Source: Alcanivorax sp. (GTDB taxonomy: Bacteria; Pseudomonadota; Gammaproteobacteria; Pseudomonadales; Alcanivoracaceae). Taken from it: 64,000 nt of DNA. Below are positions 1 to 64,000 of the stretch, piece after piece (the first letter of the stretch is position 1; every line of letters begins with the position of its first letter). The notes under the pieces were generated by a model. It was not told the DNA's origin and ran no database searches. It saw nothing but the letters and a program-made list of their open reading frames with translations. Both the position numbers and the translations under genes were made by a program. The stretch is from positions 62,001 through 126,000 of the forward strand of contig NZ_NVWY01000004.1 in NCBI RefSeq assembly GCF_002733835.1, given 5' to 3'.

Positions 1-278
1 AGAATGCGTTTGAGCATTTTGGGCCGGGGCAGGGCCATCAACAAGGAAAGCGGCAAGGGGGGCATTGGTTGAGATTCCGGTTTAAATTCAACCAATATCT
101 CATTGTTTTTTATCGATTTTATAGTGGCAAAACCTGTGCTTTCGCCCAGCAGTCCGGCTCGACATTGCTGCCCCTCGGCCAGCTTGAGCACCGTGCGCAC
201 ATGATCACATTGGCGGGCATTCAGGCGCCAGAGGGCGTCGTGCAGGTGTTGGTCTGGATGCAGCAGCAGCAAATTCAT
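1..278 (-). CDS. rsmE: RsmE-family 16S rRNA m3U1498 methyltransferase, N-terminal part
   Basis: About 92 codons are open from an ATG at 278 to the window edge, where the gene runs out. The product starts MNLLLLHPDQ, then carries an R-x-x-H-V-x-x-V-L segment and a P-L-S-L-L-M-A-L-P-R-P-K-M-L stretch. These match the N-terminal PUA-like domain and the first strand of the SPOUT domain of RsmE, which methylates U1498 of 16S rRNA in assembled 30S subunits. The catalytic knot lies outside the window. The call rests on remembered family pattern, so confidence is moderate to good. It diverges from the MoxR gene at 483. Confidence 0.72.
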   Translation of the reverse strand, partial: MNLLLLHPDQHLHDALWRLNARQCDHVRTVLKLAEGQQCRAGLLGESTGFATIKSIKNNEILVEFKPESQPMPPLPLSLLMALPRPKMLKRI

Positions 279-482
279 GGCGCGAATTATGGCACACCGT
301 GTGGCGCGTCAGAACAAGCGTTTACGACGGCGAGGGGCTGCGTTGTGAACAGGCCGGTCGGCGATCTGTTGACGCAAATCACTGTTTCCTTGGCTATTAT
401 AGCCCTTTGCCCGGCGCCACTGGATTGCTAGAGTGTGCCGCCTGATCACCCGTTCCATTAACTGTTCAGTTTGGAGAATTTC

Positions 483-1325
483 ATGCAGTTTCAGGGTACT
501 GACCAATATGTGGCCACAGATGACCTGAAAATGGCCGTGAACGCAGCCATTGCCCTCAAGCGCCCGCTGCTTATCAAGGGCGAGCCCGGCACCGGCAAAA
601 CGCTGCTGGCCGAACAGGTCGCTGAATCCCTGGGCCTGCCACTGCTGTCGTGGAACGTGAAGTCCACCACCAAGGCACAGCAGGGCCTGTATGAATACGA
701 TGCAGTATCGCGCCTGCGTGATTCCCAGCTCGGCGCCGAAGGGGTCGAGGATGTGTCCAACTACCTGAAGAAGGGCAAGCTCTGGGAAGCCTTTGCCCAT
801 GAAGGTCAGGTGGTCCTGCTGATCGACGAGGTCGACAAGGCCGATATCGAATTCCCCAACGATCTGCTCCAGGAGCTGGATCGGATGGAGTTCTTTGTTT
901 ATGAAACCGGCGAACTGATCAAGGCAGAACAGCGCCCGATCGTGATCATTACCTCCAACAATGAGAAAGAGCTGCCGGACGCCTTCCTGCGCCGCTGCTT
1001 CTTCCATTACATCAACTTCCCCGATGCGGCCACCATGCAGGCCATCGTGGATGTGCATTTCCCCGAGATCAAAAAGAACCTGGTGAGTGAAGCGCTGGAA
1101 ATCTTCTTTGACCTGCGCAAGGTGCCGGGCCTGAAGAAGAAGCCGTCCACCAGTGAGCTGATCGACTGGCTCAAGCTGTTGATGGCCGACGATATTCCGG
1201 AAGACATTCTGCGTAGCCGTGACACCAAGAGCGCGATTCCGCCCCTGTACGGCGCCTTGCTCAAGAACGAATCGGATGTACAGCTCCTCGAGCGTCTGGC
1301 GTTCATGAATCGCCGCGAAAGCTAA
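483..1325 (+). CDS. MoxR-family AAA+ ATPase
   Basis: This 280-residue protein has a Walker A motif (GEPGTGKT, about residues 31-38), a Walker B (LLIDEVDKAD) and a sensor-1 region (IITSNNEKELPDAFLRRC) typical of MoxR AAA+ proteins. MoxR ATPases act as chaperones that mature or remodel partners, usually encoded beside a VWA-domain protein, as here (gene at 1344). The ATG at 483 is preferred over an in-frame TTG at 471 because GGAG lies 7 bases before it. The substrate cannot be read from the sequence. Eighteen bases separate it from the VWA gene, so the two are probably cotranscribed. Confidence 0.9.
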   Translation: MQFQGTDQYVATDDLKMAVNAAIALKRPLLIKGEPGTGKTLLAEQVAESLGLPLLSWNVKSTTKAQQGLYEYDAVSRLRDSQLGAEGVEDVSNYLKKGKLWEAFAHEGQVVLLIDEVDKADIEFPNDLLQELDRMEFFVYETGELIKAEQRPIVIITSNNEKELPDAFLRRCFFHYINFPDAATMQAIVDVHFPEIKKNLVSEALEIFFDLRKVPGLKKKPSTSELIDWLKLLMADDIPEDILRSRDTKSAIPPLYGALLKNESDVQLLERLAFMNRRES

Positions 1326-1343
1326 CCGGTCCACGGGCAGACT

Positions 1344-2522
1344 ATGCTTATTGGTTTTTTCGAAAATCTGCGTCGCTACCGGGTGCCTGTCACCCTGCGC
1401 GAGCTGCTGGATTTATTCGATGCGCTGCATGCGCATGTGGCGTTTGGCTCCATTGAGGATTTCTACCTCCTGAGCCGGGCAGTCATGGTGAAAGACGAAA
1501 AGTACTACGACCGCTTTGATCAGGCGTTTGCCAACTACTTTGAAGGCCTGGAAAACCTGGAGCCGGACTGGCTCAGCAAGGTGATCCCCGATGAGTGGCT
1601 ACGCAAAGAGCTGGAAAAGAACCTGAGCCCGGAGGAATTCGAGAAGCTCAAGGGGCTCGGCAGCCTGGAAAAAATCATGGACGAGCTGCGCAAGCGGCTC
1701 GAAGAACAGGAAAAACGTCACCAGGGCGGCAACAAGTGGGTTGGCACCGGTGGCACCAGCCCGTTCGGTGGTTACGGCGAAAACCCCGAAGGGGTTCGCA
1801 TGACTGGCCCTTCACGGAACAAGAAAGCCGTGAAAGTCTGGGAGAAACGGGAATTCCGCAATCTGGATGATTCCGTGGAGCTGGGCACCCGCAACATCAA
1901 GCTGGCCATGCGTCGTCTACGCAAGTTTGCCCGCACCGGTCGCGATGAAGAGCTGGACATGGACGACACCATTTCGTCCACCGCCCGTAACGCCGGGCTG
2001 CTCGACATCAAGATGCGCCCGGAAAAGGAAAACCGCGTCAAAGTGCTGATCTTCTTTGATATCGGTGGTTCCATGGACCCCTATGTGAAGCTGTGCGAAG
2101 AGCTGTTCTCCGCTGCCCGCGCAGAGTTCAAGCACATGGAGTATTTCTACTTCCACAACTTCATCTATGAGTACGTCTGGAAAGATAATCGCCGTCGCTG
2201 GGACGAGAAAATCGCCACCTGGGACGTGCTGCACAAGTATGGCAGCGACTACAAGGTGATCTTTGTGGGTGACGCGGCCATGAGCCCCTATGAGGTCAAC
2301 TCGGTAGGCGGCAGTGTGGAACACTGGAACGAAGAGCCTGGCGCTGTCTGGTTTCAGCGAGTCACCGACACCTATGAGAAAGTAGTGTGGCTGAACCCGG
2401 AACCGGAACGCGCCTGGCAGATGACCACCTCCACCCAGTGGATCAAACAGCTCTGCGAACACCATATGTTCCCGCTGACCATTGAAGGGCTTGAGAAAGC
2501 CATGCGGCAACTGAGTAAATAA
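1344..2522 (+). CDS. VWA (CoxE-like) domain protein, MoxR partner
   Basis: This 392-residue protein has a charged N-terminal half (about residues 75-130 rich in Glu, Lys and Arg) and a C-terminal von Willebrand A domain. The MIDAS-type motif reads DIGGSM rather than the canonical DxSxS, which I believe is common in this CoxE-like family. No signal peptide or membrane segment is evident, so it is probably cytoplasmic. With the upstream MoxR ATPase it forms the familiar MoxR/VWA pair thought to assemble or insert cofactors into target enzymes. The target is unknown. Confidence 0.85.
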   Translation: MLIGFFENLRRYRVPVTLRELLDLFDALHAHVAFGSIEDFYLLSRAVMVKDEKYYDRFDQAFANYFEGLENLEPDWLSKVIPDEWLRKELEKNLSPEEFEKLKGLGSLEKIMDELRKRLEEQEKRHQGGNKWVGTGGTSPFGGYGENPEGVRMTGPSRNKKAVKVWEKREFRNLDDSVELGTRNIKLAMRRLRKFARTGRDEELDMDDTISSTARNAGLLDIKMRPEKENRVKVLIFFDIGGSMDPYVKLCEELFSAARAEFKHMEYFYFHNFIYEYVWKDNRRRWDEKIATWDVLHKYGSDYKVIFVGDAAMSPYEVNSVGGSVEHWNEEPGAVWFQRVTDTYEKVVWLNPEPERAWQMTTSTQWIKQLCEHHMFPLTIEGLEKAMRQLSK

Positions 2523-2824
2523 AGACTTAATGATATCCCGGATGGCGAAAGGCCAGCCCGGGGCATCTCTTCCTCTACCCCTGCCAGCTTGTTGTCGCCC
2601 TTGGCGATATCCGATGCAGTTAGTTTCATTCCACCCGTCAATTTTTTACCTTTTATGCACCAATAAACAGCACGTTTAGTGGTTGCCACCCCGGCAGTTC
2701 CGTATCCTGCGCGCCTTCCACGCGTCGCCAGACCGAATTTACCCCGCTCACAAGGCTGGGCAGAGGAAAGGGCGATGCCACTTTGAGCGCCCACCGTGAT
2801 CCGGTGGACCTTCAGGAGATCTTC
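2523..2824. other. Intergenic stretch without a recognised gene
   Basis: About 300 bases lie between the VWA gene and the porin. A leftward reading frame stays open through it and into both neighbours, but it has no clear ribosome binding site and most of it is antisense to real genes. I see no tRNA, terminator with a T-run, or known repeat. It probably holds the porin promoter, which I could not locate confidently. Confidence 0.4.
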
Positions 2825-4033
2825 ATGTCCAGGGTGAAAACCACCATCTGGATGACTGCTTTCAGCCTTGCCGCACTGACCAGCGCCGCCCATGGGGACA
2901 ACACCCAGGCTGAAATCCGTCGTCTGCAATCCGAGCTCGACCAGCTCAAATCCCGTCTCGGCGATGAGGCCGACTCGTCCTCATTGAATTGGCCGCCGCT
3001 CACCGTATTCGGCAGCGTCAGCGTTGACGCCATCTATGATGACAAGGATGCCGGCTTCGACGAACTACTGATTCCCAGCACGATTCCCGGTGGCGACACG
3101 GATCAGCAGAATTTCGTCATGAGTGCCAAGAACAGCCGCTTTGGCTTTCAGGTGGGAGAGGATAGCGGCCCGCACATGGTCTTTGCCATGGACCTGTTCG
3201 GCAGCCTGGACCGGTATGAGCTGCGTATCCGCGATTTTTATTTTGAAAACGGGCCGTTGCGTGCAGGTTACGGCTTCACCGCCTTGCTGGATGGCGCGGC
3301 CTGGCCGCTCACGCTGGATGCTCAGGGCCCCAATAGTGCCATCTTTGCGCGTCAAACCGGTGTGCGCTGGCAGGGAGAGCGCTTGACCCTGGCCCTGGAA
3401 GATCCGAACAGTGAAGTCTACGATCCCACCAACGCGACCAGCGCTGCGGGTCGCAGACCCGATGCCATCGCTACCTGGAAACAGGGCTTGCCCGCCGGGC
3501 ACATCAAGCTGGGTGTGGTGAACCGTGAAATCGGTGTGGAATTCGCGGATGGCGACCAGCAATTTGCCAACGCAACGGGTGGCGTGGCCAGTGCCGCCAT
3601 CAACGTTAGCGACAACGTCAAACTGCTTGCCAATGGCAGTTACGGTCAGGCCATGGCGCATTACTACAATGACCTGTCCGGCTTTGGCGACAGTGGCATG
3701 GACGGCTATGTCTACGCCGGCAGAGATCTGCAGCCTCTGCTGGCGCAAGGCGGCTATCTGGGTTCTCAGTGGCAGCTCAATCCCGCCTGGACCCTGGCCA
3801 TGGTCGCCGGGGAAGTCACTATCGAGTCCGACACTGCCTTGCCGGCCGAGGCGCTGCGGCGCACCCGCTACGGGACACTGACAGCGGTACATCAATACAC
3901 GCCAGCCTTGAGCTATGGTGCGGAGCTGTCATACGGCCTGCGTGACAACCAGGCGGGTGACCGCAATGAAGCACCACGGGTGCAGTTCAATATGACGTAC
4001 CGGTTTGCGCACACCAGCCGTCCGGTCGAATAA
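2825..4033 (+). CDS. DcaP-like trimeric outer-membrane porin
   Basis: The protein (402 residues) has a signal peptide (cleavage likely after AAHG, near residue 23), a short heptad-like coiled coil (AEIRRLQSELDQLKSRLG) and then a long alternating-strand region ending in aromatic FAHTSRPVE-type sequence. That layout fits DcaP-like porins, which form trimers in the outer membrane and take up dicarboxylates or other small solutes. The ATG at 2825 has AGGAG at 2814-2818; an in-frame TTG at 2783 lacks a good site and would hide the signal peptide. The solute is not predictable. Confidence 0.8.
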   Translation: MSRVKTTIWMTAFSLAALTSAAHGDNTQAEIRRLQSELDQLKSRLGDEADSSSLNWPPLTVFGSVSVDAIYDDKDAGFDELLIPSTIPGGDTDQQNFVMSAKNSRFGFQVGEDSGPHMVFAMDLFGSLDRYELRIRDFYFENGPLRAGYGFTALLDGAAWPLTLDAQGPNSAIFARQTGVRWQGERLTLALEDPNSEVYDPTNATSAAGRRPDAIATWKQGLPAGHIKLGVVNREIGVEFADGDQQFANATGGVASAAINVSDNVKLLANGSYGQAMAHYYNDLSGFGDSGMDGYVYAGRDLQPLLAQGGYLGSQWQLNPAWTLAMVAGEVTIESDTALPAEALRRTRYGTLTAVHQYTPALSYGAELSYGLRDNQAGDRNEAPRVQFNMTYRFAHTSRPVE

Positions 4034-4057
4034 GGCACAGCAGGACTCAGAGCTGGC

Positions 4058-5485
4058 TCAGCCCCCGTTGGTATCCATTACCGTGTCGGTGGGGTACTGA
4101 GCCACCTTGGTTTCTTCAGGGGTTCTTCCCACCAGATTTTTCTGCTTCCAGGTACCACGTTTAAACCATACCCAGGCAACCAGCGCCGACATAAAGGCTT
4201 GAACCGGATAGGAAATCCACACTCCGGCCACGCCCAGTTGCGTGCGCTCTGTGAGTAACCAGGCAATCGGGAACTGCAACACCCAAAGGGAAATCAAGGC
4301 AATGGCCATGGCGGCGAGCGTGTTGCCCGAGCCGCGAAAGGCTCCAGTGACCACAATCTGGGCGCCGAGCAGGCCGTAGGAGAGGGCGGTGATGCGAACA
4401 AAGCGGGCGCCTTCTTCGATAACTGCGACCTCGCCGGGCACGAACAGCTCAACCAGCGGCGCGGCAAGGAAGAAACTGACCACCCCAACCAGCGTCAAGC
4501 TCGTCAGTGCCAGTGCGCCGCTGAGGTACGTCGTGTGTTCCGCGCGCTCCAGCTGCCCGGCGCCCACGTTTTGCCCCACCACCGTGGAGGTGGCTTGTGA
4601 GAGACCCAGCGCTGGAATAATCACAAAACTCAGCATCCGCGACCCAATGCCGTAAGCGGCCAGCGCAACGGTGCCGAACCCGGCCACCAGGATGGTCATT
4701 AGCATCAGCCCCAGTGCCCGGGTTGCCTGTTCCACGGCGGCAGGCAGCCCCAGCCGGAACAACTGCCACAACATGGGCAAATCCGGGCGCATGTGCAAAC
4801 GGGCAAGCTGAATGCCATAGCGCCCCGAGAACAGCATAAACAAACCGATCACCGCGGCCAGGCCCTGGGTAGCCAGGGTTGCGGCTGCCGCGCCACTAAC
4901 GCCAAGGGCCGGCACCGGGCCATAACCAAGAATCAGTAACGGATCGAGCCCAAAATTAAGCAGCACCGTCCCCGCAACGATCAGCAGAGGTGTCTTTACA
5001 TCCCCGACGCCACGCATCAGCGACTGAAAAATCACATAGGCAAACATGAACGGCAGCCCGAGAAAAGACACCTGTAGATAGGACGTGGCGTGGGGCTGCA
5101 CGGATGCCGATGCACCGAGAAACGCCACCAGCGGTGCCGCAATAAAATAGCCAATGGCAGCGAGCAATAAGGAGAGGGCGATTACGCCCATCAATGCCTG
5201 GGCGGCCACATGATTGACCGCATCCAGATCACCGCGCCCCTTGTTCTGGGCAACCAGAATGGTTCCGGCAACGGCAAGGCCAATACCCAACGAGATAAGG
5301 AAAAACAAAACGGGGAAGCTGAGCGACACCGCAGCAACGGCATCCGCCCCCAGTCGGCCGACCCAGAACGTGTCGGTAAGCTGGTAGGCCGTCTGCAGAA
5401 GATTCGCGAAGACAATCGGAATCGCCAGGGTCAACAGCGCGCGGGTAATGGAGCCCTGGATCAGGCTAGGAGTGTCTTGGGCCAC
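4058..5485 (-). CDS. MATE-family multidrug exporter (NorM-like)
   Basis: This is a 475-residue integral membrane protein with about 12 hydrophobic segments in two homologous halves. It begins with the typical MATE entry sequence (ITRALLTLAIPIVFANLLQTAYQLTDTFW, read in part) followed by VGRLG. MATE proteins export cationic drugs or metabolites using H+ or Na+ gradients. The start is GTG at 5485 with GGAG about 8 bases upstream. The gene is the last host gene before the prophage, and an 18-bp palindrome lies 86 bases upstream. Substrate unknown. Confidence 0.9.
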   Translation of the reverse strand: MAQDTPSLIQGSITRALLTLAIPIVFANLLQTAYQLTDTFWVGRLGADAVAAVSLSFPVLFFLISLGIGLAVAGTILVAQNKGRGDLDAVNHVAAQALMGVIALSLLLAAIGYFIAAPLVAFLGASASVQPHATSYLQVSFLGLPFMFAYVIFQSLMRGVGDVKTPLLIVAGTVLLNFGLDPLLILGYGPVPALGVSGAAAATLATQGLAAVIGLFMLFSGRYGIQLARLHMRPDLPMLWQLFRLGLPAAVEQATRALGLMLMTILVAGFGTVALAAYGIGSRMLSFVIIPALGLSQATSTVVGQNVGAGQLERAEHTTYLSGALALTSLTLVGVVSFFLAAPLVELFVPGEVAVIEEGARFVRITALSYGLLGAQIVVTGAFRGSGNTLAAMAIALISLWVLQFPIAWLLTERTQLGVAGVWISYPVQAFMSALVAWVWFKRGTWKQKNLVGRTPEETKVAQYPTDTVMDTNGG

Positions 5486-5570
5486 AAGGTCTCCAGGCGT
5501 GTACTAGGAACGGGTTGCTGAAGGAAGTAATTTCCTCTGTCAGCAATCCTACCCGAAATGCTTACGACAG

Positions 5571-5588
5571 ACGCAACAACTGTTGCGT
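5571..5588. promoter_or_regulatory. 18-bp palindrome upstream of the MATE gene
   Basis: ACGCAACA-AC-TGTTGCGT is a perfect inverted repeat with 8-base arms and a 2-base spacer. It lies in the divergent region between the MATE exporter start (5485) and the dif site. Its size and symmetry suit a dimeric repressor operator. The regulator is unknown and no regulator gene adjoins it. Confidence 0.4.
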
Positions 5589-5644
5589 ACGAATCAGTGG
5601 CGAGGGTGGACCAATAAAGATGTAACCATAACGGTAATTACTCT

Positions 5645-5672
5645 ATTTAACATAATATACATTATGCGTAGT
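5645..5672 (+). other. attL: dif-like XerC/XerD site at left prophage end
   Basis: The site reads XerD arm ATTTAACATAA (5645-5655), centre TATACA (5656-5661), XerC arm TTATGCGTAGT (5662-5672). The XerD arm and centre are identical to E. coli dif written on this strand. The XerC arm differs from the usual TTATGCGCACC at its outer end. The same centre and nearly the same XerC arm recur at 17235-17251. By the logic of XerC-first exchange, the left arm is host and the right arm is phage. Confidence 0.88.
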
Positions 5673-5720
5673 CAGGCGGACACCTGGAACAACAGCACCA
5701 CAGACTGTCAAGGCTCGATT

Positions 5721-5749
5721 TTGAGACTATCCCGCGCCGCTCATTTATT
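5721..5749 (+). promoter_or_regulatory. Candidate promoter for the attL-proximal regulator
   Basis: TTGAGA (5721-5726) and TTTATT (5744-5749) are separated by 17 bases, 42 bases before the ATG at 5792. The -10 overlaps a hairpin with arms CCGCGC (5732-5737) and GCGCGG (5750-5755), which could be an operator. Assignment is by consensus only. Confidence 0.35.
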
Positions 5750-5758
5750 GCGCGGTTG

Positions 5759-6502
5759 TCAGACTGTTTTGTTATCCAAAGGGATCGGATTATGAATAAA
5801 CGATTTAACCAGGTGCCCATTACTTGCCCGCGTACCGGCCACCAGCGCGCCATTTCGCCCGCGCATGCGGCCCGATTTACCGGCAGAAGCCTGAGGACTG
5901 CCCAGCGTTGGGCCAACGGTTCCCGCATCGACGCCGCCGCGTCTCAGGTGCTGGCCTTCCGGGTGTTCGGTGTGCTGCCCGGTGATGCCTGGCACGACTT
6001 CCGGTTGATCGGTGACCGGCTGCACAATGTCCACACGGGGGAAACCTGGCAGCCGTGGGAGCTGCGGGCCGGTTGGGTGATGTTCCAGGAGCTGCGAGAG
6101 CGCCGCCGCCGGGATATCGGCCAGCCCGCTATCTTGCAGGCTGTGCGCGGCTAGTCCTCGCAGGTGTCGCGCCCGAATACTTCCGGCCAGATGTGGCGCT
6201 CCAGTCGGCGCACTCGTTGCCGCGTCTGCCGGTTGTCCTTCTTTATCGAGAGAAGCACCCCCAGTATTGCGACGTTGGCCGTCGCTCCGCCCCCCAGAAT
6301 GATTTCCATCAATGACATTTTCCAGCGCCTCCCCTTCCTTGTTTTTTTCGTCGGCGTAGTCCTGCACGGCTTCGCCCCCGGCTTTCGCCAGGATGCCCAC
6401 GGCGACCGGTGACAGGCCCGCAGCGGTTAAGCCGACGCCCAATAGTGCGGTGATCAGGGTTTTACCCCAGTGGTGTTTGAATACGCCCCACAGCTTGCCC
6501 AT
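5759..6502 (-). CDS. Phage membrane protein with N-terminal hydrophobic helix; 3' extent uncertain
   Basis: The first 65-70 residues look real: a basic start (MGKLWGVFKHHWGK), a hydrophobic helix (about 15-40) and an acidic tail, with the ATG four bases past the stop of the gene before it. The frame then stays open for about 175 more residues that overlap the 55-residue gene at 6151-6318 and lie antisense to the regulator at 5792-6154. That extension has the low-complexity look of antisense translation. Either the protein truly ends late, or a small indel has removed an earlier stop. A holin or virion-membrane role is possible but not shown. Confidence 0.5.
   Translation of the reverse strand: MGKLWGVFKHHWGKTLITALLGVGLTAAGLSPVAVGILAKAGGEAVQDYADEKNKEGEALENVIDGNHSGGRSDGQRRNTGGASLDKEGQPADAATSAPTGAPHLAGSIRARHLRGLAAHSLQDSGLADIPAAALSQLLEHHPTGPQLPRLPGFPRVDIVQPVTDQPEVVPGITGQHTEHPEGQHLRRGGVDAGTVGPTLGSPQASAGKSGRMRGRNGALVAGTRASNGHLVKSFIHNPIPLDNKTV
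5792..6154 (+). CDS. Small phage DNA-binding regulator (DUF3653-like)
   Basis: The 120-residue protein has a helix-turn-helix-like stretch (about residues 20-48, AISPAHAARFTGRSLRTAQRW), then W-H-D-F-R-L-I-G-D-R-L, a pattern I associate with DUF3653 proteins of small phages. It is one of only two rightward prophage genes and stands alone beside attL. In the circular phage it would follow the repressor (16898-17185) in the same direction, across attP. A Cro-like or antirepressor role is inferred. The ATG at 5792 follows GGGATCGGA. Its TAG stop shares CTAG with the convergent gene ending at 6151. Confidence 0.7.
   Translation: MNKRFNQVPITCPRTGHQRAISPAHAARFTGRSLRTAQRWANGSRIDAAASQVLAFRVFGVLPGDAWHDFRLIGDRLHNVHTGETWQPWELRAGWVMFQELRERRRRDIGQPAILQAVRG
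6151..6318 (-). CDS. 55-residue phage membrane protein
   Basis: ATG at 6318 with GGGGAGG upstream (spacing about 9) opens a 55-residue frame: a hydrophobic N-terminal helix (MEIILGGGATANVAILGVLL) followed by a very basic tail (KKDNRQTRQRVRRLERH). It ends at TAG at 6151-6153, sharing CTAG with the stop of the opposing regulator gene. It is the last gene of the leftward structural operon. The one-helix, basic-tail layout suits a small holin-like or virion-membrane protein. The precise role is unknown. Confidence 0.6.
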   Translation of the reverse strand: MSLMEIILGGGATANVAILGVLLSIKKDNRQTRQRVRRLERHIWPEVFGRDTCED

Positions 6503-6506
6503 GCTT

Positions 6507-6779
6507 TTATCCCCCGGTTACGGTGTCGGTGTTGTTGGTGAGGCCCAGTTCTTCGGCCTCGTTTGGGTGGGTGATATCGTAAATCCACGATCCCAGCGAC
6601 CAGCCTTCCTGGCCGCTCACTGATTCGCCCACGGCGTTCACGCCTTCATAGAACACGTTTTCATTGTTCAGCGGGTTAACGGCTTCGCCCAGGGCTGGCA
6701 GTTTGCGCCAGACCAGGAACACGCCCACCGCTGCAACCGCGCCGACCGCTAATAGCTGCTTGTCGGTGAATACGGCCAT
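6507..6779 (-). CDS. 90-residue phage membrane protein
   Basis: The frame opens with MAVFTDKQLLAVGAVAAVGVFLVW, one membrane-spanning helix near the N-terminus, followed by a soluble acidic part with several Asn and Gly. The ATG at 6779 overlaps the TAA of the muralytic gene as TAATG, which favours it over a GTG nine bases earlier. Membrane-containing phages of the PM2 type carry several such proteins in the inner vesicle. No family is recognised. Confidence 0.65.
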   Translation of the reverse strand: MAVFTDKQLLAVGAVAAVGVFLVWRKLPALGEAVNPLNNENVFYEGVNAVGESVSGQEGWSLGSWIYDITHPNEAEELGLTNNTDTVTGG

Positions 6780-7369
6780 TACGCCCACCCGGCCCGTGCA
6801 ATGCCGTCATCAATGGTGGCGGCGCTATAGGGCTGCTGCCCGTTTTCGTGCTGGATGATGGACGACACCAGGGCACGCATTTGGCCGGCATCGAAGGCCA
6901 GCGGCTGGTTTGGGCCGACGCCTACGGCTGCGGCCACGGCGTTCACATAGGCCCCGGTGTTGTTTTCTACTGGCGGTGCCCAGCGGTTAATGATGCCCTC
7001 TACGGTGTGCAGGCCGTAGCGGTCGCGGTAGTTGCGGATGATCTTTGCCAGGGCGCGAATGCCATACACGGGATCAGCGAAGGAAAAGAACGCGCTATCA
7101 GGCTGGATATCGGCCAGGCCCTGCCATGCGTCGCCACTCTTGCGAATGTTGCCGGGGTTGTTGTTGCGGATGCCTCGCGGCAACGACTTGTCGTAAAACT
7201 GGTTCGGCGCTTCCATGCTGCCCCCGGTTAAGAACGGAATATCAATTTTTAGGCCGGACAGGTCGAACCCATCCAGCAAGCCGCCTGGCTTGTTCGCGGT
7301 GGCGCTGGCTGGCCTGCTGGCCAACCACACGCCAGCGGCCAGCCCGCCCAGGGCTAGCAGGCGAATCAT
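6779..7369 (-). CDS. Virion-associated peptidoglycan-degrading protein (lytic transglycosylase-like)
   Basis: The 196-residue protein starts with a hydrophobic anchor (about residues 3-24), then a linker, then the stretch RGIRNNNPGNIRKS at about 66-80. That stretch marks a family of phage muralytic proteins often labelled structural protein P5 or virion protein. A second conserved block is FADPVYGIRALAKI, followed by YGLHTVEGIINRWAP. Such proteins locally open the cell wall during DNA entry, or help lysis. Stop and start are fused to both neighbours by TAATG. No separate endolysin gene was seen, so this may also serve lysis. Confidence 0.8.
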   Translation of the reverse strand: MIRLLALGGLAAGVWLASRPASATANKPGGLLDGFDLSGLKIDIPFLTGGSMEAPNQFYDKSLPRGIRNNNPGNIRKSGDAWQGLADIQPDSAFFSFADPVYGIRALAKIIRNYRDRYGLHTVEGIINRWAPPVENNTGAYVNAVAAAVGVGPNQPLAFDAGQMRALVSSIIQHENGQQPYSAATIDDGIARAGWA

Positions 7370-7782
7370 TAGCAGTTGGAAATAACTAGCGGATGCTCAA
7401 CCTGCAACCAGCTTTTCAGGCTGGCTTCCGTTGCCGCTTCCAGAGTGTCCACCACTACATGCACAGCCAGCGCCGCCGAACCGGGTACAGCGGAAATATC
7501 CACTTCCAACAGCTCACCCACGCGCCCGGACACTGCCGGGAACTGCCGTTCTGCCACGACTGTCGCGCCCGCCTTCAATTGCACCGTTACGTCAGCCGTT
7601 CCGGCTGCTGTGGTGTCCAGGTCTACGGCCCACTTTGCGCGGATATAGCTCAGGCGGGACAGGTCGCCCAGGCTCGGGCGAAGGTGTACCGGCGTAGAAT
7701 ATGCCTCCTCAGCAACAGCAAGACTAATGCCGCCCGCCGCGCCTGGCTCGAATTCCATTTGTGTAGTGTTTACGAACTCCAT
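7369..7782 (-). CDS. Predicted beta-rich phage structural protein
   Basis: The 137-residue product has no membrane helix and is rich in alternating hydrophobic/polar residues with Thr, Val and Ala, as expected for a small jelly-roll or beta-sandwich fold. It starts at 7782 and ends at 7369, each within a TAATG overlap, between the spike candidate and the muralytic protein. A penton base, minor capsid or spike-associated role is inferred from position only. Confidence 0.6.
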   Translation of the reverse strand: MEFVNTTQMEFEPGAAGGISLAVAEEAYSTPVHLRPSLGDLSRLSYIRAKWAVDLDTTAAGTADVTVQLKAGATVVAERQFPAVSGRVGELLEVDISAVPGSAALAVHVVVDTLEAATEASLKSWLQVEHPLVISNC

Positions 7783-9230
7783 TAGATGATTCCCTCTCGG
7801 AGTGTGATTTTGATTTTTTGCGGAAACTCACAGCTAAAACTGTCTTCTATGTTCGCGGCCTTGAATGACTGACCCCCAGATGAAACCGTTCGCGGCGCAT
7901 ATCCTGATTCGTTCTCAAAAACCACTTGATACACAAAATCCAGATAATCCGGGCGCACAAATCGGCCCAGGTAAATCTCCAGCACGGCGCGAATTACTTC
8001 ACCCTCCACCAGCACTTGGCCGGTTGGCAGCACATCGACACCGATAACGGCATTGGTGCCCCAGTCCTTATTGTTGCTTTTGAACAGACCAGCCCCGGAG
8101 CAATTCGACACCTTGCCGAAAAGCCTTATATCACGGTCAATTGCCGAGAATTCGCGCAACACAATGGGCACGCCATTTTGCACAAACCGGGGCACCACCA
8201 TGGTTTCCGTTCCTGGTATATACACTGCCCCGGAGTTTTGACGCCAGGCAGGGTATCCATCATAGATACTGTCATAGGTCGGAATGGTCGCCAGCGCAGT
8301 GTCTACCGATTCCAGCCCGCCCACTTTAGAAAGGAAAACGACCTGCCCTTGTGTATCCACAACATGCACATATCCACCATGCAAGACGATGGAGCGCGGA
8401 AACGTTGCCAGTGTCACGCTCGACATTACCGCGCCGGTTCTGGCGTTAATCGCAAATATCGTTTGCTTTTGCGCCTGATAAATCACATCCCCATCACAGG
8501 CGGCGCATAGCAACAAAGGCGTATTGGGGTTCTGAACAAAAGGCGCTTCCGTTGTCAGGCTGCCAAGCGCTCTGTGCGTCACGAGAGAATAAATCCGATA
8601 AACAATCACCCGATCAGCCCCGCCCGAGAAATCAGGCAGGAACAGCCGACTACCAATAATAAAGCCCTGTCCACGCCCATAAATTTCGGGCCTATCCGTC
8701 ACAACCGGGTTATCTGGCCATCCTGTTACTTCAGAATATAGCGATCCGCTGCTGTTTGAATCTGGACACAACAACAGCCGATCCGGCGCGATCAGTGTTA
8801 TCACTTGTGATGTTGTCTTACCCGCTACGGAAAACTCCTTCATTAACTCCCACTGATCAAACTGCCGTTGATCCGTTCCCGTGATATTCACCCTTAACGG
8901 CAGATCTGCCCTGCTGTCATCAATCCACTGCCCGTCAGCCTTTCTGATTCCTGACTGCACCGTGACTTCACCACGAATGATCTGGCTGTTGTAATCACCC
9001 TCACCCACTTTTAGCACTACGGCCACGGGGTTGGTGTCGTCGGGGTTGATTACGGTCACGGACTTGAACGGGCGCGCAGGGCGCACCTTGTCGCCGGGGT
9101 TAACGGTGATGACCTGGTCGTGAATCATCAATTTGATTTCACGGTCTACATAATCGACGTAGACAAAATCACCACCGGCTTGCACTTGCTGTTCACCGTT
9201 GGGCAGTAGAGTTGTGCGAATCTCGCGCAT
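7782..9230 (-). CDS. Large predicted spike / receptor-binding protein
   Basis: At 482 residues this is the largest structural gene. The N-terminal 100-130 residues (MREIRTTLLPNGEQQVQAGG onward) resemble a short base domain found in small-phage capsid-attachment proteins. The rest has repeated short strands with GGYVHVVD, NARTGAVM and DGDVIYQAQ motifs suggesting a beta-propeller-like (PQQ/WD-type) fold. PM2 carries a spike protein (P1) at the vertices; this is the positional counterpart, though I cannot show homology. A propeller receptor-binding head would be unusual. Host-range determinant is the likely role. Confidence 0.6.
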   Translation of the reverse strand: MREIRTTLLPNGEQQVQAGGDFVYVDYVDREIKLMIHDQVITVNPGDKVRPARPFKSVTVINPDDTNPVAVVLKVGEGDYNSQIIRGEVTVQSGIRKADGQWIDDSRADLPLRVNITGTDQRQFDQWELMKEFSVAGKTTSQVITLIAPDRLLLCPDSNSSGSLYSEVTGWPDNPVVTDRPEIYGRGQGFIIGSRLFLPDFSGGADRVIVYRIYSLVTHRALGSLTTEAPFVQNPNTPLLLCAACDGDVIYQAQKQTIFAINARTGAVMSSVTLATFPRSIVLHGGYVHVVDTQGQVVFLSKVGGLESVDTALATIPTYDSIYDGYPAWRQNSGAVYIPGTETMVVPRFVQNGVPIVLREFSAIDRDIRLFGKVSNCSGAGLFKSNNKDWGTNAVIGVDVLPTGQVLVEGEVIRAVLEIYLGRFVRPDYLDFVYQVVFENESGYAPRTVSSGGQSFKAANIEDSFSCEFPQKIKITLREGII

Positions 9231-9709
9231 TATTTACGGCTCCACGCATACAGGCCCACGGCAACCGCCGCAGCCAGGGGGATAAATTTCATACCGGCGG
9301 TGATAGCGGCAGCGGCATCACTGGTGCCACCGGTGCCAATGCTTTTCAGGGTGCCTAGTGATTGCTCGATGGCTTGGTTCGACCAGAAGGCCTGATTTTC
9401 CAAGCCGTCCAGGGCTTGGGCCATCACGTCGCTATTGCTGGTGAGTGCGTTGCTTGCGGTGTCCGCCATGCTGTCCAGGGCAGTTCCCCCGAAACCGAAC
9501 GCTTGAGAAAAGGCATCTTGTGACGTGGCGGAAATTGCCGCCAGGGCATCGCGCATCACTTCCGGGTCAGCGGTGGTGATGTTGTTAACAACCCGGTCCG
9601 CCTGGCCTACGTTGGCAGACGTTCCGCCCCCGGCGTTGTTAAAAATGTAATCCTCGCGAATGTTTGTAACGCTGGATTGATTTTTACTACTGCTGCTGCT
9701 GCTCGACAT
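9230..9709 (-). CDS. Phage virion protein with C-terminal membrane helix
   Basis: The 159-residue product starts with a run of seven serines, has a long Asn, Ala and Ser-rich helical middle part (alanine/serine repeats such as DSMADTASNALTSNSD), and ends in one membrane helix (FIPLAAAVAVGLYAWSRK). The TAA stop overlaps the spike ATG as TAATG. It resembles minor membrane proteins that tie capsid to vesicle. Its first 103 bases overlap the upstream gene, unlike all other junctions here. Confidence 0.65.
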   Translation of the reverse strand: MSSSSSSSKNQSSVTNIREDYIFNNAGGGTSANVGQADRVVNNITTADPEVMRDALAAISATSQDAFSQAFGFGGTALDSMADTASNALTSNSDVMAQALDGLENQAFWSNQAIEQSLGTLKSIGTGGTSDAAAAITAGMKFIPLAAAVAVGLYAWSRK

Positions 9710-10068
9710 ATACGGCCCTGCCGTTCAAAGTGCCTGCCCCATCGCATATACAGGCGGGCGCGGCTTGCTGTCCTTGCGTTGGCGGTGACTCGCCCTATTC
9801 CTTTTTCTTTTGCCAGGTCGCACAGCCAGCCGATCAGCGGGGCGCAGTTGGTACCAGCCACGGCGCAGACCACCAGGGCCACGCCCTGCTGATCCTTCAC
9901 CGCTTCCACCACCATGCGGGCGGTGCTGGTGCGGAATAACGCCACTTCATGGCGCTGCCAGGCTTGGCGCAGTTGCTCGGCCTGCTCGGCTCCCCCGGCG
10001 CGGCTGATTTCTTTGCAGTCGTCAGCCGTCCAGGTGGTGGCCTTTACCGGCGCTGGCTGATCATCCAC
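9607..10068 (-). CDS. Small phage protein with weak acetyltransferase-like C-terminal part
   Basis: The 153-residue product starts at GTG (10068) inside the end of the previous gene. It contains GWLCDLAKEKGIGRVTANARTASRARLYMRWGRHFERQGR (read in part), reminiscent of the last half of GNAT acetyltransferases (A-R-L-Y-x-R-W-G-F-like). The C-terminal 34 codons overlap the next gene by 103 bases, so either the overlap is real or the end is shifted by an indel. Role unknown; modification of a virion or host component is only a guess. Confidence 0.5.
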   Translation of the reverse strand: MDDQPAPVKATTWTADDCKEISRAGGAEQAEQLRQAWQRHEVALFRTSTARMVVEAVKDQQGVALVVCAVAGTNCAPLIGWLCDLAKEKGIGRVTANARTASRARLYMRWGRHFERQGRICRAAAAVVKINPALQTFARITFLTTPGAERLPT

Positions 10069-10262
10069 ACCACGGCCACCGCAGCGCCGACCATGGCCAA
10101 CTGCTGCACGTTGATTCCCGCTAGCCCGGTGTTGGTGGCTGGCATGCCGAAGTTAACGACCGGCCCGCCCTGATCAATCGGCCCTAGTACGGAGTCACCC
10201 GTGCCGGAACTGGCACCAGAACTGGCGGACATTCCGCCGCCTGCCATCATCCCGCCGATCAT
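10044..10262 (-). CDS. 72-residue phage membrane protein
   Basis: A Gly/Met/Ser-rich N-terminus (MIGGMMAGGGMSASSG) is followed by a C-terminal membrane helix (QQLAMVGAAVAVVWMIS) and a basic tail QRR. The ATG at 10262 follows AAGGGG. The layout, soluble N-terminus plus C-terminal anchor, repeats in several neighbours and fits small virion-membrane proteins of PM2-type phages. Confidence 0.65.
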   Translation of the reverse strand: MIGGMMAGGGMSASSGASSGTGDSVLGPIDQGGPVVNFGMPATNTGLAGINVQQLAMVGAAVAVVWMISQRR

Positions 10263-10264
10263 GG

Positions 10265-10576
10265 CTACCCCTTAACCTTGGTGATAATGAGATACGCCGC
10301 CGCAGCCGCCAGGGCATAACCGCCGTACTTCATTAGCTTGTTAGCGGTGGCCTGCATCTGGTCTGCCGCTTCGATGCTCTGCTTTGCGTCACCGGTAGGG
10401 GGCGCGGTGCCCGCCGGGGGGCGCACGGTTTCCGGTTTGGCGCTGTTCTCGGTGTTACTGTTTGACCAGTTGCCGATTTCATTGCCTACCCAGTCCTGTG
10501 CGCCACCCAACACGGTATCGCCCACGCTTCCCGCGAAGTCGCCCAAGGAACCCTTAATGCTGTCCATCCAGCTCAT
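10265..10576 (-). CDS. 103-residue phage virion membrane protein
   Basis: An amphipathic N-terminal part (MSWMDSIKGSLGDFAGSVGD) precedes a Pro/Thr/Ala linker (about residues 45-65) and a C-terminal membrane helix (YGGYALAAAAAYLIITKVKG). AGGGG precedes the ATG. It directly follows the major capsid gene, a position where PM2 also keeps membrane proteins. No specific family recognised. Confidence 0.7.
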   Translation of the reverse strand: MSWMDSIKGSLGDFAGSVGDTVLGGAQDWVGNEIGNWSNSNTENSAKPETVRPPAGTAPPTGDAKQSIEAADQMQATANKLMKYGGYALAAAAAYLIITKVKG

Positions 10577-10586
10577 AAACGGCCCC

Positions 10587-11435
10587 TTATGCTTTCAGCG
10601 TGCCCAGCCATTCGGTGATTACCGGCATATTGCTTGCGGCATCAGTCATGCCCAGGCGAATGCGGAAGTCCGCCACACCAATGGTGTTGATTTTGGAACC
10701 GGCATAACCGTCTTCACACTTGTCAATCAGTGTCCAGCCGCTTTGCTGGTTGCGCATGCCGTTGGACAGATTAATGGTGTTCACGGCGCGGGTTCGCTCG
10801 AAAATCTTCACGTTTTCGCGGTAGATTTCCAGCTGATTCATGTCTTCGGACTTGAAGAACACGCGACGCAACCAGGCGCGGTTAGGCTTGCCGTGGCTCA
10901 GGTCCTGCACATCGAATTCACCGGCACCCTGCACGGGGCGGTTGGTTTTGACGATATGGCGAACCAGACCAGCGCCACCCGGCAGGGCATTGGACACGGT
11001 GGCCCAAATTTCCAGCGACGGGGTGGCAGTCGGTGATTCTGCAATATCAATTTGCAGCTCTGCGCTGGTGATTTCGTTGGGCTGCATTTCTGCAATGCCA
11101 GCCGGACGACCGACATTCAGGGCGGTTTCTTCCTCGCCCTCACGCACTCGCATGCCCAGGGAATCGAACGGGATAAACAGGAAACCGGATGCAGCCGCCA
11201 GGCCATCGGTTTGGTTCATCATGTCCTGTTCCGCAAAGGAAACCCGGCGGATGGTTTCCGTGTTGGCCATTACCCGCAGCTCGGGATAGTCGGCCAGGGT
11301 GCCGGAATACTTCACCACCAGACCGTGGTAGCGCAGACCGGGATTAAACCGGAAATAGGCAGTACCACCGGCGGAAATACCGGAATTGCTGAGGAGTTTA
11401 ACCTCGTTGCGCTCAATAGCCAAAATGCCATTCAT
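10587..11435 (-). CDS. Major capsid protein, P2-like double jelly roll
   Basis: The 282-residue product is close in length to PM2 P2 (269). The order of blocks agrees with what I remember of P2: S-A-G-G-T-A-Y at about 20-26, V-V-K-Y-S-G-T-L (P2: L-R-Y-S-G-V), E-L-Q-I-D-I-A-E-S (P2: E-I-K-F-D-I-D-E-A), and W-L-R-R-V-F-F-K (P2: M-R-R-N-F-F-K). P2 trimers of two jelly rolls form the icosahedral shell over an internal membrane. The ATG at 11435 with AAGGGA upstream is preferred to an earlier in-frame TTG. It lies amid small membrane-protein genes, as expected. Confidence 0.85.
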   Translation of the reverse strand: MNGILAIERNEVKLLSNSGISAGGTAYFRFNPGLRYHGLVVKYSGTLADYPELRVMANTETIRRVSFAEQDMMNQTDGLAAASGFLFIPFDSLGMRVREGEEETALNVGRPAGIAEMQPNEITSAELQIDIAESPTATPSLEIWATVSNALPGGAGLVRHIVKTNRPVQGAGEFDVQDLSHGKPNRAWLRRVFFKSEDMNQLEIYRENVKIFERTRAVNTINLSNGMRNQQSGWTLIDKCEDGYAGSKINTIGVADFRIRLGMTDAASNMPVITEWLGTLKA

Positions 11436-11448
11436 TGCAAGTCGTCCC

Positions 11449-11604
11449 TTACTTTGCAGCACCGGCTACCGCTTTTAGCGCGCCAATGCCTGATTTTTTG
11501 AACGCCACGAACACCAGGCCCACGGCCAGCGCCGTTACAATCCCTGAAACAACGATTTCCGGGTTCGTGTTGCGCTTGATGTAGCGTAGCGGCTGTTCAC
11601 TCAT
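11449..11604 (-). CDS. 51-residue phage membrane protein
   Basis: This frame was found by reading: a basic start (MSEQPLRYIKRNTNPE), a membrane helix (IVVSGIVTALAVGLVFVAF) and a basic tail (KKSGIGALKAVAGAAK). It ends 13 bases before the capsid ATG. No strong ribosome site is visible, so coupling to the gene upstream is likely. Probably a vesicle protein of the virion. Confidence 0.62.
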   Translation of the reverse strand: MSEQPLRYIKRNTNPEIVVSGIVTALAVGLVFVAFKKSGIGALKAVAGAAK

Positions 11605-11609
11605 GGCGA

Positions 11610-11708
11610 TTACTGGCCGTTAACCAGTTTTCGCGCCTGAGGAACGCGGTTGATGATCGCAATGGCGGCTACGGCCATGGCTACGGTGATCAGTCGGCTT
11701 TTGCTCAT
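11610..11708 (-). CDS. 32-residue phage membrane peptide, first gene of the structural block
   Basis: MSKSRLITVAMAVAAIAIIN followed by RVPQARKLVNGQ: one membrane helix with basic flanks. ATG at 11708 has GGGAA about 9 bases upstream; an in-frame ATG at 11723 would add MGILP. PM2-type virions contain peptides of this size. It follows the terminator at 11856-11878 and so opens the structural transcript. Confidence 0.55.
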   Translation of the reverse strand: MSKSRLITVAMAVAAIAIINRVPQARKLVNGQ

Positions 11709-11855
11709 CGGTAAAATTCCCATGCTTGCCAATTAAAAAACCGGAAATAAAAACGCATCCTTGCGCGCTCCCTTCCCTGGATTCCCGGCTGGTGAGGCCG
11801 GTAAGGTGTCGGTAAGTAATCAGGGAACCATGGGGTTTCGGTTTTTGGTCAAGCA

Positions 11856-11878
11856 TAAAAAAAGGGGCCGAAGCCCCT
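11856..11878 (-). terminator. Rho-independent terminator between packaging and structural blocks
   Basis: On the minus strand the RNA reads AGGGGC-UUCG-GCCCCU followed by seven U, a classic UUCG-loop terminator. It sits 27 bases after the ATPase stop. A second inverted repeat (AACCT/AGGTT, 11881-11897) lies just before it. It would separate the early/packaging transcript from the structural one, implying a separate late promoter in 11709-11855. Confidence 0.85.
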
Positions 11879-11904
11879 AAAACCTGTTTTTTAGGTTTAA
11901 TTCT

Positions 11905-12546
11905 TTACTCACCCATGTACTTAAACTGGATATATTCAGGCTCCCTTCCGGTTTCCCGGTGCCAGAACCTCAACTCCTTGGGCGGTGTCTTCATAAGAAT
12001 TTCCGGTTTTACGTCAACCAGTTTTGACGCCGACTTTGCATCATCCAAGCCTTCCATTACCCCCACGTATTTATGCGCGCTGTTGTTGCGTACCGTGGTC
12101 GGCAGCTCTGCCGCCCGCTGCCCGATGGTGTAAATTATCGCGCCGTACTTCCGCCCCCTGAGCATGAGATTCCCCAGGCTTTCCAGCGCGGGGCCGCTGC
12201 TGGCCGTGAATTGCGCCGCTTCCTCAAGGATTACGTGCGTTTCCTTGTTGCCGTCCAGCACTTCCCAGGCCATAGCGCAGAACGCCTCGAACTGTTCCGG
12301 CTTCTTAGCGCCCGTGTAGGATATCCGGTAGTTTTTCCCGCTTTTATCTGCCGCTTTCAGGGCCTTTGCGAACTTGCCCAAGCTGTCGTAGGCGATACAC
12401 CCGTGATCGTTGTCCGGGTCGAACGCCACCAGCCGGACACCGCGCCGGGGTATCAGGTTTTTCAGTGACTGGCTTTTACCGCCCCCCGTGGATGCGATGA
12501 TGACGCAATGGCGGGCGTCATGTTTCCCGTTCCGGTTAATCGCCAC
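11905..12546 (-). CDS. Genome-packaging ATPase (FtsK/HerA type, PM2 P9-like)
   Basis: The 213-residue protein has Walker A S-T-G-G-G-K-S at residues 19-25, Walker B V-I-L-E-E-A-A-Q-F near 104, and a downstream N-N-S-A-H-K-Y-V-G segment with the polar residues typical of this superfamily. Such ATPases pump DNA into preformed membrane-lined procapsids. It starts at GTG 12546, overlapping the previous gene by 11 bases. It resembles Zot proteins only in the shared ATPase core; no filamentous-phage partners are present. Confidence 0.82.
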   Translation of the reverse strand: MAINRNGKHDARHCVIIASTGGGKSQSLKNLIPRRGVRLVAFDPDNDHGCIAYDSLGKFAKALKAADKSGKNYRISYTGAKKPEQFEAFCAMAWEVLDGNKETHVILEEAAQFTASSGPALESLGNLMLRGRKYGAIIYTIGQRAAELPTTVRNNSAHKYVGVMEGLDDAKSASKLVDVKPEILMKTPPKELRFWHRETGREPEYIQFKYMGE

Positions 12547-13045
12547 CCTGGCCCCCTTCGGTTCCGGTTTTTTCCGGTTTCGGTTCCGGTTTTTCCGGCT
12601 GGTTCAGCGTCAGCACCACGCGAGGCAGAATGATCATACCGGCGGTAATGCACAGCGCCGCCTCTGGCCCCATGGTCACGTTGCCCAGGTATTTTTGGGC
12701 CACCGCGTCGCCCGCTTCGGCCAGGCCTTGGGCTTCATCGTTGCTCAGGTTCCAATGTGGCCCGAACCGTGCCGCCGCTACCGCGAAGGCCATTTGAGTC
12801 AGGGCCTTAATTTCCTGCACGCCCACGGTGTCTTCTGGCTTGTCATCGTTGGCCGCGCCCTGTCCCGGTTGCCATTCGCCTTCCTTGGCCTTGCCCTCTT
12901 CGTCAGCAATGGCCGCATCAATGGCATCATAGGTTTTATTTTCGGTTTCCCGCTCCTTCTCCGGCTGGCCGTCATCGTTGGCCGCTGTCTGCTGCTCTTC
13001 CGGTTTTTCTTCCGGTTTCTGTGCTGGTTTTCTGCGTGCGGTCAT
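12536..13045 (-). CDS. Charged phage membrane protein with Lys-Pro-Glu repeats
   Basis: The 169-residue protein has a very charged N-terminus (KPAQKPEEKPEEQQ), a middle helical part, a membrane helix (AALCITAGMIILPRVVLTL, about 130-148) and a second K-P-E-P-K-P-E-K repeat at the end. The repeats come from short TTCCGG-type tandem units on the plus strand. It precedes the packaging ATPase and could anchor it to the virion vertex. That role is inferred from position. GAGGA precedes the ATG. Confidence 0.65.
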   Translation of the reverse strand: MTARRKPAQKPEEKPEEQQTAANDDGQPEKERETENKTYDAIDAAIADEEGKAKEGEWQPGQGAANDDKPEDTVGVQEIKALTQMAFAVAAARFGPHWNLSNDEAQGLAEAGDAVAQKYLGNVTMGPEAALCITAGMIILPRVVLTLNQPEKPEPKPEKTGTEGGQGGD

Positions 13046-13048
13046 CGG

Positions 13049-13411
13049 TTATTCCTCTCTCAACAGTGCGGCCAGAATGCCGCGTTTTTCCGGTTTTACC
13101 GCCGGGGTTTCGGTTTCTTCCGGCGTCCACTCGCCAGCGTTTGCCGCTGGCTGCTCAGGCTCGGCCACCTTTTCGGTTTTCGGGGCTGGTGCCAGGTCGC
13201 CCACGGGGTTGCGCAGGTTGTCACGGATGAATTGCTGGCCGGTTGGGCCGTAGGGCTGGATGCAGCCGCAACCGTTCGAGACGGTGCCACAGCGAATATA
13301 AAGCGCCTCTTTTTTTGCGCCCCGCCCGATCATGCAGCTATGCACCGACGCGGTGCCGTGACACATAGGGCACTCAATTTCAGCTACTTGTGCGTTATTT
13401 TTTACCGCCAT
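13049..13411 (-). CDS. Zinc-ribbon protein, candidate transcription factor
   Basis: The 120-residue product has C-P-M-C at about 14-17 and a second cysteine cluster (R-C-G-T-V-S-N-G-C-G-C) near 40-50, a zinc-ribbon pattern, then an acidic Pro/Glu-rich tail. I recall that PM2 encodes a zinc-finger late-gene activator (P14). This gene sits in a comparable place between rep and the packaging ATPase, so a late-transcription role is a reasonable inference. It could also bind DNA during replication. Confidence 0.6.
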   Translation of the reverse strand: MAVKNNAQVAEIECPMCHGTASVHSCMIGRGAKKEALYIRCGTVSNGCGCIQPYGPTGQQFIRDNLRNPVGDLAPAPKTEKVAEPEQPAANAGEWTPEETETPAVKPEKRGILAALLREE

Positions 13412-13626
13412 TATTTCCCGCCCCCTTTTAGATACGCCTTGTACTCATCCCATCGCATAAAGCGCCCGCCGCTCTCTACATAGCAGGTATCAAACGGGCG
13501 ATATTCAACGGCTTTACCGGTTTTCTGGCCGTAGTAATTGCATTTGCTGTAAATGTGGTAATCATGCAAACCGACCACAGACCCCACCAAGAGCAGCCCG
13601 CATAGAGCTAAAAATAAACCATTCAT
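13411..13626 (-). CDS. 71-residue exported or membrane-anchored phage protein
   Basis: One N-terminal hydrophobic helix (MNGLFLALCGLLLVGSVVGL) is followed by a soluble part with paired cysteines (KCNYYGQ and DTCYV) that could form a disulphide outside the membrane. Its start overlaps the previous stop (ATGA) and its stop overlaps the next start (TAATG). Function unknown. Confidence 0.6.
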   Translation of the reverse strand: MNGLFLALCGLLLVGSVVGLHDYHIYSKCNYYGQKTGKAVEYRPFDTCYVESGGRFMRWDEYKAYLKGGGK

Positions 13627-13802
13627 TTGCGCACCTTCCTAACCTTGAATTGCTCCCACGGATACACGGTCATTTCCGTGTAAGCCCACGAATACTTCCC
13701 GCCGCGCCACCCCTTCGGCTTCGGGTTATCTGATAACCATGCGCCCGCCTTTTCAATCAAACCGTTTTCCTCAAAATATGCCCTATAGTCCGCTTCCTTC
13801 AT
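13623..13802 (-). CDS. 59-residue phage protein
   Basis: ATG at 13802 follows GGGGGTCGG. The product (MKEADYRAYFEENGLIEKAG...) is soluble, with many aromatic residues and a basic end (KVRKVRK). It ends in an ATGA overlap with the next gene. It lies directly after rep, so a replication or regulatory role is possible. No family recognised. Confidence 0.6.
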   Translation of the reverse strand: MKEADYRAYFEENGLIEKAGAWLSDNPKPKGWRGGKYSWAYTEMTVYPWEQFKVRKVRK

Positions 13803-13817
13803 CCGACCCCCGTACAG

Positions 13818-15662
13818 TTATTGACACAAGTCCAAGGCGGCTGCGCCGCTAAAAGGACAAGACCACCGCGCCGCGATGCCCTGCCCTTGTCCGGACAGCC
13901 TCCCGGCCAACTCCTTCAACCAGGACGGGACGCCTTTCACCCCCGCCAGGTCATCATCTGACCGACTCAACACCGGCACCTCACGCTGTTTCGGCTTCCG
14001 GTGTTCAATCTCCCACCGATAGAAGCGAGTCAAACAGGGGCGCTCCCGCGCCTGATCCGTGCCCCCGGTTCGCTCCCAAATCCACAGCCCAAATACCTGG
14101 CCTCTCGCCGGGTCGCCGTAGCAGGTAGTACCCGGCAGCAATTCGCCGGTTTCCGGGTCCAAGTCCTCGCACTCTGTCCAATAGGCAGGACGGGCCGGGC
14201 GTGCGTCACGGGGCAGCGTGGGGCCGCCCATGTATTCAACGAATGACGCCCAGTCCCCTTTATCCGCCGCCTGGCCTGCAGCTTCCACGGTTTGGTTACC
14301 GAACAGATCAGCCTGCAATCCCGGCTCACTCTGCGCCCACAGCCGACGCAGCTCCCGCCACACGGTCACGGACGGGCCGCCGATCTGCTGGAACTGGTGA
14401 ATCTTCCATGAATTGGCCCACGACCTAACCCGCTCCGCACCCTGCGCCATATCCAGGCCGCTATCGTCGTCCTGCTCGTTCAGGTTCGCGCCGTCAGTGT
14501 TTTTGGCGATGTACTTGGCAACGTAGCCCGCTGCGGTGCCCTTGGCCGGGTCAATCGCTTTGGCATCGAATCGATACTTTTTCGCGCCTGGCTCGTTCGG
14601 GTCATCTTTCAGCAGGTAGCGGCTGCATATGCGCCGTGCGTCGTCACGATCCGCAGGATGCATGAACACAAGCAGATGCCAATGGGGGCACCCGTCATGG
14701 TGCGGCTCTGCCACCCGGAAACCGTAGATACGTATGCCATTACGGGCCATGCAGGCACGAATCTGTGACCACAGCTTGCAAAGCCACTCCTGCGCCTGTT
14801 TCGGGTCCGCCCCTTTCCAACGGGAGTTTTTCACCGGCTTATTGGCCCGCTGAATCCACCGCATACGGTGCCAGCGACTGGCCAGGGTGAACGTCCAGAA
14901 CTCGCCCACATGCCCACGGCCTTCGGCCACTTCCTCAAATCCCCGCATTCTCACCATCAGCTCGTGACGGCGGTTGGTCAGGTTGGACGGCCCCAGCTCG
15001 GCCAACTGGGCAAGCGTGTATTCCTGGCCCTCCTCATTGGTCGCCACCACCTGCTCCAGCGTCTCCAGGTTGCGAACCTGCGCCGCCCGATACCGGTTAA
15101 GATTCCAGTCATCAATGTACGCCTGCCGATACTTCGCCACCTGCCCACGCACCCGCGCCAGCCGCCCCACTTCACGGGCCTGCAAGGTGCGAATCTGGCG
15201 ACGCCACCACAACTTGCACACCAGCCGACGAGACCAGGCAATCAGCTCACACTCTTCCACCTCATCAGGCACCGGCCAGGCCAGGCCGTACCGGGTCGCC
15301 ACCAAGCAGCACTCATTCAAGCCGCTAACCATCCCGCCGTTCTGCATCAAACGGGCACACTCTTTCACCCGGCGATCACAGAACGCCCGGATGTCGGCAT
15401 CATCCGCCGCCAGGTATAAATCCTCACGGATCAAGGGCGAAAACTCGTGCATCTGCCGATTGGCTTTCACATAGCCGTGTCGCTCTGCCGCTTTCAGGTA
15501 GCCCCGGCCCACATCGCCCCAGGCAGGGCCAGCAAAGTCAGCGGCCCATGGTAGGTTTTGCTCCGCAGTGCCAAACTCATCATTCGGGATTGTGTCGCCA
15601 AAGTGCCCAGCCAGAACGGCCAGGCGGGCAAGGTGTGGCGGTGTGGTGGCAGTGCTGATCAT
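13818..15662 (-). CDS. HUH rolling-circle replication initiator (phage GPA / PM2 P12-like)
   Basis: The 614-residue protein carries F-W-T-F-T-L-A-S (motif 1), P-H-W-H-L-L-V-F (HUH motif, near 325) and Y-V-A-K-Y-I-A-K-N (two-tyrosine motif, near 380), the signature of superfamily I Rep proteins such as P2 gpA, phiX174 A and PM2 P12. It nicks the double-strand origin and stays bound by tyrosine. The ATG at 15662 overlaps the TGA of the previous gene (ATGA), which favours it over a TTG three codons upstream. Length matches PM2 P12 (about 634). The nick site was not identified. Confidence 0.9.
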   Translation of the reverse strand: MISTATTPPHLARLAVLAGHFGDTIPNDEFGTAEQNLPWAADFAGPAWGDVGRGYLKAAERHGYVKANRQMHEFSPLIREDLYLAADDADIRAFCDRRVKECARLMQNGGMVSGLNECCLVATRYGLAWPVPDEVEECELIAWSRRLVCKLWWRRQIRTLQAREVGRLARVRGQVAKYRQAYIDDWNLNRYRAAQVRNLETLEQVVATNEEGQEYTLAQLAELGPSNLTNRRHELMVRMRGFEEVAEGRGHVGEFWTFTLASRWHRMRWIQRANKPVKNSRWKGADPKQAQEWLCKLWSQIRACMARNGIRIYGFRVAEPHHDGCPHWHLLVFMHPADRDDARRICSRYLLKDDPNEPGAKKYRFDAKAIDPAKGTAAGYVAKYIAKNTDGANLNEQDDDSGLDMAQGAERVRSWANSWKIHQFQQIGGPSVTVWRELRRLWAQSEPGLQADLFGNQTVEAAGQAADKGDWASFVEYMGGPTLPRDARPARPAYWTECEDLDPETGELLPGTTCYGDPARGQVFGLWIWERTGGTDQARERPCLTRFYRWEIEHRKPKQREVPVLSRSDDDLAGVKGVPSWLKELAGRLSGQGQGIAARWSCPFSGAAALDLCQ

Positions 15663-15826
15663 TTGCCGCAACTCTCTTTCTGCTCTGCTCTATTGCTCCA
15701 CTCAGCAGATTTACTCAAAAGAGACGCCACAAGGGCCGAGTCCTCACCCTCGAAAAACTTTATAACCCTTGCCAAATGCCGCGCCCTTGCGGCCTGCTCC
15801 CTGTACCACTCTGCCGTCAATCGCAT
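15659..15826 (-). CDS. 55-residue phage protein upstream of rep
   Basis: A helical, charged small protein (MRLTAEWYREQAARARHLAR...) ending CGK. It starts in a TGATG overlap and ends in an ATGA overlap with rep, so it is translationally locked into the early operon. Soluble; function unknown. Confidence 0.6.
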   Translation of the reverse strand: MRLTAEWYREQAARARHLARVIKFFEGEDSALVASLLSKSAEWSNRAEQKESCGK

Positions 15827-15924
15827 CACGCCACCCCCTGCCAGCCGCACATGAACAGGGAACCGATGATCACCAGGCCATGGGCCACATGGCGGGCTCG
15901 GTTTACGGATTCGGGGGAATACAT
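15826..15924 (-). CDS. 32-residue phage membrane peptide
   Basis: MYSPESVNRARHVAHGLVII then GSLFMCGWQGVA: a short, single hydrophobic helix. Both ends are TGATG overlaps with neighbours, which is the main support for its being translated. Function unknown. Confidence 0.5.
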   Translation of the reverse strand: MYSPESVNRARHVAHGLVIIGSLFMCGWQGVA

Positions 15925-16136
15925 CACTTCTCCGCCCTCCGCTTTTGCCACACTTCTAAAAATCCTGTCGCCCTTCCGACCCTTAACCCCTCTCTGTAAC
16001 CTTTCCGCCTTTCATTCTCCATAATTTCGGCGAGCTTTACCCGAACGATCAAGCACCCAAAAGCGCCACCAAAACAGAAGGCCACAAAGAAGACCACAGC
16101 CACAAATAGAGACTCAACAAATAGAGACTCAATCAT
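15924..16136 (-). CDS. 70-residue phage membrane protein
   Basis: An N-terminal membrane helix (SLFVAVVFFVAFCFGGAFGCLIV) precedes a basic, helical cytoplasmic tail with RRKGYREGLRVGR. ATG overlaps the previous TGA (ATGA) and its TGA overlaps the next ATG. The plus strand just before the start holds a 15-base direct repeat of the ATAGAGACTCAA type (16107-16134), coding for the repeated ESLFVESLFV. Function unknown. Confidence 0.6.
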   Translation of the reverse strand: MIESLFVESLFVAVVFFVAFCFGGAFGCLIVRVKLAEIMENERRKGYREGLRVGRATGFLEVWQKRRAEK

Positions 16137-16477
16137 GCCGCCTGCCCCTTCCGGGCAGGTGCCGGGGCTTGCGGTAGGGTCTGGCGGTCAATGTCCGCCA
16201 CCAGGGTCAGGTGTTCGCGCTGCTGTTCGGCTCTGCAGGTGTGCAAAATGCCCTGCAGGCGCTCGGCGGTGCCCGCCCATGCGCGTATGCACTCCATCAG
16301 CTTTGCGCGTTCGCGGCGGCTCATGTTGTGCATGGTGAGGCGGTCGGGATCGAGGCCCAGGCCGCGCAGAATGAAAAGCTGTTGCGCTGCTGATAGCTCG
16401 GCCCAAACGGCTGATTCAGGATCCGCTGGCCGGCTTCTTTCCAGCCAGGCGGCGCAGGTTTCGCGAAGGGTTTTCAT
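16133..16477 (-). CDS. 114-residue early phage protein
   Basis: A soluble, mostly helical and charged product (MKTLRETCAAWLERSR...). The segment R-R-E-R-A-K-L-M-E-C-I-R-A-W could bind DNA or protein. ATGA overlaps join it to both neighbours. It belongs to the early leftward operon; no family recognised. Confidence 0.6.
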   Translation of the reverse strand: MKTLRETCAAWLERSRPADPESAVWAELSAAQQLFILRGLGLDPDRLTMHNMSRRERAKLMECIRAWAGTAERLQGILHTCRAEQQREHLTLVADIDRQTLPQAPAPARKGQAA

Positions 16478-16671
16478 GCCTGCACCCCCTTGGCGGCGCA
16501 GAACGTCATAGCGTCCAACCTATCGGCGTCCAGCTTGTCGGCCAGCTTGTCGTATTTGCTGGCCACGTCCTGAATCTTTGCCACTGATCCGGCCACCGCC
16601 TCAGGCAGCAACAGGCGCAGGCTCTCAGCCGTCGCTCTCAACTCTTCCGGTGTTATCTGAATGATTTCCAT
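16474..16671 (-). CDS. 65-residue early phage protein, first of leftward operon
   Basis: MEIIQITPEELRATAESLRL starts a short amphipathic helical protein. ATG at 16671 lies 82 bases after the candidate early promoter -10 (16753-16758). A longer frame from 16806 would run through the promoter and operator repeats and is less likely. Function unknown. Confidence 0.55.
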   Translation of the reverse strand: MEIIQITPEELRATAESLRLLLPEAVAGSVAKIQDVASKYDKLADKLDADRLDAMTFCAAKGVQA

Positions 16672-16752
16672 AGGTGCCAACCTCGTGGTGTTGTTCTTCG
16701 GTGTGCCGCCGGGATCGGGGCCATGGTGGCCCGTCTCCCGGTTGGCCAGAAC

Positions 16753-16782
16753 ACAATAGGCAAACGGCAACACCCATGGCAA
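16753..16782 (-). promoter_or_regulatory. Candidate early promoter (leftward)
   Basis: On the minus strand TTGCCA (16777-16782) and TATTGT (16753-16758) are 18 bases apart. The next start codon is at 16671. The GGCAAC repeats overlap the -35, so a repressor bound there would block it. Consensus match only. Confidence 0.45.
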
Positions 16783-16848
16783 CTGCCAACACCCAACTAC
16801 CGGCAACGGGCAATTGTCGGTAGAGTACCCGTGAGGCTACGGCCTCTT

Positions 16849-16866
16849 GACAGAGTGGTGTCTGTC
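16849..16866. promoter_or_regulatory. Inverted repeat before the repressor gene
   Basis: GACAGA-GTGGTG-TCTGTC is a perfect inverted repeat with 6-base arms. It overlaps a TTGACA hexamer (16847-16852) and lies 32 bases before the repressor ATG, so it could be an autoregulatory operator. No matching -10 at normal spacing was found after that TTGACA. Confidence 0.4.
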
Positions 16867-16897
16867 TGTTCCCCGGTGTTTAAAAGGTGTCGCAACT

Positions 16898-17185
16898 ATG
16901 GAAAATCTCAACACGATTTCTCTTGCTGATCGCGTTAAGTCATTGATTGGCAAGGATTCCCACTATGCACTTGCAAAAGCTCTAGGCGTCACCCGCGAGG
17001 GTGCCCGCTGCTGGTATACCCGCCAAACTGTGATGGATGATGAGGTAGGCATCCGGGCCGCAAAACTGCTCAATATTGACCCGGAATCGGTCATTTTGTG
17101 GCTTCAAGTGGAGCGGGCAGAGAAGAAAGGAAACGTCACTTTGTCGCAGCACTGGCGACACATAGCAGAGCAAATAGTCGCATAG
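16898..17185 (+). CDS. Phage repressor-like HTH protein (DUF3693/XRE-like)
   Basis: The 95-residue protein has a helix-turn-helix region (about 22-60: YALAKALGVTREGARCWYTR, then VGIRAAKLLNIDPESV) like small Cro/C1-type regulators found in filamentous and PM2-like phages. It is transcribed away from the early operon over a repeat-rich region, the classic place for a repressor. ATG at 16898 follows AAAAGGTG. In the circular genome the DUF3653-like regulator would come next, across attP. Confidence 0.75.
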   Translation: MENLNTISLADRVKSLIGKDSHYALAKALGVTREGARCWYTRQTVMDDEVGIRAAKLLNIDPESVILWLQVERAEKKGNVTLSQHWRHIAEQIVA

Positions 17186-17199
17186 AATCAGACAGTTAC

Positions 17200-17227
17200 A
17201 ACTACCCGGCCTCGATGCCGGGTAGTT
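17200..17227 (+). repeat. Perfect hairpin fused to attR
   Basis: AACTACCCGGC (17200-17210), loop CTCGAT, GCCGGGTAGTT (17217-17227): an 11-bp perfect stem 14 bases after the repressor stop. No T-run follows, so it is a weak terminator at best. Its right arm overlaps the XerD arm of the attachment site by four bases. It belongs to the phage half of the site. Confidence 0.65.
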
Positions 17228-17251
17228 AACTTGTTATACATTATGCGCAGT
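17224..17251 (+). other. attR: dif-like XerC/XerD site at right prophage end
   Basis: XerD arm AGTTAACTTGT (17224-17234), centre TATACA (17235-17240), XerC arm TTATGCGCAGT (17241-17251). The left arm is a poor XerD site while the right arm is close to consensus, the reverse of attL. That is what exchange next to the XerC arm predicts: phage half on the left, host half on the right. Confidence 0.85.
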
Positions 17252-17440
17252 AATGGCGTTATGGGCACACACCGAAATTCCCGCTGGGTACCCACCACGC
17301 TCCTCTAGAGCGCCCACACAACGCAAAGCTTGTAATCATTAACGGTTAGTATTTGCATCTGGATGCCCTGGCCAGTTAAATCGCGTTAGTCTGGGTGCTA
17401 TCGCCATTACACTGTTCTACTGCCGGAGTTTCTGCTGTCT

Positions 17441-18511
17441 ATGCTCGCGCTGCGTTTCTGCCTGCTTGTCTCTTTTTGCCTGCCACTGATAACGCAGGCC
17501 AATCCGGTACCGGTTTCCGTCGCCACGGTGAAAATGCAGAAACCGGTTCGTGAACTGCTGATCAATGGCACCCTGGCAGCCGATCAGTCCGCCCGGCTCT
17601 CTGCCTCAGTGGCTGGCCTGGTGAGCAAATTGAACGTAGATATCGGCTCCCGGGTTGAGTCTGGCGACGTGCTGCTGACGCTGGACGCCGAGATTAACCG
17701 GCTAACCTTGCAACAGGCAAAAGCCAGCCATAAACAGCAGGCAACCACGCTGGCGGATTTACAGCGGCAACTGGATGAAGCCAGTAGCCTGATTGCTCGC
17801 CGCAGTATCGCCGCCAGCGAAGTCCGCAGTCTGGAATCCCAGGTGGAGGCCAGCAAGGCGGCTCTGGCGGCCAGTCAGGCCGAGGTAGGCCGCCAGCAAG
17901 CGTTGCTTCAGCGCCACACTCTGAAAGCTCCGTTTCCGGGGGTTATCAGCGCCAAGCTGACCGAGGTGGGCGAATGGGTGGTGCCCGGTACGCCAGTGCT
18001 TGAGTTGGTGGGTACAGGTTCACTGCATGCGGATTTCGCGGTGCCTCAGCGCTATTACTCCCAGATCGATACAGGCACCCCGCTTACGATTCGCCAGGAA
18101 AATGCCGGCGCCCAAACCCAGGCCACCGGCGAACGGACCATGGCCGCGAAGATAACGGCTATTGTGCCGGTGAATGACCCGGCCGCCCGAACATTCACCC
18201 TGCGTGCGAGCCTGGATGCCAAAGATCTGACCCCGGGCATGGCCGTGTTCGGCAATCTGGCCATTCAGGCCCCGAATGCGGAGCCGGTGGTGCCCCGCGA
18301 TGCCCTGCTCCGCGATGTTCAGGGTAATGTGTCGGTGTGGGTTGTGGTCACGGATGACGATAAGGCAGTCGCCCAGCGGCGCGCCATCAAGGTGCGATCG
18401 GGGCAATCCGATCCGGTAATCGTTCTGGAAGGCCTCAGCAAGGGCGATCAGGTGGTAATCCGTGGAAACGAAGGGTTGCGAGACGGTGATCGTGTTCAGG
18501 TGACCCGCTGA
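17441..18511 (+). CDS. RND efflux periplasmic adaptor (membrane fusion protein)
   Basis: The 356-residue protein has a signal peptide (about 1-20, ending TQAN), a biotinyl-lipoyl-like half motif (L-S-A-S-V-A-G-L-V-S-K-L-N-V-D-I-G-S-R-V), a coiled-coil hairpin (about 90-150) and a second lipoyl half (LKAPFPGVISAKLTEVGEWV). It links the inner-membrane pump at 18511 to an outer-membrane channel not encoded here. Stop and next start overlap as TGATG. The likely ATG is 12 bases after CGGAG. Confidence 0.9.
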   Translation: MLALRFCLLVSFCLPLITQANPVPVSVATVKMQKPVRELLINGTLAADQSARLSASVAGLVSKLNVDIGSRVESGDVLLTLDAEINRLTLQQAKASHKQQATTLADLQRQLDEASSLIARRSIAASEVRSLESQVEASKAALAASQAEVGRQQALLQRHTLKAPFPGVISAKLTEVGEWVVPGTPVLELVGTGSLHADFAVPQRYYSQIDTGTPLTIRQENAGAQTQATGERTMAAKITAIVPVNDPAARTFTLRASLDAKDLTPGMAVFGNLAIQAPNAEPVVPRDALLRDVQGNVSVWVVVTDDDKAVAQRRAIKVRSGQSDPVIVLEGLSKGDQVVIRGNEGLRDGDRVQVTR

Positions 18512-21500
18512 TGTTCGAACGGATTGTACGTAACGGCACCTTGATGACGGTGATCGTGCTGATCATCACCCTGCTCGGTGTGCTTGCCGCGCTGCGTATT
18601 CCTGTGCAAATGATTCCTGATCTGGAAGTGCGTAGCATCAGCGTACTGACACGCTGGTCCGGCGCCACGCCCCAGGATGTGGAAAAGGAAATTCTGATTG
18701 AGCAGGAAGAATACCTGCGCAATCTACCCAATCTGCGTCGCCTCACCGCTACCGCCTACAGCGGAGAAGCGGAGATCGAGCTGGAATTCCCTTTTGGCGT
18801 GGATATTACCGATGCGTTGATCCGGGTGAACAACGCGCTCAGCCAGGTCCCCGCCTACCCGGATACGGTGGACCAACCACAAATTCTCTCCTCTTCGTTT
18901 TCCAGCAATTCCTTCATGTATTTCAGTGTCTACCCGCAGGCCGGCAACCCCCGCGGCCTGGACATGGACATGATGCGTGACTTTATTGACGACGAGGTCC
19001 GCCCGCGCATGGAAAGCGTACAGGGCGTCTCCATGGTGGAAATGCGTGGCGGTGCTGAACGGCAGATTCAGGTGCTGCTCGATGCCCAGGCTTTGGCCCA
19101 GTTCGGGCTGACCGTAGTGGATGTGCGCGATGCCCTTCGCGAACGCAATCAGGATATTTCCGGCGGTGAAGTAGATAGTGGAAAGCGGCGCTACCTGCTT
19201 CGCACCGTGGGCCGTTTCGAAAATCTGGATGATCTCAACGATTTGATTTTGCAGCGCCAGGGCGACTCACTGGTGCGCTTGCAGGATGTGGCCATCGTGG
19301 TCATGGATCACTTCCCCGTGCGGCAGATATCCCGCTTCAACGGCAATCCGGTGATCATGCTGGCGGTCCGCCGGGAAACCGGCTCCAACGTAATCGACAT
19401 CAAGCAGGGAATGCTGGAGCAGGTCGACCTGATTAAAAAGGAGGTGCTGGAACCGGCCGGCATGGACATGTCGCTAATGTCCGACGACGTGCGTTACGTG
19501 GAAGCCTCGGTGGCCAACGTGTGGATCAATCTCGGCATCGGCGCCCTCTTCGCCACCCTGGTCATGTTTTTGTTTCTGCGCTCGGTACGCATTACTGCGG
19601 TAGGCGTGATTGGTATTCCCATCTGTACCATCGCAGCTTTCCTGGGGCTGTTGCTGGCCGGACGAACCATCAATGTCATCTCCATGGCGGGCATTGCTTT
19701 CGCTATCGGCATGACCCTGGATAACTCGATTGTAGTGCTGGAAAGCATCGAAATGGAGCGGCGCAAAGGGCTTGATCGAATCCGCTCAGCGGTGAGCGGT
19801 ATCCAGAAAGTGTGGCCGGCGGTGTTTGCCTCCACCATGACCACGGTGCTGGTATTTCTTCCGGTGGTGTTTATTCAGGAAGAAGCCGGGCAACTGTACT
19901 CCGATATTGCCATTGCCGTTTCCGCTTCGATTCTGGTCTCCATGCTGGTGGCAATGACGGTGATCCCCACCCTCTCCGCCCGGCTGGATTTCTCCGCCGT
20001 GATGGATCATGACGGTGAACACAGCCGGTGGATGCGAGCGATCAATCGCTGGGCCACACAGTTATCGGCCACCCGCCCGCGCCAACTTGCCACCCTGAGC
20101 ATTACGCTGGCAATTGCCACCGCCATTGTGGTGTTCCTGACGCCACCCGCAGAATATTTACCGGAAGGTGAAGAACCCAAGACCTTTGCCAGCATGAACG
20201 CCCCACCCGGCTACAATCTGGAGACCATGGCCGCGATTGCTGACGAAGTGGAAGCAGAACTGTTGCCGTTGGTAGGCCAGGACCCGCAGGCCTATGACCG
20301 CGGCGAACTGTCCATGCCGCCACTCAAGTACATGAACCTGGGCGTCAGTGCCGAGAACCTGCGCATCATCGCTGAACCCATGGACCCGGCCCATATGGAA
20401 CCGATGATGGACGGGATTACCCAGGTTTACCGGCAATACCCAGGTATGCGCGCCTTTGCCGCTCGCGGCTCGATCATTTCCAGCAATGATGGCGGCACCC
20501 GCAGCGTAACACTGGATGTGGCGGGCAAGGATCTGGCTGAGATTTATGATGTGGCCAGAACGCTGTATCGGGAAGCGGAAACCGTCTTCGACAATCCGCG
20601 CATCCAGTCCCAGCCCGCCAGTCTGTCGCTGGCCCAGCCACTGATTGAAGTCCGCCCCATCTGGAGCCGCGCGGCGGAGGTGCGTTTCTCCACCCGGGAT
20701 TTGGGCTATACCGTGGCGGCGCTCACCGATGGCGCCTTCCTGGACGAATTCTTCCTTGGTGACGACAAGGTGGATATCTACGCCTATAGCGACCGTACTG
20801 GCAGCTCGCCGTCTCTGACCACCTTGCCCGGCCTGCCGGTGCATACCCCTATTGGCGCCACTGTGCCGCTATCGTCTCTGGCTGACCTTCAGGAAACCGT
20901 GGATACCAGTGTGGTTCGCCGGGTTAATGGCCGCCGCACGGTGACGCTGAATATCATTCCGCCCCGGTCAGTGCCGTTGGAAAGCGGCGTGGCACAGGTG
21001 CGCACCATGGTCCAGCGGCTGCGTGACAACGGGGCCATTCCGGACACCATCAGCATTAGCCTGTCCGGCGCCAGCGACCAGCTGCAGGCAACACAACAAT
21101 CGCTCAGCGGTAACTATGTGGTCGCCCTGCTGCTGGTGTATTTGCTGCTTGTCGCCATTTTCAAACACTGGGGCTACCCACTGCTGATCATGACCACCAT
21201 CCCCCTGGGCATTGCCAGCGGTTTGCTGGGCCTCGCGCTGATGAATGCCGCTGGTATCAGTCAGCCTTTCGACATGATTACCATGTTGGGCTTCCTGATT
21301 CTGATGGGCACGGTGGTGAACAACCCTATCCTGATTGTTCACGAAGCCACCCTGAACATGCGTGCCTGCAGCATTGCTGCGCAGGCGGTCAGCGATGCGG
21401 TGGCATCGAGACTGAGGCCCATTGCCATGACCACCATCACCACGGTTTGCGGCCTTGCCCCGTTGGTGCTGATCCCCGGTGAAGGGACGGAGTTATATCG

Positions 21501-21615
21501 CGGGGTTGGTGCCATCGTGCTGTTCGGCTTGCTCGGCACCGCCATCGTCACCGTTACTTTCCTGGCTTGCCTGACGGCGCTGATTTTTGGCCTGTCCCGC
21601 AATTCTTCTGCGTAG
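18511..21615 (+). CDS. RND-family efflux transporter (AcrB/MexB-like)
   Basis: A 1034-residue RND pump with full family length: N-terminal helix, large porter loops, and the TM4 region G-M-T-L-D-N-S-I-V-V-L-E-S-I with one conserved proton-relay Asp. C-terminal repeats MTTIPLGIASGLLGL and MGTVVNNPILIVHEA match the second half. It works in the inner membrane by H+ antiport with the adaptor upstream. Substrates cannot be assigned. The pair begins right after the prophage and has no regulator beside it. Confidence 0.92.
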   Translation: MFERIVRNGTLMTVIVLIITLLGVLAALRIPVQMIPDLEVRSISVLTRWSGATPQDVEKEILIEQEEYLRNLPNLRRLTATAYSGEAEIELEFPFGVDITDALIRVNNALSQVPAYPDTVDQPQILSSSFSSNSFMYFSVYPQAGNPRGLDMDMMRDFIDDEVRPRMESVQGVSMVEMRGGAERQIQVLLDAQALAQFGLTVVDVRDALRERNQDISGGEVDSGKRRYLLRTVGRFENLDDLNDLILQRQGDSLVRLQDVAIVVMDHFPVRQISRFNGNPVIMLAVRRETGSNVIDIKQGMLEQVDLIKKEVLEPAGMDMSLMSDDVRYVEASVANVWINLGIGALFATLVMFLFLRSVRITAVGVIGIPICTIAAFLGLLLAGRTINVISMAGIAFAIGMTLDNSIVVLESIEMERRKGLDRIRSAVSGIQKVWPAVFASTMTTVLVFLPVVFIQEEAGQLYSDIAIAVSASILVSMLVAMTVIPTLSARLDFSAVMDHDGEHSRWMRAINRWATQLSATRPRQLATLSITLAIATAIVVFLTPPAEYLPEGEEPKTFASMNAPPGYNLETMAAIADEVEAELLPLVGQDPQAYDRGELSMPPLKYMNLGVSAENLRIIAEPMDPAHMEPMMDGITQVYRQYPGMRAFAARGSIISSNDGGTRSVTLDVAGKDLAEIYDVARTLYREAETVFDNPRIQSQPASLSLAQPLIEVRPIWSRAAEVRFSTRDLGYTVAALTDGAFLDEFFLGDDKVDIYAYSDRTGSSPSLTTLPGLPVHTPIGATVPLSSLADLQETVDTSVVRRVNGRRTVTLNIIPPRSVPLESGVAQVRTMVQRLRDNGAIPDTISISLSGASDQLQATQQSLSGNYVVALLLVYLLLVAIFKHWGYPLLIMTTIPLGIASGLLGLALMNAAGISQPFDMITMLGFLILMGTVVNNPILIVHEATLNMRACSIAAQAVSDAVASRLRPIAMTTITTVCGLAPLVLIPGEGTELYRGVGAIVLFGLLGTAIVTVTFLACLTALIFGLSRNSSA

Positions 21616-21726
21616 ATTCAAAAATATCCCCGCTTTCCGTTGACCTCACCCCCTAAATTGCCCACAAAGAGAGTGTGCATTTGGACGCAAAAGGGGTGGG
21701 GCAAAATGTCCTGCCTGGATGTGCCG

Positions 21727-21770
21727 TATCGCTATCGCTATTTCACTTAGTCCGAAATAGTATAGCGATA
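21727..21770. repeat. Long imperfect palindrome
   Basis: Outer arms TATCGCTAT (21727-21735) / ATAGCGATA (21762-21770) and inner arms TATTTC (21739-21744) / GAAATA (21754-21759) form a two-stage inverted repeat of 44 bases. It could be a regulator site for the cco operon or an RNA hairpin ending the RND transcript. No T-run follows. Confidence 0.5.
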
Positions 21771-21859
21771 TTCCCGTACAGCATTTGCGGCTATTACCCG
21801 CAATTGGGGTGCGGACGCCCAGGCTTGCCGATCAAGGCGTGAGCAACCGACAGCGCCAC

Positions 21860-21873
21860 TTGATCTGCATCAA
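21860..21873 (+). promoter_or_regulatory. FNR/Anr box upstream of ccoN
   Basis: TTGAT-CTGC-ATCAA is a perfect FNR/Anr half-site pair, 59 bases before the ccoN ATG. Class II activation would place the transcription start near 21908. It implies induction of the oxidase under low oxygen by the Anr protein encoded at 31980. Confidence 0.85.
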
Positions 21874-21932
21874 AAAGGACCGCGTTTGTGCCTGTTACAG
21901 TCTGCTCGCACAAAAATCGGAAGGAAACGCAC

Positions 21933-23363
21933 ATGGAAAATGCTGTTGCTTCGCCGGATTACAACTACAAGGTTGTTCGGCAATTCACAGTTATGTCTGT
22001 GGTTTGGGGGATCGTGGGTATGGCGGTGGGGGTGTTTATCGCCGCCCAGCTCGCCTGGCCTGCCCTGAACTTCAATATCCCCTGGTTAAGCTTCGGGCGT
22101 TTGCGCCCCCTGCACACCAATGCGGTCATTTTTGCCTTCGGCGGCTCAGCCCTCATGGGCACCTCCTACTATGTGGTCCAGCGCACCTGTAGCGCGGTCC
22201 TGGCATTTCCCAAACTGGCGGCATTCAGCTTCTGGGGCTGGCAGGTGGTGATTGTCGCCGCTGCCATTACGCTCCCCCTGGGCTTTACCTCCACCAAGGA
22301 ATATGCGGAGCTGGAATGGCCCATCGACATCCTGATCACGCTGGTCTGGCTGGCCTATGCGGCCGTATTCTTTGCCACCATCGCCAAGCGCAGGACCTCC
22401 CACATTTATGTGGCCAACTGGTTCTACGGTGCCTTTATCATTGCCATCGCGTTGCTGCATGTGGTGAACAACCTGGCAGTACCGGTTTCCCTGATGAAGT
22501 CCTACTCCGCCTATAGCGGCGCCATCGATGCCATGGTGCAGTGGTGGTACGGCCATAACGCGGTGGGCTTTTTCCTGACTGCCGGCTTCCTGGGCATGAT
22601 GTACTACTACGTGCCCGTTCAGGCCCAACGGCCGGTGTATTCCTACCGCCTTTCCATTGTGCATTTCTGGGCCCTGATCGCGGTTTACATGTGGGCCGGG
22701 CCGCACCACCTGCACTACTCCTCCCTGCCTGACTGGGCTCAATCCCTGGGCATGGTGTTCTCCATCGTGCTGCTGGCGCCCAGCTGGGGCGGCATGATCA
22801 ACGGCATGATGACCCTTTCCGGGGCCTGGCATAAGCTGCGCACCGATCCGATCATCCGCTTTATGATTGTGGCGCTGTCCTTCTACGGCATGAGCACGTT
22901 CGAAGGCCCGATGATGGCCATCAAGACAGTGAACGCGCTCAGCCATAACACCGACTGGACCATCGGCCACGTACACGCCGGCGCCCTGGGCTGGGTTGCC
23001 ATGATCACTATCGGGGCCACCTATGTGATGGTGCCGCGCCTGTTCGAGCGCAAACAAATGTACTCCATCTCCTGGATCAACACCCACTTCTGGCTAAGCA
23101 CCATCGGCACGGTTCTCTACATCGCCTCCATGTGGGTGTCCGGCATTATGCAGGGGCTCATGTGGCGCGCGGTGAACACCGACGGCACCCTCACCTACAA
23201 CTTCGTGCAGGAGCTGGTCGAGCGGCATCCGTTCTACATCATTCGTTTGCTGGGCGGGATCATCTTCCTCAGCGGCATGATCCTGATGGCCGTCAATGTC
23301 TATAAAACCGTCCGTGCCGAACGCGACTGCCACGGTGAAGACAACGTGCAGCAGGCTGACTGA
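21933..23363 (+). CDS. ccoN: cbb3-type cytochrome c oxidase subunit I
   Basis: The 476-residue membrane protein has about 12 helices and the histidines that bind haem b and the haem b3-CuB centre, including [24 protein letters not shown] and [15 protein letters not shown]. It is the catalytic core of the high-affinity oxidase that reduces oxygen and pumps protons. The ATG at 21933 follows AAGGAA; an earlier GTG at 21888 is closer to the FNR box and less likely. First gene of ccoNOQP. Confidence 0.95.
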
Positions 23364-23373
23364 GGAGAACGAC

Positions 23374-24009
23374 ATGTCTAACGCTCATGAAGTAGTAGAA
23401 AAGAATGTCGGCCTCATGATTGTGCTGACACTGATCGCCGTCAGTTTCGGGGGGCTCGCAGAGATCGTGCCGCTGTTCTGGCAGAAAGCGACCACCGAGC
23501 CGCTGGAAACCCTGGAACCCTACACCGCCCTGGAGATGGAAGGCCGGGATATTTACATCCGCGAAGGCTGCCATGTCTGCCATACCCAGATGGTGCGGCC
23601 GCTGCGCGCGGAAACGGAACGCTTCGGCGCGTATTCCGTGGCTGGTGAAGATGTGTGGGAGCATCCCTTCCTGTGGGGCTCCAAGCGCACCGGGCCAGAT
23701 CTGGCCCGGGTGGGCCTGCGACCCATCACCGAGCAATGGCACCGCGAGCACCTGCGCGATCCACGCCAGGTGGTGCCCGAATCCAACATGCCGGCTTACC
23801 CCTGGCTGCAGGAAACCCCGGTGGACTGGGATCTGACCGAGCGCAAATTGTCGGTATTCAAGAATGCCTTTGGTGTTCCCTATACCGATGAAGACATCGC
23901 CGAGCAGATGAGCAAGGTCAACGGCGAGTGGGCCAACGCCACGGAAGAAGATGCACTGGTGGCCTACCTGCTGTCGCTGGGTCAGGAACGCAAGGAGGCT
24001 GTGCAATGA
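23374..24009 (+). CDS. ccoO: cbb3 oxidase subunit II (monohaem cytochrome c)
   Basis: The 211-residue protein has an N-terminal membrane anchor (about 13-33, [21 protein letters not shown]) and one haem-c motif C-H-V-C-H near residue 67. It passes electrons from CcoP to CcoN. ATG follows TGAGGAG by about 6 bases. Stop overlaps ccoQ start as ATGA. Confidence 0.95.
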
Positions 24010-24173
24010 GCTATCACGCCCTGTTTACCCTGGTGTTCTTCCTGGCATTTGTTGCCATGGCGGCGTGGGTGTATCGCCCCAGTCGCAAAAAAGATTACGA
24101 AAAGCTCGCCTATATCGCGCTGGATGCGGACGAGCGAACAGCCGGGAACCTTGATAAGGGGGACGAGCAATGA
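24006..24173 (+). CDS. ccoQ: cbb3 oxidase accessory subunit CcoQ
   Basis: A 55-residue protein with one membrane helix ([19 protein letters not shown]) then a short polar tail rich in Asp and Lys. CcoQ is a small stabilising subunit. Four-base ATGA overlaps join it to ccoO and ccoP. Confidence 0.9.
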
Positions 24174-25087
24174 GTGACTTCTGGAGTTGGTTCATTATCG
24201 TCATCGTCGTTATCAACCTGTTGGGTTGCGGCGGCCTGCTGCTGTGGAATAACCAGATTTCTGCAGAGGAAGCCGCCAAGGAGACTACGGGCCACAGCTT
24301 CGACGGCATTCAGGAGCGCAACGCTCCCCTGCCCCGCTGGTGGCTGTTCCTGTTTATCGGCACGCTGATTTTCTCTGCCGTGTATCTGGTGCTGTACCCC
24401 GGCTTCGGGAAGTTCGACGGGGTGCTGGGCTGGACCAGCGATAACCAGTATCAGAAAGAAGTGGCCGTGATGGAAAAAAGCACTGGCCCGCTGTTCGAAC
24501 AATATGGGCAAGTCGCCATCGAGGAGCTGGTGGAATACCCGGAAGCGCTGGCAGTAGGGGGTCGCCTGTTCGCGAACAACTGCGCCATTTGCCATGGCTC
24601 CGATGCCCGTGGCGCCAAGGGCTACCCCAACCTGACCGATGACGACTGGCTGTACGGTGGCGAGCCGGATCAGATCGTCACCTCCATCACCAAAGGGCGC
24701 AAGGCAGCCATGCCCCCCATGGCCGCAGCCATCGGCAACACCGATGAAGCGGTACGGGACATGGCGCTGTATGTGCAAAGTCTGAGTCGACCGGACCTGG
24801 CCAAGGACAGCCAGAAGGCCGCGGCGATTGAGCGGGCCAAACCCAAGTTCGCCATGTGCGCTGCCTGTCACGGGCAGGACGCCAAGGGGAACATCATGAT
24901 GGGGGCGCCGGATCTCACCGATACCACCTGGCTGTACGGTCCGCGCGTGGAAGATATCGAATACACCATTCGCCACGGCCGCGCGGGCCACATGCCGGCC
25001 CATGAAAACCTGCTCAGTAAAGAGCGCATTCATGTAATCGCAGCCTATGTTTACAGCCTGTCCCGGAACGCTGACACCGCGGAGTAA
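24170..25087 (+). CDS. ccoP: cbb3 oxidase subunit III (dihaem cytochrome c)
   Basis: The 305-residue protein has two N-terminal helices and two haem-c motifs, C-A-I-C-H (near 140) and C-A-A-C-H (near 228), each followed by a distal Met region. It receives electrons from soluble cytochromes. Its stop codon lies inside a small hairpin (25077-25094). Confidence 0.95.
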   Translation: MSDFWSWFIIVIVVINLLGCGGLLLWNNQISAEEAAKETTGHSFDGIQERNAPLPRWWLFLFIGTLIFSAVYLVLYPGFGKFDGVLGWTSDNQYQKEVAVMEKSTGPLFEQYGQVAIEELVEYPEALAVGGRLFANNCAICHGSDARGAKGYPNLTDDDWLYGGEPDQIVTSITKGRKAAMPPMAAAIGNTDEAVRDMALYVQSLSRPDLAKDSQKAAAIERAKPKFAMCAACHGQDAKGNIMMGAPDLTDTTWLYGPRVEDIEYTIRHGRAGHMPAHENLLSKERIHVIAAYVYSLSRNADTAE

Positions 25088-25094
25088 TCCGCGG
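25077..25094 (+). repeat. Hairpin at the end of ccoP
   Basis: CCGCGGA-GTAA-TCCGCGG forms a 7-bp stem whose loop contains the ccoP stop codon. No T-run follows. It may stabilise the ccoNOQP message 3' end or reduce readthrough into ccoG, 94 bases on. Confidence 0.45.
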
Positions 25095-25187
25095 GTCAGC
25101 CCTGGTTTATACAGGCAAGGTGCCACCGCCCATCATTCATAACAGTGAGGGGATGCCGGCGGCGCAACGGTGTTAGCGGAGAGTAGT

Positions 25188-26600
25188 ATGTCGGACCCCA
25201 AGCGCATCAAGGTCACGGATGCCACCGATGGCGGCAGCGTGAGCTTGTACAGCAAGCGCGAGCGCATTCAGGTTAAATCCGTTTCCGGACGTTTCCAGTT
25301 TATCCGCGACGTCACCATTCTGGCGACCATGGGCCTTTACATGATCCTGCCCTGGGTGCGCTGGGACGGCCAGCAGGCGGTTCTGTTTGATTTGCCGGGG
25401 CGTCAGTTCCGTATTTTTGGTGCCAGCTTCTGGCCCCAGGACTTTCTGTTGCTGTCCTGGATCCTGATCCTGGCCGCATTTGCCCTGTTCTTTGTTACCG
25501 TGCTGGCGGGCCGCGTCTATTGTGGCTACGTCTGCCCGCAAACCACCTGGACCCGTTTCTTTCAGTGGATCGAGTTCTGGTGTGAAGGTGATCGCCACAG
25601 CCGTATAAAGATGGACAGTGCCCCCTGGACGGCAATCAAGATCATGCGCCGTGGCAGCAAGCATGTGCTCTGGCTGATGCTTGCCTTGCTTACCGGCATT
25701 ACCTTTGTCGGCTACTTCTCCCCGATTACGGACTTGACCACCCGCTTGCTCAGTTTCAGCTGGGGAGGTTGGGAGCTCTTCTGGGTGGGCTTCTTCACAG
25801 TGGCGACCTACGGCAACGCCGGGTTCATGCGCGAACAGGTATGTCTCTACATGTGCCCCTACGCCCGTTTCCAGAGCGTCATGTTCGACCGCGACACGCT
25901 GATCGTGTCTTACGACGAACAACGCGGCGAACCCCGTGGCCGTGGTGCCAAAAAACGCCAGCAGGAAGATACGGTGGTGGAAAAAGGCGACTGCATCGAC
26001 TGCGGCATGTGTGTTCAGGTCTGCCCCACTGGCATCGATATTCGTGATGGGCTGCAGTATGAATGCATTACCTGCGCGGCCTGCGTGGACGCCTGTGACG
26101 ACGTCATGGATCATATCGGCAAGCCACCCGGGCTGATTCGCTACACCACCGAAAACGCCCTGGAAGGCTTTAAGACTCGCATTCTGCGCCCCCGACTCAT
26201 CGGCTATGGTGCCATCCTCATCATCATGGGCAGCCTGTTTATGGGCACCTTGTACAGCCGTGTGCCACTGCAGGTCGATGTGATTCGAGACCGGAATCAG
26301 CTCTACCGCACCGCCAGCAGTGGCGAAGTGGAAAACATCTATCGGCTGGAAATCCAGAACAAGGGGCAGCACAGCCACCGGTACATGCTTACCATGAAAG
26401 GCCCAGATGGCCTGCGCATGAAGAACCGCACTGAATTCACCCTCGACGGCGGCAAGAAACTGTCTTTGCCGGTGACCGTGAGCTATGACCCTTATGAGGT
26501 GGAAATGGAATCCGCGCCGATCTGGTTTACGGTAACGGCACTGGATGATCCTGACCTGGAGAAACGCCATGAATCCCGATTCATTGCCCCAGGGCGATGA
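25188..26600 (+). CDS. ccoG: Cytochrome oxidase maturation protein CcoG
   Basis: The 470-residue membrane protein has about five helices and two ferredoxin-type clusters, C-I-D-C-G-M-C-V-Q-V-C-P and C-I-T-C-A-A-C-V-D-A-C-D, typical of CcoG/RdxA/FixG. It is a Cu(II) reductase that helps supply Cu(I) for cbb3 assembly. The ATG at 25188 has GGAG 8 bases upstream; a GTG at 25170 is the alternative. It overlaps ccoH by 32 bases. Confidence 0.93.
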   Translation: MSDPKRIKVTDATDGGSVSLYSKRERIQVKSVSGRFQFIRDVTILATMGLYMILPWVRWDGQQAVLFDLPGRQFRIFGASFWPQDFLLLSWILILAAFALFFVTVLAGRVYCGYVCPQTTWTRFFQWIEFWCEGDRHSRIKMDSAPWTAIKIMRRGSKHVLWLMLALLTGITFVGYFSPITDLTTRLLSFSWGGWELFWVGFFTVATYGNAGFMREQVCLYMCPYARFQSVMFDRDTLIVSYDEQRGEPRGRGAKKRQQEDTVVEKGDCIDCGMCVQVCPTGIDIRDGLQYECITCAACVDACDDVMDHIGKPPGLIRYTTENALEGFKTRILRPRLIGYGAILIIMGSLFMGTLYSRVPLQVDVIRDRNQLYRTASSGEVENIYRLEIQNKGQHSHRYMLTMKGPDGLRMKNRTEFTLDGGKKLSLPVTVSYDPYEVEMESAPIWFTVTALDDPDLEKRHESRFIAPGR

Positions 26601-27087
26601 GCTTCCCTGGTACCGCTACCCTTTTTTGTGGCTGGCAATCCTGCTGCCCGCCACATCGGTAGTCGGCGGCCTGACGCTGCTGTATATCGCCATCGTTAAT
26701 GCCGACACGCCCGTGGTAGACGAATGGTACAAGGAGGGGCGAGCCATCAACCGCTCCGTGGAGCAGGAGCGTCTTGCGGCGCGCCTGGGTATTCGCCTTG
26801 AACTGGCCCAGGTGGGTGCTGGCATTCAGGCGCGCCTTAGCAGCGAGGCGGGCATTCCCATGCCCGACACCCTGAACATCTCCCTGCGCCACCCGACGCT
26901 CCCGGAACGGGATGTCACCCTTGCCCTGGAGCATATTGAAGGCACCCTGTACCGCAGCGACGGCACCCTGCCCCATGATGGTCGCCGTGCCGCTACGGTG
27001 ACCGCCTCTGGCGATCACTGGCGCCTGTATCAGACTGTCATGGCGCAAGGCGACAACCTGATCCTGGGGAAAACCGCCACACCATGA
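26569..27087 (+). CDS. ccoH: FixH/CcoH family oxidase assembly protein
   Basis: A 172-residue protein with one N-terminal helix (YPFLWLAILLPATSVVGGLTLLYIAIV) and a periplasmic beta-rich domain including VVDEWYKEGRAIN, a family hallmark. It assists cbb3 oxidase assembly. GGAG lies before the ATG at 26569. Stop overlaps ccoI start (ATGA). Confidence 0.9.
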   Translation: MNPDSLPQGDELPWYRYPFLWLAILLPATSVVGGLTLLYIAIVNADTPVVDEWYKEGRAINRSVEQERLAARLGIRLELAQVGAGIQARLSSEAGIPMPDTLNISLRHPTLPERDVTLALEHIEGTLYRSDGTLPHDGRRAATVTASGDHWRLYQTVMAQGDNLILGKTATP

Positions 27088-29450
27088 CTTCTGCCTGCTG
27101 GCATTGCAGTAACCCGGCTCCCGCCGGCGCCTTCCCCGCGCAAACGCCTGACGGCCCCCGTGATGCCTGCTGCCCGGGGTGCGCCGCCGCCATAGAAACC
27201 ATTTATGGCTTGGGCCTGGATGACTACTACCAGATGCGCCAGGATGCCGCGCCACAGCCTGACGATCAGCGCCAGGCGCTGGATTGCGCACTTTTCTCTG
27301 TGCCGGAATTAATTGCCCCGCACCTCACCAGCCTTGCTGATGGCCAACGCCTGAAACTGCAGCTGGGTGGGCTAACCTGTGCCGCCTGCAGCTGGTTGAT
27401 CGAAAAAACGGTGAGCCAACAGCCCGGCGTGCGGCGCAGCAGCGTCAACCTGGCCAGCATGACACTGACCGTGGACTACAGCGGCCAAGCTGAGGCCAGC
27501 CAGACCGTACAACGGATTCAGGCACTGGGCTACACGGTGACTCTGCCCGGCGACCCTCGCGCCCGGGCCGACGAACAACGTGCGCATAAGCAATTGCTGG
27601 GCCGGTTGGCACTGGCCGGGCTGGGCGCCATGCAGGCCATGATGTACTCCACCGCCCTGTATATCGGCGTGTTCGACGGCAAAGACGCGCTTTACGAATG
27701 GGTGTTCCGGCTGGCCAGTTTCGCCGTGGCCACGCCGGTGGTGTTCTACTCCGGTTGGCCGTTTTTCCAGGGAGCCTGGCGCGGCCTCAAGCAGGCACGC
27801 CTGACCATGGATGCGCCCATCGCACTGGCACTGCTGCTGGCCTGGGCCGGCAGCCTGGTGATGATGGCTACCGGAGGCAGGCACGTCTATTTCGATTCCG
27901 CTGCCATGTTTGTGTTCTTCTTGCTGGCCAGTCGCTGGTTGGAGCAGCGTCAGCGCATGACGATCCAGCAAGCTTACCGGCGAGTCAGCGATACCCTGCC
28001 CCAGGCCGTACGCCGCCTTGATGGGCAGCAGATAGCGCACTGGATCAGCGCCCGCCAGGTGGCCAAAGGAGATCGCCTGCAGCTAATACAGGGTGACATT
28101 ATTCCGGTGGATGGGATCCTTATCGAAGGCCGCGGTGCTTTCGACGAATCGGCACTGAATGGCGAGCCTTTGCCGGTAAGCCATGGCATTAATGATCCGG
28201 TCCATGCCGGCAGCCGACTGGTGGAAGGCAATATCGTGCTGGAAGCCTCGGGGCCTGCATCCTCCAGCCTGGTGGCAAAAATCGCTGAGCAGGTGGAGCA
28301 CGCCCAGCATGAACGCGTGCAAGTGGTCAGGGACTGGCAACGTATCGCGCCGCTGTTTACCGGTGGCATCCTGTTGCTGGCCGCAACGACCTTTATCTTG
28401 CACTGGTCCGCCGGCGCGGCCATGGCGTTTGAACATACCCTGGCCGTACTGGTGGTGACCTGCCCTTGCGCGCTGGCTCTTGCTGTCCCCCTGACCCTGT
28501 CATCGACACTCGGCACCGCATTGCGCGAAGGCATCCTGGTTGCCTCACCCCGGCAGCTTCTGCGCTGCACCGCGGTGAAAGGCGTACTGTTTGATAAAAC
28601 CGGCACGCTCACCGCTGGCCGGTTTCGTATTGTCGATACAAAGGCAGCCAACAGCACGACGCCGGAGCAGGATCTGCTGGCGATTGCCGCCGCACTGGAG
28701 TGGAATAATCCGCACCCGCTGGCAAAGCCCTTCCAGCAATACTCCCGCCCCCACGGTGTCACGGCGCTTCATGCCGACCATACGGGAGTCACTGGCATGC
28801 TGCAGGGTAACGCATGGCGTATCACCGGTGCGCCGGATCTGGCGCGCCCCGGCACCACATGCCTGCAACTGCTTTGCGATAATGAAGTACGGCTTTACGT
28901 ATGGCTGCAGGACCCGATTCGCCCGGAGGCTCGCGCTGTGGTGAAGAGCCTTGCTGATCTCGGCATTACCTCACGCCTGGCCAGTGGCGACAATGCTCAC
29001 GCGGTGAATGCGGTGGCCGATCAGCTGGAGATTGATGAGCGACGCGCTCAACAACGCCCCGCCGAGAAGGCCGCCTGGCTGACACAACTGGAAAGCAGTG
29101 CGCCGCAAATGATGATCGGTGACGGCATCAATGATGCCCAGGCCATGGTCGCCGCCTCGGTCTCCGTTGCGACTGGCAATGCGACCAGCCTGGCCCAGCG
29201 GGCGGCTGGACTGTTCCTTCTTCATGACACGCTCAACGCGGTTCCTGCCCTGCCTCGCCTTTCCCGGCTTTGTCAGCGCACCATCCGGCAAAATCTGGCC
29301 TGGGCGTTGCTTTACAATATCCTTGCCGTCCCGTTTGCTGTCAGTGGTTTGCTGCCGCCTTGGGCCGCAGCGCTGGGCATGTCAGCCAGCTCGCTTCTGG
29401 TCACATTCAACGCCACCCGGGTGACTCGATGGAAATTGTCTTCCTGCTGA
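27084..29450 (+). CDS. ccoI: Copper-exporting P1B-type ATPase for cbb3 oxidase
   Basis: The 788-residue ATPase has N-terminal cysteine clusters (CWHC, CCPGC), an HMA domain with C-A-A-C, the TM6 motif C-P-C (VTCPCALALAVP), D-K-T-G-T-L-T, an H-P locus (NPHPLAKPF) and G-D-G-I-N-D. It exports Cu+ to the periplasm for CuB of CcoN. One oddity: the actuator loop normally T-G-E reads N-G-E (residues 359-361). Otherwise intact; overlap ATGA with ccoH. Confidence 0.93.
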   Translation: MTSACWHCSNPAPAGAFPAQTPDGPRDACCPGCAAAIETIYGLGLDDYYQMRQDAAPQPDDQRQALDCALFSVPELIAPHLTSLADGQRLKLQLGGLTCAACSWLIEKTVSQQPGVRRSSVNLASMTLTVDYSGQAEASQTVQRIQALGYTVTLPGDPRARADEQRAHKQLLGRLALAGLGAMQAMMYSTALYIGVFDGKDALYEWVFRLASFAVATPVVFYSGWPFFQGAWRGLKQARLTMDAPIALALLLAWAGSLVMMATGGRHVYFDSAAMFVFFLLASRWLEQRQRMTIQQAYRRVSDTLPQAVRRLDGQQIAHWISARQVAKGDRLQLIQGDIIPVDGILIEGRGAFDESALNGEPLPVSHGINDPVHAGSRLVEGNIVLEASGPASSSLVAKIAEQVEHAQHERVQVVRDWQRIAPLFTGGILLLAATTFILHWSAGAAMAFEHTLAVLVVTCPCALALAVPLTLSSTLGTALREGILVASPRQLLRCTAVKGVLFDKTGTLTAGRFRIVDTKAANSTTPEQDLLAIAAALEWNNPHPLAKPFQQYSRPHGVTALHADHTGVTGMLQGNAWRITGAPDLARPGTTCLQLLCDNEVRLYVWLQDPIRPEARAVVKSLADLGITSRLASGDNAHAVNAVADQLEIDERRAQQRPAEKAAWLTQLESSAPQMMIGDGINDAQAMVAASVSVATGNATSLAQRAAGLFLLHDTLNAVPALPRLSRLCQRTIRQNLAWALLYNILAVPFAVSGLLPPWAAALGMSASSLLVTFNATRVTRWKLSSC

Positions 29451-29689
29451 TACCGCTAGCCTTGTTGTTCCTGGCTGGAGCCATTGCTGCCCTCTTCTGG
29501 GCGCTGCGCAAGGATCAATTTGATGATCTGGATAACGCGGCCTGGCGAGTTGTGTTCGAAGACAGGGAGCAGCGCAAGCAGGCTAGAACACAGGCACAAA
29601 AAGAACCGCACTACGCTGACAGTTCAGACAGAACAGATAAAACAGATAGCATCCAGGATTCACCATCGAGCCCTCGCGATGACCATTGA
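29429..29689 (+). CDS. ccoS: cbb3 oxidase maturation protein CcoS
   Basis: An 86-residue protein beginning MEIVFLLIPLALLFLAGAIA with one helix, then A-L-R-K-D-Q-F-D-D-L-D, the CcoS signature, and a long polar tail with Gln, Lys and Asp. CcoS is needed for cofactor insertion into CcoN. It overlaps ccoI by 22 bases. It is longer than most CcoS (about 50-70) owing to the tail. Confidence 0.9.
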   Translation: MEIVFLLIPLALLFLAGAIAALFWALRKDQFDDLDNAAWRVVFEDREQRKQARTQAQKEPHYADSSDRTDKTDSIQDSPSSPRDDH

Positions 29690-30461
29690 AGCCCTTGCCT
29701 CCCTGATTGCCAGTGCCGCCCTGATCGCCAGTGCCGGCTCCGTCCATTGCATTGGTATGTGCGGAGGCATCAGCAGCGCGCTGACCTTTTCCATCCCGGA
29801 AGCCCGGCGCCAGGGAATGGCCCTGTGGGGGTGGCAGCTGTTATTCGGGCTGGGCCGCGTCGGCACCTACTGCGCCCTGGGTGCATTGGCGGGCCTGCTT
29901 GGCGGCACCTTCCTGGCACAACTTCCCGGCCCCTCCATGGCGGTGGGGCTGATACTGTCCGGTCTGTTGATGTTGTTGCTCAGCGCGTACCTGCTCGGTC
30001 GCGGAGGGCTGCTTCAGCGCGTGGAGAAAATTGGTCAGCACCTGTGGCGGCGACTGCAACCGGTTACCCGCAAGCTGATGCCTGTTGACCATCCGGCAAA
30101 AGCCCTGGGGCTGGGGGCGTTGTGGGGGTTTCTGCCCTGCGGGCTGATCTATACCGCTCTGGCACTGGCCGCCACTGCAGGCTCGGCCCTGGCGGGGACG
30201 CTGGTTATGTTCTGTTTCGGTGTCATTACCGTGGTTCCAGTCGCCACCACGGGAGTGCTGGCGTCTCAACTACAGCGTTTTCGCCGTGGCGCCTGGCCCG
30301 TTCTGGCCAGCGTCCTCACCTTGTGTCTCGCGCTGGTGTTCTTCTGGCAAGCCATGAGCATGATGCAGCATAGCCATGCTGCACACGCCATGCCCTCTCA
30401 TTCTGCCGCCGAAAATGATGTACAAAGGCACAATACGCACCAGCATCACGCCCACCCTTGA
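29679..30461 (+). CDS. SafE/TauE-like membrane protein of the cbb3 cluster
   Basis: A 260-residue protein with about six helices, a G-S-V-H-C-I-G-M-C-G-G motif near 20-30 and a second F-L-P-C-G-L-I-Y segment, typical of the COG2836 family that usually accompanies cco genes and has been tied to copper supply. The C-terminal 35 residues are rich in His and Met, suiting metal binding. ATG at 29679 overlaps ccoS by 11 bases. The stop overlaps an FNR box. Confidence 0.85.
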   Translation: MTIEALASLIASAALIASAGSVHCIGMCGGISSALTFSIPEARRQGMALWGWQLLFGLGRVGTYCALGALAGLLGGTFLAQLPGPSMAVGLILSGLLMLLLSAYLLGRGGLLQRVEKIGQHLWRRLQPVTRKLMPVDHPAKALGLGALWGFLPCGLIYTALALAATAGSALAGTLVMFCFGVITVVPVATTGVLASQLQRFRRGAWPVLASVLTLCLALVFFWQAMSMMQHSHAAHAMPSHSAAENDVQRHNTHQHHAHP

Positions 30462-30471
30462 TCTGGATCAA
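30458..30471 (+). promoter_or_regulatory. FNR/Anr box upstream of hemN
   Basis: TTGAT-CTGG-ATCAA, a perfect site, overlaps the last codons and stop of the SafE-like gene and lies 63 bases before the hemN ATG. It implies Anr control of anaerobic haem synthesis. Confidence 0.85.
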
Positions 30472-30534
30472 ATAGCGCCGCGCCGGCAGGAGGATAATCA
30501 GCCTCACACTGATGTGCGGCCGCAGGAGGCGTCC

Positions 30535-31908
30535 ATGATTCGCTGGAATACATCACTCATTCGGCAGTACGGCGGCCCAGGCCCACGCTACACATCGTAT
30601 CCGCCGGCAACCAGTTTTCACGATGGCATCAGTGAAGAAGACTTCTGGCTGGCACTGGATGAAGGCAATGTGGCTCGCCGGCCTTTGTCGCTATACATGC
30701 ACATCCCTTTCTGTGACAGCGTCTGCTATTACTGTGCCTGCAATCGCATTGTCACCGCCAACAAGGCGCGAGGGGCGGAGTATCTGCAACTGTTGAAACG
30801 CGAAATCAAACGCAAGGCCACGCGAGTCGACAAGCGACGGCCGGTGACGCAGATGCACTGGGGCGGCGGAACCCCCACCTTTCTCGATGACGGACAGCTC
30901 ACCGAGCTGGTATACGACCTGGCTCGCCACTTCAATTTGCGCGATGACGAACGCAGTGACTATGCCATCGAGATCGATCCGCGCACCGTGGATCAATCCC
31001 GGCTGGGATTGCTGCGCGGGCTCGGTTTTAATCGCGTCAGCCTGGGTGTGCAGGATCTGGATCCGCGTGTGCAGAAAGCGGTCAATCGTGTCCAGCCCTA
31101 TGAGCTGATCCGCGATACCATGGCATGGAGCCGTGACTTTGGTTTTCGCTCTATCAATACCGATCTGATTTACGGCCTGCCCTGGCAGTCTGAATCTAGC
31201 CTGGCACGCACGCTGGAGCGGCTGCTGCCACTTCGGCCAGATCGTATCTCCTTGTACAACTATGCCCACCTGCCTTCACGGTTCAAGGTTCAGCGTCAGA
31301 TCCAGGAGCAAGCCCTGCCCGGCCCGGAAGAGAAGCTCGGCATGCTGACCCGGGCCGGAAAAATGCTTCAAGAGCAAGGCTACCGATATATCGGCATGGA
31401 CCATTTTGCGCTGGAAAACGAAAGCCTGTCCGTGGCACAGAAAAACGGCCTGCTGCATCGCAATTTCCAGGGCTACACCCTGCATGGCGACGCAGACCTT
31501 TTGGGGCTCGGCGTGAGTGCGATCAGCCAGCTCGGCAATTTATACGCCCAGAACCACAAGACGTTGGATGGCTGGGGCCGCGACTTGTCGCAGCGCCGTC
31601 TGCCGATTGAAAAAGGCTTCATTCTCAATCGCGACGACCAGATCCGCCGGGCGCTGATTATTCAGTTACTGTGCGATCTGTCCGTGGACATGTCCGTATT
31701 CAGCGAAACCTGGGGGATTGATTTCCCGGATTATTTTGCGGATGCCCTGTCTGAATGGGTGGCGTTTGAGGCGCAGGGATTAGTGGCTGTGGAAAAGAAT
31801 CGGCTGCATATCACCGACAGCGGTCGCCTGGTTAGCCGGGCCCTGGTGATGCCCTTTGACCGCTACACCCGGAATCAGCAGCAAGCCCGGTTTAGCCGGA
31901 TTATTTGA
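30535..31908 (+). CDS. hemN: Oxygen-independent coproporphyrinogen III oxidase
   Basis: The 457-residue protein has the radical-SAM motif C-D-S-V-C-Y-Y-C-A-C (about 62-71), then G-G-G-T-P. HemN converts coproporphyrinogen III to protoporphyrinogen IX without oxygen. ATG at 30535 follows GCAGGAGG. The neighbouring perfect FNR box and the anr gene downstream match the Pseudomonas arrangement. Confidence 0.93.
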   Translation: MIRWNTSLIRQYGGPGPRYTSYPPATSFHDGISEEDFWLALDEGNVARRPLSLYMHIPFCDSVCYYCACNRIVTANKARGAEYLQLLKREIKRKATRVDKRRPVTQMHWGGGTPTFLDDGQLTELVYDLARHFNLRDDERSDYAIEIDPRTVDQSRLGLLRGLGFNRVSLGVQDLDPRVQKAVNRVQPYELIRDTMAWSRDFGFRSINTDLIYGLPWQSESSLARTLERLLPLRPDRISLYNYAHLPSRFKVQRQIQEQALPGPEEKLGMLTRAGKMLQEQGYRYIGMDHFALENESLSVAQKNGLLHRNFQGYTLHGDADLLGLGVSAISQLGNLYAQNHKTLDGWGRDLSQRRLPIEKGFILNRDDQIRRALIIQLLCDLSVDMSVFSETWGIDFPDYFADALSEWVAFEAQGLVAVEKNRLHITDSGRLVSRALVMPFDRYTRNQQQARFSRII

Positions 31909-31979
31909 CCTTTATTCTACTATTTTCACTCTATACTCTAAGAGTGACGCTTTACGCAGCGATCAACCGGAGTCTGACC

Positions 31980-32699
31980 GTGTCTCATCATGTTTCCTGC
32001 AACGACTGCAGCCTCAGCCCCATTTGCCTGCCCCTGGCAGTGGCCCCGGCACAACTGGACCAGCTGGATCGTATTATCCACCGAGGCCGCCCACTGAAAC
32101 GCGGCGAGCACCTGTTTCGCGCCACCGACGGATTTGATTCTGTGTATGCCGTGCGCTCTGGCGCCCTGAAAACCTATGTGGTCAGCGATGACGGAGAGGA
32201 ACAGGTCACCGGGTTTTACCTGCCCGGCGAGGTACTGGGCATGGATGGCATCAGTACCGCGCACCATGTTTCCAATGCCAAAGCCCTTGAGACCGCCACG
32301 GTGTGCGAGATTCCCTTCTCGCAACTCGAAACGCTGTCCCAGCAGATTCCCTCTCTGCAGCATCATTTCTTCCGTTTGATGAGCAATGAAATTCGGGCGG
32401 ATCGGGAGTTGCACATGCTGCTTGGCAAGAAAAGTGCGGATGACCGTGTAGCCTCCCTGTTGCTGTCACTGTCTGCCAGGCACCAGCGCCGCGGGCTGAG
32501 CGATCATCGTTTTCGCCTGCCCATGTCCCGCTACGACATCGCCAATTATCTCGGCATGGCCGTGGAAACCGTAAGCCGTATTTTTACCCGTTTCCAGCAA
32601 CATCAATGGGTTCGCGTTACCGGCCGCGATATTGAAATTCTTGATCGTGCCCGCCTGTGCGGCCAGAACCACGATCCCGCTTTGGAGCTCACAGAGTGA
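31980..32699 (+). CDS. anr: Anr/FNR oxygen-sensing transcriptional activator
   Basis: The 239-residue regulator has cysteines 7, 10, 16 and 109 for the oxygen-labile 4Fe-4S cluster, a cAMP-binding-like fold and a C-terminal helix-turn-helix (RYDIANYLGMAVETVSRIFTRF). It activates genes with TTGAT-N4-ATCAA boxes such as ccoN and hemN. Start GTG at 31980 has GGAG 7 bases upstream; earlier in-frame codons overlap hemN. Stop overlaps the next GTG start. Confidence 0.92.
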   Translation: MSHHVSCNDCSLSPICLPLAVAPAQLDQLDRIIHRGRPLKRGEHLFRATDGFDSVYAVRSGALKTYVVSDDGEEQVTGFYLPGEVLGMDGISTAHHVSNAKALETATVCEIPFSQLETLSQQIPSLQHHFFRLMSNEIRADRELHMLLGKKSADDRVASLLLSLSARHQRRGLSDHRFRLPMSRYDIANYLGMAVETVSRIFTRFQQHQWVRVTGRDIEILDRARLCGQNHDPALELTE

Positions 32700-33628
32700 C
32701 AACACCTGTCGTCGCGATTCTTGACCGTAATCTGAAGGCCGCCCAGCCCGCCCTGAACAAAGCGCAGCGCATCGCGGCTGCGGCCGGGGCGCCGCTCCAA
32801 GTCATCGTCAATGCGTATTCTTCCGCTATGGTGCGTGCCGTTGGCCTGGATGCCGAACGCCAGCAGGCGGCCCGGCAACAGATCAGTAAAGCCTGGCACA
32901 AACGCGTCGCCGCACTGCTGGGTGAAGATGCAGGCGAGATCCGTGTTCTTTGGGAAAAAGACAGCATGGATGGGTTGCGCAAGGCCATACTGACGCTGAC
33001 TCCGTCACTGGTGGTGGTGCATACCAGCGACGACAGTGCCCTGCGCCGCCACCTCTTTACCCCAAGGGACTGGCAATTAATTCGCAAGGCGCCCTGCCCG
33101 GTGCTTTGCGTGCATAGCAGGGAGTGGAGTGCCTCCCCTCGCATTCTTGCCGCGCTGGATCCGGGCACCGGGGAAGCCTCCGATGACCGGCTCTCTGTGC
33201 GGGTACTGGAAGGCGCACAACAGCAGGCCACCCTGCTTGGTGCCGAGCTCACCGCCTGCCACGTGCTCGATGAAATGGATGAAGGCCTGATTATGGTGGC
33301 CGGCGAAGCCATTCCGGATTACACCGGCAGCATGGAAAAAGTGCGCGCCTTCCATCGCGATAATTTCTTTCAATTCGGGGCCGCCCAGGGGCTGGATAAA
33401 AGCCAGCTGATCACCCTGAATGGCCCCATTGCCCACAGCTTGGCCAGCTATTGCGACAGGGAAGACGTAGACCTGCTGGTGCTGGGTACCGTGCACCGCA
33501 ACCTGCCAGAGCGGCTGCTGCTCGGCTCCACGGCAGAGTCCGTGATTACTCGCGCTAACGCGGACGTACTGGTGATCAAACCGGAGGACTTCCAGTCGCC
33601 CTGGATCAACAATGACGATGACCAATGA
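32696..33628 (+). CDS. Tandem universal stress protein (UspE-like)
   Basis: The 310-residue protein has two Usp domains (about 1-145 and 150-305); the second ends LVLGTVHRNLPERLLLGSTAESVI, the nucleotide-binding G-x(n)-G-S-T type motif. Such proteins support anaerobic and stress survival and are often Anr-controlled. GTG start overlaps the anr stop (GTGA); GGAG lies 8 bases upstream. Confidence 0.88.
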   Translation: MTTPVVAILDRNLKAAQPALNKAQRIAAAAGAPLQVIVNAYSSAMVRAVGLDAERQQAARQQISKAWHKRVAALLGEDAGEIRVLWEKDSMDGLRKAILTLTPSLVVVHTSDDSALRRHLFTPRDWQLIRKAPCPVLCVHSREWSASPRILAALDPGTGEASDDRLSVRVLEGAQQQATLLGAELTACHVLDEMDEGLIMVAGEAIPDYTGSMEKVRAFHRDNFFQFGAAQGLDKSQLITLNGPIAHSLASYCDREDVDLLVLGTVHRNLPERLLLGSTAESVITRANADVLVIKPEDFQSPWINNDDDQ

Positions 33629-33649
33629 CACTCACACTAGAGAGGCTCC

Positions 33650-33955
33650 ATGATGTCAGATAAAAAGGATTTTACCGCCCGCGCCCGTCAGCAGCTTGAG
33701 GACTGGGACTACCAGCTGGATCGGCTGTCGGCACGGCTGAACGATTTGCGTGATGAATGGCGCGATGAGGCCCGGGAAAAGCTCAACGAAATGAAAGGCC
33801 GGCGCAGCGAGTTCGAGGAAAAACTGGAGCGGCTGGAATCCCATGGCGATGACGCCTGGGATGACATCAAAGCCGGGCTTGAAATCGCCTGGGATGGTCT
33901 GAAAACCGGTTTTCTCGCCGCCAAGAGTGAATTCGAAGACAACAAGAAGCACTGA
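33650..33955 (+). CDS. Small coiled-coil stress-type protein
   Basis: A 101-residue, highly charged helical protein (heptads through about 20-65, LDRLSARLNDLRDEWRDEAR). It resembles small stress proteins annotated as sll1863-like or hypothetical. It follows the Usp gene after 21 bases with AGAGAGG before the ATG, so a linked stress role is likely. ATG ATG begins the frame. Confidence 0.7.
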   Translation: MMSDKKDFTARARQQLEDWDYQLDRLSARLNDLRDEWRDEAREKLNEMKGRRSEFEEKLERLESHGDDAWDDIKAGLEIAWDGLKTGFLAAKSEFEDNKKH

Positions 33956-33967
33956 GCACATGAAAAC

Positions 33968-33994
33968 GATGACGCCGGCGCTGCCTGCGTCATC
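33968..33994. terminator. Weak bidirectional hairpin between convergent genes
   Basis: GATGACGC (33968-33975) and GCGTCATC (33987-33994) form an 8-bp stem between the convergent genes ending at 33955 and 34006. There is no T-run, so termination is uncertain. Confidence 0.4.
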
Positions 33995-34005
33995 GCCCAA
34001 GCCTG

Positions 34006-34785
34006 TCAGGCGCCCTGCTCTGCCCTGCGAAACACCGGCTTCAACGTTGTGGATTCCGCCTCACAATAGCGATAGCCCGCCACATCAAATTGTTTCAGCT
34101 TGCCCGGATCCTTCAATCCTTTTCTGATAATCCAGGCCGCCATCAGGCCGCGCGCCTTCTTGGCATAAAAACTGATAACCTTGTACTTGCCGTTTTTTTC
34201 GTCCTGAAAAACGGGCTCAATGATGGTGCCGGCAACGTCCTTCTTCTTCACCGATTTGAAGTACTCGTTGGACGCCAGATTCACCAGGGTATCGGTTTTG
34301 GCCGCCTTCATGTCCTTGTTCAGCAAGTCGGTAATGGTGCTGCCCCAGAAGGCATACAAATCCTTGCCGCGAACGTTATCCAGTCGTGTGCCCATTTCCA
34401 GCCGATAAGGCTGCATCAGGTCCAGTGGGCGCAGCACCCCATACAAGCCGGAGAGCATGCGGAATCGCGACTGGGCATCGTTGAGCTGGTTGTCTGTGAA
34501 CGATTCGATGTCCAGGCCGGTATACACATCGCCTTTGAAAGCAAACGCCGCCGGGCGGGCATTTTTCTTGTTGAAGGGGCGAGCCCACAAGGAAAAACGC
34601 TCTGCATTCAGATGGGCGATTTTGTCACTGACACTCATCAGGCTGCTGATATCTGCCGGCGAAAGCTGGCGTGCACGCTCAATCAGCACCTCGCTATCGT
34701 CAAGCAAGCGGGGTTGCGTGGCTTTCAGTGCCGGTAATTCACTCTCGTAATCCAGCGTTTTTGCCGGCGAGACAACAATCAACAT
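34006..34785 (-). CDS. yaaA: Peroxide-stress protein YaaA
   Basis: The 259-residue protein starts MLIVVSPAKTLDYES and includes ARPFNKKNARPAAFAFKGDVYTGLD and SGLYGVLRPLDLMQPYRLEMG, hallmarks of YaaA (DUF328), which lowers free iron and binds DNA in peroxide stress. AAGGAG precedes the ATG. Length typical. Confidence 0.95.
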   Translation of the reverse strand: MLIVVSPAKTLDYESELPALKATQPRLLDDSEVLIERARQLSPADISSLMSVSDKIAHLNAERFSLWARPFNKKNARPAAFAFKGDVYTGLDIESFTDNQLNDAQSRFRMLSGLYGVLRPLDLMQPYRLEMGTRLDNVRGKDLYAFWGSTITDLLNKDMKAAKTDTLVNLASNEYFKSVKKKDVAGTIIEPVFQDEKNGKYKVISFYAKKARGLMAAWIIRKGLKDPGKLKQFDVAGYRYCEAESTTLKPVFRRAEQGA

Positions 34786-34859
34786 GCCCTTCTCCTTTAC
34801 ATATGCCTGCTGGGATTATATGAATCAGGAAAGGTCAGGTCTGCATCTGTGGAGGATAA

Positions 34860-35339
34860 ATGCGCCTATTGCTTGTATTAACTGTGGTTATCGCGGTCTC
34901 TGCCCTGTTATGGGGGAGCTGGCAGTGGGGCCGGCGTCCGTTTTTGCTGATCGCCAGTCTGGTGCTGGCCGGATTGATCGTGCTGGCCGTCGGTGTGTGG
35001 CAAGGCGGCAAGGATGATCAGGTATATTTGCCACCCAAGGGAGTGGAACTGGCCCTTTCGGAAATTCGTGACTCGGAATCCGGCGTGCGGCTTAGCGGCA
35101 CGGTTCGCAATGAAGGCAAGCAGGATATAGCCGCACTCTCCCTGCAGGCACAGGCGCTGCATTGCCGGTCAGCGGATGATTGTCAGGTCATTTATCAGCA
35201 GCACATTACCCTGCAGATGTATCTGCCCCGCGGCAGTGAATATCAATTTGCGGTTGTCAGCCGTCACCCGGAGGAAAAAACGCGGGTGGATCGCTGGCAA
35301 CTGAGGGTGGTGGAAAAACTGGCCTACCCGGAAGCGTAA
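34860..35339 (+). CDS. Membrane-anchored hypothetical with beta-rich domain
   Basis: A 159-residue protein with two N-terminal helices (RLLLVLTVVIAVSALLW and FLLIASLVLAGLIVLAVG) and a periplasmic domain with two cysteines (HCRSADDCQ) that could pair. The domain pattern, beta strands around GTVRNEGKQDI, resembles FxLYD-like folds. GGAGG precedes the ATG. No function known. Confidence 0.7.
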   Translation: MRLLLVLTVVIAVSALLWGSWQWGRRPFLLIASLVLAGLIVLAVGVWQGGKDDQVYLPPKGVELALSEIRDSESGVRLSGTVRNEGKQDIAALSLQAQALHCRSADDCQVIYQQHITLQMYLPRGSEYQFAVVSRHPEEKTRVDRWQLRVVEKLAYPEA

Positions 35340-35415
35340 TAAGGCACGCAAGACCGGGCTGGCATGATCTGACATGAATCGTCACAATGCGGCTTCCAAA
35401 CTCCCAGGAGTCATT

Positions 35416-36252
35416 ATGGCATCACTGATTCCCGGCCAGCTCACCCCCATCGGCGACCACGCCTGGCGGGTACTGGCGCGCAACCCGGGCATGATGACCG
35501 GGCCAGGCACCAACAGTTATTTGTTTGGCAGGGACAGCCTTACCGTTATTGACCCCGGCCCGGAGGATCAAGAGCACCTGCAGGCATTATTGCAGGCCGC
35601 ACGCGCGCTGGATAAGCCGATTACTCAGGTCATCGTGACTCACACTCACCGCGATCACTCTCCCGGCGCACTGGCCCTGGTGGCCGCCACCGGTGCTCGC
35701 TGCCTGGGACCTTCTGTGCCAGATGATGGGCTGCAGGATGAAAGCTGGCATGCGGACCGCCTGTTAACTGAAGGCGATACGGTGAATTGTGGCGGTGTCA
35801 GCCTGACAGCCATTGAGACCCCGGGCCATGTGGGAAACCATCTTTGCTACCTGAGCGAACAGGGTTTGCTATTCACCGGCGACCACTTGATCCAGGGCTC
35901 CACGGTAGTGATCGCCCCCCCTTCTGGCTCCATGCAGGCGTACTTTGCTTCGCTGAGAAAATTGCAAAATCGGGGCATTACCCTGATGGCTCCAGGTCAT
36001 GGCGATGTCATCAGCCACCCGGAAGACACCCTTTCACAAACCCTGGCCCACCGGCAGAAACGAGAAGACAAGGTAGTCGACTGTCTGACGGCAACGGCGC
36101 AACCATTGGCAACACTGGTAACGGCGGTATATGACGATGTGCCGGCCTTTTTGCACGGAGTGGCACAGCTTTCATTGAATGCTCATCTGATCAAGCTGGC
36201 CGCAGAAGGCAAGGCATCTGAAACGGCGAGTGGCTGGGCGTTGCAATCCTGA
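35416..36252 (+). CDS. MBL-fold metallo-hydrolase (LACTB2-like)
   Basis: The 278-residue enzyme has the metal motif T-H-T-H-R-D-H-S-P-G (about 75), a downstream E-T-P-G-H-V-G-N-H, F-T-G-D-H and a C-terminal winged-helix-like region as in LACTB2/RNase-like MBL proteins. It probably hydrolyses RNA or thioesters. ATG at 35416 has AGGAG 5 bases before it; ATG at 35374 would add 14 residues. Confidence 0.85.
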   Translation: MASLIPGQLTPIGDHAWRVLARNPGMMTGPGTNSYLFGRDSLTVIDPGPEDQEHLQALLQAARALDKPITQVIVTHTHRDHSPGALALVAATGARCLGPSVPDDGLQDESWHADRLLTEGDTVNCGGVSLTAIETPGHVGNHLCYLSEQGLLFTGDHLIQGSTVVIAPPSGSMQAYFASLRKLQNRGITLMAPGHGDVISHPEDTLSQTLAHRQKREDKVVDCLTATAQPLATLVTAVYDDVPAFLHGVAQLSLNAHLIKLAAEGKASETASGWALQS

Positions 36253-36303
36253 CGCCCGACGCCGCCTTTCACCAAAGATCAGGACCAAAGGTCAGGCCAC
36301 CCG

Positions 36304-37254
36304 CTATAACCAGCCCTTTCGTTTGAAATACCAGTACGGCGCCATGCCGGACAGCACCATCAGCCCAATGGCCATGGGGTACCCAAAGCGGAAATCCAGC
36401 TCCGGCATGACCTCGAAGTTCATTCCGTAAATGCTGGCAATCATGGTGGGCGGCAGGAACACCACCGCCGCGATGGAAAAGATCTTGATGATCTGATTCT
36501 GCTGGATATTGATGAAGCCCTGGGCTGCATCCATCAGGAAGTTGATCTTGTCGAACAGGAAAGTCGTGTGTGACAGCAGAGTGTCCAGGTCGTGCTGGAT
36601 TTCCGCACAGGTACGCCGGCGCACCTTGTCCGATCGCACATAGCGCTGAATAAACGAGATGGATCGCTGGGTATCCATCAGACACAGGCGGATTTTTCCG
36701 TTGGTGTCTTCCAGCTGTGCCAGGCGTTCAATGTCCTCTTCCAGCTCCCCGTTTTCTTCTTCAAGCACGCTATAGCCGACTTTTTCCAGGTCCCGGTGCA
36801 CGTCTTCCAAGGCATCCGCCAGATTTTCCACTTTCTGGTCGAGAATACTCAGCAGGATGTCCAGGGGTTGCGATACCTTGACCCAGCCCCGCCGCACACG
36901 CAGGCGCAGCAAGCGGAAATCCGGCAACCGGGAATCGCGGAACGAGAGCAGCCGCCCTTCCTGTACCACAAAGGCCACCGTGGAAGTCCGGGCCCGACCT
37001 TCCGACTGGAACAGGAACAGGGAGTGAACGTGGAGCCCCTGCTCATCACTGAAAAAGCGGGCCGAGGCTTCAATTTCTTCCATGTCGTCGGAATCGGGCA
37101 GTTCCGCCTGGAGAAATTGCTGGACCAGGTTCCGCTCGTCTTCCTCGGCATCAACCAGGTCGATCCAGCTGCCGTCTTCTGCCAGGGACGGCATGATGGT
37201 GTCCACATCCTTTTCGCGCAGGACACCATTTTCGATTCGAAAGATATGCAGCAT
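36304..37254 (-). CDS. corA: Magnesium/cobalt transporter CorA
   Basis: The 316-residue protein (same length as E. coli CorA) ends with two helices and the G-M-N motif (YGMNFEVMPEL). The N-terminal cytoplasmic funnel is acidic. It imports Mg2+ by membrane potential. ATG at 37254 chosen; an upstream in-frame ATG would add about 13 residues without support. Confidence 0.93.
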   Translation of the reverse strand: MLHIFRIENGVLREKDVDTIMPSLAEDGSWIDLVDAEEDERNLVQQFLQAELPDSDDMEEIEASARFFSDEQGLHVHSLFLFQSEGRARTSTVAFVVQEGRLLSFRDSRLPDFRLLRLRVRRGWVKVSQPLDILLSILDQKVENLADALEDVHRDLEKVGYSVLEEENGELEEDIERLAQLEDTNGKIRLCLMDTQRSISFIQRYVRSDKVRRRTCAEIQHDLDTLLSHTTFLFDKINFLMDAAQGFINIQQNQIIKIFSIAAVVFLPPTMIASIYGMNFEVMPELDFRFGYPMAIGLMVLSGMAPYWYFKRKGWL

Positions 37255-37309
37255 GATGTTTCCCTGATCATCCTCGCCGGCAGCGGCCGGCAATCTTTAT
37301 AGAGCCGTT

Positions 37310-37966
37310 ATGTGTTTACCGACAACCGGGCCTCAGGCTCGGCAAACTGCTTCCCTTATCGACCTCAGTAGCAATGCGCAGCTGCATCACTGGGCGGGTT
37401 TAATGGGGCCATCCCAAGCAGACCGCCTGCTGGCTACGTTAAGCCAGACTCTGGATTGGCAACAACCCAAGATTACCGTGTATGGGCGGCAGCACCCAGT
37501 CCCGCGGTGAACCGCCTGGCATGGCGATGCCGGGCTGCGCTATCGCTATTCCGGGCATACGCACACGGCAGCGGGCTGGCCTGCCGGGCTATTGCCGGTC
37601 AAGGCCGCGATCGAACGCGTCACCGGAAAAACCTTTAACAGTGTGCTGGCCAATCTGTACCGTAGTGGTGACGACTGCATGGGTTATCACAGCGATAACG
37701 AACCGGAGCTGGGCCATACACCTTGGGTGGCGTCCTACAATCTGGGCGCTTGCCGGGAGCTGACTTTTCGGCCGAAAGGCCCGGGCAGCCAGCGCCAGTG
37801 CCTGAGTGTGCCACTACATCATGACGATCTTTTGTTGATGTCGCCGGGCGTGCAGGCCAGCTTCGAACACGCCCTGCCCCGCCGCCGCAACCGCCCGGCC
37901 CCGCGTATCAACCTGACCTTCCGTTATATTGTTCCTGACCATGCCGTTCAGGCAAAAAACAGGTAG
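37310..37966 (+). pseudogene. alkB: AlkB-family 2OG-Fe(II) dioxygenase interrupted by in-frame TGA
   Basis: One frame from ATG 37310 to 37966 codes for an AlkB-like repair enzyme except for TGA at 37508-37510. Before it: Q-P-K-I-T-V-Y-G-R-Q-H-P-V-P-R. After it: T-A-W-H-G-D-A-G-L-R-Y-R-Y-S-G. Downstream are N-L-Y-R-S-G-D-D-C-M-G-Y-H-S-D-N-E-P-E-L-G (Fe-binding H and D) and P-R-I-N-L-T-F-R. Homologues usually have Leu at the stop position, so TTA to TGA is a likely single change. Either a true nonsense mutation, or a sequencing error. It converges with the next gene by 19 bases. Confidence 0.85.
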
Positions 37967-39171
37967 CTCAGGAAAATGGCGCTGACCAGGCCGGCGGCAT
38001 CTGCCGCCAGCCCGCACCACAGCGCATAACGGAAATCACGGATGCCGACACTGCCGAAATAGACGGTCAATACATAAAAGGTGGTTTCCGTAGAGCCCTG
38101 CATCACCGCCGCCATCCGCCCGGCCAGCGAATCCACCCCATGGGTCTGCATCACATCCACCATGGCGGCCCGCGCCCCGGAACCGCTCAAGGGCTTAAGC
38201 AGCGCCACGGGCAGTGCATCCACAAAGCGGGTGTCCAGCCCTAGCGCACCAACCCCGCTGCGAATGCCGTCCAGAAACAAGCCCAGCACGCCCCCGGCCC
38301 GCAGCATGGCAATGGCTGCCAGCATGGCCACCAGGTAAGGAATGATTTTCACCGCAAGCGTGAAGCCTTCCTTTGCCCCTTCGACAAAGGCATCGTAGCT
38401 ATCCACCCCGGACCGCCAGGCGGCGATAAAGAACACACTCAAGACAAGCAGAAGAATGCCATTGCCCAGCAGGCTGGCGAAGGTGTTGGCGGCCTCTGCC
38501 GGGGCCAGTAAAACAACGGCGCCAAGCAAACCCAGAACCGCCAGCCAGAGTCCCATTACCGTGAGCAATAGCGGGCTGGCCAGGGGAAGCTTTTGCACCC
38601 TGGCGGTAACAATCACGCCTACCAGGGTGGAAATGGTGGTTGCCATCAGCAAAGGCAGGTACACCAGCGCCGGGTCTTCTGCGCCTTGCTGGGCGCGAAA
38701 AAGCAGTACGGTGACCGGAACCAAAGTCACCGATGACGTATTGAGCACCAGAAACATGATCTGGCTGTTGGTGGCGCTGCGCGGGGACGGATTGTCTTTC
38801 TGCAGCGACTCCATGGCCTTGAGGCCCAGTGGCGTCGCGGCGTTATCCAGCCCCAGCATATTGGCCGCCAGGTTCATGGACACCGGAGCGGCGGCTTCCG
38901 GGGTTCGGGCAATGCCTGGCATGACACGGGCCAGCACCGGCGTCACCCAGCCGGACACCCGATCGGCCAGTCGGCTGGCTTCCGCCAGGCGAAACAGGCC
39001 GCTCCACAGGGCCAGCACCCCGATCAAGCCCAGGCTCACTTCAACTGCCAGATCAGCGGATTCCCACAGGGCATTGATAAGGCGCCCCGGTGCCTCCATG
39101 TCCCCGGCCATGAGCTGGATCACAGCCCCGGCGATACCCGCCAGGAAAAACAGGCTGAACAGTCTGTGCAA
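37948..39171 (-). CDS. Fused SpmA-SpmB-type nucleoside-recognition membrane protein
   Basis: The 407-residue protein has about 10-12 helices in two parts. The first contains NLAANMLGLDNAATPLGLKAM and the second LLKPLSGSGARAAMVDVM and STETTFYVLTVYFGS. These match the Gate/nucleoside-recognition domain of SpmA and SpmB, joined in one chain as in many proteobacteria. Function is unclear. Start is TTG at 39171 with GGGAG upstream; the divergent prc gene begins 164 bases on. Confidence 0.85.
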   Translation of the reverse strand: MHRLFSLFFLAGIAGAVIQLMAGDMEAPGRLINALWESADLAVEVSLGLIGVLALWSGLFRLAEASRLADRVSGWVTPVLARVMPGIARTPEAAAPVSMNLAANMLGLDNAATPLGLKAMESLQKDNPSPRSATNSQIMFLVLNTSSVTLVPVTVLLFRAQQGAEDPALVYLPLLMATTISTLVGVIVTARVQKLPLASPLLLTVMGLWLAVLGLLGAVVLLAPAEAANTFASLLGNGILLLVLSVFFIAAWRSGVDSYDAFVEGAKEGFTLAVKIIPYLVAMLAAIAMLRAGGVLGLFLDGIRSGVGALGLDTRFVDALPVALLKPLSGSGARAAMVDVMQTHGVDSLAGRMAAVMQGSTETTFYVLTVYFGSVGIRDFRYALWCGLAADAAGLVSAIFLSYLFFA

Positions 39172-39281
39172 AGTATCTCCCGTGCGCTAGGGTCATAGAA
39201 TTACGCCGATAGACGGCGCCAGGCACTGCAACTTCGTGCCATCACGATAGTCTACCCCGATAGCCGGCGATTCAACCCTGA

Positions 39282-39310
39282 ATGACCGCTCCCGGGCTGT
39301 CGGCTATACT
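39282..39310 (+). promoter_or_regulatory. Candidate prc promoter
   Basis: ATGACC (39282-39287) and TATACT (39305-39310) are separated by 17 bases, 25 bases before the prc ATG. TATACT is a strong -10; the -35 is weak. Confidence 0.45.
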
Positions 39311-39334
39311 GAAAAAAACTGTTTGAGAGCCAGT

Positions 39335-41443
39335 ATGTCATTACTCCGTAAGCTGTTCCCTCTTGCCCTTGCACTGTTGTTGCTGGGTGGGGCAATCAAA
39401 GGCGGCGGCGCCCTTCACGACTCATCGCCGGATATTCAGGGCGACCTGAAGCCGACGGAAGAGCAACTGGAAGCGGCTGAAGAAATTGCTGACAAGCTCA
39501 AGTATCACTATCGCCAGCTGGATTTCGACGATCAGCTTTCCGAACAGGTGCTGCAGCGCTACCTGAAAGACCTGGATCCCAATCGTCTGTATTTCCTGGC
39601 ATCCGACATCAAGGACTTCCAGCGCTATAACGAGATCCTGGATGACCAGCTACGCAAGGGTCAGCTGGAAGGCGGTTATACCATTTTCAATCGCTTCCAG
39701 CAGCGCCTGGAAGAGCGCCTGACCTGGTCACTGGAAACCATCGCCAATGACCTGGATTCGCTGACCTTCGACAGCAAAGAGTCGGTAAGAGTGGATCGTG
39801 AGAATGCCCCCTGGGCCAAGGACAAGGCGGCGCTGGATGAAATCTGGCAGCGCCAGCTGAAAAATGCGGTGCTCTCCATGCGCCTCAACGATTCCAGTGC
39901 GGAAGATATCGAAACGCGGCTCACTCGTCGCTACGAAAGCCAGTTGAAGCGGATCAAGCAGAATACTCCTGAGGATGTATTCCAGGTATACATGAATGCG
40001 CTGACGCAGACATTTGATCCCCACACCACCTACTTCACCCCGCACAATTCGAAAAACTTCGATATCAGCATGAGCCGCTCACTGGAAGGCATTGGTGCGG
40101 TACTGCAATACGAAGACGGCTACACCAAGGTGGTGCGTCTGGTGCCTGGTGGTCCAGCAGCCAAAGGCGGCCAACTGAAGCCTGCGGACCGCATTGTGGG
40201 TGTCTCCCAGGATGAAGAAGAGCCGGTTCCAGTGATCGGCTTGCGCCTGGATGAAGTGGTCGACCAGATCCGTGGCCCCAAGGGCACCAAAGTCAATCTG
40301 GAAATTATCCCCGCCGGCAGCCCCAGCGAGCATGACACTCGCACCATCACCATTGTGCGCAACAAGGTGGTGCTGGAAGAACAGGCCGCCAAGAAAGACA
40401 TTATCCACGTTGATCGCAATGGTCAGGACCTGAAACTGGGCATTATCGAAATCCCCGCGTTCTATCTGGATTTCGACGCCTACCACCGCGGCGACCCGAA
40501 ATACACCAGCACCACCAGCGATGTGGCCAAACTGCTGGTCGAGCTGCGCAAGGAAAATATCGATGGTCTGGTCATCGATCTGCGTAACAACGGCGGCGGC
40601 TCGCTGCTGGAAGTTAACAAGCTGGTCAGCCTGTTTATTAATCGGGGCCCCACCGTACAGGTTCGCGAATCCAGTGGCAGGGTCAGCGTCGAAGGCGACA
40701 AATTCCCCGGCGTCCTGTACGCCGGCCCCATGGCTGTTATGGTGAACCGCTACAGCGCCTCGGCATCGGAGATTTTTGCGGGCGCCATGCAGGACTATGG
40801 CCGCGCGCTGATCGTCGGCGACCAGACATACGGCAAAGGCACCGTGCAAACCCTGCTGGATCTCAATCATGGCAAGCTGAAGATGACCAATGCCAAGTTC
40901 TATCGGGTGTCGGGCTCCAGCAACCAGAACCTGGGCATCGTACCGGACGTGGGTTTGCCCTCCCTGGTAGACAAGGATGACGTGGGGGAAAGCTCTCTGC
41001 CCAACGCCCTGCCCTGGGATGAAATCAAATCAGCCAATTTCCAGCGTGTCACTGACCTGGTGCCATTCCTGCCACAACTGCGCCAGCGCCATGAAGAACG
41101 CACGGATAGCGACCCGGAATTCATCTACGTGCATTCTCTGCGCAAACTGCTCGACGTGAACCGCAACCGTACTGAGCTGTCGCTGAACGAGAAAACACGC
41201 ACTCAAATGCAGACCGAGTTCGACAAGGAACGGCTGGCCATCGAAAACAGCCGTCGCCAGGCCCGTAATGAAGATCCCCTTGAAAGCATCAAGGCGCTGC
41301 GCACACTGGAAGAACAGCGGGCGCTGGATCCGGAAAGCCATGATGAAGCCATGGACGAAGACCCCTACGTTCGCGAAACTGGTGAAATTCTGGTGGATTA
41401 CATGGATTTGCTGCGGGAAAACCAGGTTGCCCGCAAAGGCTGA
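39335..41443 (+). CDS. prc: C-terminal processing periplasmic protease (Tsp/Prc)
   Basis: The 702-residue protein has a signal peptide (about 1-25), an N-terminal DUF3340-like region, a PDZ domain (SLEGIGAVLQYEDGYTKV onward) and the S41 catalytic core with Ser in R-Y-S-A-S-A-S-E-I-F and Lys in Y-G-K-G-T-V-Q. Prc degrades misfolded and tagged proteins, and trims penicillin-binding protein 3. ATG at 39335 preferred over TTG at 39323. Confidence 0.93.
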   Translation: MSLLRKLFPLALALLLLGGAIKGGGALHDSSPDIQGDLKPTEEQLEAAEEIADKLKYHYRQLDFDDQLSEQVLQRYLKDLDPNRLYFLASDIKDFQRYNEILDDQLRKGQLEGGYTIFNRFQQRLEERLTWSLETIANDLDSLTFDSKESVRVDRENAPWAKDKAALDEIWQRQLKNAVLSMRLNDSSAEDIETRLTRRYESQLKRIKQNTPEDVFQVYMNALTQTFDPHTTYFTPHNSKNFDISMSRSLEGIGAVLQYEDGYTKVVRLVPGGPAAKGGQLKPADRIVGVSQDEEEPVPVIGLRLDEVVDQIRGPKGTKVNLEIIPAGSPSEHDTRTITIVRNKVVLEEQAAKKDIIHVDRNGQDLKLGIIEIPAFYLDFDAYHRGDPKYTSTTSDVAKLLVELRKENIDGLVIDLRNNGGGSLLEVNKLVSLFINRGPTVQVRESSGRVSVEGDKFPGVLYAGPMAVMVNRYSASASEIFAGAMQDYGRALIVGDQTYGKGTVQTLLDLNHGKLKMTNAKFYRVSGSSNQNLGIVPDVGLPSLVDKDDVGESSLPNALPWDEIKSANFQRVTDLVPFLPQLRQRHEERTDSDPEFIYVHSLRKLLDVNRNRTELSLNEKTRTQMQTEFDKERLAIENSRRQARNEDPLESIKALRTLEEQRALDPESHDEAMDEDPYVRETGEILVDYMDLLRENQVARKG

Positions 41444-41471
41444 TTTCAGCCAACGCACAGACCATGGAAAT

Positions 41472-41499
41472 AAAAACCGGCTTTATAGCCGGTTTTTTT
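41472..41499 (+). terminator. Bidirectional terminator after prc
   Basis: AAAAACCGGCT, loop TTAT, AGCCGGTTTTTTT: a strong stem with T-runs on both strands. It serves prc and the convergent DUF2236 gene ending at 41542. Confidence 0.9.
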
Positions 41500-41541
41500 G
41501 TGGCGCGCCTTGGCCACATCGCGATGCTAACAGCGTACTCG

Positions 41542-42684
41542 TCAGGCCAGTGCCTTAAAGCCCCATCGTGCCGGGTTATCGCCCAGTCCAGCTTTCAGGG
41601 TGCGCCTGCCCAGCTGGTGATTAAAGCCTTCCAGTGCCCGCTTGGCCGGGTCCGGCAACAAGCGCAAGCCGAAACTGGCTGTGGTGATCGCCGTCTTCAC
41701 CACCCTGACGGCGGCAGAGGCAGGAATGGTGCTGTGAATATTCAGATCATCTGCCACCTGGTCACCGATCAGGTAGCGACTGAACGCCAGCAGTACATCA
41801 TAGGAAAGATTAAAGGGCGGCTTGCCGGACATGTCCTTGAGCAAGGCCTTGGCCAGGGATTCACTGTCCGGCGTGGGATCATAGAGATGCGAAGTCAGCT
41901 GCATAGCCAGCACGCTCTGCTCTTCCAGTGTGCTGGTCAGCAAGGCCTCATTCACGCCCAGCAAATATCCGGCATAGCGCCAGAAATAATGCATGGACTC
42001 ATGTTCGCGCCTGGAAATCGGCAGCCCGAGACGCTTGAGCCCCCGGACCACCATAAAATCAAACTCCAGCACCGTACCGGCCATGTCTTCCTGATTGATC
42101 GGCAGGTCATACTTTTCATTGTCCCAGCGCGGATTATTGGCCAGGAATTGCCGGACCGCCGCATGTAGCAGCCGGACTTCCATCAGGGTTCGGTGCCCCA
42201 GCCCGCCGGGCCGAATGCCGTCATCCCCGACGATGTTGTGCAGCATCTGCCCGGTTTCATAGATCCGCCGGGATACATCCTTCTGTAGTCGTCCGGTGGC
42301 CACCAGCACCTGGGAGGGCTTGTTGTGGGCGTACCCTTCGACCAGGCTGGAGCACATCAGCACTAGCCCCTGTAGCGCCCCATTGCGACGATACATGCGC
42401 CGGCCCAGCTCCATTTCCTCGAAATCCACCCAGCTCGGTACCGTATAGCAATGATCCAGAAAGGCCTGGAAATCTCCCCCTTCCGTTTCAGCCCGCCGCT
42501 CCACTTCATCAAGCAACCCGGACGGGCGGGTGAATTTAATCTGTGCGGCGCAGCGATCGGCCAGCGGATCCTGCACCTGACGCCAGGCATTGAGCTTGTC
42601 GTGGGAATAGCGGTCCCACCAGATCCTTTCCTGGGGTGACTGTGGACCTTTTGCAAAACGGGTTAATTCCTGCGGCGTTGCCAT
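41542..42684 (-). CDS. DUF2236 oxygenase-like protein (MpaB/Lcp family)
   Basis: The 380-residue protein has R-R-E-H-E-S-M-H-Y-F-W-R-Y-A-G-Y-L-L-G and an R-x-L-x-E-x-R-x-L-H-A segment typical of oxygenase MpaB / latex-clearing-like (DUF2236) haem proteins. Homologous Lcp enzymes cleave polyisoprene; others act on fungal metabolites. The substrate here is unknown, plausibly a terpenoid or hydrocarbon. GAGG precedes the ATG. The 14-bp inverted repeat upstream suggests specific repression. Confidence 0.8.
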   Translation of the reverse strand: MATPQELTRFAKGPQSPQERIWWDRYSHDKLNAWRQVQDPLADRCAAQIKFTRPSGLLDEVERRAETEGGDFQAFLDHCYTVPSWVDFEEMELGRRMYRRNGALQGLVLMCSSLVEGYAHNKPSQVLVATGRLQKDVSRRIYETGQMLHNIVGDDGIRPGGLGHRTLMEVRLLHAAVRQFLANNPRWDNEKYDLPINQEDMAGTVLEFDFMVVRGLKRLGLPISRREHESMHYFWRYAGYLLGVNEALLTSTLEEQSVLAMQLTSHLYDPTPDSESLAKALLKDMSGKPPFNLSYDVLLAFSRYLIGDQVADDLNIHSTIPASAAVRVVKTAITTASFGLRLLPDPAKRALEGFNHQLGRRTLKAGLGDNPARWGFKALA

Positions 42685-42704
42685 GCATACCTCTTGATTA
42701 TTGG

Positions 42705-42746
42705 TCTATTCAGAACCCATGTCAGAACTCACGGGTTCTGAATAGA
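42705..42746. promoter_or_regulatory. 14-bp perfect inverted repeat (operator candidate) before DUF2236 gene
   Basis: TCTATTCAGAACCC (42705-42718) and GGGTTCTGAATAGA (42733-42746) are exact reverse complements with a 14-base spacer. The spacer has a further half-repeat (TCAGAACTC). It begins 20 bases before the DUF2236 start and ends about 30 before the preceding gene's stop. It looks like a TetR- or FadR-type operator, or a strong hairpin. Confidence 0.65.
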
Positions 42747-42778
42747 ACTTAGGTTAGCAGGCGGTTGCGGTCAATACA

Positions 42779-43549
42779 CTAAACAGCGGAATCTGTTACC
42801 CCCTCGAGTAACGTATTGATAAGCCACTGAGGTGCATCCAGAGGCAGATCATGCCCCGCTTCAGCATGCATTTTCAGTGGCAGCTGCCAGGCGGCGGCCA
42901 GCCGCCGGGAGCAGCTGGGGCTGACCAGGCGATCCCCTTGCCCGTTAACAATGATTACCGGCACTGAATCCGGCAGCGCCACCGGTGCCCGGAAACGCAT
43001 GGCAGCCAGAAGCTGGCGCAGGCTGTTACTGAGCGAAACCGGCTGCGAGGCGGCATAGTCAGCCCATTTTTCCGCCAGGGCGTGCAGAAAATCACGTTCG
43101 CGCATATTCGAGGTAATCTCGAGGATGGCGGTCTCTTTGCGCAGGGTGTCGCGGCTAAGCACGGCCTCTCGCAACAGTCGGCGGTAATTCATGGGTCGCA
43201 AGCGCTGCCAAAAAGGACTGAAACGACTGGCACTGGTGTTGATCAGGCCGGCAAACGCGATTTCATGGGGCGCCTGGCAAAGCCACTGCACCGCCATCAT
43301 CGCCCCCAGCGACAGCGCCACCACATGATAAGGGCCACTGTGTCCTTGGGCGTGCAGTTGTTCGCGGGCATGGGCCACCATGGCCGCAATCCGCGTCGGG
43401 CTGCGTTCCTGCCAGAATTCACCGTTACCGGGCAGGTCCAGTGTAATCACCGTGTCCTGTGGCACCGCCGCCTGAAACTGCTCCGGGAACGTCTCCCAAT
43501 GCCGCTTTTCACGAACCAGGCCTCGCAATAACACCCAGGTTCTCGCCAT
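42779..43549 (-). CDS. Alpha/beta-hydrolase
   Basis: The 256-residue enzyme has an oxyanion start (VLLRGLVREKRHW), nucleophile elbow A-L-S-L-G-A-M (Ser near 100), Asp in G-Q-G-D-R-L-V-S and His in A-G-H-D-L-P-L-D. Substrate unknown. AAGGAG precedes the ATG. It lies upstream of the DUF2236 gene in the same direction, but the inverted repeat between them suggests separate transcripts. Confidence 0.8.
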   Translation of the reverse strand: MARTWVLLRGLVREKRHWETFPEQFQAAVPQDTVITLDLPGNGEFWQERSPTRIAAMVAHAREQLHAQGHSGPYHVVALSLGAMMAVQWLCQAPHEIAFAGLINTSASRFSPFWQRLRPMNYRRLLREAVLSRDTLRKETAILEITSNMRERDFLHALAEKWADYAASQPVSLSNSLRQLLAAMRFRAPVALPDSVPVIIVNGQGDRLVSPSCSRRLAAAWQLPLKMHAEAGHDLPLDAPQWLINTLLEGVTDSAV

Positions 43550-43639
43550 TTGTTATCTCCTTGGGACAATGACCCGCTTGGTAATACGGGCTAGAATGCC
43601 ACCGGCTTTCAGGATGGCAAATGGAGTTTCCTCGCGACT

Positions 43640-45067
43640 ATGGCACGTAAAACAGTAAAACGGGTTAAAACAGGTTCTGTGGAGCGACGCTTCTCCATGG
43701 CCAAAGCTGGCTTTCTGGCTGGCGCCAAGTACGCCACCGCCAGTGCAGGCACACTGTTCACCGCTAAAGACAAACGTGATGACCGGCGCAAGGAAATTTT
43801 GTCCGCCCGCGCCCAGGAACTGGTGGAAGAGCTGGGCAGCCTGAAAGGTTCAGTGGTCAAGATTGGCCAGATGATGGCGCTGTTCGGCGAGCACTTTCTG
43901 CCAGAAGAGGTCACCACGGCACTGCATACGCTGGAAAACCAGACAACGGCCCTGGAATGGCCCGCAATCGAGCGGCACCTCAAACGCCAGCTCGGTGAAG
44001 TTAAGCTGGCTGAGCTTGAGATTGAAGAGCAACCGCTGGGGGCCGCCTCGCTGGCGCAGGTGCACAAGGCCGTGCGCAAGTCAGATGGCAAGGAACTGTG
44101 CCTGAAGATCCAGTATCCCGGCGTGGCTGACGCGATTGATTCCGACATGCGTGCGCTGGTGCGCCTGTTGAAGTTGAGCCGACTGGTGCCCATGACAGAG
44201 CAATTCAATATGTGGCTCGATGAAGTGCGCGAGATGCTCAAGCGTGAAGTGGATTATGATCTTGAAGCCCACACCACCCGCCATTTTCGCGCCGCGTTGG
44301 CCGATGACACGCGTTTCGTGGTGCCGGAAATTATTCCGGAATTCTCCACCCACAACATCATGTGCATGACCTTCGAGCGTGGTATTGGCGTCAACGATCC
44401 TGCCGTCCTTGAGCTGTCCCAGACCCGCCGCAACTTTATCGGCCGCGCCATTATGGAGCTGTGCTGCCGGGAAGTGTTCGAATGGAACAAGATGCAAACG
44501 GACCCGAATTTCGGCAACTATCTGCTGCGAATTGGGGAAACCCCGGAGCAGGACCAGATCGTGCTGCTGGATTTCGGCGCCATCCGTGATTTCGACAACG
44601 AAGTGCTTGGCCCGGGCCGGGAAATGATTCGCGCCTCCTTCTACCATGACGCTGACCGGCTGATCCGGGCGCTCAACGCCCTGGATTTCCTGGCCCGTAA
44701 CGCCCCGCGCAAATTGCTTGAGGAGTTCTCCGAACTCTGCTTCGAAGCGGTTGAAGTGTTGCAGGACCCGGACCGTTTCCCGCCCCCGGCCTCCGTGCTC
44801 AATGAGAATGGCGAGTACTGCTGGGGCAGGAGCAATCTGCCCAGTCGCATCATGAATCGTGCCGGCCGCAATGCCCTCTCGGTGCATTTCGATGTACCCC
44901 CCAAGGAATTCATCTTCCTCGCCCGCAAGCTGCTTGGCGCATACACCTTTTTGCATGTAATCGAGTCGGAGGTCCGTGGCAACACCATCCTTGAGCCTTT
45001 CATTCACATGCAGGAAGAGGACGATATCGCCCTTGTTGATCGAAAAACGATCAGTCCGGGCGGGTAA
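43640..45067 (+). CDS. ABC1/UbiB-family atypical kinase (AarF-like)
   Basis: The 475-residue protein has the K-x-G-Q motif (VVKIGQMM), A-rich loop L-G-A-A-S-L-A-Q-V-H and V-L-L-D-F-G-A-I-R (DFG-like). It belongs to the ADCK/ABC1 family near UbiB but lacks a clear C-terminal membrane anchor. Related proteins act in ubiquinone or lipid handling. Strong terminator follows at 45188. Not placed with ubiE/ubiJ, so not canonical ubiB. Confidence 0.85.
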   Translation: MARKTVKRVKTGSVERRFSMAKAGFLAGAKYATASAGTLFTAKDKRDDRRKEILSARAQELVEELGSLKGSVVKIGQMMALFGEHFLPEEVTTALHTLENQTTALEWPAIERHLKRQLGEVKLAELEIEEQPLGAASLAQVHKAVRKSDGKELCLKIQYPGVADAIDSDMRALVRLLKLSRLVPMTEQFNMWLDEVREMLKREVDYDLEAHTTRHFRAALADDTRFVVPEIIPEFSTHNIMCMTFERGIGVNDPAVLELSQTRRNFIGRAIMELCCREVFEWNKMQTDPNFGNYLLRIGETPEQDQIVLLDFGAIRDFDNEVLGPGREMIRASFYHDADRLIRALNALDFLARNAPRKLLEEFSELCFEAVEVLQDPDRFPPPASVLNENGEYCWGRSNLPSRIMNRAGRNALSVHFDVPPKEFIFLARKLLGAYTFLHVIESEVRGNTILEPFIHMQEEDDIALVDRKTISPGG

Positions 45068-45187
45068 TTCCCATGATTACAGGTGCTGACAGGCCAAAAC
45101 GCTCATTTATCACCCACTTATCGGTGCGATAACCATTTGTCATTTGCCAAGCTGGCACGTGCACAATAAGGTTAGCACCCTGCTCAT

Positions 45188-45216
45188 CGGCCGGTTCACC
45201 TGAACCGGCCGTTTTT
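45188..45216 (+). terminator. Terminator between the ABC1 kinase and pntAA
   Basis: CGGCCGGTTCA and TGAACCGGCCG form an 11-base inverted repeat with a two-base centre (a stem of about 9 with a small loop), followed by TTTTT. It isolates pntAA from the upstream gene. Confidence 0.85.
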
Positions 45217-45300
45217 CGAGGCTTTCAGAGGTTTCGGGTTGCCAATATCCTCCCTCCTGAATAGCCAATTATTTGCGAACCACAGACGGGGGTAACGCAG

Positions 45301-46524
45301 GTGATTATCGGTGTTCCCAAAGAAATCTGCCCTGGCGAGCAGCGCGTTGCTTTAACGCCTGCCAATGTCAGCGCACTGCTGAAAAAACAAGGTATCGAGA
45401 TCATCATCGAGCGCGGCGCCGGCGATATTGCCGGTTATCCGGACAGCACTTATGAAGCTGCCGGAGCCAAGCTGGTTGATCGCGATGAGGTATTCTCTTC
45501 CGCTCAGGTTGTTCTGCAGGTGCAAACGCCCGGCAGCAACATCAAGAACGGTGACGAGGATCTGAACAAACTGAAGGAAGGCCAGGTGCTGATCGGTATG
45601 ACCGACCCTTTGGCTAACCCGCAATTTGCCCAGTCCCTGGCGGAAAAGAAAGTTTCCGGCCTGGCGCTTGAGCTGGTACCGCGTATTACCCGCGCCCAGG
45701 CCATGGATGTGCTGTCTTCCATGGCCATGATCGCAGGTTACAAGTGCGTGCTGCTCGCCGCGACCGAATCCCAACGCATGTTCCCCATGAACATGACCGC
45801 TGCCGGCACCATGAAGCCGTCACGCGTGTTCATCATGGGTGCCGGTGTTGCTGGTCTGCAGGCCTGTGCCACCGCCAAGCGCCTGGGTGCAGTCGTTGAG
45901 GCCTACGACGTTCGCCCTGCTGCCCGTGAACAGATCCTGTCTGTTGGCGCCAAGCCGGTCGAGCTTGATCTGGATACCGGCGAAGCGGAAGGCTCCGGCG
46001 GTTACGCCAAGGCCCAGGGCGAAGACTTCCTCAAGCGTCAGCGTGAGCTGATGACCGAAGTCGTGAAGGAAATGGACGTGATCGTCACCACCGCGGCCGT
46101 TCCCGGCGCCAAGAGCCCGATCCTGGTCACCGAAGACATGGTGAAAGCCATGAAGCCCGGCTCCATTATTGTGGATCTGGCTGCTGAGCGTGGCGGCAAC
46201 TGCGAACTGACCGAGTCCGGCAAAACAGTAGTGAAGCACGGCGTGACCATCATCGGTCCGGAAAACGTGCCCTCCTCTGTGGCGTTCCATGCCAGCCAGA
46301 TGTTTGGCAAGAACATGGAAAACCTGCTTAACCTGCTGATCGACGATAACGGCGAGCTGCAGCTGGATTTCGAAGACGAAATCGTTGCCGAAACCGTGAT
46401 CAGTCACGATGGCGACGTTCCCCAAGCCCGTCTGCGCGACATTCTGGGTCTCCCCGCTCTGGCCAAGCCTGAGCCGGAAGCCGCGGAAGAAGCGTCCGAC
46501 GCGGACAGCAAGGAGGAAAAGTAA
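45301..46524 (+). CDS. pntAA: NAD(P) transhydrogenase subunit alpha part 1
   Basis: The 407-residue soluble dI domain binds NAD(H): it starts VIIGVPKEICPGEQRVALTP and holds the Rossmann motif G-A-G-V-A-G-L-Q-A. With PntAB and PntB it couples hydride transfer from NADH to NADP+ to proton flow. Start is GTG at 45301 with a GGGGG stretch upstream. This is the three-subunit form. Stop TAA overlaps the next ATG. Confidence 0.95.
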   Translation: MIIGVPKEICPGEQRVALTPANVSALLKKQGIEIIIERGAGDIAGYPDSTYEAAGAKLVDRDEVFSSAQVVLQVQTPGSNIKNGDEDLNKLKEGQVLIGMTDPLANPQFAQSLAEKKVSGLALELVPRITRAQAMDVLSSMAMIAGYKCVLLAATESQRMFPMNMTAAGTMKPSRVFIMGAGVAGLQACATAKRLGAVVEAYDVRPAAREQILSVGAKPVELDLDTGEAEGSGGYAKAQGEDFLKRQRELMTEVVKEMDVIVTTAAVPGAKSPILVTEDMVKAMKPGSIIVDLAAERGGNCELTESGKTVVKHGVTIIGPENVPSSVAFHASQMFGKNMENLLNLLIDDNGELQLDFEDEIVAETVISHDGDVPQARLRDILGLPALAKPEPEAAEEASDADSKEEK

Positions 46525-46799
46525 TGGATTTCGTAGCCCAACTTACCCTGTTTGTGCTGGCGATCTTCCTCGGTGTGGAACTGATCACCAAAGTTCCGCC
46601 GACCCTGCACACCCCGCTGATGTCCGGTTCCAACGCGATTTCCGGTATCACCGTGGTGGGCGCCTTGATTGCGGCCGGGTCTGATTCCGGCATGTTGATC
46701 AATGTGCTGGGCTTTGCCGCGGTGGTTCTGGCCACCATTAACGTGATTGGCGGCTTTATGGTCACCAATCGAATGCTGGCGATGTTCAAGAGGAAGTAA
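46524..46799 (+). CDS. pntAB: NAD(P) transhydrogenase subunit alpha part 2
   Basis: A 91-residue protein with three helices (LTLFVLAIFLGVELI, ISGITVVGALIAAG, VLATINVIGGFMV), part of the proton channel. TAATG overlap with pntAA. Confidence 0.95.
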   Translation: MDFVAQLTLFVLAIFLGVELITKVPPTLHTPLMSGSNAISGITVVGALIAAGSDSGMLINVLGFAAVVLATINVIGGFMVTNRMLAMFKRK

Positions 46800-46802
46800 A
46801 CC

Positions 46803-48185
46803 ATGCACGTTTCTCAGAACTGGATTGATATCGCCTACTTGATTTCTGCCTGCCTGTTTGTGCTGGGCATCAAGGGGCTGACCAAGCCGAAAACAGCGGT
46901 ACGCGGTAACCTGCTGGCAGCAGCCGGTATGGGCGTGGCCGCCGTGGTAACCCTGCTCAACGAGCATATCGTTACCTACGAAGTGATCATTGCCGGCGTC
47001 GTTGTCGGTGGCCTGATTGGCGCCATCATGGCCAAGAAGGTTCAGATGACCTCCATGCCGCAGATGATTGCGCTGCTCAACGGTTTTGGTGGCGGTGCCT
47101 CCTTTGCTGTTGCCTCAGCGGAATTCTTCCGTGGTTCCGCCAACGATACGGTCTCCATCATCGCCACTGGCGCGGCCGTATTGATTGGTGCTGTTACCCT
47201 GACCGGTTCTCTTGTGGCGTTTGCCAAGCTGCAGGAGCTCATCGACGGAAAGCCCATGGGCTTCCCCGGCATGAAGCTGGTTAACGCCATCCTGTTTATT
47301 GGTTCTCTCGTCGGTATCGGCTACCTGGTGGTTAACCCGGGTAACGAAATGGTGTTCTGGAGCCTGGTGGCAGCGGCCATGGTGCTGGGCCTGTTCCTGG
47401 TGCTGCCGATTGGCGGTGCAGACATGCCTGTTGTGATCGCCCTGCTGAACTCCTACTCCGGTGTGGCAGCCTCTGCGGCCGGTTTCGTCATGGGCAACAG
47501 CGCCCTGATCATTACCGGTTCCCTGGTAGGCGCATCCGGCCTGATCCTGACCAGCATCATGTGTAAAGCCATGAATCGCTCTCTCACCAATGTGCTCTTT
47601 GGTGTAATGGCGGAAGCAGGCGACGCCGTGGACGAAGACGAAGTCTACGCCGGCAAGGTGAAATCCACCTCCGCAGACGAAGTCGCAATGATGCTGGAAA
47701 CCGCACGACGCGTGGTTATTGTTCCAGGCTTTGGTCTGGCAATGGCACAGGCGCAGCATGCTGTACGTGAACTGGCTGACACCATGGAAGCCGCCGGTAT
47801 CGAGGTGGAATACGCGATTCACCCGGTTGCAGGCCGCATGCCTGGTCACATGAACGTACTGCTGGCCGAAGCCGAAGTCCCCTACGACCAGCTCAAGGAC
47901 ATGGACCAGATCAACCCGACCTTCGAGCAGACCGACGTAGCCATCGTGCTGGGCGCCAACGACGTAACCAACCCCATGGCCCGCGAAGACAAAGGCAGCC
48001 CGATTTACGGCATGCCCATCCTCAACGTGGACAAGGCCAAGACCGTAGTTGTGGTCAAACGCTCTCTGAGCGCCGGCTTTGCCGGCCTGCCCAACCCGCT
48101 GTTCGCCAAGGACAACACCCTGATGTTGTTCGGCGACGGCAAAGGCGCGGTGCTGGATATCACCACCGCCCTGAAGGAAGGCTGA
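46803..48185 (+). CDS. pntB: NAD(P) transhydrogenase subunit beta
   Basis: The 460-residue subunit has eight or nine helices and a C-terminal NADP-binding domain with G-F-G-L-A-M-A-Q-A-Q and V-I-G-A-N-D-like IVLGANDVTNP. It completes the transhydrogenase, a main NADPH source. A terminator follows directly. Confidence 0.95.
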   Translation: MHVSQNWIDIAYLISACLFVLGIKGLTKPKTAVRGNLLAAAGMGVAAVVTLLNEHIVTYEVIIAGVVVGGLIGAIMAKKVQMTSMPQMIALLNGFGGGASFAVASAEFFRGSANDTVSIIATGAAVLIGAVTLTGSLVAFAKLQELIDGKPMGFPGMKLVNAILFIGSLVGIGYLVVNPGNEMVFWSLVAAAMVLGLFLVLPIGGADMPVVIALLNSYSGVAASAAGFVMGNSALIITGSLVGASGLILTSIMCKAMNRSLTNVLFGVMAEAGDAVDEDEVYAGKVKSTSADEVAMMLETARRVVIVPGFGLAMAQAQHAVRELADTMEAAGIEVEYAIHPVAGRMPGHMNVLLAEAEVPYDQLKDMDQINPTFEQTDVAIVLGANDVTNPMAREDKGSPIYGMPILNVDKAKTVVVVKRSLSAGFAGLPNPLFAKDNTLMLFGDGKGAVLDITTALKEG

Positions 48186-48205
48186 TCCACCGCCTTCGCA
48201 AAAAA

Positions 48206-48230
48206 AGGAGCCTTCGGGCTCCTTTTTTTT
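48206..48230 (+). terminator. Terminator after pntB
   Basis: AGGAGCC-TTCG-GGCTCCT followed by eight T: a classic UUCG-loop terminator ending the pnt operon. Confidence 0.93.
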
Positions 48231-48472
48231 GGCTCATCGCGGCTTAGAGAGAAGGCCATGATGGCGAGCCCTTCCCACGGAGTTTTGCCCAGAGCCTAAC
48301 GCCTGATGCCGGATGCCGGATGCCTGACGTCAAACCCCATAGCCTGAGAGGCTGTCGCTATTGCGGCATCTCTTTTGAGGGATGGGCAGGAGGTTCCGGT
48401 CGTCCAGCATCTGTCAGGGCGGGACAATGCGACAAGCTCTGAAGCTGGCTGATTGCTCAATTCCGCGATGAA
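48231..48472. other. Intergenic stretch with short tandem repeats
   Basis: About 240 bases between the pntB terminator and that of the next operon. It contains short tandem GATGCCG/GATGCCT units at about 48307-48327. No gene, tRNA or known element was recognised. Confidence 0.4.
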
Positions 48473-48516
48473 CACAAAAAAAGCCCCGACCGTTACCGGC
48501 CGGGGCTTTTTTTGTG
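48473..48516 (-). terminator. Strong bidirectional terminator after the DUF481 gene
   Basis: CACAAAAAAAGCCCCG (48473-48488) and CGGGGCTTTTTTTGTG (48501-48516) form a perfect 16-bp inverted repeat with an internal ACCG/CGGC pair. T-runs on both strands allow termination either way. It ends the leftward DUF481 transcript. Confidence 0.93.
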
Positions 48517-48532
48517 ACGCAGAAAAACCGCT

Positions 48533-49318
48533 CTACTGCAGGGTGTAAACCACACCGACAGAGAACGTATGATCCGTTTCCTTGGTGCCAGGCGGTACCG
48601 AGGAGTTATGTTCCAGCAAGTGGCGCAGGCGCAAGGCAAAGCTGGAATTAATCGCCGTGGTCAAAGACGTTTCAGCCCGTGTATCCGCGCCCTCTTCACC
48701 TACCTCGGTAGAGAAATCTTCCTTGAAGGTGGTGTTGTCACTGACGCGCAACTCGTACTTGATACCAATGCGGGCAATCGCATCTTCTTCCGAGTTATGG
48801 CAGCTCATATAGGTGTCCTGGGGCTCCAGGCACTTTACGCGATAACCCGGACCGATTTCGGCATCCAGGGTCTGCAGATCCGAATCAATCCAGCGGCGAC
48901 CCACACCGATGGCATAACTGGCTTCGTAGTGATACCCCGAAAAATTATCTTTCTGGTAGGTCAGCACATTGAAGAGGTAGTTCTTGGCATCTTCGCCAAG
49001 CTTACGGTCCAGCTTGTAGGAAGCGAAGTAGTTCTCATCCGTACGGTTGTATTCTTCCGTATCGGGATCCTCTTCCTTCTCGTTATTGGCATCAGCCTTG
49101 AAAGTATGACGCCATTTCTCGCTGTCCCGTGCCATATTAACGTTGGCATTGGTAGAGTCGGAATTGGTGTTGCCACGCTTGAACAACAACCCGACACCAA
49201 TATCACCAGACCACTTTGAAACTTCACTGCCCTCGTCGGTGGCTGCATCTTCTGCAGCCACCGATACCGCCGGAAGCCCGGCGGCCAGCAGCATGGCAGC
49301 GATTGTCTTACTGCGCAT
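48533..49318 (-). CDS. DUF481-family outer-membrane protein (YdiY-like)
   Basis: The 261-residue protein has a signal peptide (ends SVAAEDA), then W-S-G-D-I-G-V-G-L-L-F-K-R-G-N-T-N, the start of a DUF481 beta-barrel, and ends in aromatic VGVVYTLQ. Such salt-induced proteins are outer-membrane barrels of unknown substrate. AAGGAG precedes the ATG. Confidence 0.88.
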   Translation of the reverse strand: MRSKTIAAMLLAAGLPAVSVAAEDAATDEGSEVSKWSGDIGVGLLFKRGNTNSDSTNANVNMARDSEKWRHTFKADANNEKEEDPDTEEYNRTDENYFASYKLDRKLGEDAKNYLFNVLTYQKDNFSGYHYEASYAIGVGRRWIDSDLQTLDAEIGPGYRVKCLEPQDTYMSCHNSEEDAIARIGIKYELRVSDNTTFKEDFSTEVGEEGADTRAETSLTTAINSSFALRLRHLLEHNSSVPPGTKETDHTFSVGVVYTLQ

Positions 49319-49328
49319 GAATCACTCC

Positions 49329-50147
49329 TTAATCGTTTTTGTCGAAATGTACGTCCATCTGCGGGAACGGAATGCCAATGCCAGCTTCGTCAAAGCGACG
49401 CTTCACGGTTTCCGTGGTATCCCACAGAACCGGCCAGTAATCCGCGCTATTTACCCAGGGACGGCACAAGAAGTTAACCGAACTATCCGCAAGCTCACCC
49501 ACGACGATGGTCGGCGCAGGATCCTTGAGCACACGATCATCCGCAGCAAGAACCTCCTGCAGCACCTTTTTCACTACGGAAAGGTCCGCATCGTAAGCGA
49601 CACCAAAAACCATATCCACTCGACGTGTGGGCTTTTCCGAATAGTTGACGATATTTCCGGACATGATTGCACCGTTGGGCACGGTCAGAACCTTGTTATC
49701 CGGGCTGTTCATGATCGTCGCAAAAATACGGATTTCCTTGACCGTGCCAGAGGTTCCCCCCGCCTCCACGTAATGCCCCACGCGAAACGGCTTGAACATG
49801 ATCAGCATGACGCCCGCAGCAAAGTTACCCAGGGAATCTTTCAAGGCCAGGCCAACAGCCAGGCCGGCGGCACCCAGAATCGCAACCAGGGAGGTCGTCT
49901 CTATACCCAGTTGATCCAGGGACGCAATCACTACGAAAACGAACAGCAGAACGTGAACAATGCGCCCCAGGAAAGTGGCGACTGTTTCATCCATGCGCTT
50001 GTTCAGCAGCTTTTTTACCCAGCCACTAAGGCGGGCAACAATCCAGCTACCGACAATGAAAATAACCAGTGCCGCCGCAATGCTCCAGGCATAAGGCACC
50101 AGATTTTCATTGGCAAAGGTTTCCAGTTGGGTCAGATATTGATCCAT
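49329..50147 (-). CDS. mscS: Small-conductance mechanosensitive channel MscS
   Basis: A 272-residue protein with three N-terminal helices, the pore helix A-I-L-G-A-A-G-L-A-V-G-L-A-L-K-D-S-L-G-N-F (in part) and a C-terminal vestibule ending FPQMDVHFDKND. It releases solutes under hypo-osmotic shock. GGAGT precedes the ATG. It precedes the DUF481 gene in the same direction by 10 bases, suggesting an osmotic-stress unit. Confidence 0.93.
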   Translation of the reverse strand: MDQYLTQLETFANENLVPYAWSIAAALVIFIVGSWIVARLSGWVKKLLNKRMDETVATFLGRIVHVLLFVFVVIASLDQLGIETTSLVAILGAAGLAVGLALKDSLGNFAAGVMLIMFKPFRVGHYVEAGGTSGTVKEIRIFATIMNSPDNKVLTVPNGAIMSGNIVNYSEKPTRRVDMVFGVAYDADLSVVKKVLQEVLAADDRVLKDPAPTIVVGELADSSVNFLCRPWVNSADYWPVLWDTTETVKRRFDEAGIGIPFPQMDVHFDKND

Positions 50148-50381
50148 TAAGCGTACTCCTCATCCTGTGAGCGCGAATTATGCCCGTTCCTGCGGCAAGC
50201 CCAAGCCATGCTGATGCCACCGCGCGGGATTTTACAAAAATTTCATCCACTGGCCGCGAGACATGCCTGCCATTCCGCCACCAAGCCTGCCCAATAATGA
50301 AACCTAATGCACCTTATGGCCAGTCTGCTGCCGCCAACAATGCCCTTTTATCGCGATTCCCCCCGGAAAAAGCACCACATA

Positions 50382-50411
50382 TTGGGTATCTGCGCCCTGC
50401 CCCGCTATAAT
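50382..50411 (+). promoter_or_regulatory. Candidate metH promoter
   Basis: TTGGGT (50382-50387) and a perfect TATAAT (50406-50411) with an 18-base spacer lie 36 bases before the metH ATG. The leader would be only about 30 bases, leaving no room for a cobalamin riboswitch. Confidence 0.6.
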
Positions 50412-50447
50412 GCACGCCCCAATTTCCCGCCCTTGCCGGAGCCATCG

Positions 50448-53400
50448 ATGTCACAGAACCCGCGCGCTCAATTAACTGCCCAACTCAAGGAACGCATCCT
50501 GATTCTTGATGGTGGCATGGGCACCATGATCCAGCGCTGCCAGTTCAGTGAAGAGGAATTCCGCGGCAGCCAGTTCGCCGACTGGCCCAGCGACCTGAAA
50601 GGCAATAATGACCTGCTCAGCATGACGCAACCTGAGCGAATCAAGGCATTGCACAAGGGCTACCTGGACGCGGGCGCGGATATCATCGAGACCAACTCGT
50701 TTAATTCCACGTCCATCGCCATGGCCGATTACGACATGCAGGACCTGGCGCGGGACATCAACGTTGCCGCCGCCCGTGTCGCCCGGGAGGCCGCCGACGA
50801 AGCCTCCACACCAGACAAGCCCCGCTACGTGGCCGGGGTGCTTGGCCCCACCAACCGCACCGCCAGTATCAGCCCGGACGTGAACGACCCGGGCTATCGC
50901 AACACGAACTTTGATGCACTGGTGAACGCCTATCTGGAGGCCCTGGACGGCCTGGTAGAGGGCGGCATCGACATGGTGCTGATCGAAACCATTTTCGACA
51001 CCTTGAATGCCAAGGCGGCGGTCTTTGCGGTGGACCAGTACTGCTACGAGAACAATCTGGACTTGCCGGTCATGATATCCGGCACCATCACCGATGCCTC
51101 GGGCCGTACCCTCACCGGGCAAACCACCGAGGCCTTCTACAACTCCCTGCGTCACGCCCGCCCAATCAGCTTTGGCCTGAACTGTGCATTGGGGCCCATG
51201 GAGTTGCGTCCGTACATCGAAGAGCTGTCGCGCATTTCCGAAACTTATGTTTCCGCCCACCCCAACGCCGGGCTGCCCAACGAAATGGGTGAATATGACC
51301 TGGATCCGTTCACCATGGCAAAAGAAGTCCGCGCCTGGGCAGAGAAAGGCTTTCTGAACATTATCGGTGGTTGCTGCGGGACTACCCCGGAGCACATCGC
51401 CGCCATGGCGGAGGCTGTTGAAGGTCTGGCGCCACGCCAGCTCCCGGACATTGAAGTGGCATGCCGCCTGTCCGGCCTGGAACCCTGCACCATCGCCAAG
51501 GATTCCCTGTTCGTGAATGTGGGCGAACGGACCAATGTGACCGGGTCCAAACGATTCCTGCGCCTGATCAAGGAAGAGGACTACGATGCCGCGCTGGACG
51601 TGGCCCGCGACCAGGTGGAGAACGGCGCCCAGATCATCGATATCAACATGGATGAGGGGATGCTGGAATCCGCCGAGTGCATGGTGAAGTTCCTCAATCT
51701 GGTGGCCTCAGAACCGGAAATCTCCAAAGTGCCGATCATGATCGACTCCTCCAAGTGGGAAGTGATCGAGGCCGGGCTGAAATGCATCCAGGGCAAGGGG
51801 GTGGTGAACTCCATCTCCATGAAGGAAGGCGAAGAGGCCTTTCTTCATCAGGCGCGCCTATTGCGGCGTTACGGTGCTGCCGTGATCGTCATGGCTTTCG
51901 ATGAGGAAGGCCAGGCAGATACCCGTGAGCGCAAGGTGGAAATTTGCACCCGTGCCTACAAATTGCTCACCGAAGAAGTGGGTTTCCCGCCGGAAGACAT
52001 TATTTTCGACCCCAACATCTTCGCCATTGCCACCGGGATCGAAGAGCACAACAACTACGCCGTGGATTTCATTGAAGCGGTGGGCGACATCAAGCGCACC
52101 CTGCCCCACGCCATGATTTCCGGCGGGGTCTCCAATGTGAGTTTCTCTTTCCGGGGCAACGACACGGTTCGTGAAGCCATCCACGCAGTGTTCCTCTATT
52201 ACGCCATCAAAAACGGCATGGACATGGGGATCGTCAATCCCACCATGTTGGCCATTTATGCGGACATTCCCGAAGAACTGCGCAACGCAGTGGAAGATGT
52301 GGTGCTCAACCGCCACGAAGACGGCACCGAAGTGTTGCTGGATCTTGCCGAGAAATACCGGGGTAGCGGCGGCGAGAAAGCCAAAAAGGAAGATCTGGCC
52401 TGGCGTGAATGGGCCGTCGAAAAGCGCCTTGAGCATGCCCTGGTGAAAGGCGTTGCCGACTACGTGGAAGAAGACACCGAGCTGGCCCGCCAGAATGCCG
52501 CCCGCCCGCTTCACGTCATCGAAGGCCCCTTGATGGATGGCATGAACGTGGTCGGCGACCTGTTTGGCGAAGGCAAGATGTTCCTGCCCCAGGTGGTCAA
52601 ATCCGCCCGGGTCATGAAGAAGGCAGTCGCCTACCTGATGCCCTTCATGGAGAAGGAAAAGGAAGAGCTGGGCACCCAGGATGAAGCCAACGGCAAAATC
52701 CTGATGGCCACCGTGAAAGGCGATGTGCACGACATCGGCAAGAACATTGTTGGCGTGGTGCTGCAATGTAATGGCTATGACGTGGTGGACCTGGGCGTCA
52801 TGGTGCCTTGCGAGACTATTCTCGAGGTAGCCAAAGAAGAAAATGTGGACATCATTGGCCTCTCCGGGCTGATTACCCCCTCGCTGGAAGAAATGGTGCA
52901 TGTGGCCAGCGAGATGCAGCGCCTGGAAATGGACCTGCCGTTGATGATTGGCGGTGCTACCACCAGCCGCATTCATACCGCGGTGAAGATTGATCCGGCC
53001 TATGACAAGGCCGTGGTCCATGTTGCTGATGCCTCCCGTGCCGTCGGCGTGGCCTCCAGGCTGCTCTCCAAAACGGCCAAGGACGACTTTGTCTCCGAAC
53101 TCAAGGAAACCTACGAGGCACTGCGCGTCCGGCGCAAACAACAGCAGGTGGACCGCAGCCTGATTTCCATTGATCAGGCCCGGGAGCATCGATTCCAGCC
53201 TGACTGGAGTGATTACACGCCGCCCGAGCCCAAGGTGAAAGGCCTGAAGGTGCTGGACGATTATCCATTGGATGATCTGGTGCAACGCATCGACTGGACG
53301 CCCTTCTTCCGTGCCTGGGAGCTGGCCGGCAAATTCCCCAAGATCCTCGACGATGAAGTGGTCGGCGCAGAAGCTACCAAGCTCTACCGGGATGCCCGGG

Positions 53401-54149
53401 AAATGCTTGAGAAAATCATTGAAGAAAAGTGGCTAACTGCCCGTGGTGTAATGGGTTTCTGGCCGGCCAACTCGGATATGGATGATATCCAGCTGTACCG
53501 CAACCCGGGTGATGAGCAGCCATTCATGACCCTTCATCACCTGCGCCAGCAGTTGGACCGAAGCAAGAACGACAAGCCGGATTTCTGCCTGAGTGACTTT
53601 ATCGCGCCCAAGGAAACCGGGCTCACCGACTGGCTGGGTGGCTTTGCGGTTACCGCCGGCATTGGTATCGACGAACATGTCGCCCGCTTCGAAGCCGACC
53701 ATGATGACTATTCCGCCATCATGCTCAAGGCACTGGCTGACCGGCTGGCGGAAGCGTTCGCCGAGCGCCTGCACGAAAAAGTGCGCAAGGACTACTGGGG
53801 CTACGCCAGCGATGAGGCACTGAGCAACCAGGACATGATTAGCGAGAAATATCGAGGCATCCGCCCTGCCCCGGGTTACCCGGCGTGCCCGGACCATACA
53901 GAGAAAGCCTTGCTGTGGCAGTTACTGGACCCGGAAACCCATGCCGGCATGACGCTAACCGAAAGCTACGCCATGCTGCCCACTGCGGCTGTATCCGGCT
54001 GGTACTTCTCCCACCCACAGGCCAAGTATTTCGGCACCGGCAAACTGGCAAAGGACCAGATGGACGACTACGCCGCACGCAAAGGCATGACACGCAAGGA
54101 GATCGAACGGATGGTGCCCCACCTGCTGGGCTACATGGACGAGGACTAG
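50448..54149 (+). CDS. metH: Cobalamin-dependent methionine synthase
   Basis: The 1233-residue enzyme (E. coli 1227) has the homocysteine domain with zinc ligands (FGLNCALG and GGCCGTT), the folate domain, the B12 domain with D-V-H-D-I-G-K-N-I (near 760; His is the cobalt ligand) and the AdoMet activation domain ([12 protein letters not shown]). It methylates homocysteine using methyl-tetrahydrofolate. ATG at 50448 follows CCGGAG; upstream in-frame starts would extend through the promoter. Confidence 0.96.
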
Positions 54150-54206
54150 GCCCTCAGGCTGTTCAGAGAAATGCGGGGATCGTTGCCGGAAAGGCGGTTC
54201 CCGCAT

Positions 54207-55004
54207 TCAATCTGCATCCTCAGCAGGAAGCGTAAAGCGCGGCTCCCATACGCTGGCATCAATCACTTCGCGGTAGGCATGCCAGGTGGCATAGCCAAGC
54301 ACCGGAAGCAGCACCACCAGCGCCAGGTAGGCCGTTAACAAGCCCACCAGCAGGCAAACACCAATCAGGCAGGCCCACACAAACAGCGCCGGTTTATTGC
54401 GTAGCACCGCGTTGGTGCTGGTAATCACCCCGGTCACCATGTCCGTCTTGCGATCCATGATCATGGGCAGTGAAAACACGCTGGCGGTGAAAACGATGGC
54501 GCAGAACAAGGCGCCCACACTGCTGCCCACCCCGAAGAACAGCAGTACATTCTCCAGGTGCCACTCATTAACCGGGTAAAAGATATAAATCAGATTCGCC
54601 GCCCGGGCCCACACCAGAAACACCACTACCAGAATCACGGTAAAGGTAAGGGCGTCACCCATGCAGGCCCGCGCCTGCCGTAAACTCTCAAGCAAGCTGG
54701 GCTTGCGCCCTTGCTGCAGCTGGATGCTGATATCGTAGAGATTGAGCGCCAACAGCGGCCCAAGAAAGACAAAGCCGGAAAGCAGGCCCAGATACAGGCC
54801 CATATTACCGAACCACCAAGTGGCGGCACTGATCAGGTAGCTGATGACGAACATGATGCCGCCATACACCAGGCTTGGCCCCGGCGCCGCCCGAAAGTCC
54901 CGCCATCCCTTGCGCAGCCAGCGCAGTGGCGCGCGGGTATCGACCGTGTGGCATGGGGCCACAAACGGGCGAGTGTCTTCTTCCTGATTCGGTGGTTGCT
55001 TCAT
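54207..55004 (-). CDS. DUF2189 membrane protein
   Basis: A 265-residue protein with six hydrophobic helices, including W-R-D-F-R-A-A-P-G-P-S-L-V-Y-G and the G-P-L-L-A-L-N-L-Y-D-I-S-I motif of DUF2189. These are inner-membrane proteins of unknown role, sometimes near cytochrome oxidase genes. It lies 57 bases from the metH stop, convergent with it. Confidence 0.83.
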   Translation of the reverse strand: MKQPPNQEEDTRPFVAPCHTVDTRAPLRWLRKGWRDFRAAPGPSLVYGGIMFVISYLISAATWWFGNMGLYLGLLSGFVFLGPLLALNLYDISIQLQQGRKPSLLESLRQARACMGDALTFTVILVVVFLVWARAANLIYIFYPVNEWHLENVLLFFGVGSSVGALFCAIVFTASVFSLPMIMDRKTDMVTGVITSTNAVLRNKPALFVWACLIGVCLLVGLLTAYLALVVLLPVLGYATWHAYREVIDASVWEPRFTLPAEDAD

Positions 55005-55072
55005 GGAACCTGCCTCTGTGGGACAAGAACAACACGTGAGCCCTGCACTTTTCGCCTTCCAGCCCGATCGTC

Positions 55073-57100
55073 CTAGCTGGCGTTATCGTCATCCATAACC
55101 GGAGCGACATCAAGCTGGCCCTGGGTGGCATCCAGGGTTGCCTGCAGATTGTCCTGCACGCTATGCATGACATCACTGGCAGACCAGATGGCAGGAATGC
55201 CATAGGTCACCGCCAGGCTGGCGGCGGCGTTAGCCGGATCCTGCTCGGCAATCACCAGGCCCGCCGCCTGTACCAGCCAGGGCAGCCATGCGGGTTCCAC
55301 CTGATCCACTACCACGATATCGCCGGGCTGGATCTTGTTCAGGCACCAGGCGCTGCATACCCGCCGGATCGGCCCTTCCGCAGAACCATCAACCAATGGC
55401 AAGCCGCGCAACAATGGGCTGAGGCGCTGCCCGCCGCCGAAACCATAACCCACCTGATCCATCTTCCAGTCCGGTGCGCCTTGCAAGCCATCATCCAGAT
55501 AACGGAGTTTACGGTCACCAATGACCTCTCTGCCTGCACTGGCTGGCAGCTTTTGCCCCATCCACAGCTGCCAGAGCTCATCAAAATACAGGAAATAGAT
55601 ATCATCCGGGTGCTGCAGCATGCCCTGCTCGACCACGATAGCCCCCATGGAACGCAGCAGACGGCGAAGACGGTTGCCGATGGCAAAACGCAGGCCCCGT
55701 GCCGTACGCGCCATACGCAACGCATTGGCGTCCTGCTCACTCGGTTGAGCCAGTTGCCCGTCGCTGACTATCCCCGGTTGTTGCAAGCCATTCAGGGTAG
55801 CCGCCTGGGCCGGGCCTTCATTTAATGGCGCGTGCACCGGGTCGGCACCTGGGCGCAGCGAGGTCTCTCGCACCACCTCAAGATCCCCCCGGGCCAATGC
55901 TTCCACTGCCTGCAATTCAGCGGGGGTGACCAGCAGCGCTAGCGGTAACGGCGCCCCATAGCGAGGCAGGGCATCGGCGAGGGTCAGATAGGCAAGCTCA
56001 CCGTCCACCCGACTGAGCGCCTCTCCCATGGCATCCAGTCGCATAAAAGCCCGCCATAGCGCTTCACGGGTAACGTCCGGCTCTTTCCAGTGGAGAATAT
56101 CCAGGGACAACTGCGTCAGCATCCACCGGTGGCGCCACTGGGTAACGGTGTCGGCAAGGCGCGAACGCAAGCGCACTGGTGTTGCCTCATCATGGACTTC
56201 AAGCTGCTGCCAGGCCGGGGGCACAAAGCGTGCTGCGCCTTTGTGTTGTTGCTGGAGTTCGCGAAAAAACGCGCAATTGGTATAGATGTGGCTGTGCTGG
56301 CGCCGATAAGGCTCGACCTTGGCCAAACGGCTCCAGCCGGCCTGTTCGACCAGCGGCTCCCAGAAAGCTGCTTTCAGCCAACGGCCCGCGAGGGTGTACC
56401 ACAGCGGCGTTTCTACCTGATTAAACAGCCCTACTCCGGCACGTCGCGTCCAGGCTTCCTTGGGTTCGGGGAGCGAGCCCACCGGCAACGTCTGCAATAG
56501 CCACAGCTGTTCGCCATCAAACACCCACTCACCGGCTTGGGGACGGTCAAAATTTTGTTTGAGCCTGGTGTGGAGTTGTCGCAGCTGGGATTCATCAACC
56601 TGTTGGCTTAGTGGCAGTGCGGCCTGCGACGCATGCACCAGTCGCCCGCTGTCATCGAAAATCAATCGCTGACGTTCATTGCTGCCCTCCACCACGCCCT
56701 CCACCACCATGTGTGGCAGGTCCTGGCGTAGCGGGTGGCGGGTGAACAACACCCCGGCAGCCTGTTGCCGCGGCAGTGCCTGGATCACCACATGGTCCGG
56801 GCCAGGCTCGCGATCGAAAATGCTCCGCAATGCCGCCGCCAGTGATTCATCCGAATCCAGATTCAACAGGCTTTCCCGGCGTGAATCCGCATTCATGGGC
56901 CCCTGTTGAAGCACCCAATAACGGTCATCGGTAAACATGCGCGGCAAGGCGCGTAATTGGTGAGTCAGCGACGCGGCAGAACTGTCTGCCACCACGCTGC
57001 GGTCAATGCGCCAGCTGGGCGGGATTGGTAACCCCATGGCAGCCCAGCGCTGCAGATTTTCGCCACCCTCAACATCGGCAGTCAGTACTTCAATGCTCAT
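55073..57100 (-). CDS. Degenerate PEP-synthase-like protein (catalytic residues lost)
   Basis: The 675-residue protein looks like PEP synthase/PPDK: an ATP-grasp-like N-terminus (GLPIPPSW, then GVLFTRHP at about 115) and a C-terminal PEP-utilising mobile domain (GDIVVVDQVEPAWLPWLV...GIPAIW). The G-G-K near the start is G-G-E, and the position of the catalytic His in S-H-A-A is Ala (about 625; NAAASLAVTYGIPA). So it probably cannot transfer phosphate and may be a regulatory or repurposed relative. ATG at 57100. Confidence 0.75.
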   Translation of the reverse strand: MSIEVLTADVEGGENLQRWAAMGLPIPPSWRIDRSVVADSSAASLTHQLRALPRMFTDDRYWVLQQGPMNADSRRESLLNLDSDESLAAALRSIFDREPGPDHVVIQALPRQQAAGVLFTRHPLRQDLPHMVVEGVVEGSNERQRLIFDDSGRLVHASQAALPLSQQVDESQLRQLHTRLKQNFDRPQAGEWVFDGEQLWLLQTLPVGSLPEPKEAWTRRAGVGLFNQVETPLWYTLAGRWLKAAFWEPLVEQAGWSRLAKVEPYRRQHSHIYTNCAFFRELQQQHKGAARFVPPAWQQLEVHDEATPVRLRSRLADTVTQWRHRWMLTQLSLDILHWKEPDVTREALWRAFMRLDAMGEALSRVDGELAYLTLADALPRYGAPLPLALLVTPAELQAVEALARGDLEVVRETSLRPGADPVHAPLNEGPAQAATLNGLQQPGIVSDGQLAQPSEQDANALRMARTARGLRFAIGNRLRRLLRSMGAIVVEQGMLQHPDDIYFLYFDELWQLWMGQKLPASAGREVIGDRKLRYLDDGLQGAPDWKMDQVGYGFGGGQRLSPLLRGLPLVDGSAEGPIRRVCSAWCLNKIQPGDIVVVDQVEPAWLPWLVQAAGLVIAEQDPANAAASLAVTYGIPAIWSASDVMHSVQDNLQATLDATQGQLDVAPVMDDDNAS

Positions 57101-57151
57101 GAGCCGTTTCTTATTGGTCGAAATTGGTCTGTTATATACGCGGCGGATTCT

Positions 57152-57901
57152 TTAGCGCCACCCCTGCGGCGCAAGCCGTCGCACACCCCACAGGCCCAGC
57201 CTGTACAAGACCGGCGTGAGCAGCAATGCCCCCAGAGCGATTACCGCCGCGATCCCGCCAAACAATACCGGGGCCTTCATCAGCGTACTCATCAGTGAGT
57301 CTTGCCAATAGAAAAACCATTGATGGTCAGCGGGGAAAATCCATAGATGAAACTGATAAAAAACCTGGGTCGGGCCGGCAATCAGGAACCACGCTAACAC
57401 AGCCCCCACAGTGAAAACAGTAATGCCAAGCCGCCAGCGCATGGGTGGTGCTTTAAGCCAGACGCAAAGCCAGGCGAGCGGCAACCACAAGGCCAACAAC
57501 ACCCAGAAGAGCACACGCCCCAGATCAATAAAATCGGCCACGTCCTGAAGATGCTGCACTTCAGCATTGTGCAGTAACGGGCGTGGATTCTTCCCCGGTG
57601 GCTGGTAATAAATATCAGCCAATCCCGCCCCGCTGTTATGCACGGCATCACGAATTTGCTCAAATGCCTGCCAGTGTTGCTCGGGGGGCAATTGTTCAAA
57701 CCCGGATTTAAAGCGATTCTGAGGGCCATAAATTTGTATATGTTGGCCAATATCCAGTTGTTGATACCAGAAGCGGTAGCCATAGTTCGACTGGCTATAA
57801 AATGCCCAACACAGCGTCACAGCCAAAGAAACAACAATGACAACATAAAAGAACCACACTAAAGTGGCCGCGACCTGGCTTGGTTGAGCCGTTTTTTTCA
57901 T
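57152..57901 (-). CDS. DUF1461 membrane protein (Lit-like lipoprotein transacylase family)
   Basis: A 249-residue protein with four helices and extracytoplasmic segments Y-G-P-Q-N-R-F-K, L-H-N-A-E-V-Q-H-L-Q-D-V and F-H-L-W-I-F-P, which fit DUF1461/TIGR01906, the family of Lit, an enzyme moving an acyl chain within lipoproteins. Activity is inferred from family only. It overlaps nothing; the next gene rightward is a lipoprotein. Confidence 0.7.
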   Translation of the reverse strand: MKKTAQPSQVAATLVWFFYVVIVVSLAVTLCWAFYSQSNYGYRFWYQQLDIGQHIQIYGPQNRFKSGFEQLPPEQHWQAFEQIRDAVHNSGAGLADIYYQPPGKNPRPLLHNAEVQHLQDVADFIDLGRVLFWVLLALWLPLAWLCVWLKAPPMRWRLGITVFTVGAVLAWFLIAGPTQVFYQFHLWIFPADHQWFFYWQDSLMSTLMKAPVLFGGIAAVIALGALLLTPVLYRLGLWGVRRLAPQGWR

Positions 57902-57948
57902 AACACCCTCACAGTAATAACAGAATAATAAACAGAGGACGTAGCCAC

Positions 57949-59631
57949 ATGCGACCGCTCTTCATGTCGATAGCCCTGCTGACGGGCTTTTTTGTGTTAT
58001 CGGGTTGTACCACCACCCTGCCTCAAACCAATGCGCCGCGCACGATCCAGGCGCAAAAACAGGATTATTACCAGGTGCGCATCCCGACCCGGGACGGCAA
58101 AAAACTGGCAGCCACCGTCTACCAGCCTGAGCTTCAGGCCGGGGAAAGCGCCCCGTTGATTATCGCCACTCACGGTTTTGGTGGCTTCCGCGCGAAGCGC
58201 CCCATGTCAATTTACGGCAAATCCATCCTCACCGGTGAAGCCGCCATCGCGGCGTGGAAAGCCGGTTACTGGGTGGTCTTCTACGACCAGCGGGGCTGGG
58301 GGCAGTCCGATGGCCACGTGCACATGATGGACCCGGACTTTGAAGTCGCGGATCTCAGTAATGTGATCGACTGGTCACTGGGCCACCTTCCCGGCGTCAA
58401 ACGTATGCCTGACGGTCAGCCCGCCATCGGCATGATTGGCGAGTCTTACGGTGCCGGCTTGCAGACGCTGGCCGCCTTCACCGAACCGCGCCTGCAGGCG
58501 CTCGTGCCGCTCACCGGTTGGCACGACATGAACAGTATTGCTCCGAACGGCGAGTTTCGCAGCGCCTGGGGCGCTGTTTTGCTGGGCGTTGGAGGCATTA
58601 ACAGTGGCTTCGATGTGGGCGTGATGTTTTCGGACCCGTGGCGCAGCGCCTTCGATGGCACCGTCAACCAGGATCTGAAGGACCTGATGTACCAGCGCAG
58701 CCCCGCCGCTTTTTGTGACCAGGGCAAATCGCCACACGCCGATGCCCTGTTTATTCAGGGGTTCACCGACACCATGTTTCCGTTCCAGCAGGCAGAGCGC
58801 AACTATGAGTGCTGGCAGGAACAAGGGCGCGATGCCCGTATCATCGGCATGCAGGCAGGCCACGTTATGCCCTGGCCCATGCAGCAATGGCGTGGCTGGC
58901 TGCCCTTCTATCAGACCGACGACATGGTGCACTGCGGTGATTACAGTGAAACGGCAGTGGATACCATCCTGAACTGGTGGGATGAAAAGCTGCAGGCCGG
59001 CGAGAGCCGCGTGCCACAGTATTGCATCAATGTCACTGAAGACCGCGGTATCGCCCTGGATGAGGGGCTGCCGGTCAACAGCACGCAGTACGCTCTGCCC
59101 CGCACCAAGGTGACCGTACCACTGGCCGGCGCTTTTGAATGGCTTATGGTCGGCGTAGATACCGGCACGGACCTGTTCCGTGCCATGTGGCCCGGCGCCG
59201 ATTTGCGTGACATGAAGCCCAATGGCGGCTTTGGGCGCCCCAAGTTCGTGCCCATGTATATCGCCCGTGGTGATGACGAAGTCTTGCTCGGCAAGCCGCG
59301 CATTGAACTTAATCTGGGAGGGACTTCCGGCGGGAAAAGCATGCCCGTTTTTGTGGGCCTGGGGATTCAACATGCCAACCGGCGCCGGGTCCATGTGGCC
59401 AGTGAACAGCTCACGCCTCTGCCGGAGAAAGGCATTTATGAACTGGAATTACCTGCGGTCAGCCAACCACTGAAAGCTGGCGATCGTATCGGATTGGTGA
59501 TCTACGGGTTCACCTCCCAGTTCCCGCTGAATTCTGCGTTTCTCGCACGCAATGCCAGCATCAAAGGGGATGTCTGGCTGCCGATCACCCGCGAAGACGT
59601 TCTCTCGCTGAAGCCGGATCGCTCATTCTGA
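57949..59631 (+). CDS. Lipoprotein alpha/beta-hydrolase (X-Pro dipeptidyl-peptidase S15 / CocE-like)
   Basis: The 560-residue protein has a lipobox L-S-G-C at about 17-20 (FVLSGCTTT), an S15-type core with nucleophile G-E-S-Y-G-A-G, and a late H-V-M-P-W-P that could carry the His. It may cleave ester or peptide substrates at the cell surface. ATG at 57949 follows GAGG. Adjacent Lit-like gene on the other strand may be related. Confidence 0.8.
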   Translation: MRPLFMSIALLTGFFVLSGCTTTLPQTNAPRTIQAQKQDYYQVRIPTRDGKKLAATVYQPELQAGESAPLIIATHGFGGFRAKRPMSIYGKSILTGEAAIAAWKAGYWVVFYDQRGWGQSDGHVHMMDPDFEVADLSNVIDWSLGHLPGVKRMPDGQPAIGMIGESYGAGLQTLAAFTEPRLQALVPLTGWHDMNSIAPNGEFRSAWGAVLLGVGGINSGFDVGVMFSDPWRSAFDGTVNQDLKDLMYQRSPAAFCDQGKSPHADALFIQGFTDTMFPFQQAERNYECWQEQGRDARIIGMQAGHVMPWPMQQWRGWLPFYQTDDMVHCGDYSETAVDTILNWWDEKLQAGESRVPQYCINVTEDRGIALDEGLPVNSTQYALPRTKVTVPLAGAFEWLMVGVDTGTDLFRAMWPGADLRDMKPNGGFGRPKFVPMYIARGDDEVLLGKPRIELNLGGTSGGKSMPVFVGLGIQHANRRRVHVASEQLTPLPEKGIYELELPAVSQPLKAGDRIGLVIYGFTSQFPLNSAFLARNASIKGDVWLPITREDVLSLKPDRSF

Positions 59632-60906
59632 TACCGGCTCACTGACTGCGTAAGGCACGGCAGCGCTTCGCTGCTGTGCAAAGGCCCCCGCCTCCATGCC
59701 GTGCAGGCCTTCGTCAAAATACAGGCTGACCGTAAAGCGCAATTCCTGCGGCTCCGGCCAGCCTTGCAGGGAGTAACCCAGGTTGGGTAACTGACCGGTG
59801 AACTGCTCCGGCTCTACCTTGAGGTCACGGTCATCTTCATAGATCAATTCCACCCGCGTCTTCAGTAGTTCATCCGGTACCGTCATGGCTGTCAGCAGTG
59901 AAAACTGTTTGCGGCTGTCAAAGAGAATCCAGTTTTCTTCCATGCTGATTTGCTGGCCGGCAAAAGCCTGATCATCAACATCCTTCTTTCCGTCAACCGT
60001 AACCGGGTTATCCGCGAACCGGGCGGTATAGACCTTTGCCCCGATCTGCCCATTACCGTCAACGGTCACCGCCACTTCCGGGTCCTTGAGGGTGGCGCGA
60101 TACAGCTCCGGGATGCGCGCAAAGGTATGCGCTTCGTAATGGGCGGCATAACGCATGGCCTGAACCTGAATCGTCATCACCGGGATACCGGCCAGCACCA
60201 CCTTGGTACGTAAATGCATGACTGATCGAATTGGGCCGATCAAATGCCCAACCTGTTTGGGGCGCAGGTTATGATTATCCAGTGACATCCGGGTAAAGCG
60301 CGAGAGCACCCCGGCGCTCATGCGCATTTTCAGGGTATCAATGATGGAGCCCTCCCCCTGGTAGCCCTGATAACCGAGATAGAGCCAGTTCAGTTCGTTT
60401 TCCGGCTCCACGTTCAGCTCATAAAGCGCCGTGCGCGTCATGCCACTATCGACGTCGTGGGCGACGTAATAATCCTGGCTGCGCTGTCTACTGCCTTCGA
60501 CCAGATAGAAATGGCAATTATTCGCCACCGCGATATCGGCAACGATAGTTCCCCGGGCGGGACGAAGCGTAGCTGGTGCCTGCGGGCCCGCATCCGTGAG
60601 CATCATCAAAAGCTGATCTGCCGCATCCAGATGCCCGGCTTCGCCGATCATGGCGAATTGACTCCCCTCAAACCACACCATGCCGTGCTCATCCAGCTCA
60701 TCGAACTGGTAAGGCACCGGCACAAAACGGCCCTGCTCTACCCGCATGACCGAGAGGGAATCCAGCGTTTTACCCTGGGCGCCGGGAACGTCCTGCCCGG
60801 AGAGTTTAACCACCCGGCCACGATCCAGTGGATCAAAGCGGCATTCTGCCTGGGCGGTCAGTGCCGGAATAAAAAGGCCGAGCGCCAGAAACAGGCGTAG
60901 GGTCAT
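59623..60906 (-). CDS. Exported hypothetical protein next to the T2SS genes
   Basis: The 427-residue product has a signal peptide (MTLRLFLALGLFIPALTAQA, cut before ECRF) and a long beta-rich body with two cysteines (ECRF and NNCHF). I do not recognise the family. ATG at 60906 is preferred over in-frame upstream starts that would add 29 residues before the signal. It overlaps the previous gene's end by 9 bases, convergent, and follows gspM by 40 bases, so it may belong to the secretion operon. Confidence 0.65.
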   Translation of the reverse strand: MTLRLFLALGLFIPALTAQAECRFDPLDRGRVVKLSGQDVPGAQGKTLDSLSVMRVEQGRFVPVPYQFDELDEHGMVWFEGSQFAMIGEAGHLDAADQLLMMLTDAGPQAPATLRPARGTIVADIAVANNCHFYLVEGSRQRSQDYYVAHDVDSGMTRTALYELNVEPENELNWLYLGYQGYQGEGSIIDTLKMRMSAGVLSRFTRMSLDNHNLRPKQVGHLIGPIRSVMHLRTKVVLAGIPVMTIQVQAMRYAAHYEAHTFARIPELYRATLKDPEVAVTVDGNGQIGAKVYTARFADNPVTVDGKKDVDDQAFAGQQISMEENWILFDSRKQFSLLTAMTVPDELLKTRVELIYEDDRDLKVEPEQFTGQLPNLGYSLQGWPEPQELRFTVSLYFDEGLHGMEAGAFAQQRSAAVPYAVSEPVSE

Positions 60907-60946
60907 AGTAATGGTTGCTACCTGGTTGTTTATGCTTGTGTGGCGA

Positions 60947-61465
60947 CTACTTTTGTAGCGTCGCTCGCACCGTGGCGGTACCCGGTTTCTCACCCGGCGT
61001 CATTTCCAGATTGGTCAACTGCACGCCCTCTTGCTGGAGGGATTGCAGCCAGAGCACCGTTTGTGAGGCCACCTGATCTTCCATCTGGATTCGTACCGCC
61101 CGATTGCCATCGGGAGAAAACCCTTTCAATGTCAGGCCAAACTGGTCGGCGCTGCGACTCACATTGCCGGTCCAGTTTCCGGTCGGCCTGGCTGTTGATG
61201 TATCGCCTCGCTGGGCGGCGCTAACAGCGCTGCGGTTATCCTGGATCCACTGCAGTGTTTGCTGATTGGTGACAAAGCGATTCCTGGCCTGGTCCCGCGC
61301 TGCCACCGAAGGCGCCCAGATCAACCAGTACAGCACCACCAGAAAAGCCACGGCAGCCAACACCTGCAAGACGCGTTGTTCACGGGGTTCCCGGCTTTCA
61401 TACCAATTCACGGCCTGGTCGCGCCGTTGTGCCGCCAGTTTTTTCAGTTCCGCCGTATTACTCAT
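60947..61465 (-). CDS. gspM: Type II secretion system protein M
   Basis: The 172-residue protein has a cytoplasmic tail with W-Y-E-S-R-E-P-R-E-Q, one helix (VLQVLAAVAFLVVLYWLIWAP) and a ferredoxin-like periplasmic domain (LQSLQQEGVQLTNLEMTP). It forms the inner-membrane platform with GspL. Start overlaps the gspL stop (ATGA). Confidence 0.9.
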   Translation of the reverse strand: MSNTAELKKLAAQRRDQAVNWYESREPREQRVLQVLAAVAFLVVLYWLIWAPSVAARDQARNRFVTNQQTLQWIQDNRSAVSAAQRGDTSTARPTGNWTGNVSRSADQFGLTLKGFSPDGNRAVRIQMEDQVASQTVLWLQSLQQEGVQLTNLEMTPGEKPGTATVRATLQK

Positions 61466-62601
61466 CCTGGCTGCTCCACCTTGATACGAGCGCTGACGCC
61501 CTGGGCACCATTGCGATAGTTGGCAATCGAGGCTCTCGCGCCCTGCTTCTTCAACGCATTCTGAAGCTGTTCCAGCTGGGCATAATCCTTGGCGCCCACA
61601 TCCAGCAGCAAGGTGTTATCGCGCTGATCATACTGAAGCCGCTTGGGCTCAACCTTTATCTCTTTCAACACTTGCGCCACCGGCCCCAGAAGCGGAAAAA
61701 AACGGGCCTGCCCGCCTTCACTGCTACTTCCCAGGCGGGAAAGCCGCCCCTGGAATTGGCGGCTCAGGGCCGTGGTCGCCTTGTCGCCGGGAAACAGCTG
61801 CTCGTAAAGGGCTTTGGCATCGGCAAAGGCCGCCTGCGCAGCCTGCTCATAACGCCACTGTTGTACCCAGATCGCCACCAGGGCCAACACAAACACAGCT
61901 GCGGCCAGAATGCTGACGGGCTTCCAGGGCGCAAACGCCGTGTTGCTACCCTTTTTTTGTTTCGGTGCATACGGGCCGGTCAGCAGTTCCTGGCCAGCGC
62001 CACCGCGCAGTGCATCCAGAAACGCCGCAGTGCCGGATAAAACGGTGGCGTCGGCAAGGCTGTCACCAAATAGCGCCTGCATGCCGTCACGCTGGTCGGC
62101 ATCCACCACCAGACAACGGTCCCGGTCTGCCATTAATAGCACCTGCCCACCATCCAGTTCCGCAATCAGAGGAGCCTGGCCCTGTAACCGTTCGGCATCT
62201 ACCTGAAGCGAGCCGAGTACAGCTCCCTGCTCAGCAGCCCACTGTTCAAGCTGGCTGATCAACTCACGGGCGATGGCGGTCACTTCGTAGTCGTCCCCTG
62301 CCCCTTTGCGTGAGACAAACCAAAGCGATTCCGGGCTGTCCAGCATCTGCTCTTCGAGCAGATACGGCAGAACACGCTGTAAATGGCGCGCCTGCTTGCG
62401 AGTCAGGGAAACATGGGTTAGCCGGGCAAAGGCCACGCTGATAATGACATGGAGGGTCTGGCCGGCACACTGTTCCAGCGCATCACGCAGGCTAATGGCC
62501 TGTACGTCATCGGTTGCGTTGCGCTGCAACAGCACCGGAATTTCAAGATCCGGCTCTGTTCCCCCTGCACCGCTTAAATAAATCAGTGGAGCATCTGCCA
62601 C
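61462..62601 (-). CDS. gspL: Type II secretion system protein L
   Basis: A 379-residue protein with an actin-like cytoplasmic domain (LPYLLEEQMLDSPESLWFVS), one helix (PVSILAAAVFVLALVAIWVQ near 220-240) and a periplasmic domain. It links the GspE ATPase to the platform. Confidence 0.9.
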   Translation of the reverse strand: MADAPLIYLSGAGGTEPDLEIPVLLQRNATDDVQAISLRDALEQCAGQTLHVIISVAFARLTHVSLTRKQARHLQRVLPYLLEEQMLDSPESLWFVSRKGAGDDYEVTAIARELISQLEQWAAEQGAVLGSLQVDAERLQGQAPLIAELDGGQVLLMADRDRCLVVDADQRDGMQALFGDSLADATVLSGTAAFLDALRGGAGQELLTGPYAPKQKKGSNTAFAPWKPVSILAAAVFVLALVAIWVQQWRYEQAAQAAFADAKALYEQLFPGDKATTALSRQFQGRLSRLGSSSEGGQARFFPLLGPVAQVLKEIKVEPKRLQYDQRDNTLLLDVGAKDYAQLEQLQNALKKQGARASIANYRNGAQGVSARIKVEQPG

Positions 62602-62710
62602 GCTGCTGTGTCCTTTCGTTGTTATCTGCGTTGTTATTACTGCATGTGCCGCTGGCTCAGTGTACCAAGGCGAGCATCATTCCACAGTGTCGTTACTGAC
62701 CATTGCGCCT

Positions 62711-62743
62711 ACTGGGCATCTTACTGGGCATCTTACTGGGCAT
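62711..62743. repeat. 12-bp tandem repeat at the gspK stop
   Basis: The unit ACTGGGCATCTT occurs 2.75 times. On the minus strand it runs from the last codons of gspK through its stop into the spacer before gspL. Copy-number change here would be a multiple of 12, and the first copy holds the stop, so the protein would not change. Confidence 0.7.
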
Positions 62744-63794
62744 TGTAGAAGGGATTGCAGGCCGGTTCGAGCGGGGTCAGCAGCGGGCTTACCTGCCGGC
62801 TGAAGACCTCGGTAGACGCATCATTACCGCTACGCCGGCGCAAGCGACTCACCAATCGGCTTAATTGGCCGTCTACTTCCACGTCCACCATCACCTGGAA
62901 ATATTCACTGCTAACGCCCAGAAGGTCGCTAACTGCCTGCTTTTCGTCGGCGTCAAGGGCGCTCAAAGGAGCAAGCTGCATCAGATCACTCACGGTTGTA
63001 ATCGGCTCTTCTTGGCGGGCTTTGACAATGGCTTCTACTGCGCCGGTACCCGCTATTGCGCCCAGCACCGCATCCAGCACCTGGGGCGGCGCCGTATTCA
63101 CATTCAATGTAGTTCCCAGCGGTAGCGCCGTAAACAGCCCCCAGACCATGCTGTCCTGGGGTTGATTGGCCACCTGGAAGCTGAGCAAGGCACGCATTTC
63201 CGATTCATGGGCCGCCGGCATGTTCGGAGTCCGGCGGTTACGGTAATCCGCGTCTTCCGCCCCTTCGACCCCATCCACAATATTGTTGGAATCCAGCCAA
63301 TCCGCCATTTCGTTGGCCAGTCGTGACGCGTCTGTTTCCTGGGGGAAAGTCAGTTCGATGAGCCGGGTAAGCCGGTCAATCGCCTCTGGATCGCGAACAA
63401 AGGCATCGCCTTGAGCCGTAATCAACCAATTGAGATTAAAACGCCCCTGTAGATCCTGGACGCTGGCGCTGAGCATGGCGTCTTCATAGGGGGTGGGCGG
63501 TAATTGTACTGCCCACTGCTCTTCCACGCAGTCATCAACCAGCGCGTTATTGTTCTGGTCATCCTGCAGGTCATCGATCAGCCCCTGCTGGGCCACCACT
63601 TCCGCCGCCATGGCATATTGGTACCGCTTGTCCCATTGCAGCAGGTTGTCCGCCCGAGTAAGAAAACGATCCTGGCGAAACAGTACCTCCACGGTAATGG
63701 TGGTCAACAGGGCCAGCAGTAAAAGCACGATCACCAGCGCCATTCCTCGCTGCTGATGCACGACGCCATTACGCCTGCGCAGTATCAACTCCAT
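62733..63794 (-). CDS. gspK: Type II secretion system minor pseudopilin K
   Basis: The 353-residue protein has a prepilin leader with the hydrophobic segment G-M-A-L-V-I-V-L-L-L-L-A-L-L (cleavage after G about 17) and the long globular GspK domain (DGVEGAEDADYRNRRTPNMP). It caps the pseudopilus. ATG at 63794 overlaps the gspJ end. Confidence 0.9.
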   Translation of the reverse strand: MELILRRRNGVVHQQRGMALVIVLLLLALLTTITVEVLFRQDRFLTRADNLLQWDKRYQYAMAAEVVAQQGLIDDLQDDQNNNALVDDCVEEQWAVQLPPTPYEDAMLSASVQDLQGRFNLNWLITAQGDAFVRDPEAIDRLTRLIELTFPQETDASRLANEMADWLDSNNIVDGVEGAEDADYRNRRTPNMPAAHESEMRALLSFQVANQPQDSMVWGLFTALPLGTTLNVNTAPPQVLDAVLGAIAGTGAVEAIVKARQEEPITTVSDLMQLAPLSALDADEKQAVSDLLGVSSEYFQVMVDVEVDGQLSRLVSRLRRRSGNDASTEVFSRQVSPLLTPLEPACNPFYNAQ

Positions 63795-64000
63795 GGGTTC
63801 ACCACGGTCCGGTAGAAACGGTGCACGATGTCACCGTTTTCCAGCTCGATTTCCAGCTCGATACTCTTTGGCAGACGCTGCTGCCAGACTGGAACGGCCG
63901 CCATGGCCACATCCGGCCACAGCTCCAGCCACTGCCACTCCCCCTGGGGAGTCAAATCAAGGTAGCGGACAGTAAAGCGCTCCACGTGATCCAGCAGCAC
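63785..64000 (-). CDS. gspJ: Type II secretion system minor pseudopilin J, C-terminal part
   Basis: Seventy-two codons are open to the window edge, with ERFTVRYLDLTPQGEWQWLELWPD and an aromatic end (FYRTVVNPWS), like the C-terminus of GspJ. The N-terminal prepilin part lies outside the window. It overlaps gspK by ten bases. Confidence 0.75.
   Translation of the reverse strand: MLLDHVERFTVRYLDLTPQGEWQWLELWPDVAMAAVPVWQQRLPKSIELEIELENGDIVHRFYRTVVNPWS

Follow-up and report, generated by a model that had tools for sequence, protein, structure and literature searches.

The attP sites of TLCphi and difGGI are described as consisting of a XerC site and a centre that are like dif and a XerD site that is divergent (PMC5357621, PMC4246890). 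According to the same sources difGGI resists excision because the recombination complex fails to stop FtsK and is dissociated, and TLCphi is listed as reversible. Use of Xer and dif has also been proposed for tailless phages, namely NO16 (PMC9966536) and Jorvik (PMC10589892); for the tailless prophages found at dif in Vibrio, the question whether the host Xer or an enzyme of their own is responsible was called inconclusive in 2024 (PMC11630473). For PM2, described as strictly lytic (PMC1950889), a dif-like site has been remarked upon in print (PMC9966536), which agrees with the site that we located at 747-774, and integrases were reported in three corticoviral elements (PMC1950889). Half-sites are not described in the accessible text of the NO16 paper (PMC9966536), and neither half-sites in tailless phages nor a linked gene are described in the literature that was searched (most subscription papers lay outside this search).

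The window, by which we mean the whole 64,000-nucleotide stretch of the Alcanivorax sp. contig NZ_NVWY01000004.1, contains two dif-like sites in direct repeat, 11,579 bp apart from start to start and 83% identical over 29 nt, which enclose 11,551 bp, i.e. an element of ~11.5 kb. The left site, attL, reads ATTTAACATAA TATACA TTATGCGTAGT and the right site, attR, reads AGTTAACTTGT TATACA TTATGCGCAGT, with letters and coordinates as the first-pass annotation had given them. The motif TTATGCGYAGT occurs twice in the window (0.04 copies expected), and within the draft genome (3.6 Mb, 93.5% complete) attL and attR are the only sites with at most three mismatches to TTAACATAATATACATTATGCG. The features of the element and its flanks are:

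4058-5485, - strand: host flank, MATE-family transporter (Pfam MatE, 6e-64; 98.5% amino acid identity in DG881/G013)
5645-5672, + strand: attL, a complete dif (XerD arm 5645-5655, central region 5656-5661, XerC arm 5662-5672)
5792-6154, + strand: DUF3653-like HTH protein of 120 aa, att-adjacent (phrog_1668, 4e-4)
6779-7369, - strand: lysozyme/transglycosylase-like protein (phrog_873, 7e-61)
7782-9230, - strand: large late ORF, putative spike/receptor protein (by position alone, as PM2 P1)
10587-11462, - strand: major capsid protein P2, double jelly-roll (Pfam P2_C, 1e-23; P2_N, 2e-18)
11905-12546, - strand: packaging ATPase, homologue of PM2 P9 (phrog_2666, 7e-26)
13818-15671, - strand: HUH replication initiator, P12/GPA-like (Phage_GPA, 1.6e-73; phrog_91, 1.8e-149)
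16898-17185, + strand: HTH regulator immediately inside attR (phrog_4441, 9e-13)
17224-17251, + strand: attR (degenerate XerD arm 17224-17234, central region 17235-17240, XerC arm 17241-17251)
17441-18511, + strand: host flank, RND efflux periplasmic adaptor, MFP (TIGR01730, 8e-63)

Judged by its predicted proteins, the element is a tailless PM2-like (corticoviral) prophage, with a P2 capsid, a P9-like ATPase and an HUH Rep. The genes by which Corticoviridae/PM2-like phages (order Vinavirales) are recognised, for the P2 double jelly-roll and the P9 ATPase, are both present (assignment above family rank), and the gene layout, with an HTH protein near either end, resembles that of PM2. The ATPase is 29% identical to PM2 P9 (196 positions, E 2e-23) and the capsid protein 43% identical to that of Vibrio phage 1.249.A (Autolykiviridae), which together with D526 (unclassified) provides the best two matches among phage records. 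Several ORFs are without any family match, including that at 7782-9230, for which Pfam and PHROG gave none. A filamentous-phage (inovirus) reading was ruled out by the P2 capsid and the GPA Rep. The lysis protein encoded at 6779-7369 matches part of the endolysin family phrog_873 as well as tape-measure and head families of tailed phages, which suggests that lysis genes may be exchanged between phages. Single-protein searches of IMG/VR with the window capsid, the window ATPase or the capsid of L091 (we label genomes G and loci or contigs L) returned no relatives; the Rep query returned 191, and a P2-like capsid accompanied it in 10 of the best 80.

The two sites differ in four of the 11 XerD-arm bases (the XerD arm of attR retains 7/11) and in one of the 11 XerC-arm bases, and they share all six central bases. 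Their arrangement implies that attL would be composed of the host XerD arm and a phage-derived XerC arm, and attR of a phage-derived XerD arm and the host XerC arm; this topology, and with it Xer-type integration at dif, had been put forward in the first-pass annotation and is supported. That annotation also placed the exchange beside the XerC arm, for which we find no support: the tract common to attL and attR is 13 bp long and spans both cleavage points, so the crossover cannot be placed next to XerC, and with identical centres a complete exchange is at least an equally good fit. Its proposal that attP had been put together from two poor halves holds for the XerD arm. It fails for the XerC arm, which is good rather than weak (core matches 7/7 at both sites in 10/10 comparable pairs, see below). 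Calling TTATGCGTAGT off-consensus was likewise mistaken: this exact arm is found in six of 16 relatives of the genus (G010, G011, G013, G003, G006 and G015), vs two of 16 for TTATGCGCAGT, and the variable position of the XerC arm is T in 10, G in four and C in two of them. With TTATGCGTAGT present in six relatives, a T or a C at this position is normal variation and no measure of how good the arm is.

The host is Alcanivorax-like, with Alcanivorax sp. DG881 (G013) as the nearest relative found, and its xerC and xerD both score above the NCBIfam cut-offs. Joining the good halves gives a predicted host dif, ATTTAACATAATATACATTATGCGCAGT, and this reconstruction stands in so far as the same 28-mer is the actual dif of two relatives of the genus (G014 and G016), which also have the MFP/RND genes of the right flank. 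It is present in G030 of the same family too, where it serves a prophage as intact site. A base-exact empty site was not found among the 16 genus relatives: positions 5486-5672, used as query, matched nothing in any of the 16 beyond dif itself and up to 12 bases on its left, and the DNA that flanks dif is almost unconserved across the genus. The dif of DG881 contains TTATGCGTAGT and has unrelated DNA on both sides, so it does not represent an empty site. As the DNA beside dif is almost unconserved and the flanks in DG881 differ, the predicted host dif is consistent with the relatives but not proven at base level. Two further observations concern these flanks. In DG881 the dif (region L116, ~9545) lies between ~2 kb and ~5 kb that are absent from the window, and no second dif-like site was found in that region. 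The MFP gene, which adjoins dif in G014, G016 and G008 as well, is just 70.8% identical to its counterpart in DG881, and the neighbouring RND gene and the MATE gene on the opposite side reach 98.5%, which marks a divergent patch beside dif.

We collected further P2-bearing regions by searching with P2_N in 390 genomes of the order (22 with a match), 369 genomes of the class (4, own genome included), 18 genomes of one genus (3, all found before) and 144 genomes of one family (14, two found before). The 43 regions examined, window included, comprised: ten complete pairs of sites with a wrecked XerD arm (class C) and two partial class C cases on short contigs (L110, L111); two complete pairs in which the XerC arm is the ruined one (class D; L097 and L140) and four partial ones (L141, L168, and L160 and L161, which adjoin each other in a tandem locus); 17 regions with an integrase; and eight with neither a dif site nor an integrase, four of them on contigs <10 kb and the other, long ones being L096, L166, L167 and L172. 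The partial cases were classed by the side of the intact dif on which the capsid gene lies (L110, L111, L168) or by a poor XerC arm (L141, L160, L161). The tandem locus, in G882, holds two PM2-like prophages whose sites (L160, 7750 and 19111; L161) are XerD-good/XerC-poor and ~11.4 kb apart.

The ten class C pairs come from ten host genera in six families, and in seven of the nine loci other than the window the capsid is 18-38% identical to that of the window (the remaining two were unaligned). Their anatomy is uniform nonetheless. The intact site matches 10-11 of the 11 XerD bases and the other site 3-7 (mean of random 11-mers 2.58), the XerC core is 7/7 at both sites, and the degraded site is always found on the same side of the element. 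The central regions are identical within each of the ten pairs (TATACA in six, TATATA in two, TATAGA and TCTATA in one each; permutation p 4e-4), although strongly different centres could have been missed because a second site had to resemble the usual centre plus XerC core, with two mismatches at most. When loci were shuffled for the ten pairs, 1 of 2000 contained an exact copy of central region plus XerC core. The capsid gene runs antiparallel to the XerD-to-XerC direction in 10/10 class C pairs and parallel to it in both complete class D pairs; a manual tally that adds partial, contig and PM2 cases gives 15/15 and 7/7, respectively. Contig L214 is also of the opposite type (poor XerC arm), its site being cut by the contig end.

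Neither a tyrosine (PF00589) nor a serine recombinase (PF00239) match was found in the window element, and none lies between the sites of any of the 12 complete dif pairs. In comparison, 17 of the 21 long non-dif loci carry an integrase (Fisher 5e-6), or 15 of 21 (Fisher 5e-5) without two doubtful ones: L142, where the match is weak (E 6e-8), and L165, where the integrase may lie outside the prophage. The host draft genome (G000) has ten tyrosine-recombinase matches, all off the contig of the window, and zero serine-recombinase matches. The element, which has a dif-like site of its own and is inserted exactly at the chromosomal dif, thus agrees with the IMEXs (integrative mobile elements exploiting Xer) also in having no recombinase of its own as far as the two profiles reach; unrecognised families fall outside them, and since several ORFs of the window are without a family match the element may hold a recombinase of such a family. 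Just outside the att sites, 0.6-2 kb away, tyrosine-recombinase genes occur in two of the 12 complete pairs (G107 and G873, both class C): in G107 the distances are 568 bp from the intact dif and 1250 bp from the other site, and in G873, both measured from the intact dif, 665 and 1936 bp. An integrase HMM that was built from ten loci of the Pfam search misses these weak recombinases, which Pfam finds. Their approximate positions are:

L098, ~2694-3212 and 16350-16685: tyrosine-recombinase genes by the G107 prophage
L164, ~2669-3136 and 3832-4407: tyrosine-recombinase genes by the G873 prophage

Uncut sites were looked for in free phages. Among nine circular relatives scanned for a half-dif, two contain an uncut class C attP, GTTTAACCACT TATATA TTATGCGCAGT in L250 and ACCTTACATTC TATATA TTATGCGAACT in L259, and no exact half-dif was found in the other seven. 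Phage fNo16 has a class C attP as well, GTTTACCACAT TATACA TAATGCGCACC at 3280-3307. When four whole phage records were checked, PM2 (AF155037) alone proved to have a dif-like site, at 747-774, which with its perfect XerD arm and poor XerC arm is class D-like; two autolykiviruses and D526 had none. Since L250, L259 and fNo16 have the degraded arm in an uncut site, it may already belong to the phage in its free state, and decay after insertion is not needed to explain it.

Taken together, we consider it very probable that the corticoviral prophage, in which no integrase was found, uses host XerC and XerD to recombine a single half-dif attP with the chromosomal dif. In the proposed course of events attP would be a half-dif, with a full XerC arm, a central region that matches the host and a degraded XerD arm, which host XerC and XerD would recombine with dif. 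After the exchange, the host XerD arm, the centre and the phage XerC arm would make up a complete dif at attL, so that chromosome dimer resolution should continue, and attR, left with the degraded XerD arm, should take part only poorly in excision driven by FtsK/XerD. We infer from the sequences that it would be Xer that carries out the exchange, with dif function retained and attR resistant to excision. The stable lysogeny that had been deduced in the first-pass annotation is plausible by analogy and arguable at most, as the same layout is excision-resistant for difGGI and reversible for TLCphi.

Within this mechanism both strand pairs would most likely be exchanged, as in TLCphi and difGGI, since the complete central identity favours that over an exchange by XerC only. 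In the latter mode, that of VGJphi and CTXphi, to which the version of the first-pass annotation corresponds, XerC would cut beside its own arm, replication would resolve the Holliday junction and XerD would only aid synapsis; a XerC-first course is feasible as far as the sequences go, because all 10/10 pairs combine a broken XerD arm with conservation of the XerC arm and the bases next to it. It needs homology just beside the XerC arm, however, and all six central bases match in the ten pairs, in four variants; outside these ten, an IMG/VR contig pair (L195, 2803 and 13894) is the only one seen with a one-base mismatch (TATACA/TATAAA). The VGJphi attP, which is of the XerC-only type, is four bases off dif on the XerD side (PMC5357621), whereas attL and attR both have TATACA beside the XerD arm; the window site is of the TLCphi/difGGI type, with XerC arm and whole centre dif-like and the XerD arm divergent. 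Exchange by XerC only is therefore unlikely in our view.

The other two explanations that were weighed have far less in their favour. If attR had once been a full dif whose XerD arm decayed after integration, the 7/11 bases still retained in the window would be understandable, but the degraded arm is found uncut in the circular L250 and L259 and in phage fNo16 and the degraded site lies on a constant side of the element throughout the ten pairs, which makes decay hardly credible. A phage-encoded recombinase for which dif is a mere target, the reading left open for the tailless prophages of Vibrio, draws on the integrase genes that those prophages regularly carry at dif (PMC11630473) and on the recombinase genes that neighbour the elements of G107 and G873; against it stands the lack of a PF00589/PF00239 match in the window element and inside any of the 12 complete pairs, and we hold it to be very unlikely.

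The gene next to attL (5792-6154) is a shared trait of the complete dif pairs. Its 120-aa product has no Pfam match below 0.06; the Pfam cut-off for DUF3653 is reached by two of its relatives, those of L162 and L097, and narrowly missed by gp a of PM2. With E < 1e-5, the family was found in 12/12 complete dif pairs (the window's own gene counted) vs 0/17 integrase loci (Fisher 2e-8), in 2/2 partial class C, 3/4 partial class D and 0/8 other regions; the recall is circular, because the restricted HMM was trained on the positive loci, and the zero among integrase loci is not. The restricted HMM and this threshold were used for the counts because a second-round HMM also took in generic HTH regulators near attR. 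One integrase locus (L169) gave a weak hit (2e-4). In all 12 complete pairs the gene is found where the phage adjoins the intact dif, at a gap of -11 to 321 bp.

The AlphaFold model of the protein (mean pLDDT 89.6) consists of an HTH, a hairpin and a long helix, and a structure search with it gave nothing informative beyond the HTH, either in the PDB (best E 1.1) or in a viral library, where an uncharacterised caudoviral protein came first at E 9.7e-4. XafT of TLCphi has been mentioned as a XerD activator, and DUF3653 is presumably linked to it. By this analogy the DUF3653-like protein suggests itself as a candidate Xer accessory factor, XafT-like. There is almost an even chance that its only function is to regulate transcription in the lysogeny switch, with no part in recombination, as could be read from the HTH fold of the model, the weak HTH matches of the structure search and the annotation as putative regulator of the weakly similar ORF136 of VGJphi (E 0.5), which itself lies beside the annotated attP; the tie to dif-type integration (12/12 vs 0/17) and the constant place of the gene close to the intact dif argue against such a restricted role.

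On a capsid tree of 57 rows (a quick tree with 17/53 inner branches open, on which L102, L142 and L165 are of the integrase type but unlabelled), a minimum of 12 changes is required to account for the labels C, D and integrase with unlabelled rows left out, and shuffling shows no clear clustering of class C (12 changes vs a shuffled mean of 13.4). Two class C loci have integrase loci as neighbours (L098 with L100; L092 with L090). The closely related phages L250 and L260 have different att regions: their main block is ~97% identical, and the att-carrying region (L250, 8026-9533) differs, L260 being without a half-dif. It is conceivable, at somewhat under even probability, that PM2-like phages carry a swappable Xer-hijack cassette of a half-dif attP and an adjacent DUF3653-like HTH protein that would activate or direct host Xer on this half-site, a cassette that would have been traded against integrase modules in repeated switches; attP would come as a XerC-half or a XerD-half, and either form would keep a constant orientation relative to the capsid genes. 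If so, the same lineages would alternate between parasitising chromosome dimer resolution and using an integrase of their own.

The dif-located PM2-like prophages for which both sites were found have no recognisable integrase in between, have one of two attP designs and have one linked gene. Because no integrase is recognisable there and attP design and linked gene are shared, the choice between host Xer and a phage enzyme is now directly testable. The arrangement suggests how a virus may enter a site that a circular chromosome needs and yet leave dif repaired, by the same logic as in filamentous and island IMEXs and on an unrelated virion type.

Among the known systems, fNo16/NO16-like phages (PMC9966536; MH730557) share with the window element that they are tailless, temperate dsDNA phages listed under Corticoviridae with a dif-like site and a proposed role of XerCD. 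The attP of fNo16 likewise has a good XerC arm and a degraded XerD arm; a DUF3653-like gene lies 250 bp from it, and the late genes annotated nearby run antiparallel as in the window. The phage differs in its Vibrio host and is absent from the phage records listed as matches of the window capsid (20 of 24). PM2 (AF155037) has similar gene content and order, with P2, P9 (29%), the P12 Rep and gp a near the dif-like site, but that site is of the opposite type (XerD arm perfect, XerC arm poor) and the phage is described as strictly lytic. Jorvik, a Vinavirales phage, is said to have no predicted integrase and attP/attB similar to dif, and is unlike the window in its host, Rhodobacter capsulatus, and in its insertion within the RuBisCO cbbII operon (PMC10589892). 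VGJphi has in common with it the use of a XerC half, dsDNA integration and an annotated attP beside ORF136, but is an inovirus with a centre mismatched on the XerD side. TLCphi and difGGI, as described, have the same dif-like XerC site and centre and divergent XerD site (PMC5357621, PMC4246890), and difGGI leaves an intact dif at one end and a degenerate site at the other; unlike the icosahedral membrane phage of the window, they are a filamentous satellite phage and a 57 kb island. The best reading of the window element is that it comes closest to a TLCphi/difGGI-type, Xer-exploiting element on a corticoviral chassis.
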